Positions 1 through 41,607 of a stretch of 41,607 bases of DNA are shown piece after piece. The stretch lies in IMG/VR virus record IMGVR_UViG_3300048833_000041, positions 1 through 41,607 of that record. One strand, written 5' to 3'. The position numbers and the translations under genes are program-made. Each line of letters begins with the position of its first letter. The first letter of the stretch is position 1. This DNA is from a virus. Under the pieces are notes generated by a model that was not told the DNA's origin, made no database searches, and saw only the letters and a program-made list of their open reading frames with translations.

Positions 1-127
1 AGGCTGTTAGTCGTGCGTCTTGTTCCTCGTCCTTTGTTGGTGGAGGGGTAGGTGGCGGTGGTGGTGTAACTGGTGGCGTTGGTACAGGTCGTGGTGGTAC
101 GTATACATCAAGATCTGCAGGGTTAAA
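1..127. repeat. Left copy of 127-bp terminal overlap
   Basis: These bases are identical to 41481-41607. An exact 127-bp end-to-end repeat is what a short-read assembler leaves when it closes a circle, so the unit genome is 41,480 bp. The repeat lies inside the endolysin gene, whose reading frame continues across the junction. This argues for an assembly overlap rather than a true packaged terminal repeat. Confidence 0.95.
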
Positions 128-898
128 GCCGTTAGTTATCTTTCGGTCAAAACTGTACTGGGTAATGTAGTAGTCTTTGTTGAGCTTGGAGTTGTGTGCG
201 TGTCCTACTATGGTGATACGATCACCCTTATTGAACTGCTTGACACTCTTCATAGCCCAAGTCGGACTATTAAAGTCCCACATATGAGTCGGTTGCTTAT
301 TAACAACGTACTCGATAGCGCCTTCTTTCCATAGCGTCCAGGAGTCTACTACTGGCTTGACTGGGGTCGGTGGCGTTGGTACTGGTACTGGTGCAGGAAC
401 AGGTTTAGGGTTATATCCGCCAGACTTCCACTTATCGGCTTCGGCTCGCATACGGTTAAGATCTAGTGTTCCAGGGCACGCTGTACTGAACCAGAAGGAG
501 TGCTTGTATAGTTTCAAGACTTTACCGTAACGGCCTTCTAGTTCGCTGATCAACCAACCTGCTTTCTTATAGCCTTCTGCATTAAGGTGTGGACTAAACT
601 CTACGGATACAGTTGTCGGGTTTCCACCCTGAGAAGCCCAGGCTACGTTGTCGGGGTTTACGATTAAGGTTATCTTATTATTAGATAGTACGTAATTTAC
701 CGATCCTTCGGCTCGCTGCGCCTTGCCAAGAATATAGTTAGCAATGTTGTTATGATCACCATCAGTTACAAGGTTTGGTGAGTTCCACCAGTGAACCGTA
801 ATACCATCTCTGGAATACTTTTTATAATAAGCTCTTGCTTCGGCTGGAGTATGCCAACCTCTTTTGTCTGCTAATCTAATTTCTATAGGATAACTCAT
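1..898 (-). CDS. N-acetylmuramoyl-L-alanine amidase endolysin, main part (crosses circle junction)
   Basis: This is the first 299 codons plus the start of codon 300 of a 323-aa protein; translation continues at 41480 and stops at 41407. It is a type-2 (T7-lysozyme-like) amidase that cleaves the amide bond between MurNAc and the stem peptide to lyse the host. Residues about 1-150 form the catalytic domain. The likely zinc ligands are H36 (in VHWW), H133 and C141 (in the stretch KHSFWFSTACPG). Pro/Val-rich linkers at about 165-182 and 267-288 flank a second domain (about 185-265), probably for wall binding; a short helical tail follows. No signal peptide is seen, so a holin is needed. The start overlaps the end of the upstream membrane-protein gene and sits 8 nt after a GGGAT-type weak SD. 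Family call is firm; wall-binding role is inferred. Confidence 0.9.
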   Translation of the reverse strand, partial: MSYPIEIRLADKRGWHTPAEARAYYKKYSRDGITVHWWNSPNLVTDGDHNNIANYILGKAQRAEGSVNYVLSNNKITLIVNPDNVAWASQGGNPTTVSVEFSPHLNAEGYKKAGWLISELEGRYGKVLKLYKHSFWFSTACPGTLDLNRMRAEADKWKSGGYNPKPVPAPVPVPTPPTPVKPVVDSWTLWKEGAIEYVVNKQPTHMWDFNSPTWAMKSVKQFNKGDRITIVGHAHNSKLNKDYYITQYSFDRKITNGFNPADLDVYVPPRPVPTPPVTPPPPPTPPPTKDEEQDARLTA

Positions 899-1193
899 CT
901 GCACGATCCCTTTCTAATTGTTTTTCCTCTGCTTTGGCTATAACAGCTCCTTCCAGCTTGCCGTTTAATCTACGCATAAATTGCAAGTTTTCGCCAGTAA
1001 GTTCTGTTAGTTTGTCTGTGGAAGTAGTATTCTTGTCGATAGCGTCCGATAGTTGCTTGAGGGCGTTATGATGTTCAACATCAATCTTTTCTACAATTTC
1101 CTTAAATATCAACATACCACGGTAGACAAAAAATAATACTACTATGAGTATTGCAATCTCTGGTGCTAGTCGCTCAAGTGATGATACGTCCAT
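876..1193 (-). CDS. Small membrane protein, BhlA/UviB-like holin candidate
   Basis: 105 aa with one hydrophobic segment at about residues 12-30 (IAILIVVLFFVYRG), followed by a long charged helix (about 35-100, rich in E, K, D). One N-terminal membrane span plus a coiled, charged tail is the architecture of BhlA/UviB-type bacteriocin or phage holin-associated proteins. The gene directly precedes and overlaps the endolysin and is the first gene after late promoter cassette 1 (AGAGG SD). A role in lysis is inferred from context. Because a better two-span holin follows the endolysin, this protein could be a second holin, an antiholin or a lysis modulator. Confidence 0.6.
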   Translation of the reverse strand: MDVSSLERLAPEIAILIVVLFFVYRGMLIFKEIVEKIDVEHHNALKQLSDAIDKNTTSTDKLTELTGENLQFMRRLNGKLEGAVIAKAEEKQLERDRADELSYRN

Positions 1194-1210
1194 AAATACC
1201 TCTCTGCTTA

Positions 1211-1240
1211 AGCCGTATGAGCGTTGTACTTATTATACCA
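1211..1240 (-). promoter_or_regulatory. Late promoter-leader cassette 1 (lysis operon)
   Basis: On the minus strand TGGTATAAT (extended -10; hexamer at 1237-1232) is followed 9 nt later by GCTCATACGGCT (1222-1211). It lies between the giant virion gene and the lysis genes. The 12-nt element falls just after the predicted transcription start, so it would be in the mRNA leader. It is one of six such cassettes. Confidence 0.8.
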
Positions 1241-1241
1241 T

Positions 1242-4200
1242 TTATTCATCATATTCACCTTTTTTACGACGTGAACGATAACCCTTAATTGAACTTTCTT
1301 TGATATACATTCCGTTCTCTCTGGCTAGATCTTGTGCTTCTTTCTCTTTACCCTCTCGGAGTAACTGTTTAATCTCTGTGGTTGCTTTTTTGCGTTGCTC
1401 ATTTACCTTAAACGACTTAGCGTCTTCTACGTCAACACGCTTGAGGTACAGACCAGTCATAAACGATACAAATAGATCCATCTGGTTATAGGTTTGATCT
1501 TTAGCGGTATACTCAGTGTCGGTGTAGGCTCGTATGTCTGGCTCGACTGGCACTTCGTCCTGTCTTCGGCTACCACGGTATTTAGCCTTAGTCTCTTCGC
1601 TGCCAGGGATCGGTAACGAACTTCCAATTGCCTGCATAAAGCTCTCAGGTTTACGGATCGCTGGATCAATGATCCTACCAATGTCGTTAAGTATACGGAA
1701 GCCTGGTATAAAGCCTGCTGCTTGCTTACCAAACTGAACTGACATAGGTGTGTATTTATCGAACTCATTGCGGTAGCCTAGAAGCATAGCGCCCAGTGCA
1801 CCAACAGGTGATACTGATCCTACCATGTCTCGCATAACCTCGGCCGAAGTTGACCAGTCTTTCTTAATAGCTGACTGCGCCATAGTGGTTATGTTGAAGA
1901 ATGGATACTTAGCAGTACGTAAGAAGATCTCTTTACCATCACCAACCTTGCCTAAGAACCAGCGTCCACGTGGATCGTATGAGTTTGGTGTGTCTTCACC
2001 ACCTTCTGGCGTTTCACGGTCATCATCGTTGTAACCCATTGCACCTGCTGCTAGTGCCATCATGGTTGCCAGTGTCATTATCTTGGAAGTTCGCTCTTGC
2101 CACGGTAGGCTTTTATCGAACGCTCCTGTGGCTAGGTTAGTTACCATCTTAGAGTACTTATATGGATACTTCATAAATGGTTTAACCATACGGCCACCTT
2201 TGTTATCCCAGGCACTTAGCCATAGCGGTACGTTCTGATAGTCATATGCAAACAGATCTATGTTGTCGTTTACGCTAGCAATCATTTCTTTCTCGGCCTT
2301 CGATAGCCGTGTGATCATACCTTTAACCTCAGACTTGTTGCTCAGATCCGTACCTTCGGACACGGCTATTGCCTTCTTCCAGTAGTTCTCAATCACACCA
2401 TACATCTTCAATGCTTTGTCACCATACTTGTCGACTGCGTTATCTGCTATACCTTGCTCCATGAACTGACCTGCGTAGTTAGATCGGTTGCCACCAAACA
2501 CATAATCTGGTGACTTGTTCCAGCCGTGCGGTGTAAGTACTTGAAGTGGTGCAAGTAAATTGCGCCTAGTCTTGCTCATTTTTATATCTGCCGTTAATAG
2601 ATCTAAATAGAAGTCGTTGACCATCTTTGCACCATACTGAAGACCACCAGATATGGCGTTAGTACCAGTTGTACCAGGGTGAATAAGTACGTTGATTGCC
2701 CAGTACTTGGTTAGCGTATTCATAGCCTTAGACACTTTACTGGCTTCAATCGGTACGTTTCGTGCGTTGCGGTAGAACTCGGCCAACTCTGCAGGCACTT
2801 GGTATCGTTGCTCCTGAATCATGAAGCTGCCTTCGGGTGTGGTGACACGTTGACGCATACCTTCACCAGGTAAACGTAGTCCCTGGCGTAGATCAGATGT
2901 TACCTCTACCCAACCCTTATCTGGACTTTGGTTTCTGGCTATAGGTTTGGAGATACGTGCAAGCTGTTTGTTGTAGAAGTCGGTGTCGATAGCTGCCACT
3001 TCAGCGTCAAGCAATGCCTTTTCCATTTGCTTCTGGAAGTCTTCAAGGTAGTTCTGACCAGTACCACGCTGTTTACTCATTGCTGCTTGACGGCCACGAA
3101 GTCCACGCTTGTTCATTTTATCGCCCAAGACCATACGACCTTTCTCTTCTTTCTGTAGGCCACGGTGTACCCAACCTTCAAGATTAGCGTCGATCTTATA
3201 CATGTCTTTGATTACTTCACGGTTGAAGTCATCTCTAGCCTGCTCTTTGGCTGCAGTAAAGTCTTTAATTAGCTGTTGACCTTCTGGTGATAGCTCATTA
3301 AATATGGCTCGGCCTTCTTCTGCGGTATAGCGTAGTTTTGCAAACTCTTTTACTCTATTACCATCTTTATCAAACACATCACGATTATATTCATAACCTG
3401 CATTTTCTAGGTTTACTTCGTCGGCTTTGCTCTTGGCACGTTGAAAGTCACGAGTACCAAACTCTGGCTCTCCATCTCTAGTTACACGGATCGACTCGGC
3501 TGCACGGAATAGTGTCTGTGGGTTATCTTTAACACCTTTGAACTTATACTTAAGTAAGTCTTGAATAACTTTGCCTGCTCGTTGTACCTCGGCTCGATGG
3601 ACTACTTCAGCGTCATAGGCTTTATCACCGATCGTTTTACCCAAATGCTTTTGGAACACCTGTCGTAAGTCACGGAACAGGTTAGGTGTTTTATTGCGGT
3701 GGTTCTTGTCGATATTGCCCTCTACGGCTTCGATTAGCATACGGACTTGCTCGCTGCGGATCGCTAGTAGCTCAAACTTCTCTGTGACAGTTGGTGCTAG
3801 TTCGGTAGTCATGCTTGGCTCAAGGATCATAGTCTCTACGTAACGTGCTAACATCTCGGTCGGACTATAAAAGTAGCTTGGCTTAGCTTGTGCTACGTCC
3901 TGGCCTTCTAAGTTATCAACGATGGCTCGAAGCTCACTGTCGATAGTTTTAGTCTCTGCTGCAGATAGATCACCGAATAATTTATAGGTACTCTTAGTAT
4001 CACCATTAACATTATATTCAATGGCGTGTGATAGTTCGTGCGCTAGTACGGTGACGTACATCTTAGGGTTTTCGATCACCTGATCACGCAACTTGACCCA
4101 CTCTTCGTTCTTGTTATTGCCACGCTTGTACTGGAACTCACCTGCGTTCTTCTTGCTACGAAGTCCACCTTTACGAAGGATCGTACCATACTGACCAGCT

Positions 4201-7200
4201 TTGTTTAATTGCTGTGCTAGCTCGGCTAGTTCTTGTGGAGTCTTAGCCAGGGCACTACGCTTGTCAGCTTTCTTAGCTTCTTGGTAAGCGTTCATTGTGC
4301 TGGATCGTCCAGCTAGTTTAGCTCGTTGGCGTTCAATAAATGCTGCACGTTGTTCAGGTGTCATTGGTATACCAGCTTGACCCTGATCACCTTTAGTGGC
4401 TTTCAGGCGCTCGGCTTCAGTCATGGTCTGGTTGCCTTCGATCTTTGTTGCACCTGTTGGACGGCCTTGTCCTTCAAGTGATTTACGCATAGCAATATCT
4501 GCAGGGTCTTGTGACTCTTCTAGTTTCGTGCTTATTTCAAGTGCATTGCTGTTACTACTGGACTTACTTTCAGGGAAGTAACCAAACTCATTAAGGTCAT
4601 CTCCAGCCCATCGTACATCTTTGGCTGGAACGGTAAACTTGTGTACTGGCGTACCTTCTTCTTGGCTCTCAGCTTTTGCATAAGTTGGTGATAACGTAAC
4701 CCAGTCACCACGATTTAGCTCATTCTTAGGTGACGCACGATAAATAGTAACTTTGCCATTTGGGTTGTCCCTATATTTTTGAATAGCTGCTATAGACTCT
4801 TGGTCTGCTTTAGTGCCAGATTGTGCATAATATTGTGGATTATCATAAATGTCACTAGGTGCAAACGTATCACCGTCTACTTCTTCTAATAAGTTGTGTA
4901 GTGGTGAACCTTCAGTAGGTCTGTGCTGCATACCATAAGTATCTTTTTTAACTTCAGTTTTTTTAATGATATACATATGTTTGTCACGGTCATACTGTTG
5001 CTCAAGCTGGCTAGGGTCTACATCTTTGAATCCGTACTCTGTACCAGCTCTGTTCTGCGTCCAGTGTCGTAGTGAGTCGACATTATCCCACACCCACCTA
5101 GCGTCTTCTGCATTGGCGTGATCAAAATATACACGCTGCTTACCTTCTGGTACTGGGGTAGCTTCGGCTTTTTTAATTAACTTACTCATGGTTACATTGT
5201 TTTTAATATCAACGGTTGTAACTTTAGGTGCGTCTTTACTGCGGACTACTCGATTGTCTTTTGTTGCATATTTACCTTGAGCGTCACGTGGTTGCGGTGT
5301 AACCAGTACTGGGTTTCCATCTAGATCGAACTTAACAGATCCAGTGCCATCAGGTGTATTTAATCGTAGGCCATCGGCATTAGTGCTCTTCTCTTTGACA
5401 CGTAGTTCTTGCGGTATATCATTGCCCCTACCTTGCTTAATGGGCATGATTAGTGCAGCTAGTTTACCGTTCTTATATACCTGGATCGGATCAAGATTAG
5501 TGCCTGGCATGTAGTATGTTCCGCCAGGTACAAAGTGTTCAATCATGGCTACATAATTGGCTTGCACAACAGACTGTGTGCTACCGCTTGTAAATACTGC
5601 GTATGTTATACCATCAGAGTAGTAGCCTTCGATCTTAGCTGGCTTACCTTTAACGTCCCATTTGTTGGTCTTTATAAGATCGAACAATTTTGGTGCTTGA
5701 TCCTTATGCTCGGCATACTGCATATCCAAGTTCTTTTGAGCTTCTTCTTGCGCCTGTGCCATCTTAAAGTCACTACCTGCTTTTCGTTGGATAGTCTTTA
5801 CATAATCTGCTTTATGCTTTTTATCGATAACTTCATACATTTCATTGAGTGCAGTTTTATCCAAGATTGCGGTATAGCCATCAGTAAAGAAGCCATTGAG
5901 CTTACCACCATATAACATTGCTGGCCGTGAATCATCTAGGGTATAACCATTCTGCCATCGACCTACCTTATTAGCAACAGATTGAGTGCCTTTAATTACC
6001 GTCTTTGTTTCAGCTAGTGTGTCGCTAATCTGCTTTGGCGATAACTTCTCGGCTGTCTTGCCGTACTTATCTTGTGCAGCTTTTTCAAGTGGTTGTAGGG
6101 CACGCTTAACAGAGTTTTTACCTAGTGGCTTGACCCGTTTTGCAGGCTTGCTCTTTGATTTTACAAGAGGCTTTTTGACCTCTGTTTTTGTCTTGTCTGG
6201 TTTAGTCTCGGCCTTCGTAGTTTTAAGCTGTTCACCTACCCACTTATTAGCTTCAGCTTCAGTCTTGAAGTTTGGTGACGTTGCTGCGGTATCAAAACCA
6301 CCAGTATCTCGGCCAACACGATCTCGTACAGTGTTACCAAGTCGGGCTACGTATTCAGTACCACCGTCTTGAGTTTTAATCGTTACAATCTTGTAGTCTT
6401 TAGACTCGGCTTTCTTGATTGGTCGCATTGCACCCTTTTTACGTGGCGCTTCCTCTACCTTAGTAGTCTCATCGGTCTCCACATTGGTTGGTGTAACTTC
6501 AGGTTTAGTTGGTTTTTCAACTGGTTTGTCTTTGGTCTTCTGATCACTAGCCTTCCATTTGGTAGCGAACTCCTCTTCCATTGCTTTTTGTTGACCAACT
6601 AATTCATCAATCTGTAGTTTCAATGGTGGTTGCTGTGCCTTTGGTAGGCTCTCCATTTGCTGCGTAAGTTGTGTAACTTTATCTTCAGCTTCCTGATATT
6701 TTTGTGCATAGTTATTTTCCCAGTCCATACCAGACTCGGTTGGTTCTACTGCAGGTGGTGCTTGTTCTTGTTCAATTTCTGGCTGTGGTTGCACCCTTAC
6801 GTCCTGTGGTAGTCCAGATTGTGTCAATACTTTACCGTATTCGTCCACTATAGGTGGTTGGCCTTGTTCTTGTGTTTGATCTATCGGCTGACCAGTTTCA
6901 TCAACTTGCTGCGTTTGATCAACTGCACCACCTTCTTCTTGTCTCGCCTGATCAACTATCTGCTGGAGTTCTTCTTCGGTCGGCAATTTTTCACCGATCT
7001 TTTCTTCAAGATACTGTCCTGCCTTATCTGCGTCCTCTGGCTTAACGCCTTGCTCCTGTAAACTCTGTGAGTAGGCTTGACCAATACTTGCACCACCACC
7101 CAACACAAAGCCATATGCACCAGACTCTAGTGCTCCCAGTGTAGCCTGCCTCCAGTCAACGTCTTTATAAGTAGCCGTGAAGCCACTGGTACTCATATCC

Positions 7201-8585
7201 TGCAAGAACTCTTGAATACCCTCTTTTGAGCCATTATTAATTAGGACACCAAGTGCCTTACCACGTGCACCTATTATGTTTTTAATACCAAAGTTCTCAA
7301 GTACGGCCTCGGTATAACCAGCACCCCATGAAGTAGCAAGCGCTTGTAGATCGCCCACATTATTTTCTTTTGCGTCACGAACAATTTGACCAGCCTTGTT
7401 GACACCAAACATTGATCCCACTACGCCAGGCTTGGCAAACTCTTTAGCCTTAGAGAATATACTTGCTCCACTTGTAGCTGCCTTTTGACTGCCACCGACT
7501 ATCGAGTTCATGCCAAGTGCTGCGGTTAGTGATCCTGCACCTTCTGACAATCCACCAACTACACGCTGATCAGTCTCTTCTGCTCTAGCACCTAAGTTCT
7601 CTTTTTTCTTGGTAGTTGTTTCAAAATCTCTGGCTGCGTCCTGGAAGCGTTCTTCTGCATACTTATCTACACGTGAGCCTTCAGGTGCAGCAACATCTAA
7701 GAGGTTTGCTCCGAGTGATTGGACATTCTGTGGCAAGTTTACAAATTGATCAGCAACGCCCTTAGAGAAACGTCTGAGCGCCTGTTCGCCTATACCCTGT
7801 TCACCAGAATCAATAATCTGACTCTCCCTAAAGCGCTCTTCCATCTTCTTAAGTTCTTTAGGTGTCAGATCTCTATTTGCACCCTGGACAGCTTGACGAT
7901 ATAACTGGTTTTGCATTTTGCCAGAAAACTTATCTGCGTTCTGGTAATCTTCCCAGGCTTGTTTGTCACCACCATCTTTAGGATCTTTTAGTCGACCCTC
8001 TTTAATGGCTTTGTCGGCTAGCTCTTTCCAATTAACACCAGTCATTTCACTGGTTTTTTTATCGTCGTAAGCTACGCCATAGTTTGTTTTGCGCTTGGCT
8101 ACATCTTCAATATCTACATTGAAGGTCTCTTTGTACCACTGTTTGCGTTTGTCAATATCTTCTTTAGAAAAGTCAAAGTTCTCACTACGACGCTTTACTT
8201 CTTGCTGATCATTGTATTCTCGTTCTTCACCACGTTTTTCACGACGATATTTATCAGCTTCAGTGTTGGGGTCAAACGTATCTTTAACTTTATCCCATAT
8301 ACTTTGTTTGGGTCTGCCCTCTTGATCCTTTTGTCTTGCACGCTCTTCAGCTTCTTTGCGTTCCTTCTCCTGTTCAACCTCCCGCTTTTTGCGTTCTTTA
8401 TCAATATCAGCAGCTAAACGACTTTTATCAATATTGCCGTCTTCATCAGTGTAGTCTTGTATGTTTGTAGAACTGTTTGAGCTAGATCCAGTATCTTCTG
8501 AGTCATCTCCAAAAGATTCGTGGCGCTTTCTTAACTTTCTGGTGTAAGACCCACTCCACCGATTCTTCCACTGACTTTTAGCCAT
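1242..8585 (-). CDS. Giant internal/ejected virion protein (polyvalent-type, 2447 aa) with zinc-protease motif
   Basis: The largest gene, about 18% of the genome. Rough layout by residue: 1-250 charged, helical, K/E/R-rich; 340-500 Gly/Ala-rich hydrophobic helices that could insert in a membrane; 510-720 Q/E-rich low complexity; about 730-800 a small domain (TQDGGTEYVARLGN); about 1255-1345 a segment with GKVTIYRASP, GDWVTLS and DLNEFGYFPES that resembles ADP-ribosyltransferase-like domains of phage polyvalent proteins; H1516-E-L-S-H1520, an HExxH zincin motif; about 1900-2250 a conserved-looking segment of the type found at the end of large polyvalent proteins, including a hydrophobic stretch near 2180. 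The order after the tail and LysM genes fits a protein packed in the capsid and injected with DNA. Enzymatic activities are inferred from motifs only. Confidence 0.8.
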   Translation of the reverse strand: MAKSQWKNRWSGSYTRKLRKRHESFGDDSEDTGSSSNSSTNIQDYTDEDGNIDKSRLAADIDKERKKREVEQEKERKEAEERARQKDQEGRPKQSIWDKVKDTFDPNTEADKYRREKRGEEREYNDQQEVKRRSENFDFSKEDIDKRKQWYKETFNVDIEDVAKRKTNYGVAYDDKKTSEMTGVNWKELADKAIKEGRLKDPKDGGDKQAWEDYQNADKFSGKMQNQLYRQAVQGANRDLTPKELKKMEERFRESQIIDSGEQGIGEQALRRFSKGVADQFVNLPQNVQSLGANLLDVAAPEGSRVDKYAEERFQDAARDFETTTKKKENLGARAEETDQRVVGGLSEGAGSLTAALGMNSIVGGSQKAATSGASIFSKAKEFAKPGVVGSMFGVNKAGQIVRDAKENNVGDLQALATSWGAGYTEAVLENFGIKNIIGARGKALGVLINNGSKEGIQEFLQDMSTSGFTATYKDVDWRQATLGALESGAYGFVLGGGASIGQAYSQSLQEQGVKPEDADKAGQYLEEKIGEKLPTEEELQQIVDQARQEEGGAVDQTQQVDETGQPIDQTQEQGQPPIVDEYGKVLTQSGLPQDVRVQPQPEIEQEQAPPAVEPTESGMDWENNYAQKYQEAEDKVTQLTQQMESLPKAQQPPLKLQIDELVGQQKAMEEEFATKWKASDQKTKDKPVEKPTKPEVTPTNVETDETTKVEEAPRKKGAMRPIKKAESKDYKIVTIKTQDGGTEYVARLGNTVRDRVGRDTGGFDTAATSPNFKTEAEANKWVGEQLKTTKAETKPDKTKTEVKKPLVKSKSKPAKRVKPLGKNSVKRALQPLEKAAQDKYGKTAEKLSPKQISDTLAETKTVIKGTQSVANKVGRWQNGYTLDDSRPAMLYGGKLNGFFTDGYTAILDKTALNEMYEVIDKKHKADYVKTIQRKAGSDFKMAQAQEEAQKNLDMQYAEHKDQAPKLFDLIKTNKWDVKGKPAKIEGYYSDGITYAVFTSGSTQSVVQANYVAMIEHFVPGGTYYMPGTNLDPIQVYKNGKLAALIMPIKQGRGNDIPQELRVKEKSTNADGLRLNTPDGTGSVKFDLDGNPVLVTPQPRDAQGKYATKDNRVVRSKDAPKVTTVDIKNNVTMSKLIKKAEATPVPEGKQRVYFDHANAEDARWVWDNVDSLRHWTQNRAGTEYGFKDVDPSQLEQQYDRDKHMYIIKKTEVKKDTYGMQHRPTEGSPLHNLLEEVDGDTFAPSDIYDNPQYYAQSGTKADQESIAAIQKYRDNPNGKVTIYRASPKNELNRGDWVTLSPTYAKAESQEEGTPVHKFTVPAKDVRWAGDDLNEFGYFPESKSSSNSNALEISTKLEESQDPADIAMRKSLEGQGRPTGATKIEGNQTMTEAERLKATKGDQGQAGIPMTPEQRAAFIERQRAKLAGRSSTMNAYQEAKKADKRSALAKTPQELAELAQQLNKAGQYGTILRKGGLRSKKNAGEFQYKRGNNKNEEWVKLRDQVIENPKMYVTVLAHELSHAIEYNVNGDTKSTYKLFGDLSAAETKTIDSELRAIVDNLEGQDVAQAKPSYFYSPTEMLARYVETMILEPSMTTELAPTVTEKFELLAIRSEQVRMLIEAVEGNIDKNHRNKTPNLFRDLRQVFQKHLGKTIGDKAYDAEVVHRAEVQRAGKVIQDLLKYKFKGVKDNPQTLFRAAESIRVTRDGEPEFGTRDFQRAKSKADEVNLENAGYEYNRDVFDKDGNRVKEFAKLRYTAEEGRAIFNELSPEGQQLIKDFTAAKEQARDDFNREVIKDMYKIDANLEGWVHRGLQKEEKGRMVLGDKMNKRGLRGRQAAMSKQRGTGQNYLEDFQKQMEKALLDAEVAAIDTDFYNKQLARISKPIARNQSPDKGWVEVTSDLRQGLRLPGEGMRQRVTTPEGSFMIQEQRYQVPAELAEFYRNARNVPIEASKVSKAMNTLTKYWAINVLIHPGTTGTNAISGGLQYGAKMVNDFYLDLLTADIKMSKTRRNLLAPLQVLTPHGWNKSPDYVFGGNRSNYAGQFMEQGIADNAVDKYGDKALKMYGVIENYWKKAIAVSEGTDLSNKSEVKGMITRLSKAEKEMIASVNDNIDLFAYDYQNVPLWLSAWDNKGGRMVKPFMKYPYKYSKMVTNLATGAFDKSLPWQERTSKIMTLATMMALAAGAMGYNDDDRETPEGGEDTPNSYDPRGRWFLGKVGDGKEIFLRTAKYPFFNITTMAQSAIKKDWSTSAEVMRDMVGSVSPVGALGAMLLGYRNEFDKYTPMSVQFGKQAAGFIPGFRILNDIGRIIDPAIRKPESFMQAIGSSLPIPGSEETKAKYRGSRRQDEVPVEPDIRAYTDTEYTAKDQTYNQMDLFVSFMTGLYLKRVDVEDAKSFKVNEQRKKATTEIKQLLREGKEKEAQDLARENGMYIKESSIKGYRSRRKKGEYDE

Positions 8586-8601
8586 AGTTTAATCACCTTT
8601 C

Positions 8602-9627
8602 CTAGTAATATCCGCCCCATGTTTTTTGATGATACGGATTAACGTAACCACCAAACAGCGCATTGAAGTCGTCGGGTGATCCACCTGCACCAGTCCATTG
8701 CTGCATACCAGCACGATAGGTCTCAGGCGATACAAAACTATCCTTACCTTTTTTACTGTTAAATAATTTAGCAACTGAGGTTTGAACGGCCGAATTAACT
8801 CCGCCACTACTACCACCACGCCCACCTCCACCACCACGGCTCGCTGCTGCTGCTGCTCTTTGATCGGCTTTAACCTTAAGCGCATAATCAGCTTCCCAGC
8901 GTCGCTTTTCTTCTTGTTCTCTGGCACGTAGTGCAGCGTACTCTTTCTCCCACCTGCGTTTGTCTTCAGCGTTTTTGGCCTGGCCGATAGCAAGCTGCAA
9001 GCGTTCCATAAGTGCACTACGCCTATCTGACTGATCACGGTACTCCATTTCAGACTGTGCCTTGCCTTCGTTCATAATGTCCTTGTAGTCTGCACTAGCC
9101 ATTTCTAGGTTGCGTCCTAATATACCAGCCTGTTCAACAAGTGGCTGTTGTTCTTGACTAACCAGTCGCCTTCTTTGATTCTCAGATATATTAAACTCCT
9201 GAGTCCTACCAGATACATCACCTTCTACATTACGGACTAGGTTCTCAGTATTAAGTAGTTGTTGCCGTAGATCTGTTACACGTGTTCTAGCGTCAGATAT
9301 ACCAAGTCGTTCTAGGGTAGCGTTATAGATGTCAATTGATTGTTTTGCATTTTTATCAAAAGTACCTACGTCATTATATAGCCCACCGACTTTTTTATTC
9401 CAGTCAGCAGCTTCACGTGCAGCAATGTCAGCAGCGCTTGGTTTAGCAGCAGCCTTTACAGCAGGTGCAGCCGACTTATTGCTACCACCACCGTAACTTA
9501 AAACTTCACCAGGATAGATAAGATTAGGATTGCCCGACTTATAACCAGTTATAGAATTATAATTTACACCAAGTTTAGCACCGATCCCTGATAGTGTATC
9601 GCCTTTCTTAACTGTATATGTTCCCAT
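8602..9627 (-). CDS. LysM-domain virion protein
   Basis: 341 aa. Residues 1-45 are a LysM module (YTVKKGDTLSGIGAKLGV ... NPNLIYPGEVL), which binds peptidoglycan or chitin-like glycans. Residues about 70-250 are a helical, R/E/Q-rich coiled coil. Around 258-275 is a Gly/Arg-rich linker (AAAAASRGGGGGRGG), and the end has a short aromatic segment. No catalytic domain is visible. The gene sits between the tail proteins and the giant ejected protein and has its own late promoter cassette and SD (AAGGAG). It is probably an internal or tail-tip protein that engages the wall during DNA entry. LysM is clear; the role is inferred. Confidence 0.8.
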   Translation of the reverse strand: MGTYTVKKGDTLSGIGAKLGVNYNSITGYKSGNPNLIYPGEVLSYGGGSNKSAAPAVKAAAKPSAADIAAREAADWNKKVGGLYNDVGTFDKNAKQSIDIYNATLERLGISDARTRVTDLRQQLLNTENLVRNVEGDVSGRTQEFNISENQRRRLVSQEQQPLVEQAGILGRNLEMASADYKDIMNEGKAQSEMEYRDQSDRRSALMERLQLAIGQAKNAEDKRRWEKEYAALRAREQEEKRRWEADYALKVKADQRAAAAASRGGGGGRGGSSGGVNSAVQTSVAKLFNSKKGKDSFVSPETYRAGMQQWTGAGGSPDDFNALFGGYVNPYHQKTWGGYY

Positions 9628-9651
9628 GTTTTTCTCCTTGTAACGAAAAAT

Positions 9652-9680
9652 AGCTCAAACGGTTTATAGCCGAATGAGCT
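9652..9680 (-). other. Leader hairpin overlapping late element 2
   Basis: In the minus-strand transcript AGCTCA-tt-CGG, a 7-nt loop, then CCG-tt-TGAGCT can fold into a stem with a 2-nt internal mismatch, followed by ATTTTTCG. The 5' arm is the conserved late element (here GCTCATTCGGCT). It could be a weak terminator/attenuator in the LysM leader or a presentation stem for the element. Only this cassette has such a partner arm. Confidence 0.5.
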
Positions 9681-9699
9681 TATTACTTATATTTTACCA
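9668..9699 (-). promoter_or_regulatory. Late promoter-leader cassette 2 (LysM gene)
   Basis: Minus strand TGGTAAAAT (hexamer 9696-9691), 11 nt, then GCTCATTCGGCT (9679-9668). A second TATAAT at 9706-9701 is too far from the element to match the other cassettes. It drives the LysM and giant virion protein genes. Confidence 0.7.
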
Positions 9700-9701
9700 T
9701 A

Positions 9702-10211
9702 TTATAGGCCAAGATCTGCTACTAGTGTGTCGTCATAGTATACAGCGTAGTAAAAATATGCGTCTATAAAACTAGGCCACCCAACATTAGTAGAAGTGAT
9801 ATTAACAGTTAAACTGTCTTTGTTTACGCAGTAGTTAGCACTTGCTCCACTGAATATGACAATTCCATTAGATACGGTATCATTAGCAAACGCATTGCCA
9901 GGTACTAATCCACCACCATCACCAACTATTGCCCCTGTTTTGTCTTGACTTCCAAGATACCAGACCATTGTTAATGGTGCTGTAGGAAGGTTTAGTTCTA
10001 TACTGTCGCTAAAGTCTCCTGCTGAAGCGTTCGCCCAGTAAAGCACGCTAAACTTGCCACTTAGTTGTGCACCTTCAGAGATACGTCCAGGAAAGTTTTG
10101 TCTACGCTGTACATCGCTAGCAAGTAACCTCTGAGCACTTGAAGGCTGCAATACATCGTTCAACGATCTATTACTGACGGTATGCAGATATTTCTTACTA
10201 GTCTCTTTCAC
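9702..10211 (-). CDS. Virion protein, unknown
   Basis: 169 aa, GTG start overlapping the end of the preceding 629-aa tail gene by 14 nt, so translation is probably coupled; no clear SD. The N-terminal 60 residues are basic and polar. The rest is beta-rich with many Asn, Ser and Thr and aromatic pairs (DAYFYYAVYYDDT), typical of small phage structural or receptor-contact domains. No catalytic motif is seen. It ends just before late cassette 2. Context places it in the tail or its appendages. Confidence 0.7.
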   Translation of the reverse strand: MKETSKKYLHTVSNRSLNDVLQPSSAQRLLASDVQRRQNFPGRISEGAQLSGKFSVLYWANASAGDFSDSIELNLPTAPLTMVWYLGSQDKTGAIVGDGGGLVPGNAFANDTVSNGIVIFSGASANYCVNKDSLTVNITSTNVGWPSFIDAYFYYAVYYDDTLVADLGL

Positions 10212-12087
10212 TGTTGAGGGTCTCCACTATTATGGTTACACTAACAATCTCTGGACTTTCGGTAGTACAAACAACGTCATATCCTACCTGTATCTCTTTG
10301 AAGCGCTGATTAATGTTCATCTTAGCTTTGGTAGATCCAGCCACGGCAGCCGTGCCAGTCACCCATGCGCCACGATCTATTCTGTACTTAGGTGTAACGG
10401 TACAGTCTGTTGGTAGTGTCAGGAAGTCTATATCCAGCACTACCGCTTGCTTAGTCTTGTCTGGTCGGTTGTAATCAATGATCGTAGACTGCCATTCAGC
10501 AGTACCGAATGGATCGCTACTAGAATTAACTACATCAACCCCATAATTACCAGTCTCGCTGTTATACCAAGATAAGTACATCTCACTACCAAAAGACTTG
10601 ACCATACCGAGCCTTAAGCTACGTGTGCCAGTATCGTTGGTAGTTTCACCTTCTGACATTGTGTAGCTAAGCCCAAAAGAGTCTCGATAATTCTTATTGC
10701 GTGATCCCCAAGACCAGACAGCATGTTCTACTTCTTCGGAGTTGGTTTCACTAGGGAATCCAGCCATTAGTATACTGTTTCTAACGGTTATCATGTTTGG
10801 ATAATTAACATTGTAGATATTAGAGGTGCTATATTCGGTATCAGTATTTGGGAACTGAAAGACTTTTACTGGTTCACCACCAGACCAAGCCCACAATGAG
10901 CCTGCTGCAATCCAGTACAGTACATTATTTTTACTAAACAAACTATACGGACTACCCTCTGGTACTGCTATCTGGAAGTTGTAATTAGTAGAAAAGCCGT
11001 CCCAAAAATATATACGTCCGTCTTGTACCTCATCAACAGCGTTTGTCGATCTTTTTTCTACACCTATAACTGCATACTCTGTCCAGGTAGATATAGAGGT
11101 ACATTCGTAGCCAGTTGGGAACACTAGCTTGTGTCTCAGATAAGAAAGGTTAGTGGGATTAGTTGGCTCATTAATCTCCCATGCAGATAGATAACGCTCG
11201 TTGCCAATAAGCATATATTGCAGGAATTGGGTTACTGGGTGCATACCATTTTTAGGGTTTACAAAACGATTAACCTTTGTTGCATATTGTGCAGTATTGA
11301 GGTTTGACGCAGTGCTTGTGCCAATAGTAGTAGCCGTACCGCTTGGGTGATGGACGTGGAAGTGGAATTGAGTTTGGTTTGGTGCAACCGTAGTTCTGAT
11401 TGGATTATCAAAAAGCACACTTAGTGTGGTGGCATTGGTAAGACTGGCATTTGCTACTGTCTTCTGAGCAAGTAAGTTATTGGCCTGATCGTGCATAGTA
11501 ACAATTAGATCACCAGTTCCTTTGGTGGTGATAAATATATCTACACCAATTAATGGTTCAAGCCGTGGTATAAAGTCTAACCTGTGCGTATCACCCTCAT
11601 TAATAGCTCCAGTGGTGGTATATACCTCAGAAGCTCCTGTCCTGGATTGATCTGTACTTGTCGTAATGTAATTGTCATTAACTGTGAATGAACCGCCAGA
11701 GAAGCGCCCATCTGCATTGGTGATAGCGTGCATAGAGTTAAGACCAGGAACATAAATAGTATCAAACTGTAAATTGTACAACATACCATAGGCGGTATCT
11801 GTTAGTTGTGTACCGTCTTTAGTCCATGTTCCTGATGTTGATCGTGAGTATACATTACCATCTGCGTCGATAGCCACCTTTTTGCCAGATGGTAGTTGTA
11901 TCATATCAGTTATCAAACCAGTAACTACGCTACCAGAGTCTTTAACCGTCTTAGGCAGGACTGATACACTGGTTGGTTTTTTACGAAAGTCTATGTGTTT
12001 ACTGTATGCAAAAGAAGCCTCAACGCCCTCTTTAAGATCAGTCGAAAGACCACCATGATTTTTGAATATAACTAATGCAGCTTTCAT
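10198..12087 (-). CDS. Tail protein (stopper/tubular-B-like), 629 aa
   Basis: Beta-rich protein with many short repeats containing W, G and D (for example KVAIDADGNVYSRSTSGTW, RIYFWDGFSTNYN, YWIAAGSLWAWSGGEP), the look of a beta-propeller-like tail or stopper protein. Length and position directly after the adaptor match the large tail tube/nozzle proteins of podoviruses. The start ATG has an upstream AGG and overlaps the adaptor stop by 4 nt. No enzymatic motif is seen. The tail assignment is inferred from context and composition; I cannot assign a named family. Confidence 0.65.
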   Translation of the reverse strand: MKAALVIFKNHGGLSTDLKEGVEASFAYSKHIDFRKKPTSVSVLPKTVKDSGSVVTGLITDMIQLPSGKKVAIDADGNVYSRSTSGTWTKDGTQLTDTAYGMLYNLQFDTIYVPGLNSMHAITNADGRFSGGSFTVNDNYITTSTDQSRTGASEVYTTTGAINEGDTHRLDFIPRLEPLIGVDIFITTKGTGDLIVTMHDQANNLLAQKTVANASLTNATTLSVLFDNPIRTTVAPNQTQFHFHVHHPSGTATTIGTSTASNLNTAQYATKVNRFVNPKNGMHPVTQFLQYMLIGNERYLSAWEINEPTNPTNLSYLRHKLVFPTGYECTSISTWTEYAVIGVEKRSTNAVDEVQDGRIYFWDGFSTNYNFQIAVPEGSPYSLFSKNNVLYWIAAGSLWAWSGGEPVKVFQFPNTDTEYSTSNIYNVNYPNMITVRNSILMAGFPSETNSEEVEHAVWSWGSRNKNYRDSFGLSYTMSEGETTNDTGTRSLRLGMVKSFGSEMYLSWYNSETGNYGVDVVNSSSDPFGTAEWQSTIIDYNRPDKTKQAVVLDIDFLTLPTDCTVTPKYRIDRGAWVTGTAAVAGSTKAKMNINQRFKEIQVGYDVVCTTESPEIVSVTIIVETLNSERD

Positions 12088-12974
12088 ATAACCTCATAGT
12101 TTCTTCTTTGATGTATATACCCACCACGTAAACGAATTGGCCGTGTATATTGTGAAGCGGTCTTTGATGAGTAGTTAGCCTGGCAAGACGCAAGCGCTTC
12201 AATAAAAGAACTCTTGAGCGCCCTAGCTGCGTTCCAGTCTCTACGTCGCTGGTAGTATCGGTACAGTGCATAATCAATTAGTGACTCATGGAACTCTTCT
12301 GGTATGTCGGGTAGTTCACCAATTGTATAGCTCAATGTGTTGGCTGTTGCGCCAGCATAAGTATTCTCCAAGGTAAGTGTATTAGCGTCTACAAAAGCTG
12401 CTATCTTATACCACATACCGTCACCATTAGGATCATTAACCTTAAGTGATCGCCCAACCATAGCTGCGGTAAATGTAGTGTCTGCTCCTATTACGGTTGC
12501 TGAATTAAGTGTTACGGTGATTGTTCCTGTCGTATAGTTGGCTGCGCTCATATCACGCATACGACGCTCGTAGTTGATACGGCCTGCGTTCGTTCCGTTG
12601 GCTGATGGTATAGGATAGATACCAAACTCATCATTGCCACGGACATAGAAGAACTCAGGTATATTAGATGTATCGACAGTCTCGTTTAGTAAGTTCCAGG
12701 TGTCTTCATCTGGCACTTCTTGCAGTACGTAGCTTGTGCCACCAATCGTCACAACTAGTGACTTCATGCGTATACAATCTTCTGGTGTCTGGTAGTATTG
12801 CTGATCTTCGACTAAACTAAACGTCTTATTAGTATTGCGCCACTCACGGTTAAGGATAGCGCCAAACTGTTTAGCTCCCTGATTAAGTGCACGCTTGATA
12901 AGAGTCAAGCTATCTGCGCTTGCGTCTTCAGTTTGAGCCTGGCTCTCTTCATATAGTTCTTGGAAGGTTATCAT
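12084..12974 (-). CDS. Head-tail adaptor (tail tubular protein A-like)
   Basis: 296 aa. The N-terminus (FQELYEESQAQTED ... LIKRALNQGAKQFGAILNREWR) and the C-terminal helices (EEFHESLIDYALYRYYQRRRDWNAARALK) flank a beta-rich insert. Helical ends plus a central beta domain are typical of podovirus adaptor/gatekeeper proteins that ring the portal exit. It is the first gene of a unit driven by late cassette 3 (SD CGGAG) and is followed by the 629-aa tail protein. Adaptor call is from domain style and order. Confidence 0.7.
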   Translation of the reverse strand: MITFQELYEESQAQTEDASADSLTLIKRALNQGAKQFGAILNREWRNTNKTFSLVEDQQYYQTPEDCIRMKSLVVTIGGTSYVLQEVPDEDTWNLLNETVDTSNIPEFFYVRGNDEFGIYPIPSANGTNAGRINYERRMRDMSAANYTTGTITVTLNSATVIGADTTFTAAMVGRSLKVNDPNGDGMWYKIAAFVDANTLTLENTYAGATANTLSYTIGELPDIPEEFHESLIDYALYRYYQRRRDWNAARALKSSFIEALASCQANYSSKTASQYTRPIRLRGGYIHQRRNYEVI

Positions 12975-12994
12975 ACATTGCTCCGTTGTTTTGA

Positions 12995-13024
12995 AGCCGT
13001 ATGAGCATTAGTTATATTATACCT
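12995..13024 (-). promoter_or_regulatory. Late promoter-leader cassette 3 (adaptor/tail unit)
   Basis: Minus strand GGTATAAT (hexamer 13021-13016), 9 nt, then GCTCATACGGCT (13006-12995). The leader GCTC can pair with GAGC overlapping the SD CGGAG of the adaptor gene. Confidence 0.8.
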
Positions 13025-13027
13025 CAT

Positions 13028-14008
13028 TTAATTCTTCCCCAGTACTACTACTTCACTACCGATTGCAAAGTCCCCAGTACCACCATTAGTAATATCTACT
13101 CGTGTTATAGAGTTGCTTGTATTAGCCCACTTACCAACACCTTCTACTCTACCTGGTGCATTTGCTGCTCCAGCAGTACCAGCGTCACCTGCAAAAAATA
13201 CTACTGTCTTTTCATCTGAAGCAACATTATAAACAGTAATCTCTGCAAAGTGTGGCGAAGCAGAGGTTACTGAGTGAGCTAGTAAAGAGTTTTGGCCTGT
13301 TGTAGTAGTATCGGCTGCTCCGTTAGAAGAATAGCGCCTTGAGTAATTAGCTCCAGTGTCATTGTTAAATGTAAGCAAACCGTTAATTGTTCCGCCAGTA
13401 TCAATAGCGCTAACAAATATTTTTAAGTATCTATAAACTGGCAGTCCAGAGACGGTTATAGTATCTCCAGCACTTCCTAAGGTTGTTCTTCCTATTTCTA
13501 AGAATCCGTGACCTATGGCATTGGTATCTAGTTTAATTGCCGTCACATTACCGTTGGTTATATTACTTGTGACTACAGAATCGGTAGTATTTAACTTACC
13601 GTCCTTCAGACTAAGCCCATCAATCGTTACACCATTCCCACTTGTGTGTTCTGAGATTGTGTCAACGGTTAGTGTTGGGTTTACAATAGTTGCCCCAGTG
13701 CTGAGTACCACACTTCCACTTCCAGTAGAACCTGTGACACCAGTACCGCCATTAGCAACAGGCAATGTACCAGTAATATCTGTCGTTAGATCGACTGCGC
13801 CCCACACAGAAGTACCAGTACCACTAGCACGCAGAACCTTACCTGCAGTAGGCGTACTTGCACCTGACCCTAGCTTAGTAGCAATTGCGGTTAGATCAAC
13901 GCCATATAGATCAAGAATACCAGAAAGACCAACACCACCACCTGCGGTAGCTAGTGTCTCATTACCCTGTGTATCTGGATAACTTGGTAGTGCTGTTGGG
14001 AACGGCAT
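13028..14008 (-). CDS. Tail fibre-type protein
   Basis: 326 aa, low in charged residues and rich in Gly, Thr, Val and Ser. It contains the LPVANGGTGVTGSTGSG motif common in phage tail fibre shafts and repeating beta segments (GKVLRASGTGTSVWGAV; LDTNAIGHGFLEIG). The C-terminal half looks like a globular beta domain and could contact the receptor. Own promoter cassette and SD (AAAGGAG). The fibre role is established for the NGGTG-type shaft; receptor binding here is inferred. Confidence 0.75.
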   Translation of the reverse strand: MPFPTALPSYPDTQGNETLATAGGGVGLSGILDLYGVDLTAIATKLGSGASTPTAGKVLRASGTGTSVWGAVDLTTDITGTLPVANGGTGVTGSTGSGSVVLSTGATIVNPTLTVDTISEHTSGNGVTIDGLSLKDGKLNTTDSVVTSNITNGNVTAIKLDTNAIGHGFLEIGRTTLGSAGDTITVSGLPVYRYLKIFVSAIDTGGTINGLLTFNNDTGANYSRRYSSNGAADTTTTGQNSLLAHSVTSASPHFAEITVYNVASDEKTVVFFAGDAGTAGAANAPGRVEGVGKWANTSNSITRVDITNGGTGDFAIGSEVVVLGKN

Positions 14009-14026
14009 TATAAAACTCCTTTTAGA

Positions 14027-14058
14027 AGCCGTCTGAGCATGTTACCTACATTATACAT
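14027..14058 (-). promoter_or_regulatory. Late promoter-leader cassette 4 (fibre gene)
   Basis: Minus strand ATGTATAAT (hexamer 14055-14050), 11 nt, then GCTCAGACGGCT (14038-14027; one change, T to G, from the consensus). Confidence 0.75.
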
Positions 14059-14236
14059 CATTATACGGTGTTGTTGGCTTAGTTATCTTTGTATAGCCTG
14101 TACTCGGTTTGGTGACTGGCGTATGCGTTGTGCGCTTTTTGCCGTAGTCGGTAGGCACTTCACCAGGTGCATAGCCTGCTAGCGTATACTCGGTGCTATC
14201 AAGTGTTACAACCGTACTGTTTACATAAACGCCCAT
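14051..14236 (-). CDS. Small virion-associated protein with KPTT-Y repeats
   Basis: 61 aa. The C-terminal half has the repeated motif TKPSTGYTKITKPTTPY, closely related to the end of the neighbouring upstream protein (SKPTTQYDITNKASTGY). The start overlaps the upstream stop by one base (TAATG). The shared motif suggests the two proteins come from a common module or bind the same partner. No known domain is recognised. The stop overlaps the -10 of late cassette 4. Confidence 0.65.
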   Translation of the reverse strand: MGVYVNSTVVTLDSTEYTLAGYAPGEVPTDYGKKRTTHTPVTKPSTGYTKITKPTTPYNDV

Positions 14237-15120
14237 TATACGATCTCCTCTTGGTTTAGATATTGGTAGCCAGTACTAGCTTTATTTGTTATATCATACT
14301 GTGTTGTTGGCTTACTTACTGCGCTATATGAAGTAGCAGACCTAGGTATAATCGACAAACCAGATGAATAGAACTGGTTAGTGTTGGTAAATAAATCTGG
14401 TATCAGGTTTTGGTCTTGTTCTAACAGTTGAGTATAAAAACTATTGGTGTTTTCAAAAAATGGTGGGTTTAGGACATTCGGCTGGTTTACTTCTTGGGTA
14501 TAAAAAGTATTTGTATTTGTAAAAAGTGGTGGGATTAAGTTATCTGGGTCTATGTTAAAATGGTCTATTCTATAACTAGTAGTAGTTGAGAGAAAAGCAT
14601 TACCGTTACCACCATTGTAGGCATACAGTGCTGTTACAGTTATTGGGTTTGCTGCGCTATGTAGGGTAGTCCAGTCATATCCATTTGGTGAATATTCCCA
14701 GTAGGTAGTACCGCTAGATTCTCTTATCCTTAACCATCTTTGGCTAGTAGCGTTTCTGGTTACTGTAGCTAGTACAGTAACGGTGCTAGCTACTCTTTGT
14801 ACTGCACGAAGGTCGCTGCCAGTTGCAAGATTAACATCAAAATATAATGAGTTGGGTGGTGTCGCTGCTTGTGTCTGGCCTACACCAACAAATGGCAAAC
14901 CGAAGCCAGTTATAGACTCATTTGTAAGTATGCACTTGAAGTATGAACCAGTAAGGTCATAGGTGGCGTTGCTATACATAGCCTGGTTTCCTGCCGTTGT
15001 AGTAGTAACTTCTATGCGCCCATTTTGTTCCAGGATTACTGAAGCGCTAGTTCGTGTCCATAAAGTACCGTTAAAACTATTGTCATTGAAGTTATCGGTC
15101 AGGGTTTCCATTAACGCCAT
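14236..15120 (-). CDS. Tail appendage protein: lectin-like domain plus LFTNTNxFY repeats
   Basis: 294 aa. Residues about 5-195 form a beta-sandwich-like domain beginning DNFNDNSFNGTLWTR and containing RWLRIRESSGTTYWEYSPNGYDW, typical of concanavalin/LamG-like glycan-binding domains in phage tails. Residues about 200-265 hold three repeats of the form LxPxLFTNTNxFYxx. The tail ends in KPTT-Y repeats shared with the next gene. SD AGGAGTC precedes the ATG. A glycan-binding role is inferred from fold style, not from conserved ligand residues. Confidence 0.7.
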   Translation of the reverse strand: MALMETLTDNFNDNSFNGTLWTRTSASVILEQNGRIEVTTTTAGNQAMYSNATYDLTGSYFKCILTNESITGFGLPFVGVGQTQAATPPNSLYFDVNLATGSDLRAVQRVASTVTVLATVTRNATSQRWLRIRESSGTTYWEYSPNGYDWTTLHSAANPITVTALYAYNGGNGNAFLSTTTSYRIDHFNIDPDNLIPPLFTNTNTFYTQEVNQPNVLNPPFFENTNSFYTQLLEQDQNLIPDLFTNTNQFYSSGLSIIPRSATSYSAVSKPTTQYDITNKASTGYQYLNQEEIV

Positions 15121-15129
15121 AAATGACTC

Positions 15130-15531
15130 CTATAATGCAAACAAACCAGAGGCGTTCACTATAATATTTATATCACCGCCATTGGGTGTGACTGGTAAGT
15201 TGGTCACGCCAGTATCTATGTAAGCCACCAGCCTAGATGTACTAGATACTCCAGTGTCAATATATATAACTATAGCTTCTGCACTTGATCCACTTACTGA
15301 CGCAAAAGTTACATTGTCACAATCAAAAACACCGTTAGTAACGCTTTTACCAGCTAGGTTACCACTGGTTGCTACAATACCAGATAGGTCATTAAGGAAG
15401 TCGTGCGCTGCATTGTAGGTGTATGTTCCTGTATCTACTAAACATGCTTTAACGTCACCTGACGATAGACTAATATTGCTATCTCCAGTTATTAGTGCTT
15501 CTTTATATTTTGGATATATTACATTTGCCAT
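15130..15531 (-). CDS. Small structural protein, unknown
   Basis: 133 aa, beta-rich, acidic, with sequence IYPKYKEALITGDSNISLSS and CLVDTGTYTYNAAHDFL near the N-terminus. This pattern recurs in small phage proteins encoded next to fibres and tail appendages. First gene after late cassette 5 with the SD AAGGAG; the lectin-like gene follows after 9 nt. Function unknown; a virion role is inferred from its unit. Confidence 0.65.
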   Translation of the reverse strand: MANVIYPKYKEALITGDSNISLSSGDVKACLVDTGTYTYNAAHDFLNDLSGIVATSGNLAGKSVTNGVFDCDNVTFASVSGSSAEAIVIYIDTGVSSTSRLVAYIDTGVTNLPVTPNGGDINIIVNASGLFAL

Positions 15532-15550
15532 TACGAACTCCTTATGTTAG

Positions 15551-15582
15551 AGCCGTATGAGCGTGTTACTCTTATTATACCC
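15551..15582 (-). promoter_or_regulatory. Late promoter-leader cassette 5
   Basis: Minus strand GGGTATAAT (hexamer 15579-15574), 11 nt ending in GTAACAC, then GCTCATACGGCT (15562-15551), SD AAGGAG 8 nt later. It drives 15130-15531, 14236-15120 and 14051-14236. Confidence 0.85.
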
Positions 15583-15603
15583 TATTAATCCAACTGACCT
15601 GCT

Positions 15604-17652
15604 TTAGCTTGGCTTAATCTTTCTCATAGTCAACGATAACAGTCTTGCAGTTTGGGTTGAGGTGTTGGTTGGGTGTTGAACGGATATATCAAAGTCCAGT
15701 CCTGCGGTTTGGATTGCTTCGGCTGCGGTACCTGAACCAGCCATAGATATAATTGCAAAGCCACCACTGGTAGCTTGCCAGAATCCTGAAGCAGATAACC
15801 TTACATCATTCGTACCAACAGCATAGATAGTCCCATTGATTGTACAGAACCTTGATGTAGCTGAAGCTGAAGCGTTACCCTGGTTAAGGGTTAATACTGT
15901 TGAGCTTCCTATCTTAAAGCGCCAAGTTGGGTTGCGGTTTGTGCCAGAGTTGTTTATATACTCTAATGTAGCTTGAAAATCTACTGCTTCCCCTGCTGCT
16001 AGTGCTGGTAAATCTACTACAGAGGTGAGTAATGAGGTTTCAGTAGTGGTATCAGTTACATCACTTCCAAGTCCTCTTGTTGCTTCCCATATTTCAGGTA
16101 ATGGATAGTAACCTTTTGTGCCACTTGAGTTTGTACCATAATATTCTGAATTGCCTGGTGAAGCTTCATCATTAACTAGTTTAAGACCATTTGCGTCTTT
16201 AGTAACAGACATCTGAGTTTCTGTTTGACCAAGCAGGCTATTAACAATATCTGAAGTGTTTACAATCTTGGCAAATGAACCTGATGAAGTCCAATCAACG
16301 CCAGCCACAGGGTCGGGTACGGTCAATTCATCAGTGGCGTTGTCTGGGTCAAAGTCTGCCATTGGTGTACCGTCATACTGATTAACAATCACTCGACCGA
16401 TTAAGAAGCGACCAGCGCCCTTACCAATCTTCCAGGGTTCATTAGTATCATTAGTATCAATGGCATATGCACCACCCTTGTCATTGGTAGCAGAAGCTAT
16501 CCAGCCTAGTCCGTGAGCCGTATCTTCAGCCGTTTCACCAAACTTAATTGGTCGCCATACAGTTGTTACGCCTGTAGCTGGGTTGTGGGTGTACCTGACT
16601 ATAGTGTAGTGAAGATAGTGTGTGGAGTAATCAAAGTCAAATAGGGTGGGGTCTTCACCATAACCGTTAGGGTTTGTGCCGTCAGGTGAGGTAAACTCAA
16701 CAAACTGATAAGCGTCTTTGCCTCGGTGAACTATTGCCATCTCTAGTAAGTCACCACCCCATGCTGTCGGGCTTTCTATAGATAATAGTTCTTGGAATGA
16801 ATCATCTTCTAAGCTTGTAGGGTCACGAGTACCCCATAGTGGAACATAATCAATACGGACATCAAAACCACCATCAGTGAAGTCACCTGGGTCTGGTAGC
16901 TGAAATGCGTCATTGTCATAATTAGACCACTCACCACCACCTACCAGTGCGTAAGTAGAGCGTTGTTCTAGCGCATAAATTGGTTGGTAATCTTCACCGT
17001 CTGGCGTTATCAGGTTGTAGTGGTTGCCTGAAGGGTCGGTGTAATATAAATACCCATCATCTTTAGCCCACACCTTACCATAACTAGTACGGCCAGACGG
17101 TGCGCTAGCCTGAGCTAAAAGCTCAATTCTGCCTTGTATGTTTAGTCTTTCTTGTGGGGTGGCTGAACCAGAACCGACTACTACTAATCTTCCTTGGTGT
17201 GATTTAAGAAAACTACCTTCGTTATTAGTTAGCTCAACACTCATTGGAACGGTGGTAGCGCCTGGTGTACCCTGTACCACTACGTTCATTCCTGCAATTT
17301 GACCAAAGAATAAACCTGGTTGGTTAGATGATGTATAGCCTGTTCCTGCAAGGTTTAAGACAGTATCACCATTAGCCGAGGCTAGTGGACTGTCGTGAGT
17401 ACCCCTACCCCTAATGGCAAAGAAAGCCGGTGCAGTTGCAGCAGAACCAAAAGACTGTGCAGCTAACCCTGCTGCTGCCCCATCTGCCCTGGCTGCTAAA
17501 AATGCAGCGCCAGGTGCTACTATGTCGATTATCGAACTCTCACCTCCTAGATGTATTTGGTTACGAGCAGAGTCGGTTGGTTCGAGTTTGTCGGAGTCGA
17601 GGTTAGAGAATTTGTCAGTGCCACCAGAGCCAGGGTTTACTATATCTGTCAT
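15604..17652 (-). CDS. Large tail fibre/spike-like protein, 682 aa
   Basis: Low-charge, Gly/Ala/Ser/Thr-rich N-terminal half with FSNLDSDKLEPTDSARNQIHLGGESS and QERLNIQGRIELLAQASAPSGR, features of phage fibre shafts that carry attachment or peptidase-adjacent domains. The middle (about 225-450) is aromatic and acidic and looks like a globular domain. The C-terminal about 150 residues (EIWEATRGLGSDVTDTTTETSLLTS onwards in short form) are beta-rich and may be the receptor end. The start shares one base with the upstream stop (TAATG). No lyase or hydrolase motif identified. Fibre role is inferred. Confidence 0.7.
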   Translation of the reverse strand: MTDIVNPGSGGTDKFSNLDSDKLEPTDSARNQIHLGGESSIIDIVAPGAAFLAARADGAAAGLAAQSFGSAATAPAFFAIRGRGTHDSPLASANGDTVLNLAGTGYTSSNQPGLFFGQIAGMNVVVQGTPGATTVPMSVELTNNEGSFLKSHQGRLVVVGSGSATPQERLNIQGRIELLAQASAPSGRTSYGKVWAKDDGYLYYTDPSGNHYNLITPDGEDYQPIYALEQRSTYALVGGGEWSNYDNDAFQLPDPGDFTDGGFDVRIDYVPLWGTRDPTSLEDDSFQELLSIESPTAWGGDLLEMAIVHRGKDAYQFVEFTSPDGTNPNGYGEDPTLFDFDYSTHYLHYTIVRYTHNPATGVTTVWRPIKFGETAEDTAHGLGWIASATNDKGGAYAIDTNDTNEPWKIGKGAGRFLIGRVIVNQYDGTPMADFDPDNATDELTVPDPVAGVDWTSSGSFAKIVNTSDIVNSLLGQTETQMSVTKDANGLKLVNDEASPGNSEYYGTNSSGTKGYYPLPEIWEATRGLGSDVTDTTTETSLLTSVVDLPALAAGEAVDFQATLEYINNSGTNRNPTWRFKIGSSTVLTLNQGNASASATSRFCTINGTIYAVGTNDVRLSASGFWQATSGGFAIISMAGSGTAAEAIQTAGLDFDISVQHPTNTSTQTARLLSLTMRKIKPS

Positions 17653-18062
17653 TATGTAAGCTCCGTTATGCGTGCTTCACCACCAGCGTCAGAAGCCCAT
17701 ATACCATTAATCTGCCCTTTGTACTGTGTAATCACATAGCCGTACTGTTCTAGTCTTGCAGTAAAGTTTGTTGCGGTAGCGGTCTCACCAAAGGCTACAT
17801 ACAAGACTGCAGTAGAATCGTTGGTTATAATAGCTTCTTTACGTGAAGTGTTTGCTGCTAAGAGTTCTACGTTTGAAGTGGTGTCACCAACAGAAGTGAC
17901 TGAAGAAGTAGACGGTGCAGATGTATCAGAAGTAATAACGGCACTTACAAGAAGCCTGTGGGTAGTCTCATCTACATAGACCTTAGTGGGTACTAGACCA
18001 GTAGTCATATCTACACCAAGTAGTGTAGTGACATAGTTATCATCTCGTTTAGCGTTTTCCAT
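17652..18062 (-). CDS. Small virion/fibre-associated protein
   Basis: 136 aa. The second half (ELLAANTSRKEAIITNDS, VLYVAFGETATATNFT, YVITQYKGQINGIWAS) matches the style of small beta-sandwich proteins that accompany phage fibres. Own late cassette 6 and SD AAGGAG; its stop overlaps the start of the 682-aa fibre, so the two are translationally coupled. It could be a fibre base or chaperone. Function unknown. Confidence 0.65.
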   Translation of the reverse strand: MENAKRDDNYVTTLLGVDMTTGLVPTKVYVDETTHRLLVSAVITSDTSAPSTSSVTSVGDTTSNVELLAANTSRKEAIITNDSTAVLYVAFGETATATNFTARLEQYGYVITQYKGQINGIWASDAGGEARITELT

Positions 18063-18076
18063 ACAACTCCTTATAT

Positions 18077-18109
18077 AGCCGTATGAGCGTGTTACCTTCC
18101 ATTATACCT
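18077..18109 (-). promoter_or_regulatory. Late promoter-leader cassette 6
   Basis: Minus strand AGGTATAAT (hexamer 18106-18101), 12 nt ending in GGTAACAC, then GCTCATACGGCT (18088-18077), SD AAGGAG, ATG. It drives 17652-18062 and the 682-aa fibre gene. Confidence 0.85.
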
Positions 18110-18885
18110 TATTGCCTATGGCTTTGGTACACGGACGCACGATCCTTGAGTGCTGCTTCTTCTTTCTTAAGGCGTATGGCCTTGTCTTTTAATAGTACGT
18201 CTCGTCGCTTCAGTTCGTCTTCTATTAGCGCTACACGTGCAGATCGTTCTTGCAGATCAATCTTTAAGGCTTCAGCGTCCTGGAGTGCCTTACGTGCTGC
18301 AGCTCGATCTTTATCGGCTTCCATTGTAAGCACTTCAATTTTTTGTTCTGATTCAGTAATAGCTTTTTCTCTGACCATAAGTTCACTCGCACGTTCACTC
18401 AAGACTTGAGCTTCTTCTGCGTTCTCTGTGGCCAAGCGTTCTACCGTAGCTTCACGTTTTTCGACTACTACTTCACGATCATAGACTTCTTTGTTAGCCT
18501 TACTTACGCTAGCCTGCTTTTGTTCAACAACATCTTCATGTTCACTAACTGCGTTCTCTCGCACTTCTAATGCCTGTTCACGCTTAGTTAATGTCTGTTC
18601 ACGTTCCGTAGATAGACGTTCATGTTCTTTTTGTGCCCTAGCAAGGTCTTCACGCTCACCATCGATCTTTACTCGTTCGGCTGCCATAGCAACCTGCAGA
18701 TCATCACGGATCTCTTCGGCCTGTTCTTGTAGTGTGACAAGTTGCTTGTTGAGCTTATTAATGTCTTGCTGCAGACCACGCTTAGTCTCAGCCAGTTTTG
18801 GTATAGACGTATTCAGCTCATCATAGATGGCCTGCATTTCGGCTATCTCGTTAGATAGCTGTTGGAATAGTTTGTCGCTGGACAT
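18109..18885 (-). CDS. Coiled-coil protein, 258 aa
   Basis: Almost entirely predicted coiled coil from about residue 10 to 245: heptad-like E/K/R/L/A repeats with segments such as EREQTLTKREQALEVRENAV and VEKREATVERLATENAEE. No membrane span, no catalytic motif. Located between head-associated and fibre genes with ATG 1 nt after the upstream stop. It could be a virion scaffold, a fibre linker or an injected protein. Function unknown. Confidence 0.7.
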   Translation of the reverse strand: MSSDKLFQQLSNEIAEMQAIYDELNTSIPKLAETKRGLQQDINKLNKQLVTLQEQAEEIRDDLQVAMAAERVKIDGEREDLARAQKEHERLSTEREQTLTKREQALEVRENAVSEHEDVVEQKQASVSKANKEVYDREVVVEKREATVERLATENAEEAQVLSERASELMVREKAITESEQKIEVLTMEADKDRAAARKALQDAEALKIDLQERSARVALIEDELKRRDVLLKDKAIRLKKEEAALKDRASVYQSHRQ

Positions 18886-18886
18886 G

Positions 18887-19441
18887 TTAGTCCTCTTCGA
18901 CTAGTTGTACATCTTTGTTCGGTAGTGAATCACCTGCAATGTTATCAATAGGGTTATTCGACTTACCACGTGCTCGCTTATTTTTCTTAAGATCGGGGAA
19001 TGGTGTATCTGGTAGTTTGGCTTCCTGTACAGTTTCAGGTGTAGTTAGATCAAGTTCTTCTTCGTCATCTGCTTTAACGGATAAATCAATTTCTCCACCG
19101 ACGGTACGTTCTGCAGATGAAGCAGGTGGTTGTTTGACACGCAATATAACCTTAGACTCATGCTTCTCTCGTACAGCTTTCTCCCATATACGTAGCACTT
19201 CATCTGGTGTGTCCATGATAAGACGATCAACTACTTCTTTTACCCCCAAAGTAGCAATAAGACCACCTGGTAGCTCAGACACTTTGCCTGCAGGTAGTCT
19301 ATATTGATATGGCGTATCGTATTCATCAGCCACTTGGAAGACAATATCTTCGTCAAATGGGTTTTGTAGCCACACTGTCGCTTGGGGGTGGAAGTGTGTC
19401 CACCGTGGTTTGTATTGATCTGCTTTGCTTGAAGGTTGCAT
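18887..19441 (-). CDS. Head- or neck-associated protein, unknown
   Basis: 184 aa. Residues 10-100 form a compact domain (TVWLQNPFDEDIVFQVADEY, YQYRLPAGKVSELPGG); the remainder is acidic, then basic and probably disordered (KKNKRARGKSNNP). First gene after a non-cassette promoter at 19470. Its place between capsid-decoration genes and the coiled-coil gene points to a minor virion component. No family recognised. Confidence 0.6.
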   Translation of the reverse strand: MQPSSKADQYKPRWTHFHPQATVWLQNPFDEDIVFQVADEYDTPYQYRLPAGKVSELPGGLIATLGVKEVVDRLIMDTPDEVLRIWEKAVREKHESKVILRVKQPPASSAERTVGGEIDLSVKADDEEELDLTTPETVQEAKLPDTPFPDLKKNKRARGKSNNPIDNIAGDSLPNKDVQLVEED

Positions 19442-19464
19442 TAATAGACTCCTTTATTTTGACA

Positions 19465-19478
19465 AGTCTATTATACCA
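19465..19478 (-). promoter_or_regulatory. Extended -10 promoter without late element
   Basis: Minus strand ATGGTATAAT (hexamer 19475-19470) upstream of the 184-aa gene. The late 12-nt element is absent. An inverted repeat TAGACT (19470-19465) / AGTCTA (19450-19445) brackets the leader and touches the SD AGGAG, and could be an operator or a short SD hairpin. Confidence 0.65.
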
Positions 19479-19490
19479 TAAACGGTTCGT

Positions 19491-20030
19491 TTAGACTGCA
19501 GTCAGGCTACCATCTGCAGATAGCGGTACATACTTTGCATAGAATGTCATTGCACCAGTTGTTGGGGTGTTGGTAGTGGTGTAGACATATTCTAAGTTGG
19601 TTGCAACGCCACCTGTCTTTTGGGTAATTGCAAACGGCATCATAAAATCTGGTACTGTAGCTGCTACTGGATCGTGGACACTTGAAGCCGTTGCGTTCTG
19701 GCCAAACAAGGCAACAGATGTAATGCTTCGTCTGAATATTAGCGAGCCAACTGTGTAGTTGGATAGGGTCGTACCTGTTGCAAGTGTGATGTCTGGGTTA
19801 GCCGTACCATCGTTTATCTGCCAGTATGCAGCAGTATGGTTAGAGCCAAGAGTAGTGGTTACTATTCCATATAGCTGATAGACCACTACTGAACCAGTAA
19901 GCGAGAATAGTGGAACATTTACAGTGGTATTGCTACCAGTAAATGTCACGTCCTTGGTAACGGTCACACCGTCTCTTGTAATTGGTACGTAGTTAGCGTC
20001 CCTTGAAAAAGCACCATTTACTATTGGCAT
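19491..20030 (-). CDS. Capsid decoration/head fibre-like protein
   Basis: 179 aa, beta-rich, few charged residues (VTFTGSNTTVNVPLFSLTGSVVVYQLYG, given here in part, and NTPTTGAMTFYAKYVP). It lies in the cluster directly after the major capsid gene. Such short, neutral, beta-rich proteins are commonly decoration or minor head proteins. No motif assigns a specific family. SD AAAGG. Confidence 0.6.
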   Translation of the reverse strand: MPIVNGAFSRDANYVPITRDGVTVTKDVTFTGSNTTVNVPLFSLTGSVVVYQLYGIVTTTLGSNHTAAYWQINDGTANPDITLATGTTLSNYTVGSLIFRRSITSVALFGQNATASSVHDPVAATVPDFMMPFAITQKTGGVATNLEYVYTTTNTPTTGAMTFYAKYVPLSADGSLTAV

Positions 20031-20042
20031 ATACTAACCTTT

Positions 20043-20423
20043 CTATGAAGCTGTTGTTATTGCGACCCAGTTAGTTGTACCGTTGTTGACGTACAAACGA
20101 GTTGAGCTGCTTGAGCCACCAGTGTTAATGCACAAGTCACCCTTAGTACCAGAATGAGTAGGTGCGTCTGATGTCACCCATATTTTGATACCAGTTGAGT
20201 ACATAGAGATAGCAGCTCCAGCTGCAACTGCACCTGCAGTTGCAGGTACGGCTGTACCCGACTTGGCTGTGATTGTACCAGTACTACTAGTGTCACCTGC
20301 AATACCGCCAGTAGCGGTGATTGCACCAGTAACAGCTAGGGTTGAGCCTAGTGTTACTGGCTTATCGGTATTCAAGCCATCTTGCTTTACAACATCAGTG
20401 TAATCTTCTAATTTTCGTCCCAT
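20043..20423 (-). CDS. Head fibre/decoration-like protein
   Basis: 126 aa. Middle part is an Ala/Gly/Thr repeat-like shaft (LGSTLAVTGAITATGGIAG), C-terminus a small domain with DAPTHSGTKGDLCIN and TRLYVNNGTTNWVAI, a combination seen in phage head fibres and trimeric appendages. The gene sits between the 179-aa and 240-aa genes, near the capsid. SD AAGGAG. Function inferred. Confidence 0.65.
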   Translation of the reverse strand: MGRKLEDYTDVVKQDGLNTDKPVTLGSTLAVTGAITATGGIAGDTSSTGTITAKSGTAVPATAGAVAAGAAISMYSTGIKIWVTSDAPTHSGTKGDLCINTGGSSSSTRLYVNNGTTNWVAITTAS

Positions 20424-20443
20424 GATTGATCTCCTTTATGTTG

Positions 20444-21166
20444 TTAAGCGTCTATTGTTAGGTAAGCTGATCGATATTCTGTATCTACAAGTGCTTCACT
20501 TGCTACACCAATTTGGAACTCACCTGCTGCGTCTAGTGCTTCTACTGCACCAGCTACACCTGTACCGATTGTAAGGGCAAGACCCTTAGTCACGGCTTCA
20601 TCAGCTAGTACGGAACACTCACCACCAGTTTGTACCCAACCGTAGTAAGCTGCGGTAATGGTTACGTTTGGAACACCTACTGGTTGATCGGCCTGATCGG
20701 TTGCGCTAACTACGATACCTGAGTATGGGTTAGCCTTTAGTGTAACTTCGCTAGAGGTTGTAAGTGCTACCTCTACCTGGTCTACCAAGTTGACGGTGAT
20801 AACACCAGCACTTAGTACTGCAGCGTGACCATTGATGAGGTAGTTGATACCTTCACCTGCTGCGTCGTTGACTACTAGGTAGCCGTCTTGGTATTGGTTA
20901 GCGGTTGCTGCGGTTGCACCAAGAGTCGCAGTAACTTTGGTCGCTCCTACAGATACGGCTGCTGCAACTACGATGTTAGTGTGGTTAGACACTAGATCTG
21001 CGTTTACTGCTAGTTTACCTGGATCAAGTGCTGTAGCACCTGCTAGTGCGTAGCGATACTTACGGCCGTCACGTGTTTCACCACGTGTGCCAAGCGGAAG
21101 CTGTCTTGTTGAGCTAATGTCTCGGAAGTCTTGTGCGTATACTACGCTGTTAGTTGTTAATCCCAT
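20444..21166 (-). CDS. Capsid-associated (stabilising/decoration) protein, 240 aa
   Basis: Ala/Val/Thr-rich beta protein with an N-terminal strap (YAQDFRDISSTRQLPLGTRGETRDGR in part) that resembles arms embedding decoration proteins in the capsid. Next gene after the capsid protein, 16 nt away, with SD AAAGG. Most likely a capsid cement or stabilisation protein. Position is strong evidence; the family is not identified. Confidence 0.65.
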   Translation of the reverse strand: MGLTTNSVVYAQDFRDISSTRQLPLGTRGETRDGRKYRYALAGATALDPGKLAVNADLVSNHTNIVVAAAVSVGATKVTATLGATAATANQYQDGYLVVNDAAGEGINYLINGHAAVLSAGVITVNLVDQVEVALTTSSEVTLKANPYSGIVVSATDQADQPVGVPNVTITAAYYGWVQTGGECSVLADEAVTKGLALTIGTGVAGAVEALDAAGEFQIGVASEALVDTEYRSAYLTIDA

Positions 21167-21182
21167 TACTTTATGTCCTTTC

Positions 21183-22253
21183 TTAGACGGTAGTAATACC
21201 TGTTAATTTACCATGTCGACGAGTTGAACCACTGATTAAGTTACCAAGCATGATGAACTGACCGATCTGTGCATACTGGTTGTATGGCTTATCGAAGCCT
21301 GACCATTGTACAGGGTAGTTCTTCTGGTACTCAGAGTAAACTGAGTCGACACCAGCGTTGTTTACTTTGTAACTGTTCAAACCAACACCTGGAAGGCTGT
21401 ACCAGTGCAAGTACTCTTCGTTTAGGAAGAACATTACACCTGAGTCACACTTCTCATCAGCAACGATTGGAATACCTCTCCAGCACAGTGCTTCAAAGCC
21501 GTAGTGACCCTTAAGGCTATCTTGGTCTTTGAAGGTAATACCAGGCTTGCTGTAGGTAGTCACGTTTACACGTGATACAGCGTCGTAGTTAGCCTGAGTG
21601 GTAGGAGTGAATAGGCTCTCAAGTAGATCCCATGCAGTCTCAGTAGTAACGATGATTGAAGGTCGTTGTCGCTTGCTAGAAGCTGCGCTTGAACCACGCA
21701 TAACTGTAGCCATGTTAGCGAATGATAGTGCACCACCACCTGCTGCCTGTACTGTTGAGTTAAGCATAGTGTAGTTAGTTCGTGAAAGTCCACCATAGCT
21801 AGCGGTGTTACCACCAGCGTCTACGATTGCACCAAGACCCAAGAAGTCATCACCTGTACCAACTCCGTAAAGCTGATCACCCATGCTATCAAGCATAGCG
21901 TTCTGTGACTCTTCAAGTGTGATCTTGATTAGATCAAGAACTTCACCATCAGTCTTGTTAAGGCTAGCTTCACCACCAGCGATAGATACGTTCTGGTAGA
22001 ACTGAGCGTGTTCAAATGTCTGACGAACACGTGTGTCTTGTAGTGAAGTATCGAAGTTACCGACACCACTGAATGATCCACCTGATGTAGGCTTTGCAAA
22101 CTGTAGTGGGATCTGGATCTGACGACCGCTCCACTTTTTGTTCTCACGCATGAATAGGCGTGATGTAAATACGTTAGAGTTTAGTACACCGTCGATTGAA
22201 GCAGGTACGTAAGACTCTTCTGTGATTGATATTACTCGGTTGGATAATGCCAT
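21183..22253 (-). CDS. Major capsid protein
   Basis: 356 aa, the expected size of an unprocessed HK97-fold capsid protein. Features that fit: extended N-arm (SYVPASIDGVLNSNVFTSRLFMREN in part), E-loop-like segment with QIQIPLQFAKPTSGG, spine helix around 105-135 (LIKITLEESQNAMLDSMGDQ), and an A-domain segment with IIVTTETAWDLLESL and GIPIVADEKCDSGVMFFLN. It follows the scaffold gene and a promoter plus terminator in the leader. SD AAGGAG. The order scaffold, capsid, decoration supports the call. Confidence 0.88.
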   Translation of the reverse strand: MALSNRVISITEESYVPASIDGVLNSNVFTSRLFMRENKKWSGRQIQIPLQFAKPTSGGSFSGVGNFDTSLQDTRVRQTFEHAQFYQNVSIAGGEASLNKTDGEVLDLIKITLEESQNAMLDSMGDQLYGVGTGDDFLGLGAIVDAGGNTASYGGLSRTNYTMLNSTVQAAGGGALSFANMATVMRGSSAASSKRQRPSIIVTTETAWDLLESLFTPTTQANYDAVSRVNVTTYSKPGITFKDQDSLKGHYGFEALCWRGIPIVADEKCDSGVMFFLNEEYLHWYSLPGVGLNSYKVNNAGVDSVYSEYQKNYPVQWSGFDKPYNQYAQIGQFIMLGNLISGSTRRHGKLTGITTV

Positions 22254-22285
22254 TATATGACTCCTTATTATTAGAAATTAAAAAA

Positions 22286-22310
22286 CCCGACGACTGACTG
22301 CCGACGGGCT
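22286..22310 (-). terminator. Intrinsic terminator between scaffold and capsid genes
   Basis: Minus-strand RNA: AGCCCG, a short loop region that can add two more pairs across a T-T mismatch, CGGG, then TTTTTT. It lies downstream of the scaffold stop but also downstream of a possible capsid promoter at 22326-22321, so it may act as an attenuator in the capsid leader. Confidence 0.75.
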
Positions 22311-22320
22311 GATTAAGTCC

Positions 22321-22329
22321 AATATAACA
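22321..22329 (-). promoter_or_regulatory. Possible capsid-gene promoter (extended -10)
   Basis: Minus strand TGTTATATT (hexamer 22326-22321). If used, the terminator hairpin at 22286-22310 would be in its leader, about 60 nt before the capsid start. Confidence 0.4.
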
Positions 22330-22343
22330 CACTTTACGTACTT

Positions 22344-23216
22344 TTACAACGATCCAAGCACCTTTGCGTGTACATCATCAAGACTAACACCACTTGGTGG
22401 TGCTTCAAACGTCTTGCCTGCATTGCTACTGTTACCGCTTGGTGCTGCTCCACCACTAGATAACACTCGGCCACCACGTGTCTTCTTCTCTTTAACTACT
22501 TCTTGCTTGCGCTTGGTTTTGTCTTCATTAAACTTACGATAAGCAGTTATCTCATAGGCTTGTGTAAAGCTATCAATGCGCCTACCAGCGTCCATCTCAT
22601 CACGCATAGTTCGATAGACTTCATCAATCATCTCTTTACGTTCAGCCTCATCTTTGGCTAATGCACCTTCTTTGGTAAGTGCTTCAATCTCTTTGTCCCA
22701 CTCTTCTTGTATCTTCTTGATACGCTCTTGTGACTCACGATTAGACTTGAGTTGATTGATGCGCTCTTCTTCTTTGGCTACTTTGTCTTCTCGTATGGTG
22801 AGCTCTTTAACCGCCTTACCCCACTCTTTGTAGCTTGATGGCTCAAAGTCATCAGGTACTTCATCAATAGTGGCAAACTCATGCTCATTGCCTTCATAGT
22901 CTTTAACCTTAATCTTATCAAACTCTTTAGGCTTAAGCTCTTCGTCTTCTACTTCATCTTCTGGTTGTTTGTCGACCTCTTTGACAAGCTGGTCTTTATC
23001 AACTTTTGGCTCTTCTTCCTCTTCAAGTTCTTTTTCGTCTTTCTTATCCTTAACTTCTCCTGCGTCATCATCGTCCTGATCTCCTTTGTCTTTGATGTCA
23101 TCGTCTTCACTATCACCAGTCTCAAGATCGTGGATAGCCTTTTCATGAACAGCGTCAAGATCAGTAGGTGTTATCACCTCTTTCTCATCTTCATCTTTAT
23201 TAATCTGCTTTGTCAT
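22344..23216 (-). CDS. Capsid scaffolding protein
   Basis: 290 aa. N-terminal about 100 residues are extremely acidic (DDDIKDKGDQDDDDAGEVKD), the middle is charged coiled coil (about 120-235) and the C-terminus is short and Gly/Ser-rich, ending SLDDVHAKVLGSL. Acidic, helical, placed between portal and capsid: the usual layout of scaffold proteins whose C-terminus contacts the capsid. Own promoter at 23241. No protease gene is seen nearby, so the scaffold may leave intact. Confidence 0.8.
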   Translation of the reverse strand: MTKQINKDEDEKEVITPTDLDAVHEKAIHDLETGDSEDDDIKDKGDQDDDDAGEVKDKKDEKELEEEEEPKVDKDQLVKEVDKQPEDEVEDEELKPKEFDKIKVKDYEGNEHEFATIDEVPDDFEPSSYKEWGKAVKELTIREDKVAKEEERINQLKSNRESQERIKKIQEEWDKEIEALTKEGALAKDEAERKEMIDEVYRTMRDEMDAGRRIDSFTQAYEITAYRKFNEDKTKRKQEVVKEKKTRGGRVLSSGGAAPSGNSSNAGKTFEAPPSGVSLDDVHAKVLGSL

Positions 23217-23240
23217 AGAGTACTCCTTATTAGTACCTAT

Positions 23241-23249
23241 ATTATAACA
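23241..23249 (-). promoter_or_regulatory. Scaffold-gene promoter (extended -10)
   Basis: Minus strand TGTTATAAT (hexamer 23246-23241). The short inverted repeat GTACT-N7-AGTAC directly follows and encloses the SD AAGG. Confidence 0.65.
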
Positions 23250-23252
23250 GAT

Positions 23253-25427
23253 TTAGACTACTGGTGGACGTGCTAATGGTTTACCCTGTGACATTTGTTG
23301 TGCTGCCTGTTGTGGGCTAGGTGGCGCTTGTTGCGGTACTGACGGCTTACCTTCTCCAGGTTTGCTAGGTTGTGGTTGTCCCTGCATGTTAGCTGACTGC
23401 ATTTGTCCTTGCATTTGACTCTGCTCTAAGGCTTTCTGGTTGCTGACCTGCATTTCTTCAGGTGTAGGCATTTGTGACTCCATGAGTGATAGTTGCTGTG
23501 CTGCAACCTCTTGAGCCATGCGGATATGTTCAACATACATGCGCTTCACTAGGCCAGGTTGTTTCTGGAAGTCTCCACCTAGCATGTAGTTGTTGATGAA
23601 CTTGAAGTAGACTGGACTGTACTCGTCACGCTGTTTAGGTATCTCACCACCGTTAAGGATCTGTATATCCATGAAGGCTGCACGATCGAAGTCATCATCT
23701 TGTACCTTCTGTATGAACGCCGTAGGATCTGTCTGGTAGGTAACGAAGCGCTCTAACATCTTCTTAGGTGAAGGCATGTGTCCACCTGCTGCGACTTCAT
23801 AGACGGTTAGTGGATCAATCATACCGACACCAATCAATGTCTCTACCCACTTCATCTGGCTCTCACGATCAATAGGCATGGTAGATCCAGCTTCTACAGC
23901 TATATCTATTCCATCTTCAATAAGATCAGCTCGCATAGTAATGAAGTCGAACTGACCATCTTCACCACTTGCTTTGAAGTAGTGATCCTCGGTGTAGTAA
24001 ACCTTCATCATCTGGACTAAGTAGCGGTAGTAACGTGTAGCTGCTCGCTCTACGGCACGTGCTAGATCGTCCATGCGTGTAATGTTCTGCTGTAGTTGTA
24101 GCTTATCTTGGCCTAGTGTCTTGTTGTTAGATCCTTCACCACGTGATATGTCATGAGTTGCGAATATAGTATCGATCTCACGTCGTGCGTCCATCTTGTC
24201 TTCAATAACGTAGTTAGGTAGTGGTGGTGGTGGGATACGAGTGAAGGCTGAACGTACATCACCTTTAACACCAACCTTCTCATCAGGTGATCCAATCAGT
24301 TTGGCTATGTCTTCCTTCTGGATCATTAGAGTGTTGAATATCATACCAGATCCACTCATCTCTGCGTTCTCCATGATCTGGAAGCCACGACGGTCTAGGA
24401 TACGCTGCAATGGTGCTGCTTGTTCTACCATTGTAGTCTGATCAATAAAGCTACTACCATCGTTTAGGTAGTTCAATACGATAAATGGTGGTGTTGGTCG
24501 ATCAAGTATGTTGGATACCTTGCCCTCCATAAGTGAATCGTTTTCACCCTCTTCACCCATCATGTCGCCCTCAACAACCGTATTCTCTTCGTCATAGTTC
24601 CAGTTAGGGTTGCGCTGCTTATCAAGTACAACCTGGAAGCGTTCATCTACAACTGCTACACCACCTGCGTACTCACTCTTCTCTTCATCATAATAGGTGA
24701 ACCATACTTCCCATAGGTTGATAGACTTAGCCATCTGGCTTTTATAGGCTACTAACTCACCCTTACCATTGCGACGATTAACACCCATGAGCTTATAGAT
24801 CTCTTGGCGCTTCTCAGGATACATAGACAATAAGTCTGATCCTGTCTTGTTCTTAATACGATGTGCATAGAAGCGTGGCTCTTCATTCCACTTAGCGTCC
24901 TTATCTACCACTATGTCTTCAGGTAATACGTGCTCTGGTACGATGTCACCATGCTCACCAACATTAGGATCAAACCGTAGCTTGACCCAGCCAACACGCT
25001 TAATCATGAGGTTATGAGTAGCCATGCGGAAGATGTCATCTGTCTGGTACTTCTTACTGTGTGCGAATAGTGCGTCACCTAAGTCTTTAGCTAGCTGTAG
25101 TGAAGTAATGGTATCTTGAGCAGGCATGACTTCAGGCTGTGCAATACGTGTATTAACTACAGACTTGATAGTCTCTACAGATGTGAAGACACGGTTGTCT
25201 TGGTACGCATACTCTTCTTGGAACTCATACAGGCTCTTATCTTCGTAGTGCTTTGGTAGCCATAGGTTGGTGTTATCACGTCGTACTTCTTTAAGACCGA
25301 ACGTATTGTCCCAATAGTTTTCAGACTCAGTAATGGGCTTAGAGATAAGTGCTAATAAGTCTGAATCATCAAGTTTGATGTCAAATATAGCGCCAACACC
25401 AGTGTCTTCTTGTTCATCTTTGTTCAA
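23253..25427 (-). CDS. Portal protein
   Basis: 724 aa from the TTG start preferred here. The dodecameric portal forms the DNA channel and terminase docking site. Typical portal features: N-terminal wing region with NLWLPKHYEDKSLYEFQEEY, a central region with DRPTPPFIVLNYLNDGSSF and RILDRRGFQIMENAEMSGSG, helix with RMDDLARAVERAATRYYRYL, and a Q/P-rich disordered C-terminus. The frame is open from a TTG at 25442, but that codon lies in the SD itself; GGAGG at 25440-25436 is 8 nt before TTG 25427, making it the better start. No ATG is available nearby. Located after terL and a zinc ribbon gene. Confidence 0.85.
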   Translation of the reverse strand: MNKDEQEDTGVGAIFDIKLDDSDLLALISKPITESENYWDNTFGLKEVRRDNTNLWLPKHYEDKSLYEFQEEYAYQDNRVFTSVETIKSVVNTRIAQPEVMPAQDTITSLQLAKDLGDALFAHSKKYQTDDIFRMATHNLMIKRVGWVKLRFDPNVGEHGDIVPEHVLPEDIVVDKDAKWNEEPRFYAHRIKNKTGSDLLSMYPEKRQEIYKLMGVNRRNGKGELVAYKSQMAKSINLWEVWFTYYDEEKSEYAGGVAVVDERFQVVLDKQRNPNWNYDEENTVVEGDMMGEEGENDSLMEGKVSNILDRPTPPFIVLNYLNDGSSFIDQTTMVEQAAPLQRILDRRGFQIMENAEMSGSGMIFNTLMIQKEDIAKLIGSPDEKVGVKGDVRSAFTRIPPPPLPNYVIEDKMDARREIDTIFATHDISRGEGSNNKTLGQDKLQLQQNITRMDDLARAVERAATRYYRYLVQMMKVYYTEDHYFKASGEDGQFDFITMRADLIEDGIDIAVEAGSTMPIDRESQMKWVETLIGVGMIDPLTVYEVAAGGHMPSPKKMLERFVTYQTDPTAFIQKVQDDDFDRAAFMDIQILNGGEIPKQRDEYSPVYFKFINNYMLGGDFQKQPGLVKRMYVEHIRMAQEVAAQQLSLMESQMPTPEEMQVSNQKALEQSQMQGQMQSANMQGQPQPSKPGEGKPSVPQQAPPSPQQAAQQMSQGKPLARPPVV

Positions 25428-25432
25428 AATAT

Positions 25433-25461
25433 AGTCCTCCAATAATTACGGTCGAAGGACT
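25433..25461 (-). promoter_or_regulatory. SD-sequestering hairpin in portal leader
   Basis: Inverted repeat AGTCCT (25461-25456) and AGGACT (25438-25433). The 3' arm overlaps the GGAGG SD (25440-25436), so pairing would hide the ribosome-binding site of the portal gene. Confidence 0.5.
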
Positions 25462-25472
25462 GCTTACTGTTA

Positions 25473-25481
25473 AGTATACCA
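25473..25481 (-). promoter_or_regulatory. Portal-gene promoter (extended -10)
   Basis: Minus strand TGGTATACT (hexamer 25478-25473) in the 47-nt gap between the zinc-ribbon and portal genes. No convincing -35. Confidence 0.6.
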
Positions 25482-25489
25482 TACCCAAC

Positions 25490-25765
25490 CTACACTATCA
25501 CCCCTATATATGTTTGTCCGATTATCATTCTGTAGTTCTGGTGGCATAGCTTACAACGTATGTTTAAGGCTACTCCAAAGTCTTGTGCGTCGATTGGTGC
25601 GTCTACAATCTTGTCTATTCTGCCCTTTACATCAGCAATGGTGCGCTTGCAGTACATACAACTGATCTTCTCAAAGCCATAACCCTTCTCGGTCATCAGG
25701 TATACGCTGACGGCTGGATCATCTCCTCTATTACGTTTCTGTTCACTTGGATAGTCTCCGTACAT
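25490..25765 (-). CDS. Zinc-ribbon protein between terminase and portal
   Basis: 91 aa with two Cys pairs, SCMYCKRT (about residue 36-41) and IRCKLCHQNYRM (about 70-77), a treble-clef/zinc-ribbon pattern reminiscent of the Mu Com translational regulator family but longer. It overlaps the terL stop by one base, so it is co-translated with terL. It could regulate translation of a neighbour or assist packaging. Function unknown; Zn binding likely. Confidence 0.7.
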   Translation of the reverse strand: MYGDYPSEQKRNRGDDPAVSVYLMTEKGYGFEKISCMYCKRTIADVKGRIDKIVDAPIDAQDFGVALNIRCKLCHQNYRMIIGQTYIGVIV

Positions 25766-27438
25766 TATCTCACCCTCTTCTTCTTTCTTTGAGCTTGTAT
25801 GCTCCGTTCTATTAGTTTGTCCATATTCCCTAACACGTCTTTAACCTTGGCTTTATCGTTATGAACGTAGTAACTGGTACGCTTACCTTTAACTGGTACA
25901 GCAGTCGTCACACCGCCAGTCTCGTTACTCTTGATCATGAATGATAAGCCAACACGGTAATAAGCTAATGCGTGGAGAAGGTGGTCTGGTCTGTTAGTCT
26001 TGGTCTCCCACCTGGCCTTGTTGATACCACGTGTATCAGGTTCTACCACACGGTATGCTTGTTCACACTGGTATATCAGTTCATCTAGGGCACTGGCTGA
26101 CTGGTAGAATAGTAGGCTACGGTTCACAATGTCTGCAGCAAGTAGATCGAATAGCTTAGTACGATCACTTTGGATAATACCGAACTCTGTACCCTCCTTA
26201 CGCTTAGACACCTCCATGCTGGCTGTGTTGTCTGGTGAGTAGTAGTGTACGAATACCTTACCTGGATATTTACGTGCTAGCTTCTCAGGCACGGTGAAGT
26301 CTGGTAGTGCGTCGATCACACATGTAGCGTCATACAGCGTTATTAGGCGCTCTATGTCCTCCCAGTCATCAGTCTTACCATAGGCAAAGACACCCTTTGG
26401 TGTACCCATCACCCAGTGCTTGACCTTACCACTATCACAACCAATGACTACATCAGTCTTCTCATATGGCTCTGCACTCCTAGCTTTGAGTATGCTGTCT
26501 CGGTTGATCATGTACTCACTAGCTTGATATGGTAAGCCTAGTACGAAGTTGTGGAACGTCTGTATATCCATCTCTGCACGTTGCTTGAGGATCTTCTTAG
26601 CTGATACCCAGGGGATCATAAGCTGGCTGATCCAATAGCCACGTACTTCACGATCAGGATACTTAGCTATCCATCGTCCACCCTGTCTGTCGTTATCATA
26701 GATCTCTTCATGACATTCACCACACGCATAGATCTCACGGTCTGCGTCAATGTAGTGGTTAGTGATATGATCATCACGCTCCATGTCCATGTATGCTTCA
26801 TGCTCACAATGGCTACAGGTAATAAACCAGTGCATTTGATCACTCTCTTGGAACAACTCATCAACTCCGAAGCCTGGCAAGCTAGGGTTACTGAAGCGCC
26901 AATACCAACCGTACTCACTGGCTTGTAAGCGTGATTGATAGACTGTTAGGACTGCTTGATCTGAACGGTCTGTCTCGTCACTTACAATTAGATCGGCACT
27001 GGTACTAATAGCTTCACCTTCATGAAACGCACCTTTGAAGTATATATACCTATCTCCTACCTGTTTAAGGCTCTTGTTGTCCGTATTCTGCACCAATGCT
27101 GCCAATACTGGGTTACGCTTGAGCATAGGGTTTACTTTCGGTACTACAAACTCGGCACTAGCATTACGTGTTGGAAGTACATAGATGATGTTGAGCTTAA
27201 GGAAGGCTGCTGCATGTACGCTCTTGATGATAGCTGCTACACTCCAGCCGATCTGTGCACTCTTCATGATGACTTGGTTAGGTGATGTATCGTTGTATGG
27301 CTGGATCATAAACCTATGCTGATCAAACTCAAACCGCTTCTGGTTCTCATTGATGAACTCATTGTCCATTACCCACTTAGCGCATGACAAGGTGTGTGCG
27401 GTGGCTCTAGCTTGTTCTTCTTGTTCTTCAGGTGTCAT
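25765..27438 (-). CDS. terL: Terminase large subunit, GpA type
   Basis: 557 aa. The ATPase-nuclease motor that cuts and pumps DNA into the prohead. Walker A variant KSAQIGWS at residues 59-66 and Walker B DLIVSDE at 149-155, both typical of the lambda GpA-like family; a zinc-ribbon-like segment with CSHCEHE and CGECHEE at about 210-245; nuclease domain from about 330 with GCDSGK (motif with catalytic Asp), later CVIDALPDF. Gene order terS, HNH, terL, portal supports it. Start overlaps the HNH stop by 11 nt. Confidence 0.92.
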   Translation of the reverse strand: MTPEEQEEQARATAHTLSCAKWVMDNEFINENQKRFEFDQHRFMIQPYNDTSPNQVIMKSAQIGWSVAAIIKSVHAAAFLKLNIIYVLPTRNASAEFVVPKVNPMLKRNPVLAALVQNTDNKSLKQVGDRYIYFKGAFHEGEAISTSADLIVSDETDRSDQAVLTVYQSRLQASEYGWYWRFSNPSLPGFGVDELFQESDQMHWFITCSHCEHEAYMDMERDDHITNHYIDADREIYACGECHEEIYDNDRQGGRWIAKYPDREVRGYWISQLMIPWVSAKKILKQRAEMDIQTFHNFVLGLPYQASEYMINRDSILKARSAEPYEKTDVVIGCDSGKVKHWVMGTPKGVFAYGKTDDWEDIERLITLYDATCVIDALPDFTVPEKLARKYPGKVFVHYYSPDNTASMEVSKRKEGTEFGIIQSDRTKLFDLLAADIVNRSLLFYQSASALDELIYQCEQAYRVVEPDTRGINKARWETKTNRPDHLLHALAYYRVGLSFMIKSNETGGVTTAVPVKGKRTSYYVHNDKAKVKDVLGNMDKLIERSIQAQRKKKRVR

Positions 27439-27676
27439 TATTACCCTTCCTCTTATTGCACCTGAAGTGTGCAGGTTGTAAGTTATCTACCCTATTAGTG
27501 CCACCCTTAGACACTGGTACAATATGATCCATCGTTAGTGACCACACACTAATGTCCCTTTCACCGCCTATTGGTGGCACTGGTATTAACTCATTGCACA
27601 ATGCACATGGTATCATCTCGCCACCTTGTAGTCTTCTGACGTACTGTTTGCGTATGATACCGATACGACTAGCCAC
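27428..27676 (-). CDS. HNH endonuclease next to terminase
   Basis: 82 aa. Core motif: CALCNELIP, then TMDHIVPVSKGGTNRVDNLQPAHFRCNKRKGN (given in part), i.e. DH...N...H with flanking zinc Cys (C22, C25 and C in FRC). HNH proteins beside terL often aid cos cleavage or packaging in HK97-like phages. Both ends overlap neighbours (terS by 8 nt, terL by 11 nt), consistent with a packaging role, not a free-standing homing gene. Confidence 0.88.
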   Translation of the reverse strand: MASRIGIIRKQYVRRLQGGEMIPCALCNELIPVPPIGGERDISVWSLTMDHIVPVSKGGTNRVDNLQPAHFRCNKRKGNNDT

Positions 27677-28169
27677 GTTTAGTGTCCTCCATGAGCATTT
27701 CAGTGATACGGTCTATCTTGACTCTATTCTGTGGCTCATTAGGGTTGATGTTATTGTTCTGAATGAATGTATTGTAGGTATTGCCACCGCCTGTTGCTTT
27801 GGCTGTCCTAGCCTTCATGACATTGTATTCTTTGATGGCACTCATCTTGGTCTTTAGATCTGTGTTCTGTGTGACTAAGAACTCTAGCTGTTTATCTACG
27901 AACTGATCATTAAGTCCTCTAAGATCTAGCAACTGATTGATACGTTCTAAAACCTTAACATTTGATAACAGTCTACTTGCTGCTGCTTGGGCTGTCTTAT
28001 AGTAGTTTGGCTTACTAGTATCTACATCATAGGCTTCAATATAACTCTGCGTACCATTTGCAAAGAACTCTTTATCACTAGCATACAACTGACAGAACAT
28101 TTCCATCTTTGGTTTGAGCTGAATGATCTCAACTTCACTATTGTCTGTAGTGGTTATGTCTTTACTCAT
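27669..28169 (-). CDS. terS: Terminase small subunit
   Basis: 166 aa. N-terminal segment KPKMEMFCQLYASDKEFFANG followed by TQSYIEAYDVDT and AQAAASRLLSNVKVLERIN is the helix-turn-helix style DNA-binding region of small terminases; the rest is helical oligomerisation region and a polar tail. It recognises the packaging site and hands DNA to TerL. There is no SD: the TAAAAT box ends 7 nt before the ATG, so the mRNA may be leaderless. Confidence 0.85.
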   Translation of the reverse strand: MSKDITTTDNSEVEIIQLKPKMEMFCQLYASDKEFFANGTQSYIEAYDVDTSKPNYYKTAQAAASRLLSNVKVLERINQLLDLRGLNDQFVDKQLEFLVTQNTDLKTKMSAIKEYNVMKARTAKATGGGNTYNTFIQNNNINPNEPQNRVKIDRITEMLMEDTKRG

Positions 28170-28176
28170 AGTTTAT

Positions 28177-28182
28177 ATTTTA
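28177..28182 (-). promoter_or_regulatory. terS promoter, possible leaderless mRNA
   Basis: Minus strand TAAAAT (28182-28177), 7 nt before the terS ATG; no SD. Upstream lie a near-palindrome CGCACAATATTGCG and the 11-mer AAGGGTACGTC (28214-28204). Confidence 0.5.
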
Positions 28183-28203
28183 CCCCTTACCGCAATATTG
28201 TGC

Positions 28204-28217
28204 GACGTACCCTTTTT
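28204..28217. repeat. Third copy of the 11-mer AAGGGTACGTC
   Basis: Plus strand GACGTACCCTTTTT, a 14-mer also found at the 3' arm of the inverted repeat in the HNH-groESL leader (minus strand 31729-31716). Here it lies about 21 nt upstream of the terS -10 box, a plausible protein-binding position. Confidence 0.55.
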
Positions 28218-28242
28218 GAGTTATGCTTGATGTTGCATGCCT

Positions 28243-28485
28243 CTATTTGCTAGCTTTGATAGCTGATTCTGTGTCTTCTGGTGTTGCGGTAGCTTCATCT
28301 ATCTGCGATATAGTGACTTTGGTTAGATCTTCACTGAGTTCAAACTTAGTCTTCTCGTCGACTTTATAGCCAAACTTGGTGATTGCCATAGTGCTGAGTA
28401 TGCCACTGAATATGGCGTTTTGATGTTGTCTTACGTATTGTAGTAAGTTAGTGTCTTCTGTCTTTAGTGAAAATTGTTTTGCCAT
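28243..28485 (-). CDS. Small protein, unknown
   Basis: 80 aa from the ATG with SD AAGGAGG 9 nt upstream; a longer in-frame extension upstream lacks an SD and overlaps the previous gene, so it is rejected. N-terminal MAKQFSLKTEDTNLLQYVRQHQ, then an amphipathic region and an acidic C-terminus. No motif is recognised. It is the last gene before the terS promoter and could belong to the groESL unit. Confidence 0.65.
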   Translation of the reverse strand: MAKQFSLKTEDTNLLQYVRQHQNAIFSGILSTMAITKFGYKVDEKTKFELSEDLTKVTISQIDEATATPEDTESAIKASK

Positions 28486-28489
28486 AATG

Positions 28490-28924
28490 TTAAACCTCCT
28501 TATATTGATGGGGACAAAAAGCATTGTCCCTTTTTGCTTGATTACAATTATGACATAGCACCTGAAGAATATCAGGATAGCCATTATCCTCTACCCATTT
28601 GTAAAATGTTGAGCCAAACCCAACTGTTTGCTTATGTTTTCTCCCTCCTGCATTAATATGATCTAACGCCAAGAATGGTAGTGTACTCTCCATACAGCAT
28701 ACGCACTTACCACCATAATTAGCAATGACTCTCTTCCTAAGATCGTTATATCTATTCTTTGCGTATACACTCCTTCTTTTTAACAACTCTGGTGTTTTAC
28801 GTTTATGCCAATCAATCTTCAAACACTCTTTGCATTTATACTTAAGGCCACCATCTCCACGTAGATGATACTCAGATGGTAACTTATCTATCTTGCAACC
28901 ATTACAAACTTTAGATTTAACCAT
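28490..28924 (-). CDS. HNH endonuclease with N-terminal zinc finger
   Basis: 144 aa. N-terminal treble-clef CNGCKIDK ... CKECLK (about residues 8-35) and C-terminal HNH core: CVCC near 75, LALDHINAGGRKH, and LCHNCNQAKRD. Such two-zinc HNH proteins are common free-standing nucleases in phages and may be mobile. It overlaps the upstream gene by 8 nt, which argues for stable integration in the operon. Confidence 0.85.
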   Translation of the reverse strand: MVKSKVCNGCKIDKLPSEYHLRGDGGLKYKCKECLKIDWHKRKTPELLKRRSVYAKNRYNDLRKRVIANYGGKCVCCMESTLPFLALDHINAGGRKHKQTVGFGSTFYKWVEDNGYPDILQVLCHNCNQAKRDNAFCPHQYKEV

Positions 28925-29189
28925 ATTCTTTAAGCTCCTCTTCGGTGTACATTTCTTTCGCCTTATCGGGATACTGCCTTATGAACTCTGTATTTGGTTT
29001 ATCCTTCACCCACGGCTGCAGTATATCCCTTTGATGATCTTCTCGGTCTCGGTCTCTATGCCATTGTGCTGATTGTGCTGAAGCGCTGCGTTGTTGCCCT
29101 CGAATACATTGGTGACAGTATGACCCAAACTTCCCTAGTAGGATCATGTTAGTGGTCGGTTCTTGGTTTTGGCACTTATCGCAAGTCAT
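28917..29189 (-). CDS. Small zinc-finger protein
   Basis: 90 aa. CDKCQNQ at residues 3-6 and YCHQCIRG at about 24-27 form a likely zinc ribbon; the remainder is charged and helical (HRDRDREDHQRD). Overlaps both neighbours by a few bases (ATGA-type coupling). Zinc binding is likely; no function known. Confidence 0.7.
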   Translation of the reverse strand: MTCDKCQNQEPTTNMILLGKFGSYCHQCIRGQQRSASAQSAQWHRDRDREDHQRDILQPWVKDKPNTEFIRQYPDKAKEMYTEEELKEYG

Positions 29190-29464
29190 GGCGCATAATT
29201 CCTGAGACGCTTTTCTCGCTCTTTCATGTTGGCAATCATGGCTTGTTCTGGTGATGGCCGTCTGATCCCTCCAGTATCACTACTAAGATCTATTGGTTCG
29301 TTTGTCCCACTTTGTACCTTTGTGACACCTGGACGCACAACTCCTGCACGTTCGTACTCTCTTTTGTCCTTTAGACGCTCTGCTATTGTCTTAACGTAGT
29401 CCAGTACGGTACGGCCATAATAGCCTAGCAGTAAGCCTACAATAAGTGTTAGCAGTTCAGTCAT
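29186..29464 (-). CDS. Membrane-anchored small protein
   Basis: 92 aa with an N-terminal hydrophobic segment (LLTLIVGLLLGYYG, about 4-17) and a charged cytoplasmic-type tail (RPSPEQAMIANMKEREKRLR). Start overlaps the groEL stop by one base (TAATG), so expression is coupled to groEL. It might tether an assembly step at the membrane; that is a guess. No family recognised. Confidence 0.65.
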   Translation of the reverse strand: MTELLTLIVGLLLGYYGRTVLDYVKTIAERLKDKREYERAGVVRPGVTKVQSGTNEPIDLSSDTGGIRRPSPEQAMIANMKEREKRLRNYAP

Positions 29465-31101
29465 TACATACCTTTCGTTATCTGCACTTGCTCTAATTGA
29501 TATTGTCGATCAATTAGTATGCCACCTTGTAGTGTGGTACATATACCTGCGACTGAACAGGCGTTCTCAATAGCGCTCATCAGTACCTTTGCTGGATCGA
29601 TAATGCCGTTGCTCAGTAGATCGATAGGCTGATCAGTCATCTCTTTGACGTTGAAGCCGTATCCCCTCTTGGCTGCCTGTACCTGGCTCAGTCTGTAGCC
29701 ACCGTCTTCACCTGAGTTAGTCATGAGCTGAATGAATGGCTTGGCTATAGCTTCTATCACACACTGGAAGCCTTGTAGTTCATCTGGTGATAGTTCGGCT
29801 ATGTCGGCTACTGTGGTGCTGGTCATCTCTTTGGATAGCTGCGCTAGGGTAACTGCTCCACCTGGGACAATACCGTCTTCTTTGGCTGCACGTGTAGCGT
29901 GCATTGCGTCTTCTACTCGAAACTTCATCTCTTTGATCTCTGACTCAGTTGCACCACCTACACGGATAATACCGATTTTACCCTGGAGTTTAGATAGTCG
30001 CTTCTCCATGCGCTCTTTTTGGAACGCACTGTACTTGTCTGACTGCATTTGCGTCTTAAGGCTATCAATGCGTAGATCGATGTCTTCTTGAACACCGCCA
30101 CCTTGTAGGATAGTTGTGTCTCCACGTGTAACCATGATCTTACGTGCTTCACCTAAGTAGTCGGCTGTGACTTTATCTGAAGGTAGTGAACTAGGAATTA
30201 GCTTACCGCCTGTAACGATCGCTACGTCCTCTAGGAATGGTAATACCTGATCACCATATACTGGTGGGTTGACTACACATACTTTGACCTTGCCTGCAAT
30301 GTTAGTGAGTGCACACGTCTCAAGCGCTTGGCCTGATATGTTGCCAATGATTAGCACTGTCTTATGCTCAGTCTCTTTATATACAGTCTCAAGTATAGGT
30401 ATGATGTCCTGGTTAGCACTGATCCGCTTCTCTAGTACAACAACGCTGGCGTTCTGGAGTACTGCTTCTTCACTCTCTTTGTCGGTAACGAAGTGCTCAA
30501 TAGCGTATCCCTTTTCAAAGTAAAGTCCTTCTACTACGTCTTGAATAACGCCTAGTCCGTCGTACTCTTCAATAGATATACCTACGCCACCTACCTTAAG
30601 AATAGTGTCGGCTACGAGTTTACCTACTTCAGGATCGCTTGCACTAATTGTGGCTACTTTTGCTAGATCTTTGTCTGCTACTGGCTTTGCTAGGCCACTT
30701 ATTGCGTCTTTGAGTATGTATGCTGCTTTGTCGATACCACGTCGGATTGCCATAGGGTTATAGCCTGCTGCAATACGTTTGTTGGCTTCATTCATAATGT
30801 GATAGCCAAGTAGGATCGTGACAGTTGTACCGTCACCTGCAGTATCATTGCTCTTCTTGCTGGCCTGGATCAATAGATCTGCTCCAATGTCTTCTAGCTT
30901 ATCTTCTAGTACAATATCTCGCACGATAGATACACCATCATGGCTGATTACGTATGATCCGTAACTCTTCTCTAATGCTACGTTACCACTTGTTGGACTA
31001 TAGGCTGCTGCTGCTGCTTCGTAGACTTTCTTAGCTCCCTGGATAGCTTTTTGTCGAACTTCATCACCTGTATACACGTTTCGTACATCACCCCTAGCCA
31101 T
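29464..31101 (-). CDS. groEL: Phage-encoded chaperonin GroEL (Hsp60)
   Basis: 545 aa, full length for a group I chaperonin (E. coli 548). It folds proteins in an ATP-driven double ring with GroES. Conserved: NVALEKSYGS, DGVSIVRDIVLEDK, the ATP loop NDTAGDGTT with the Asp equivalent to D87, VEDAMHATRAAKEDGIVPGG with the Asp equivalent to D398, and GIIDPAKV with the Asp equivalent to D495. Differences: the usual LGPKGRN loop reads YSPTSGN, TKDG reads SHDG (the Lys equivalent to K51 is His), and the Gly-Gly-Met tail is absent. The ATPase is probably active but nucleotide contacts differ. Start overlaps the groES stop (TAATG). Confidence 0.93.
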   Translation of the reverse strand: MARGDVRNVYTGDEVRQKAIQGAKKVYEAAAAAYSPTSGNVALEKSYGSYVISHDGVSIVRDIVLEDKLEDIGADLLIQASKKSNDTAGDGTTVTILLGYHIMNEANKRIAAGYNPMAIRRGIDKAAYILKDAISGLAKPVADKDLAKVATISASDPEVGKLVADTILKVGGVGISIEEYDGLGVIQDVVEGLYFEKGYAIEHFVTDKESEEAVLQNASVVVLEKRISANQDIIPILETVYKETEHKTVLIIGNISGQALETCALTNIAGKVKVCVVNPPVYGDQVLPFLEDVAIVTGGKLIPSSLPSDKVTADYLGEARKIMVTRGDTTILQGGGVQEDIDLRIDSLKTQMQSDKYSAFQKERMEKRLSKLQGKIGIIRVGGATESEIKEMKFRVEDAMHATRAAKEDGIVPGGAVTLAQLSKEMTSTTVADIAELSPDELQGFQCVIEAIAKPFIQLMTNSGEDGGYRLSQVQAAKRGYGFNVKEMTDQPIDLLSNGIIDPAKVLMSAIENACSVAGICTTLQGGILIDRQYQLEQVQITKGM

Positions 31102-31391
31102 TATTTATCCTCCTTGCTTACTGCCATTATTCTTGATTCCATAAAGAGTGCATAGCCACGGCCATATAATTCTGGTGGTGTGTCACCTTCTGCTGCTTGT
31201 TTCATAATGATCACTGTATCACCTACTTTGGTCTGTGTTGGTACGAAAACACCACTTTGATGTCTCCCTTCGCCTACTGCAAGCACTTCGTAGTATTGTT
31301 TAGTGTCTGATATGTTACCAGTTGATACTACTCCTGTGTCTACTTGGATCTCTTTCCCTAGTACATAATCGAACTTTGGTATGATCTTCAC
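31101..31391 (-). CDS. groES: Phage-encoded co-chaperonin GroES
   Basis: 96 aa, the usual length. IIPKFDYVLGKEI and YYEVLAVGEG ... GVFVPTQTKVGDTVIIMK are the GroES beta-barrel signature. The mobile loop differs from the bacterial consensus: the IVL tripeptide that binds GroEL is replaced by VVS in DTGVVSTGNISDT. That suggests it is tuned to its own GroEL or to the host's. Start has SD AAAGGAAT-like upstream; the gene lies 5 nt after the HNH gene and overlaps groEL by one base. Confidence 0.88.
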   Translation of the reverse strand: MKIIPKFDYVLGKEIQVDTGVVSTGNISDTKQYYEVLAVGEGRHQSGVFVPTQTKVGDTVIIMKQAAEGDTPPELYGRGYALFMESRIMAVSKEDK

Positions 31392-31396
31392 TTACT

Positions 31397-31786
31397 TTAC
31401 CTATTCCTTTCGTAATGTCTCTGTATATTTTCTTGGTTTGTCACTGCTTCTAAATGGTTTGGGTTGACACATCTCTTTACACAACATAGATGGTCAAGCA
31501 CTAGTCCTTCTGGGATACTCCCAAACACGTATTGATAGAACCACCTATGAGCCATTGTCCTCGTTCGTTGGCTGCCACTACCTATTGCTTTTTGTGCATA
31601 ACCATCAGGTGTAAGATGTTTTCTCCATAACCAGCAACTACCCGTATCGTAAACTAACTTTTGCACCTTTTTCGGATAAATATTTAATTGTATGCTTCTT
31701 CCGTCCCTCCCAAACAAAAAGGGTACGTCATAATCGCTAGAAAAAGACGTACCCTTGTTACTTATGAGTGTGCTAGCGATTTCCAT
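31397..31786 (-). CDS. HNH endonuclease, first gene of groESL unit
   Basis: 129 aa. HNH core from about residue 45: GSCWLWRKHLTPDGYAQ, AHRWFYQYVFG, LVLDHLCCVKRCVNPNHLEAVTNQENIQR, the pattern of HNH_3-type phage endonucleases. The first 25 codons contain two interleaved inverted repeats (31719-31781). There is no SD; TATAAT ends 6 nt before the ATG, so translation would start on leaderless mRNA. No downstream start with an SD is available. The N-terminal 40 residues have no clear fold and may exist mainly for the regulatory RNA. Confidence 0.82.
   Translation of the reverse strand: MEIASTLISNKGTSFSSDYDVPFLFGRDGRSIQLNIYPKKVQKLVYDTGSCWLWRKHLTPDGYAQKAIGSGSQRTRTMAHRWFYQYVFGSIPEGLVLDHLCCVKRCVNPNHLEAVTNQENIQRHYERNR
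31719..31781 (-). promoter_or_regulatory. Interleaved inverted repeats: putative antiterminator/terminator switch
   Basis: In the minus-strand RNA the order is A = AATCGCTAG (31781-31773), B = AAGGGTACGTC (31756-31746), A' = CTAGCGATT (31740-31732), B' = GACGTACCCTT (31729-31719), then TTTGTTT. A pairs with A' (9 bp, perfect) and B with B' (11 bp, perfect). B-B' plus the T-run is a terminator shape; A-A' overlaps its loop. The two cannot form fully together because only 2 nt separate A' from B'. Confidence 0.65.
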
Positions 31787-31792
31787 ATTACT

Positions 31793-31801
31793 ATTATACC
31801 A
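31793..31801 (-). promoter_or_regulatory. HNH-groESL promoter, leaderless type
   Basis: Minus strand TGGTATAAT (hexamer 31798-31793). Six nt separate it from ATG 31786, placing the predicted start of transcription at or next to the start codon. Confidence 0.75.
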
Positions 31802-31815
31802 TTAATGCTTACAAT

Positions 31816-31842
31816 GCAAAACCACCCTGGCACGAAGGGTGG
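31816..31842 (-). terminator. Intrinsic terminator of the early operon
   Basis: Minus-strand RNA: CCACCCT, 7-nt loop, AGGGTGG, then TTTTGC. It is a perfect 7-bp stem following the lysozyme gene and the 24-codon reading frame, just before the groESL promoter. Confidence 0.85.
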
Positions 31843-31926
31843 CTATAGCTTGTGTGTTTTCTAAGATATTATGAAAGTGGTGTGATCCCCTGGTGCTAGC
31901 AATACGTGCCTACTGCTCGCTTCTAA

Positions 31927-32001
31927 TTATACGCTCTTATGCTTAAATGGCATATCTTCGTAGTATAGTTTGAACTTAACCACTTGCTTGTGCTTGTTCA
32001 T
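31927..32001 (-). CDS. Possible 24-aa basic peptide
   Basis: ATG begins one base after the lysozyme stop and encodes MNKHKQVVKFKLYYEDMPFK and four more residues. Only a weak GGTGG lies upstream. It may be a real mini-gene coupled to the lysozyme gene or a chance frame. The remaining bases to the terminator (31843-31926) hold nothing I can identify. Confidence 0.3.
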   Translation of the reverse strand: MNKHKQVVKFKLYYEDMPFKHKSV

Positions 32002-32002
32002 C

Positions 32003-32629
32003 TTACCACCAGTGGCCAACATCACGGCCATTAATGGGTACTCTGGCTTGCCAATGGGCTACTGCTCGCTCCCATGATCCGTAACGTCGTAACATGTATG
32101 ACTCCCAAAAAGACTCTTGGCATGGTCGATCAGTGCGCCAATTAGGACACACACTGGCTAGGCTACCATTACAGTCTTGGCCTAGTCCGTAACAACCAAT
32201 GCTATTAACTGCGTCTAGTCGGTTGCCTGACTCCTTCTGGAATATGAAGGCACGTGCAGCGCTGCCACTCGATGGTGTTGCTGCGCTGGCTACGGCCGTA
32301 CCTGTAGCTTTACGTGCTGCGGTTGCGACTCGTTGCTTCTCGGCTTCCTGGCGTTGTAGTTTGGCCTGGAGTTCGCCTTCAAGTCGTTTACGTTCTTGCT
32401 CAAGCTCTTGGATCTTCTTGAGCTGCTCTTCTTTCTCTTTCTCGGTGTTCGTCTTCAGTTGTATGACTTCATCATACTTAGTGTTTAGCTCAATAAGTTG
32501 AGTCTCTTTGCTTTTCAACTCAAGCTCATTAAGCTGTATCTTTTGTTTGCCTTGTCTTACGGTGTTGACCCCTAGTGCAACAAACAATGTGAATGTTGCA
32601 GCTAGGAGTACTAGTATAAGTTTACGCAT
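32003..32629 (-). CDS. Membrane-anchored lysozyme-like (transglycosylase) protein
   Basis: 208 aa. Hydrophobic N-terminus 4-20 (signal anchor), coiled coil about 28-105, Ala/Ser linker, then a small lysozyme-superfamily domain: FIFQKESGNRLDAVNSIGCYGLGQ with the likely catalytic E133, and Cys residues 146, 153, 161 and 170 that could form disulfides. This resembles the secreted lytic-transglycosylase/aggregation-promoting-factor C-terminal domain. It sits at the end of the early operon, far from the endolysin, so a role other than final lysis (wall remodelling or superinfection exclusion) is possible. No SD near the ATG; AGGAG lies 38 nt upstream. Confidence 0.75.
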   Translation of the reverse strand: MRKLILVLLAATFTLFVALGVNTVRQGKQKIQLNELELKSKETQLIELNTKYDEVIQLKTNTEKEKEEQLKKIQELEQERKRLEGELQAKLQRQEAEKQRVATAARKATGTAVASAATPSSGSAARAFIFQKESGNRLDAVNSIGCYGLGQDCNGSLASVCPNWRTDRPCQESFWESYMLRRYGSWERAVAHWQARVPINGRDVGHWW

Positions 32630-32678
32630 AACAGCGACCGTGCAAGTTCAGCAATTCTCAGGTCAATAGTCTCCTATA

Positions 32679-32900
32679 TTACTTAGTAAATTGCTTAAAC
32701 AAAACGACCACACCAAACACTGCCTGTGGTGCTGCAAGGATCAGTGGGATATAACCTTCTGTACCCATTGCAATTACGGTAGTTGTGTAGGCAATACTTG
32801 CTACTACGAAAAGTAACAGTATACCAATTATACCATTATAGTTACGTGCCTTTTTAATTTTAGGCGCTTTTGTGTTGTTAGTTTTATCTTGTTTTGACAT
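32679..32900 (-). CDS. Small two-span membrane protein
   Basis: 73 aa: basic N-terminus (about 1-22, Lys-rich), two hydrophobic segments (GIIGILLLFVVASIAYTTTV and IPLILAAPQAVFGVVVLF). Both termini probably cytoplasmic. SD AAAGG 6 nt before ATG. It has its own TTGACA promoter and an SD region with 15 nt of exact complementarity to the plus-strand RNA candidate at 39653-39711. It could be a holin-like or superinfection-exclusion protein; not determinable. Confidence 0.7.
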   Translation of the reverse strand: MSKQDKTNNTKAPKIKKARNYNGIIGILLLFVVASIAYTTTVIAMGTEGYIPLILAAPQAVFGVVVLFKQFTK

Positions 32901-32928
32901 TGTAATCCTTTCAATTAATTACTCGTTC

Positions 32929-32958
32929 ATATTAGCATAACTGGAATGGTTTTGTCAA
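32929..32958 (-). promoter_or_regulatory. Sigma-70-type promoter in the early operon
   Basis: Minus strand TTGACA (32958-32953), 18-nt spacer, TGCTAATAT with -10 TAATAT (32934-32929). Predicted start about 32922, leaving a 22-nt leader that is mostly the SD region of the membrane-protein gene. Confidence 0.75.
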
Positions 32959-32960
32959 GA

Positions 32961-33329
32961 CTATCTTTGCCTAACCTCTTCAAACTCGTACTCTAGGTGA
33001 TCGGGTAGCCATACAAGATCCAGGATCTTACGCTTAATCCTATACGTTTCAGTAACTTTGCCTTTGGCTTCTACTAGCAAATAACTTCCATCTGGCTTAT
33101 GACACCTGAAGTCGCATATATATGTAAAGATGTCGGCCTTACTGCCGTCTGGTAGATATACATATAGCTTGATACGATACTGAGCGTCGATCTGCGTAAA
33201 CTCTCCTGCTTTCATTCTAAGATCAAGCTCTTGTGCTATCCGTGCTTCATACTTAGAGTCGTACTGTTTGCCATTGAACTCAGTTCGTCTGTTACCGTAC
33301 TTGCTTCCAAAACGGCTTATATACGTCAT
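32961..33329 (-). CDS. DUF1064-type PD-(D/E)XK nuclease
   Basis: 122 aa. SRFGSKYGNRRTEFNGKQYDSKYEARIAQELD is the start signature of the DUF1064 family (given in part: YDSKYEARIA); then D73 in YICDFRC and E87-A-K89 in LLVEAKG complete a PD-(D/E)XK active site together with E28. These small phage nucleases resemble Holliday junction resolvases. Overlaps the secreted-protein gene by 4 nt (ATGA). Confidence 0.85.
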   Translation of the reverse strand: MTYISRFGSKYGNRRTEFNGKQYDSKYEARIAQELDLRMKAGEFTQIDAQYRIKLYVYLPDGSKADIFTYICDFRCHKPDGSYLLVEAKGKVTETYRIKRKILDLVWLPDHLEYEFEEVRQR

Positions 33330-33592
33330 TTCCCACCGCCTGACCAGGGATCAACTGTCTCTGGTACAGGGGTGATAGTTGGCTCTGGTGCTGGCTCTTG
33401 GACTGGTGCAAACTTATCGCACATATCCAGTGATATAGAGTCTCCGTATGGGCAGCCTGTCGGTTCAGCCTTGCAAAATCCACCTGCGTCATAGTTACCA
33501 GAACCACACTTTACAGTATCCGCAAGTGTGATCGCTCTTGCCAGTATTATAGTTATTAGAACTAGCACTACTGTAAATATTAGCTTTCTCAT
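33326..33592 (-). CDS. Small exported Cys-containing protein
   Basis: 88 aa: N-terminal signal or anchor (MRKLIFTVVLVLITIILARA), then a short domain with four Cys (VKCGSGNY, GFCKAEPTGCPYG, LDMCDKF) likely paired as disulfides outside the cell, and a Pro-rich tail (PAPEPTITPVPE). Could be a periplasmic or surface factor that modifies the infected cell. No family recognised. Confidence 0.65.
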   Translation of the reverse strand: MRKLIFTVVLVLITIILARAITLADTVKCGSGNYDAGGFCKAEPTGCPYGDSISLDMCDKFAPVQEPAPEPTITPVPETVDPWSGGGK

Positions 33593-33595
33593 ATC

Positions 33596-33946
33596 TTATT
33601 CACCTTCTTTCTGTAGCTCTTGTTTTAGGTGTTCAATTAGCTCAACTAAATCTGTTTTAGGGAGTACTGGTATTTCAACGCCTTGTTGATGTTGTCTAAG
33701 TTCTATGTCTGTTACTGAAAGTTCATACATACCATTGACCACAAGTCCTAGCCTCTCCAGTAATGCGAGATTAGATTGGGTGATGTATCGCTTAAATCGT
33801 GCCTTGAAATGGTCTACATCTCGTATGCCACTTTGTCCATTCTGCCACGCCATTTCATAGAAGCGTTCAGCAGATGGTTCACCGTTATCTTCCCAGGGTA
33901 GCTCACTATTAGTACTATCACTCATGCTATCGTTTGTATCTGCCAT
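33596..33946 (-). CDS. Unknown early protein
   Basis: 116 aa, acidic N-terminus rich in Asp/Ser, then a helical domain with MAWQNGQSGIRDVDHFKARFKRYI and a C-terminal helix. No recognised motif. SD AAAAGGA overlaps the end of the small membrane peptide gene two bases upstream. Coupled within the early chain. Confidence 0.65.
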   Translation of the reverse strand: MADTNDSMSDSTNSELPWEDNGEPSAERFYEMAWQNGQSGIRDVDHFKARFKRYITQSNLALLERLGLVVNGMYELSVTDIELRQHQQGVEIPVLPKTDLVELIEHLKQELQKEGE

Positions 33947-33948
33947 GA

Positions 33949-34029
33949 TTACATCCTTTTCATGATAGCCAGCGCTAAGAATATTATTGCTAGGCTTTGA
34001 ATTATGTCTACTAATGTGTTAATTATCAT
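33949..34029 (-). CDS. 26-aa single-span membrane peptide
   Basis: Reads MIINTLVDIIQSLAIIFLAL and six more residues: an almost wholly hydrophobic peptide with a positive end (KR). The ATG lies 4 nt after AGGGG, a good SD, and inside the last codons of the upstream gene; the next gene starts 2 nt after its stop. Good spacing and SD in a tightly packed operon make it likely real despite its size. Confidence 0.6.
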   Translation of the reverse strand: MIINTLVDIIQSLAIIFLALAIMKRM

Positions 34030-34492
34030 CTTTCCCCTCCTCTGGTAATTGGCTCTTGAGTTCGGCTATATCTTGTTCAATAATTTCTGCACATACCTCG
34101 CCAACTTCTACTACAACATCCCTGGTGGGGTTTTTAGCGTCTTTAGGTATTTCAGTACGTCTTAAAACTCTTGATTTTGCTTGTTCCATTCCAGCTAAAC
34201 GCCCTCGCAATTCTGCTGCTTTGGTGGCTTGTTGGATTGCTTTTTGAACATCATCTACAATGAATGTAGCAAGCGTTTCGGCTGTCCAGTTTTCTACAAC
34301 ATATGCACCGTCACCATGTTTAGGTGTTTGGCAATGTCTAATAGCATATTGAAAACCGAAACTCTTTAACGATTTTGCAATTACATCTCTTAACTGCTCA
34401 TTACTGTATGTAGGGGTGGCTACAATTTTATCTTCTGGTACGTTAGGGTCACTGTAAATACTAACACCGTTTATGTTGCCTATATTTTTCAT
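34019..34492 (-). CDS. Unknown early protein, 157 aa
   Basis: Mixed alpha/beta protein with ATPTYSNEQLRDVIAKSLKSFGF and a helical segment rich in Ala (AIQQATKAAELRGRLAG). Ends in acidic residues. No motif recognised. Overlaps the upstream gene by 4 nt (ATGA). Confidence 0.65.
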   Translation of the reverse strand: MKNIGNINGVSIYSDPNVPEDKIVATPTYSNEQLRDVIAKSLKSFGFQYAIRHCQTPKHGDGAYVVENWTAETLATFIVDDVQKAIQQATKAAELRGRLAGMEQAKSRVLRRTEIPKDAKNPTRDVVVEVGEVCAEIIEQDIAELKSQLPEEGKDDN

Positions 34493-35019
34493 AGGTCTGC
34501 CCCAAACTTCGATAGATAGTCACTAACATCAAACTTCTCATCTTTCAATCCTTTCTTTGAGGCTTTGAGGTGGGATAACAATCTCCATAAATCGTGGGTA
34601 TGCGAAAATTTAGTCTCGCCACACCATTTACAAACTGGTTTAAATGAACCTTCTAATTCAAACCTGTCACATCCATGAAGTTCTTCATGCGCCCAATCAG
34701 CGATTTGTTGTTTTGCTTCCTCTATTTGAGATTGGATATACCGCTCTAAGGTGTTTAGGGTGTTTGGGTTTACAGAACCGTCAGTTAGTGTCCCATATTT
34801 CAAGAAGTCGACAAGTTTTTTTCTATCCAGGTTTTTATTAGAGTGTAGTTCTTTTTTACTTAAACTTACGGCGTAGTCATGTTGCTCACGAAGTAGTTCC
34901 ATTATTCCATCAACAAAACTATCTACCCTACCCCAGCCAACAGACTCAACGCCAGGCATTTCTTTATATACAAAATTCTCTACATCTTTTCTGGTTGGCT
35001 CGTTATTGTGAGTTGTCAT
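34489..35019 (-). CDS. Unknown early protein with a possible zinc site
   Basis: 176 aa, helical. Around 115-150 it has HEELHGCDRFELEGSF then PVCKWCGETKFSHTHD, which could hold a zinc through CKWC and His residues. Overlaps the neighbours by 4 nt on both sides. No enzymatic motif; possible DNA-binding or host-takeover function cannot be judged. Confidence 0.65.
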   Translation of the reverse strand: MTTHNNEPTRKDVENFVYKEMPGVESVGWGRVDSFVDGIMELLREQHDYAVSLSKKELHSNKNLDRKKLVDFLKYGTLTDGSVNPNTLNTLERYIQSQIEEAKQQIADWAHEELHGCDRFELEGSFKPVCKWCGETKFSHTHDLWRLLSHLKASKKGLKDEKFDVSDYLSKFGADL

Positions 35020-35207
35020 AGCTTAACACTTTCAATTTTTACAACTTCCCATTCTTCATCTAGGTTAAATTCTTTACGAGCATTAGCAATACATTCTTCA
35101 ATAGTTCCACCATATTGGTAAACTACAAGACCTCTTGCAACTGGATAATCAGAGTCATTATCGCTTCTTCTAAACTCTATTTCTGATTCTTGATAGTGTT
35201 TACTCAT
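35016..35207 (-). CDS. Small acidic protein
   Basis: 63 aa with a compact alpha/beta sequence (VARGLVVYQYGGTIEECIANARKEF in part). SD AAGGAAAG upstream. No match recognised. ATGA overlap with the next gene. Confidence 0.6.
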   Translation of the reverse strand: MSKHYQESEIEFRRSDNDSDYPVARGLVVYQYGGTIEECIANARKEFNLDEEWEVVKIESVKL

Positions 35208-35229
35208 TCTACTTTCTTCCTTTCGTCCC

Positions 35230-35571
35230 TTATTTATTCCTTACCAGGTGCAAGTGCCAGTGGTTTAACACTGACTGCTGCCTGGGGTAGTTTATCTTGA
35301 TCGTGTCGTACTGGTTCTTCAGATCGTTGAAGAGTATCGATAGTAATTCCATCTGCTCTTCTAGTTCCATCTTCAAGGGTTCTGAAAAGATCCTCTTCGG
35401 GACTAATAAGTCGTGTTCTATGCAAACCAGATCGTGTGGGTACTCGTTTGGTATTAACCGCCAGTGCTTCCACTCCGCTAAGGACTTCACTTCCGAAAGG
35501 GGTTGTGTCCGTCCTGCTTTTATATCTGCCTGATAACGTGCTTCTGTAGCTTCCGTTCTTAAAGTACCCAT
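35230..35571 (-). CDS. HIT-like protein, 113 aa
   Basis: Contains WRLIPNEYPHDLVCIEHDLLVPKRIF and, at the C-terminus, NHWHLHLVRN, a H-x-H-x-H-like motif reminiscent of HIT-superfamily nucleotide hydrolases/transferases. This composition looks like a real protein and is preferred over the overlapping frame as the main product. SD GGAGA 8 nt upstream. The HIT assignment is tentative. Confidence 0.65.
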   Translation of the reverse strand: MGTLRTEATEARYQADIKAGRTQPLSEVKSLAEWKHWRLIPNEYPHDLVCIEHDLLVPKRIFSEPLKMELEEQMELLSILFNDLKNQYDTIKINYPRQQSVLNHWHLHLVRNK

Positions 35572-35674
35572 GTCTTCTGCTCTCCAATATTAGTAGCAAC
35601 AGTATGTCTATCGCTAGTAGTGTTAGTAGTAACCTTCCGCCCAATTCCATTGTTATAGTTAGTATGTCCACCAT
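35234..35674 (-). CDS. Overlapping 146-codon frame with membrane N-terminus
   Basis: Starts with a good SD (AAAGGG, 5 nt before ATG) right after the 60-aa KGG protein. The N-terminus MVDILTITMELGGRLLLTLL and LAIDILLLLILE is a membrane span. The frame then runs without a stop through nearly the whole HIT-like gene in another phase; that part is Arg/Thr/Ser-rich like an off-frame translation. Either a true overlapping gene or a short membrane peptide whose tail is unconstrained. Confidence 0.4.
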   Translation of the reverse strand: MVDILTITMELGGRLLLTLLAIDILLLLILESRRHGYFKNGSYRSTLSGRYKSRTDTTPFGSEVLSGVEALAVNTKRVPTRSGLHRTRLISPEEDLFRTLEDGTRRADGITIDTLQRSEEPVRHDQDKLPQAAVSVKPLALAPGKE

Positions 35675-35676
35675 AT

Positions 35677-35859
35677 TTACCCTTTCGCTTTGATTCCTCC
35701 TTTGCGACCTGCTTTGGCTGCAAGTTCTCTGTTAGCATAAAAACCACCAGTCTTACCTTTCTTGCCACCCTTAACACGCCACTGTCGGATCTCTTCTGCA
35801 CTATATTTCTTTTTTAATGTTTTCTGACCCTTCTTGTATCCGTCTTTAGTCCCTGGCAT
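35677..35859 (-). CDS. Small basic protein with Gly-Lys repeats
   Basis: 60 aa, about a third Lys/Gly. C-terminal GGKKGKTGGFYANRELAAKAG resembles the KGG motif of stress-induced small proteins. Likely nucleic-acid binding. Overlaps the upstream gene by 14 nt. Confidence 0.65.
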   Translation of the reverse strand: MPGTKDGYKKGQKTLKKKYSAEEIRQWRVKGGKKGKTGGFYANRELAAKAGRKGGIKAKG

Positions 35860-36040
35860 TAACAGTATCCTCCAGTACTACCTTTAGTTTATTGTTGGCA
35901 TATCTAAGTCCTTCTTGGAAGGCTTCTATAAGTGCAGCATTTTGCTCATTGCCAACAATGTTATACTTTAAGACTATTGCCTTTAGTATCTCTGATACCT
36001 CTTCTACAGCTTGTTCTTTTAGGTCGGTTGTTTTTTTCAT
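35846..36040 (-). CDS. Small helical protein
   Basis: 64 aa, helical with heptad-like EEVSEILKAIVLKYN and AFQEGLRYANNKLK. SD AAGGAG at the end of the upstream gene; ATG follows its stop directly. Unknown function. Confidence 0.65.
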   Translation of the reverse strand: MKKTTDLKEQAVEEVSEILKAIVLKYNIVGNEQNAALIEAFQEGLRYANNKLKVVLEDTVNARD

Positions 36041-36184
36041 CTAGTTCTCCTTCTTGCCTGCTCGGTATGTAATACCTTTGGCTTTACAAACTTTCTTTAT
36101 ATATTGTTCTAGTGTCATTCCTGGCTTCTGCTTGATCCACCTAGATACTAGAACGGCTCGCTGATACCCCGATAGGGTTTTCAT
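36041..36184 (-). CDS. 47-aa basic protein
   Basis: MKTLSGYQRAVLVSRWIKQK followed by PGMTLEQYIKKVCKAK and KKEN. Starts inside the end of the 139-aa gene (44-nt overlap) and its stop abuts the next ATG, whose SD is in its last codons. Basic, helical; may bind nucleic acid. Real by operon packing. Confidence 0.55.
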   Translation of the reverse strand: MKTLSGYQRAVLVSRWIKQKPGMTLEQYIKKVCKAKGITYRAGKKEN

Positions 36185-36560
36185 AGATCTCCTCTCTCAA
36201 GTCTTTTGATACTTGCACCAAGACCTGTTTAATGTCGTCCAGCCATTTTTCGACTCTATACTTTTTGTTAAGTTTAGGTGAATAAATGAATGTTCCCTTT
36301 TTGCCATCATAGAACATCACCTTACCTTCTGGTATGGTTATCTGAAAGCTAGCTAGACTCTTATACTCAACGTCTAAGCCTTGTTTTTTAAGGTTCTTAA
36401 GTGTGTCTTTGTCGCACATTGCTACAGCTTCGTAAGCAGTTCTTTGACCCCATTCTCTATCAGCTTCGGTTCTATACTTCATGGATATTCGTTTGCCACT
36501 AGCCACCTGTTGTTGGCGTTCTTGTCGCATTGACTTCCAAGGTTCGGCCATATCACCCAT
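36141..36560 (-). CDS. Unknown early protein, 139 aa
   Basis: Charged N-terminus (SMRQERQQQVASGKRISMKYR), then alpha/beta with ITIPEGKVMFYDGKKGTFIYSP. Strong SD AAGGAGG. No motif recognised. It follows the HNH gene by 29 nt. Confidence 0.65.
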   Translation of the reverse strand: MGDMAEPWKSMRQERQQQVASGKRISMKYRTEADREWGQRTAYEAVAMCDKDTLKNLKKQGLDVEYKSLASFQITIPEGKVMFYDGKKGTFIYSPKLNKKYRVEKWLDDIKQVLVQVSKDLREEIYENPIGVSASRSSI

Positions 36561-36589
36561 GTTGCACCTCCTTATAATCTTTAAGTAAT

Positions 36590-37006
36590 CTATTGGCCTG
36601 CAAGCCTGCCGTGTAATTTATGATGGTGATATAAACATAACCATACAATTTCGAGTGGTTTTGAATAGTCGTTGTGATGTGCTTCAATCCTACCGTAACA
36701 TTCATTAGTATTTTTAGAACATGTATCGGGCTTAGTAATTCTTCCTGCACTGACTGCTCTACTGACCGATTGTCTGGCTGCGTACTTACCATCTTTTTTA
36801 GCCCATGCACTACGTGAGCCTTGTCTCTGTGCTTTCTTCCCCTTTTCAGACATATAGTACTTTTTTGAAGCTCGTCTTTGTATCTCTCTGACATGTTCAC
36901 GATTAGCCATTTTATATGCTTTTTGTCGGGCAAGGACTTTATCTTTTGTTCTTGCATATTTAAGCCTTTGCCTTTCTCGTTCTTTCGCTGGGTCTTTGTA
37001 CGGCAT
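36590..37006 (-). CDS. HNH endonuclease
   Basis: 138 aa. Very basic N-terminal half (KERERQRLKYARTKDKVLARQ), then CSKNTNECYGRIEAHHNDYSKPLEIVWLCLYHHHKLHG (given in part), the HH...N/D...H core of HNH phage nucleases. SD AAAGG within the 11-nt match to the plus-strand RNA loop. It overlaps the nuclease gene upstream by 47 nt, which is unusual and may mark an inserted gene. Confidence 0.85.
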   Translation of the reverse strand: MPYKDPAKERERQRLKYARTKDKVLARQKAYKMANREHVREIQRRASKKYYMSEKGKKAQRQGSRSAWAKKDGKYAARQSVSRAVSAGRITKPDTCSKNTNECYGRIEAHHNDYSKPLEIVWLCLYHHHKLHGRLAGQ

Positions 37007-37562
37007 TTGTGTAATCCTTTAATAACTTATTTATCTCTAAATAGTTTATCATTTCTCCACCGTGAGTGATGATCTGCTCCAGGGCATACTCTGCGTTACT
37101 ATCGTGCAGGTATTTGATCCCTCTAGCGACTACCTCTCGGTATGGATCAAAACAGATATACTGGCCGATAGTTGCGTGTGGCCGTAGTAACTTGTACAGG
37201 TCAAGCTGCCAGGCTTCTATGTAGCTACTTGGTGTACCAATACCACATTTGTAGTCGGTGATCCAGTCTCCGTCTTCCATGTCGATGATCCCACGGATCA
37301 AGATCTGTATATCGTCGCTGAATGGTATGAGCTTCTCGTACTTCTGCTCGACTATTGGCTTAACTAGCTTTTCTGTACCTAACTCAGGGTGTATTGTACC
37401 TGTGGCTTGTGTCCAGTCCGCCCACTGTTTGTGCTTGAGTTTACCCAGTTCTAAGTAGGGGTTTTCTGGTAATTCTTTACCCAGGTACATTCCAATTGCG
37501 TCTTCAAACCGCTTCTGTTCCCAGGCATGTAGTATCGAGTAAGATAGTTTTACGGTTTTCAT
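36960..37562 (-). CDS. PD-(D/E)XK nuclease (RecB/Cas4-like)
   Basis: 200 aa. YLELGKLKHKQWADW with H44, D94 in IRGIIDMEDGDW, D103-Y-K105 in ITDYKCG and QLDLYK (Q119, Y123) match the His, Asp, (D/E)xK and QxxxY motifs of RecB/Cas4 family exonucleases. The partner annealase lies two genes upstream, so the pair forms a phage recombination system. Confidence 0.85.
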   Translation of the reverse strand: MKTVKLSYSILHAWEQKRFEDAIGMYLGKELPENPYLELGKLKHKQWADWTQATGTIHPELGTEKLVKPIVEQKYEKLIPFSDDIQILIRGIIDMEDGDWITDYKCGIGTPSSYIEAWQLDLYKLLRPHATIGQYICFDPYREVVARGIKYLHDSNAEYALEQIITHGGEMINYLEINKLLKDYTNAVQRPSERTRKAKA

Positions 37563-37563
37563 A

Positions 37564-37911
37564 TTAGTCCTCGTTAAGCCAAGACACCGCTTTAGGTGGC
37601 TGGCTACTTAATCGTTCATGGATCTCTGCTTTAGACTCACGTGTCGTGTAGATGTCTTCCAGATCTGGCTCTTGCGCCATGATCAGTCGGCTATAGTAGG
37701 CTACGTGACTGTTACTGAGCTTGTAGTCGATACCAGTAGTTCTCATCATTGAGCGCCATCGTAGTACTTCAAAGATCATCTGCATACCAATCTTCTTGTG
37801 GCCTTGAGCCTTTAGATCTCTGGTCATTTGGACAATCTTCTTGTAAACGTGTGGGTTTTCTTTATGGAACTTATTGAACTCGGCTTGTAGTTGTTTGGCT
37901 GTCTTGGTCAT
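37564..37911 (-). CDS. Conserved phage protein of unknown function, 115 aa
   Basis: FHKENPHVYKKIVQMTRDLKAQGHKKIGMQMIFEVLRW (in part) and HVAYYSRLIMAQEPDLEDIY are typical of a small helical family common in phages beside recombination genes. No catalytic residues. ATGA overlap with the 30-aa gene. I recognise the pattern from memory but cannot name a function. Confidence 0.75.
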   Translation of the reverse strand: MTKTAKQLQAEFNKFHKENPHVYKKIVQMTRDLKAQGHKKIGMQMIFEVLRWRSMMRTTGIDYKLSNSHVAYYSRLIMAQEPDLEDIYTTRESKAEIHERLSSQPPKAVSWLNED

Positions 37912-38000
37912 TTTAGTACCCTCGGATCATTCTTATCACAAGCTACAAGGTAGTCTCCGAACAATCTACCGTGTACTAGCCTGTAATACTTAGTTTTCAT
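37908..38000 (-). CDS. 30-aa peptide between recombination genes
   Basis: MKTKYYRLVHGRLFGDYLVA followed by CDKNDPRVLK. Its start and stop both overlap neighbours as ATGA, so it must be translated if they are coupled. Unknown function; may serve mainly to hand over ribosomes. Confidence 0.6.
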   Translation of the reverse strand: MKTKYYRLVHGRLFGDYLVACDKNDPRVLK

Positions 38001-38425
38001 TTTACTGTTATCCTTAGTGACTCACCACGCTTGTCGTTGATCTCAATACCCTTTGGTAGCTTGCTATTCTTTACAACGTACTCGTCTACTAGCTTGCTAT
38101 CGACGGACTTCTTAACCTTTACAAACTTGGCGCTTGGTGTACCGTTGATGGTGTACACGTCACCTGTTTTGCTGCGAGTGATTTTAACGTGCTTACCGCT
38201 AATCACCTGCCAATCGTTGCCGTACAGCGCTTTGGCTCTGGCGTTGATCATACCTTTAGCTTCTGCTTCTACTGTCTTGATCTGGTCTTCTACATCTTTG
38301 AGCTGCTTCTTGACTACTTCTACTGCACTAAGTTGCTCAAAGAACTCTTCGTCGCCTGTTAGCTCGGTAGCCTTTTCAATTTGCTCTCGTAACCAATCTA
38401 GGTTTATTTCAGCTTCGATCTTCAT
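37997..38425 (-). CDS. Coiled-coil protein next to annealase
   Basis: 142 aa. Coiled coil at about 10-65 then a small beta domain (DWQVISGKHVKITRSKTGDVYTINGTPSAKFVKVKK in part). Starts inside the annealase gene with SD GGAGG. Often such proteins accompany phage nuclease/annealase pairs; may be a Gam- or SSB-like partner. No clear family. Confidence 0.65.
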   Translation of the reverse strand: MKIEAEINLDWLREQIEKATELTGDEEFFEQLSAVEVVKKQLKDVEDQIKTVEAEAKGMINARAKALYGNDWQVISGKHVKITRSKTGDVYTINGTPSAKFVKVKKSVDSKLVDEYVVKNSKLPKGIEINDKRGESLRITVK

Positions 38426-39041
38426 TTTGTCCTCCTACGGCTTTGGCTTCTGCTTTAATAGTTTTTTTAGCTTTCTCGATTTTCTTCTTAGCTGCTTTTG
38501 CTTTGTCGCTATTCTCGTCTGATCCTATGATCTCGATAGCCATAAACTCTTCTGGTTCGTATACGTCTGCACCGATACCTAGTTTGCTAGCGCACTTCTT
38601 CAGTAGGTCTGACTCTGCAGCTTTGATGTCGTTACCAACATCTAGCGGATCAGTACTGTTTTTCTTGAACTTGATGTCGGCTCGGCCAGTACCATACTTC
38701 TTGATAGATACCCATTGACCATCAAACCAGACACGGCCTTCAATATAGCCTTTGACGATTATCTGCTTCGTGCCTAGTGCGATCCAACCCTGGATCTCAG
38801 TGTCGGTCGTGGTGATAACAATATCCCAGTTGAAGCCAAACACTGAGTCTAATACTTTGCGAACATAACTAGCCTTAATGTAAGTCCATTGACCGCCACC
38901 TTTGGCTGGCCGTGTGTACTTGTATTTTGGTTGAGTAGAGTTCCATAGCTTCTGGATCTGGTTCTGGTTTAAGACACTCTTTGTTCGTGTCACCTGGTTT
39001 AGTTCCAATTGTAGTGCTTGGATCTCTCTTGCTTTTGCCAT
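38409..39041 (-). CDS. Rad52-family single-strand annealing protein
   Basis: 210 aa. YTRPAKGGGQWTYIKASYVRKVLDSVFGFNWDIVI, VSIKKYGTGRADIKFKK and AAESDLLKKCASKLGIG (each given in part) match the Rad52/22-type phage annealase core, then a Lys/Ala-rich tail. It anneals ssDNA in recombination-driven replication and repair, with the PD-(D/E)XK nuclease downstream. SD GGAGGAAG; shares one base with the upstream stop. Confidence 0.85.
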   Translation of the reverse strand: MAKAREIQALQLELNQVTRTKSVLNQNQIQKLWNSTQPKYKYTRPAKGGGQWTYIKASYVRKVLDSVFGFNWDIVITTTDTEIQGWIALGTKQIIVKGYIEGRVWFDGQWVSIKKYGTGRADIKFKKNSTDPLDVGNDIKAAESDLLKKCASKLGIGADVYEPEEFMAIEIIGSDENSDKAKAAKKKIEKAKKTIKAEAKAVGGQNEDRS

Positions 39042-39205
39042 TAGTCTTCCTCCTCGATTAATTCGTTTTCTTCATTTATAGCGAGACCTACTGCACGTTC
39101 TGCTTTGTATAGCTCCTCTTCTAGTCCAGTTGTGTCAAAGTACGTAGATTTGAATACAACCTCATCATTAACTTTTGCTATTAGTACGTACTCTATTTCG
39201 TCCAT
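39041..39205 (-). CDS. 54-aa acidic protein
   Basis: MDEIEYVLIAKVNDEVVFKS and then an acidic helix ending ENELIEEED. The ATG at 39205 with SD GGAG is preferred; a longer frame upstream overlaps the next gene and lacks an SD. Both ends are TAATG overlaps. Unknown function. Confidence 0.6.
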   Translation of the reverse strand: MDEIEYVLIAKVNDEVVFKSTYFDTTGLEEELYKAERAVGLAINEENELIEEED

Positions 39206-39363
39206 TATTCGTCTCCTTCTATTACTAGCGCACAATAGATACATTCTCCGCCTTGGATATAGTGATCGCACGTCCAGTACAGGATCTTTGTGACATTGTT
39301 TGTTTTAGTGAATATTGCCTTATCGTTCTCTTTGTACCATGGTTCGTGTACTGCTATCTTCAT
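39205..39363 (-). CDS. 52-aa early protein with Cys residues
   Basis: MKIAVHEPWYKENDKAIFTK, then LYWTCDHYIQGGECIYCALV. Cys 34, 43 and 46 with His 36 could hold a metal. Joined to neighbours by ATGA and TAATG overlaps, which supports it strongly although short. Confidence 0.65.
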   Translation of the reverse strand: MKIAVHEPWYKENDKAIFTKTNNVTKILYWTCDHYIQGGECIYCALVIEGDE

Positions 39364-39491
39364 GACTGAGCCTTTATGATAGCTTTTGCTAAACCTAGTG
39401 GTACTTCATACTCTGCTACGACTTTACCGTTTTCTTTGACGGTTATCGTACCGTAGTCCAATCCTACGTGGGTTACTTTTATATTTGTCAT
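39360..39491 (-). CDS. 43-aa early protein
   Basis: MTNIKVTHVGLDYGTITVKE, then NGKVVAEYEVPLGLAKAIIK and AQS. A longer version beginning at 39572 is possible but has no SD and includes the 22-aa leader peptide in a different frame. The ATG at 39491 overlaps the leader stop as ATGA, with a small hairpin (CTCGG-N6-CCGAG) before it. Re-initiation is expected. Confidence 0.6.
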   Translation of the reverse strand: MTNIKVTHVGLDYGTITVKENGKVVAEYEVPLGLAKAIIKAQS

Positions 39492-39556
39492 TTTAGTACT
39501 ACTCGGAAGTGTCCGAGATACCCTTTTATTGTTTGTTGTTTTATTTTTTCCCTCAT
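39488..39556 (-). CDS. 22-aa leader peptide of the early operon
   Basis: MREKIKQQTIKGYLGHFRVV and LK. SD AAAGG 8 nt before the ATG, about 23 nt after the predicted transcription start. It couples to the 43-aa gene through ATGA. The SD region has a 13-nt match to the plus-strand RNA loop. Basic; likely regulatory rather than an enzyme. Confidence 0.55.
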   Translation of the reverse strand: MREKIKQQTIKGYLGHFRVVLK

Positions 39557-39585
39557 GGTGTAATCCTTTCATTTATTACATTACT

Positions 39586-39614
39586 AGAATAATCCAAGTT
39601 ATGCTGTATGTCAA
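39586..39614 (-). promoter_or_regulatory. Main early promoter
   Basis: Minus strand TTGACA (39614-39609), 17-nt spacer, TATTCT (39591-39586); start near 39579. The consensus -35 and spacing indicate recognition by the host housekeeping sigma factor, suited to immediate-early transcription. Confidence 0.8.
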
Positions 39615-39640
39615 CACTTTTTATTAACAGAGGTGTACGG

Positions 39641-39711
39641 TATAATAGGTGTGCCAGATCATGGGACTTTCTCTGCTTGAGTTGTAATCCTTTCAACGTG
39701 ATCTGGCTTTT
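39641..39711 (+). ncRNA. Plus-strand hairpin RNA with anti-SD loop (candidate sRNA)
   Basis: TATAAT at 39641-39646; predicted start about 39653. The RNA would be GTGCCAGATCA, a 37-nt loop, TGATCTGGC, TTTT: a 9-bp perfect stem (39653-39661 with 39699-39707) followed by U's, so promoter and terminator enclose about 58 nt. Inside the loop GTTG/CAAC closes a smaller loop TAATCCTTT. The 15-mer TTGTAATCCTTTCAA (39682-39696) is exactly complementary to the SD region of 32679-32900; 13 nt match at 39559-39571 and 11 nt at 37010-37020. No ORF. Confidence 0.6.
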
Positions 39712-39717
39712 AGGTTG

Positions 39718-39741
39718 AAAAAAAAGACACGTACTGTGTCT
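39718..39741 (-). terminator. Strong intrinsic terminator in control region
   Basis: Minus-strand RNA: AGACAC, loop AGTAC, GTGTCT, then eight T (39725-39718). It ends the structured non-coding transcript. Confidence 0.88.
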
Positions 39742-39770
39742 CTGTTCGTAGTTTGTTCTCTTGACAAGTG

Positions 39771-39779
39771 TGGTATAGT
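39771..39779 (+). promoter_or_regulatory. Possible plus-strand promoter
   Basis: TGGTATAGT (hexamer 39774-39779), extended -10. Would give a plus-strand RNA ending at the terminator at 40010-40033. The nearby TTGACA at 39761 is only 7 nt from the hexamer and cannot be its -35. Confidence 0.3.
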
Positions 39780-39956
39780 AAAGTCCCCCTCGCTCCTTCC
39801 TAGCCGTTTCCTACTATTACCTGGGTAAGGGTTCTTATGGTTTAGCCTTACATGTTTACCCAGTATAAAAGTGAGGTATCCGTATAGTTGAGTCGCTTCG
39901 GTTGCAATCTCCAGGTTCTTTTAAGTACCCCTTCACCTGCAACTGGCTCGCTATAC

Positions 39957-39984
39957 TTGACAAAGTGTTATCTTTTGCTACAAT
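39957..39984 (+). promoter_or_regulatory. Consensus plus-strand promoter for a 43-nt RNA
   Basis: TTGACA (39957-39962), 16-nt spacer, TACAAT (39979-39984, preceded by TGC). Predicted start near 39991, where the direct repeat TTCGCAAAATAAA begins. Confidence 0.65.
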
Positions 39985-39990
39985 TAAAGT

Positions 39991-40034
39991 ATTCGCAAAA
40001 TAAACGTCTAGCACCACGATACGGTGCTTTTTTC
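39991..40034 (+). ncRNA. Very short plus-strand RNA candidate
   Basis: From the predicted start to the terminator AGCACC-N7-GGTGCT plus TTTTT (40010-40033): about 43 nt. The 5' end ATTCGCAAAATAAACG is complementary to two sites in the opposite transcript. No ORF. Could be antisense RNA or a by-product of an origin or operator. Confidence 0.45.
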
Positions 40035-40066
40035 TTTGTCTAGTTATTTAAGTTTCGCAAAATAAA
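39992..40066. repeat. Two 13-bp direct repeats TTCGCAAAATAAA
   Basis: Copies at 39992-40004 and 40054-40066, 62 bp apart. Each lies just downstream of a predicted start site (one plus, one minus); the second is in the loop of the 9-bp inverted repeat 40042-40071. They look like a repressor or initiator binding pair. Confidence 0.6.
40010..40033 (+). terminator. Plus-strand intrinsic terminator
   Basis: AGCACC (40010-40015), loop ACGATAC, GGTGCT (40023-40028), followed by T's to 40033. No T-run on the other strand. Confidence 0.75.
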
Positions 40067-40078
40067 TAACTGGCTCTA

Positions 40079-40107
40079 AGTATAGTGCATAAAAAAGGCC
40101 AAGTAAA
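40079..40107 (-). promoter_or_regulatory. Promoter of the control-region transcript
   Basis: Minus strand TTTACT (40107-40102), 17 nt, TATACT (40084-40079). Overlaps the weak terminator of the lysis operon. Confidence 0.55.
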
Positions 40108-40117
40108 GTGCTAGCCT
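40091..40117 (-). terminator. Weak terminator after the lysis operon
   Basis: Minus-strand AGGC, 14-nt loop, GCCT then TTTTTT (40096-40091). The short stem begins at the stop codon of 40111-40575. Confidence 0.5.
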
Positions 40118-40575
40118 ACTATCCAGTCTCCACCTTCACCAAGATAATACTCAAACTCTGAGTCATAGTTTTTAAGTGCTAGGTCGCCTAGCTCCTCTAC
40201 TGTTTGCTGTGATATTTCAAACTTACCAAAGTCTCGCTCCCAAAACTCCATGTCCTGGTCGGTTGGTTTATTAACTGTTATCTCACAAAAGTTTCTGCGT
40301 CTCATATCATCAAGTAAAGCCTCAAACGCTCCCTCGCCCAGCTTTTCATCGATAGTGACACGCCATACTCTGAAGCCCATAGATACTTGCTCTTCACTGG
40401 TATAGACTTCATGAAAGATATGATCCACGGCTTTATAGGGATCTTCGTGCGTATAGATGTCAGTGTTCTCTGGCCGTAAGTCGTAAACACCAGACTCAGT
40501 ACGCAAACGTAGATACCAACCGATCTCGTCTTCATACCACGGCAAGTTATGTTCAGGTTGTTTCTCGTAAGACAC
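40111..40575 (-). CDS. Acidic protein at the end of the late operon
   Basis: 154 aa, strongly acidic and aromatic (NLPWYEDEIGWYLRLRTESG; DQDMEFWERDFGKFEIS). No membrane span and no known motif. Overlaps the upstream gene by 23 nt. Function unknown; last gene before the control region. Confidence 0.65.
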   Translation of the reverse strand: MSYEKQPEHNLPWYEDEIGWYLRLRTESGVYDLRPENTDIYTHEDPYKAVDHIFHEVYTSEEQVSMGFRVWRVTIDEKLGEGAFEALLDDMRRRNFCEITVNKPTDQDMEFWERDFGKFEISQQTVEELGDLALKNYDSEFEYYLGEGGDWIVG

Positions 40576-40822
40576 TTCGTATCCCCTGTATTGCTAATAG
40601 CATTTCATCACGGCTTGGTTTTTGTGGTGGCCGTTCAGTCCGATGGCGCTCGTCGTGTTCGGCCATACACTTTTCGTCTTTATTTTCTGGTAGTTCTCTA
40701 AACTCTTTTTCTATAGGCGTTGTATAGTCTCTGGCTGGCCAGTAGTAGTGATCAATATTTGTCCTGCACCCATGCTTGCTCTTGAAGTATTTACACTCAG
40801 GAGAAGCGTTAGGGCAGTCCAT
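40553..40822 (-). CDS. Zinc/HNH-like small protein
   Basis: 89 aa. Cys and His pattern: CPNASPECKYFKSKHGC, then NIDHYYWPARDYTTPIEKEFRELPENKDEKCMAEHDERHR (in part), close to an HNH fold in which DHxxWP and N...C...H...H supply metal ligands. It may be an active or degenerate HNH nuclease. SD GGAAAGG. Confidence 0.55.
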   Translation of the reverse strand: MDCPNASPECKYFKSKHGCRTNIDHYYWPARDYTTPIEKEFRELPENKDEKCMAEHDERHRTERPPQKPSRDEMLLAIQGIRSVLRETT

Positions 40823-40824
40823 AG

Positions 40825-41181
40825 CTACAACCTTTCCTCGAATCTACCTTCTACAAAAGTTGTGTAATTGCCTTGATCGTCCCAACCTGCGTCTGCTGTG
40901 TGGAATAACTGTGCAGCTTCAGGCCGTTCTATAACTGGTGGCCGTCCAAGACCACCGCCCCAACCGTCACCAGGAATGTACACCTGATCAAAGTCTTTTT
41001 GGGCTTCGACTTCTTCGACACGCTCAATAATAAACGTGGCTAGTCGCAAAAGTTTTTCGTCACTTGTTGGTACACCCTCGTTACCAATATGGCGCAAACG
41101 GTCTACGTCTGCTTCACTTAGTTCTTTGGTTGCAAACAAGTCTCTGAGTTGTTCATGATAGTGATTAACTCTGTGGCTCAT
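40825..41181 (-). CDS. Unknown protein downstream of the holin
   Basis: 118 aa, acidic and helical (HEQLRDLFATKELSEADVDRLRHIG), with a Gly-rich segment (GDGWGGGLGRPPVIERPE). Starts 2 nt after the holin stop. Not recognised. Confidence 0.65.
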   Translation of the reverse strand: MSHRVNHYHEQLRDLFATKELSEADVDRLRHIGNEGVPTSDEKLLRLATFIIERVEEVEAQKDFDQVYIPGDGWGGGLGRPPVIERPEAAQLFHTADAGWDDQGNYTTFVEGRFEERL

Positions 41182-41183
41182 GG

Positions 41184-41396
41184 CTAGTAGTTAGTTACGT
41201 TTTTACGGAAGAAGTTGAGCACGAATGAAGCAACACCTGCACCAGATACTACTAATGGCACGACTGCTGGATAGAATCGTGTTAGTAGCTCCATTGCTTC
41301 TGGCACGGCTGCAAACGCTACTAAAAACGCTGCAAATGTCTGTACTGCTGTTATGACTGCTCGATATGTTGCTGAGTCTAGTTTTGGTAGACGCAT
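41184..41396 (-). CDS. Holin
   Basis: 70 aa with two hydrophobic spans (AVITAVQTFAAFLVAFAAV; VVPLVVSGAGVASFVLNFF) joined by a short turn and ended by a positive tail (RKNVTNY). Size, two spans and position directly after the endolysin fit small class II-type holins. SD AAGGAG in the gap after the amidase stop. Forms membrane lesions that release the amidase. Confidence 0.8.
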   Translation of the reverse strand: MRLPKLDSATYRAVITAVQTFAAFLVAFAAVPEAMELLTRFYPAVVPLVVSGAGVASFVLNFFRKNVTNY

Positions 41397-41406
41397 AATG
41401 ATCTCC

Positions 41407-41607
41407 TTAGTTCTTAAAACTTTTAACCCACGCTACGATCCCATCTACTATGGACTTGAGGGACGCTACCGCCTTCTCTAAGGCTGTTAGTCGTGCGTCT
41501 TGTTCCTCGTCCTTTGTTGGTGGAGGGGTAGGTGGCGGTGGTGGTGTAACTGGTGGCGTTGGTACAGGTCGTGGTGGTACGTATACATCAAGATCTGCAG
41601 GGTTAAA
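41407..41607 (-). CDS. Amidase endolysin, C-terminal part (right edge of window)
   Basis: This is the 3' end of the endolysin that starts at 898. Bases 41481-41607 duplicate the left end; the new sequence is 41407-41480. It encodes the end of the Pro-rich linker and a tail of about 30 residues (EEQDARLTALEKAV and so on) that looks like a short amphipathic helix or coiled coil. The stop codon TAA is at 41409-41407, and the holin start lies 10 nt downstream, with the SD AAGGAG in the gap. Endolysin and holin are therefore co-transcribed and probably translationally linked. Confidence 0.88.
   Translation of the reverse strand, partial: FNPADLDVYVPPRPVPTPPVTPPPPPTPPPTKDEEQDARLTALEKAVASLKSIVDGIVAWVKSFKN
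41481..41607. repeat. Right copy of 127-bp terminal overlap
   Basis: Exact copy of bases 1-127; see the left copy. Joining base 41480 to base 1 keeps the endolysin frame open (codon 300 spans the joint). Confidence 0.95.

Follow-up and report, generated by a model that had tools for sequence, protein, structure and literature searches.

A virus genome whose genes lie almost wholly on one strand, and which carries a promoter-like box and a hairpin on the other, raises the question of whether a regulatory RNA is made there and which genes it would regulate. We addressed this question in an IMG/VR virus record of 41.6 kb (41,607 nt), the whole of which was analyzed and is here called the window (W). 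Coding capacity is on the minus strand almost throughout; the first-pass annotation had placed all protein genes on the strand opposite to the hairpin. The encoded proteins include a GpA-type terminase and portal, a transglycosylase, HNH nucleases (all from a protein scan) and, in the early operon, a Rad52-type annealing protein (PF04098, E = 8e-7). A phage GroEL (PF00118) is also encoded at 29464-31391 (-), with a GroES-like 96-aa ORF ahead of it. No integrase or repressor was present among the window proteins scanned, and the protein scans found no antirepressor or lysogeny module.

We consider it probable that the hairpin is a phage-encoded antisense small RNA (sRNA) that blocks ribosome loading on a few promoter-proximal phage mRNAs. 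The sequence elements, the fold prediction, their recurrence in nine phages and the co-variation of loops with ribosome-binding sites (RBSs) are observations; transcription, pairing in the cell, repression and timing are inferred.

The hairpin element

The proposed sRNA spans 39653..39711 (+), has a fold z of about -4 and has homologous elements in relatives. Its putative promoter consists of a -10 box only, TATAAT at 39641..39646 (+), which recurs in eight related elements; the window contains no good -35 for it. Six bases separate this box from the first stem arm, GCCAGATCA (39653-39661, +), which forms 9 bp with TGATCTGGC (39699-39707, +). The arms enclose a loop (39662-39698, +) and are followed by a U4 tail (TTTT, 39708-39711, +). 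The perfect TATAAT, the 9-bp stem and the terminal U's that had been annotated at 39641-39711 are all confirmed, and four terminal U's make a weak terminator for this phage. The early promoter, TTGACA-17-TATTCT at 39586..39614 (-), stands back to back with the sRNA promoter, in keeping with the annotated placement of the hairpin as divergent from the main early promoter. To the other side, a terminator-like hairpin (39723..39743, -) would guard the sRNA gene against read-through from the right.

The loop carries an antisense stretch, TTGTAATCCTTTCAA (39682..39696, +), that is complementary over 15, 13 and 11 nt to RBSs on the minus strand and includes the anti-Shine-Dalgarno (anti-SD) core CCTTT (39689-39693, +). 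The window RNA folds at -21.3 kcal/mol, with z = -3.3 to -4.0 relative to dinucleotide shuffles. The core had been assigned to an inner 9-nt loop; such a loop (GTTG-TAATCCTTT-CAAC) is possible, whereas the fold of lowest predicted energy pairs UCC with GGG. The anti-SD is partly paired in that prediction, which counts against the explanation that we prefer.

Predicted target sites in the window

The longest match is to a 73-aa membrane protein gene (32679-32900, -; promoter TTGACA-18-TAATAT), which adjoins the phage transglycosylase 6.7 kb from the hairpin. The first-pass annotation had found the 15-mer TTGTAATCCTTTCAA again on the plus strand at 32900-32914, and this is correct: on the minus strand, 32900..32914 comprises the RBS and the first base of the start codon as a 15-nt exact complement of the loop. 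From the promoter position, the mRNA would start about 24 nt ahead of the ATG. The ortholog of this gene in a relative (L003/G001) has the same kind of RBS site.

The second site is the RBS of the early leader ORF in the adjacent divergent operon (39559..39571, -), where the 13-nt match to the leader SD reported at 39559-39571 is borne out as an exact complement. By complementarity to the loop, this RBS is second best of the 64 gene starts in the window genome. The leader ORF encodes 22 aa (39556-39488, -; start ATG 39556), and its stop overlaps the start of a 43-aa ORF (39491-39360, -) as ATGA, an arrangement that suggests translational coupling of the two. A 70-aa ORF listed from ATG 39572 is less likely than the 22-aa ORF to be the leader. 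Both target genes have sigma70-like promoters of their own, with predicted mRNAs that start about 20-25 nt before the ATG.

A third match, of 11 nt at the start of an HNH gene (37010..37020, -), is present as annotated, but the HNH gene was dropped as a target. The site, AAAGGATTACA, lies within the coding sequence of the upstream nuclease gene, at its 3' end, where it encodes a conserved K-D-Y, and the match is therefore probably incidental.

Within the window, AAAGGATTA occurs four times, on the minus strand only (three RBSs and the hairpin), against an expectation of 0.44. None of the other CCTTT segments of the genome equals the complementarity of the hairpin to its top two gene starts (p = 0.016, n = 63). 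Two checks had been proposed with the annotation. The comparison with shuffled loops is favorable, as the window hairpin with shuffled flanks gives p = 0.003 for complementarity to gene starts. The ranking of RNA-RNA hybridization against gene starts provides weak support only; long wobble-rich duplexes dominate it.

Related elements in other phages

Related contigs, here labeled with L and G numbers, were collected with the Rad52-like protein as query. The hairpin architecture, comprising TATAAT, an outer stem and an anti-SD near the 3' arm, was found in eight viral contigs besides the window: L003/L012 (G001), L008 (G005), L009 (G006), L002/L010 (G007), L011 (G008), L056 (G011), L081/L082 and L106 (G017). 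The search for these elements asked for a -10 box with an anti-SD loop after it, which partly selects for both features; it did not ask for a loop that matches an RBS of the same phage.

In 9/9 contigs, a perfect TATAAT stands shortly ahead of the outer stem on the anti-SD strand, and no convincing -35 for the sRNA promoters was seen across the nine phages. The hairpin is followed by U8 in G001 and by U5 in both G005 and G008, while G007, L082 and G017 have a separate terminator close behind the element. The elements are usually divergent from the early/Rad52 operon. In G005, G006, G011 and L082, the element and the gene from which it diverges (rad52, or the small gene preceding it) have promoters a short distance apart; the G007 element is separated from rad52 by an HNH gene; and the G008 element is in tandem with a 65-aa membrane-protein target, on the same strand and upstream of that target's promoter. 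In L003 (G001), whose Rad52 is 60% identical to that of the window in alignment, the element reads TATAAT - ATCAAGCGGAG ... GTGTATCCTTTCAA - CTCCGCTTGAT - TTTTTTTT and is located on the opposite strand, just upstream of the first early gene. Two L003 genes have the RBS GAAAGGATTACAC, namely the first early gene and the 73-aa protein ortholog.

For the seven elements folded, z ranges from -1.8 (G005) to -5.2. In most of the predicted folds, the outer stem comprises 8-13 bp, the 5' side carries a small inner hairpin, and the anti-SD precedes the 3' arm and is left largely unpaired. By inference, these models suggest an exposed anti-SD toehold, with the inner hairpin opening afterwards. A MAFFT alignment of the elements was too poor for a covariance model.

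Several other hairpins were not counted. That of G012 (L060), at 15600 on the minus strand, has its 12-nt match at a doubtful TTG start. A hairpin at about 37980-38038 (-) in MW202692.1 (L038-L040) can pair through its loop with the RBSs of three genes (309 aa, 67 aa and 136 aa), with matches of 14, 13 and 12 nt, and is a possible tenth case; it was left out given that it lies antisense within the gene annotated as toprim, has TAAAAT in place of TATAAT, lacks a U-run and matches an RBS motif, AGTAAGGAGC, that is common there. Second hairpins near the same site in G005 and G007 have no specific RBS partner. A search with the target proteins of G006 and L082 retrieved one more contig, L101. Its protein is identical to that of G006, which would make it the G006 phage itself or a near one, and it has no new element.

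Other repeats were observed in these genomes. An element recurring in five phages consists of a -10 box, an 11-17 nt sequence from about +1, a terminator hairpin and an exact second copy of that sequence. It is found at 39979-40066 (+) in the window, 4511-4615 (+) in L008 (G005), 29201 (-) in G007, 13253 (+) in G009 (5517-5575 in L004) and 821 (+) in G011. There are six matches in the contigs (that in L087 is doubtful) and none in reversed control sequences, and the element resembles a short RNA with a second copy of its 5' end immediately beyond the terminator. At 3300-3420 of L003, downstream of a lysozyme-like gene, each of two -10-like boxes has one arm of a perfect 13-nt inverted repeat (GAGCTCTTAACAA/TTGTTAAGAGCTC) behind it; the arrangement looks like a paired operator. 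L002 contains a run of 15-nt repeats at 12114-12578 that encodes (Q/H)TSVV repeats in a 121-aa ORF.

Co-variation of loops and ribosome-binding sites

The complementarity between loop and RBS extends beyond the SD in most of these phages: 15 + 13 nt in W, 13 + 11 in G006, 14 + 10 in G011, 10 + 9 in G008, 11 in L082 and, as bulge-adjusted scores, 12 + 10 in G001. In G005 and G007 it is only 8 nt, which alone is no better than chance. The motifs vary among phages and agree within each phage. The RBS motif is TTGAAAGGATTACAA in W, CATAGAAAGGATT in G006, AGAAAGGTCTA in L082, TAAGAAAGGATACA in G011 and, at the starts of the 65-aa and 43-aa membrane proteins, AGGCACAACA in G008; the motifs of relatives (e.g. 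AGGCACAAC, CATAGAAAGGATT, AGAAAGGTCTA) are far from AAAGGATTACA. When loops and RBSs were permuted among phages, with the target chosen by position only, 4/40,320 pairings equaled the true one. These ties arise because G005 is nearly equivalent to G007, and W to G001. The permutation was also made in a 7-phage version.

G006 (89-aa protein) and L082 (93-aa protein) provide a direct example: the two proteins are orthologs (46% identity, E = 2e-21) with different RBSs. Each RBS fits the loop of its own phage, with scores of 11 and 12 against cross scores of 7 and 9. This is the compensatory change in loop and SD that the first-pass annotation had proposed to look for in relatives. The annotation would also have been refuted by loops that drift while SDs stay fixed, and the opposite is seen: the loops of the eight further contigs match their own RBSs. 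Its reading of the hairpin as a trans-acting phage sRNA is accordingly supported by the co-variation, with expression and repression remaining inferred.

The same conclusion was approached from the target side, by scanning viral contigs for GTAATN{4,12}GAAAGGATTACAN{0,4}ATG without regard to any hairpin. This motif was detected in 14 contigs, two of them already known (G001, G002). L106/G017, which is among the few others with a promoter before the motif, has a divergent hairpin immediately upstream. The element runs on the minus strand from 12624 and has TATAAT, an 8-bp stem, a loop with GTGTAGTCCTTTCA and a separate terminator right behind it; 13 contiguous pairs (one G-U) can be drawn with TGAAAGGATTACA at 12701. 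The next gene resembles the 76-aa gene of the window at 39041-39271, as judged by reading the translation only, and on that likeness the locus appears syntenic. We give the most weight to the loop-RBS permutation together with this case.

RBS cassettes of the same kind occur in G002, G015 and G016, where no such hairpin was seen in the sequence examined. Promoter-leader cassettes of the GTAAT...GAAAGGATTACAAATG type are repeated in G015 (L113; 25632 and 32470) and G016 (L115; 7438 and 15779), and such a cassette may in itself be inherited as a unit of expression. A GTAAT/ATTAC stem on the mRNA side of the target leaders was considered and dropped: folding was clearly better than shuffles in 1/7 only, and the G011 leader has GTAAT without ATTAC.

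Rankings of gene starts within each genome are consistent with a specific match. The gene adjacent to the element is in the top 1-3 of 37-78 gene starts in 7/7 phages (Fisher p = 1.2e-5). Across the seven phages, the corresponding values are 5e-6 when the flanks are shuffled with the anti-SD core fixed and 2.8e-4 when other anti-SD segments of the same genomes serve as the null. Caution is needed, as the ranking metric was fixed only after the data had been seen. An initial exact-match test gave p = 0.04 against a badly masked null, contaminated with segments antisense to RBSs, and was replaced by the later ranking test. The statistics also ignore kinship; since the motifs differ between phages, shared ancestry is disfavored as an explanation.

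Alternative explanations

One alternative is that a shared RBS consensus and a chance or relic copy account for the complementarity, leaving the hairpin as a dead inverted RBS with no regulatory role. The promoter-linked RBS leader cassette does recur, in some phages without a visible hairpin, and the other strand of the element in G006 and G011 still has a start codon behind the SD-like stretch. In most phages, including W, there is however no start codon at the proper distance on that strand, and relics should neither retain TATAAT, stem and loop in nine diverged phages nor track changes in the RBS; we regard this origin as unlikely. Co-variation outside the core also bears on the idea of a general anti-SD decoy, in which the RNA would mimic the 3' end of 16S rRNA and dampen all SD-led mRNAs of host and phage. 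Such an effect would suit G005 and G007, with complementarity little beyond the SD core (8 nt), but the other seven phages match past the core and single out two or three genes, which makes a decoy quite improbable. Least credible is a role in cis, on the minus strand or as DNA, in which the hairpin would be an attenuator, an operator or a leader structure of the early operon. The hairpin does adjoin the early promoter, and its minus-strand fold is also stable (-19.2 kcal/mol). Against this, the strand with the anti-SD is also the one that bears the -10 box and any U-run, and the hairpin is upstream of the early promoter and downstream of the minus-strand terminator, so that it is absent from the early mRNA. 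In G008, moreover, the element is on the strand of its target gene and upstream of that gene's promoter.

A further possibility is not exclusive with an antisense sRNA and is a narrower form of it: a system resembling type I toxin-antitoxin modules, in which the main task of the RNA is to keep a toxic small membrane protein silent. Small membrane proteins do rank among the best targets in W (73 aa), G001 (76 aa), G008 (65 and 43 aa) and G011, though whether they are toxic is unknown. We doubt this restriction, as the best-placed targets in G005, G006 and G007 are Rad52 and soluble proteins and the early leader gene is also targeted in W and G001.

Proposed mechanism

That loop and sites change together across phages favors a genuine RNA off-switch over coincidence. 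In the antisense sRNA model, host RNA polymerase would transcribe the RNA from TATAAT, a step for which there is sequence evidence only. The product would be a single long hairpin of about 55-60 nt, transcribed divergently from the early operon and terminated at or soon after the hairpin, at a signal that is clear in some relatives and weak in W. The anti-SD on the 3' side of the loop would then pair over 13-15 bp with the RBS of short-leader mRNAs that are predicted to begin about 20 nt ahead of the ATG; co-variation supports this pairing. Such a duplex would hide the SD and block loading of the 30S subunit, as described for c4 RNA and inferred here. Acting in trans, the sRNA would be a small repressor that works on the translation of a group of phage genes; in the window, these would include the gene for the 73-aa membrane protein and that for the early leader peptide, together with the downstream ORF coupled to the latter. 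Repression could spread to the 43-aa ORF by coupling, given the ATGA overlap.

Its purpose might be to control early-gene dosage, to delay the membrane protein or to exclude a second phage. Of these, exclusion would fit the way in which loop and sites change jointly, as in P1/P7 heteroimmunity. The sRNA of a resident phage might silence the early genes of an incoming homologous phage, with escape driving the change of loop and RBS, a scenario that we hold only tentatively. If true, it would represent a multi-target and apparently repressor-free form of the c4 heteroimmunity of P1/P7.

Comparison with known systems

Rfam has no fitting family in the window at E<=1 and no match at gathering score in the loci of four relatives. 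No multi-target antisense family of this kind was found in the literature, as far as open-access papers go. To our knowledge, the phage antisense RNAs known to act against phage translation starts (c4, sar, OOP) belong to a handful of temperate model phages, with one target gene apiece. The c4 antisense RNA of P1 and P7, reportedly described by Citron and Schuster in 1990, shares a transcript with its single target and is located in an immunity region. A review lists c4, sar, OOP and aQ among antisense RNAs directed by phages at phage genes (PMC12197685). Through loops complementary to the RBS region, c4 blocks the translation of a phage mRNA, which underlies the heteroimmunity of P1/P7 (PMC12197685). 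The element described here is likewise phage-encoded, with a loop complementary to the target RBS; unlike c4, it has a putative divergent promoter of its own and matches two or more unlinked genes. Nor is an antirepressor, the kind of target that c4 has, among the candidates here, which are Rad52, small membrane proteins, the 22-aa leader ORF and short proteins of unknown function.

The sar RNA of P22 (68/69 nt) pairs with the ant mRNA and interferes with translation initiation (PMC12197685). Both are short phage RNAs against phage mRNA, with pairing inferred in our case, but sar has a single target, the antirepressor ant, and no antirepressor is among the targets here. The 77-nt OOP RNA of lambda has its own promoter and silences a phage gene, acting in cis-antisense to cII via RNase III (PMC12197685). 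The hairpin RNA is similarly short, with a putative promoter of its own, and differs in matching 10-15 nt in trans. In this respect, it can be compared with trans-encoded base-pairing sRNAs. DicF of the Qin prophage is a trans-encoded sRNA that prevents translation by short pairing with mRNAs encoded elsewhere. Short pairing of this type is common to both, by inference here, and the hairpin agrees with a trans-acting sRNA in that complementarity to mRNA starts exceeds chance and is kept by co-variation. In contrast to DicF-type sRNAs, the RNA described here would act on genes of the phage that encodes it, and its loop varies in step with them.

By analogy, the hairpin RNA would work like the c4 and sar RNAs, but its arrangement differs. 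Comparative sequence alone supports a short hairpin RNA family, in phages in which no integrase or repressor has been found so far. The pairing of a promoter-leader cassette with a promoter-hairpin of matching loop also offers a search recipe for uncultured phages. Where c4, sar and OOP each address one gene, a single RBS motif, rewritten with the loop in each lineage, would let this family silence several phage genes that are not linked.
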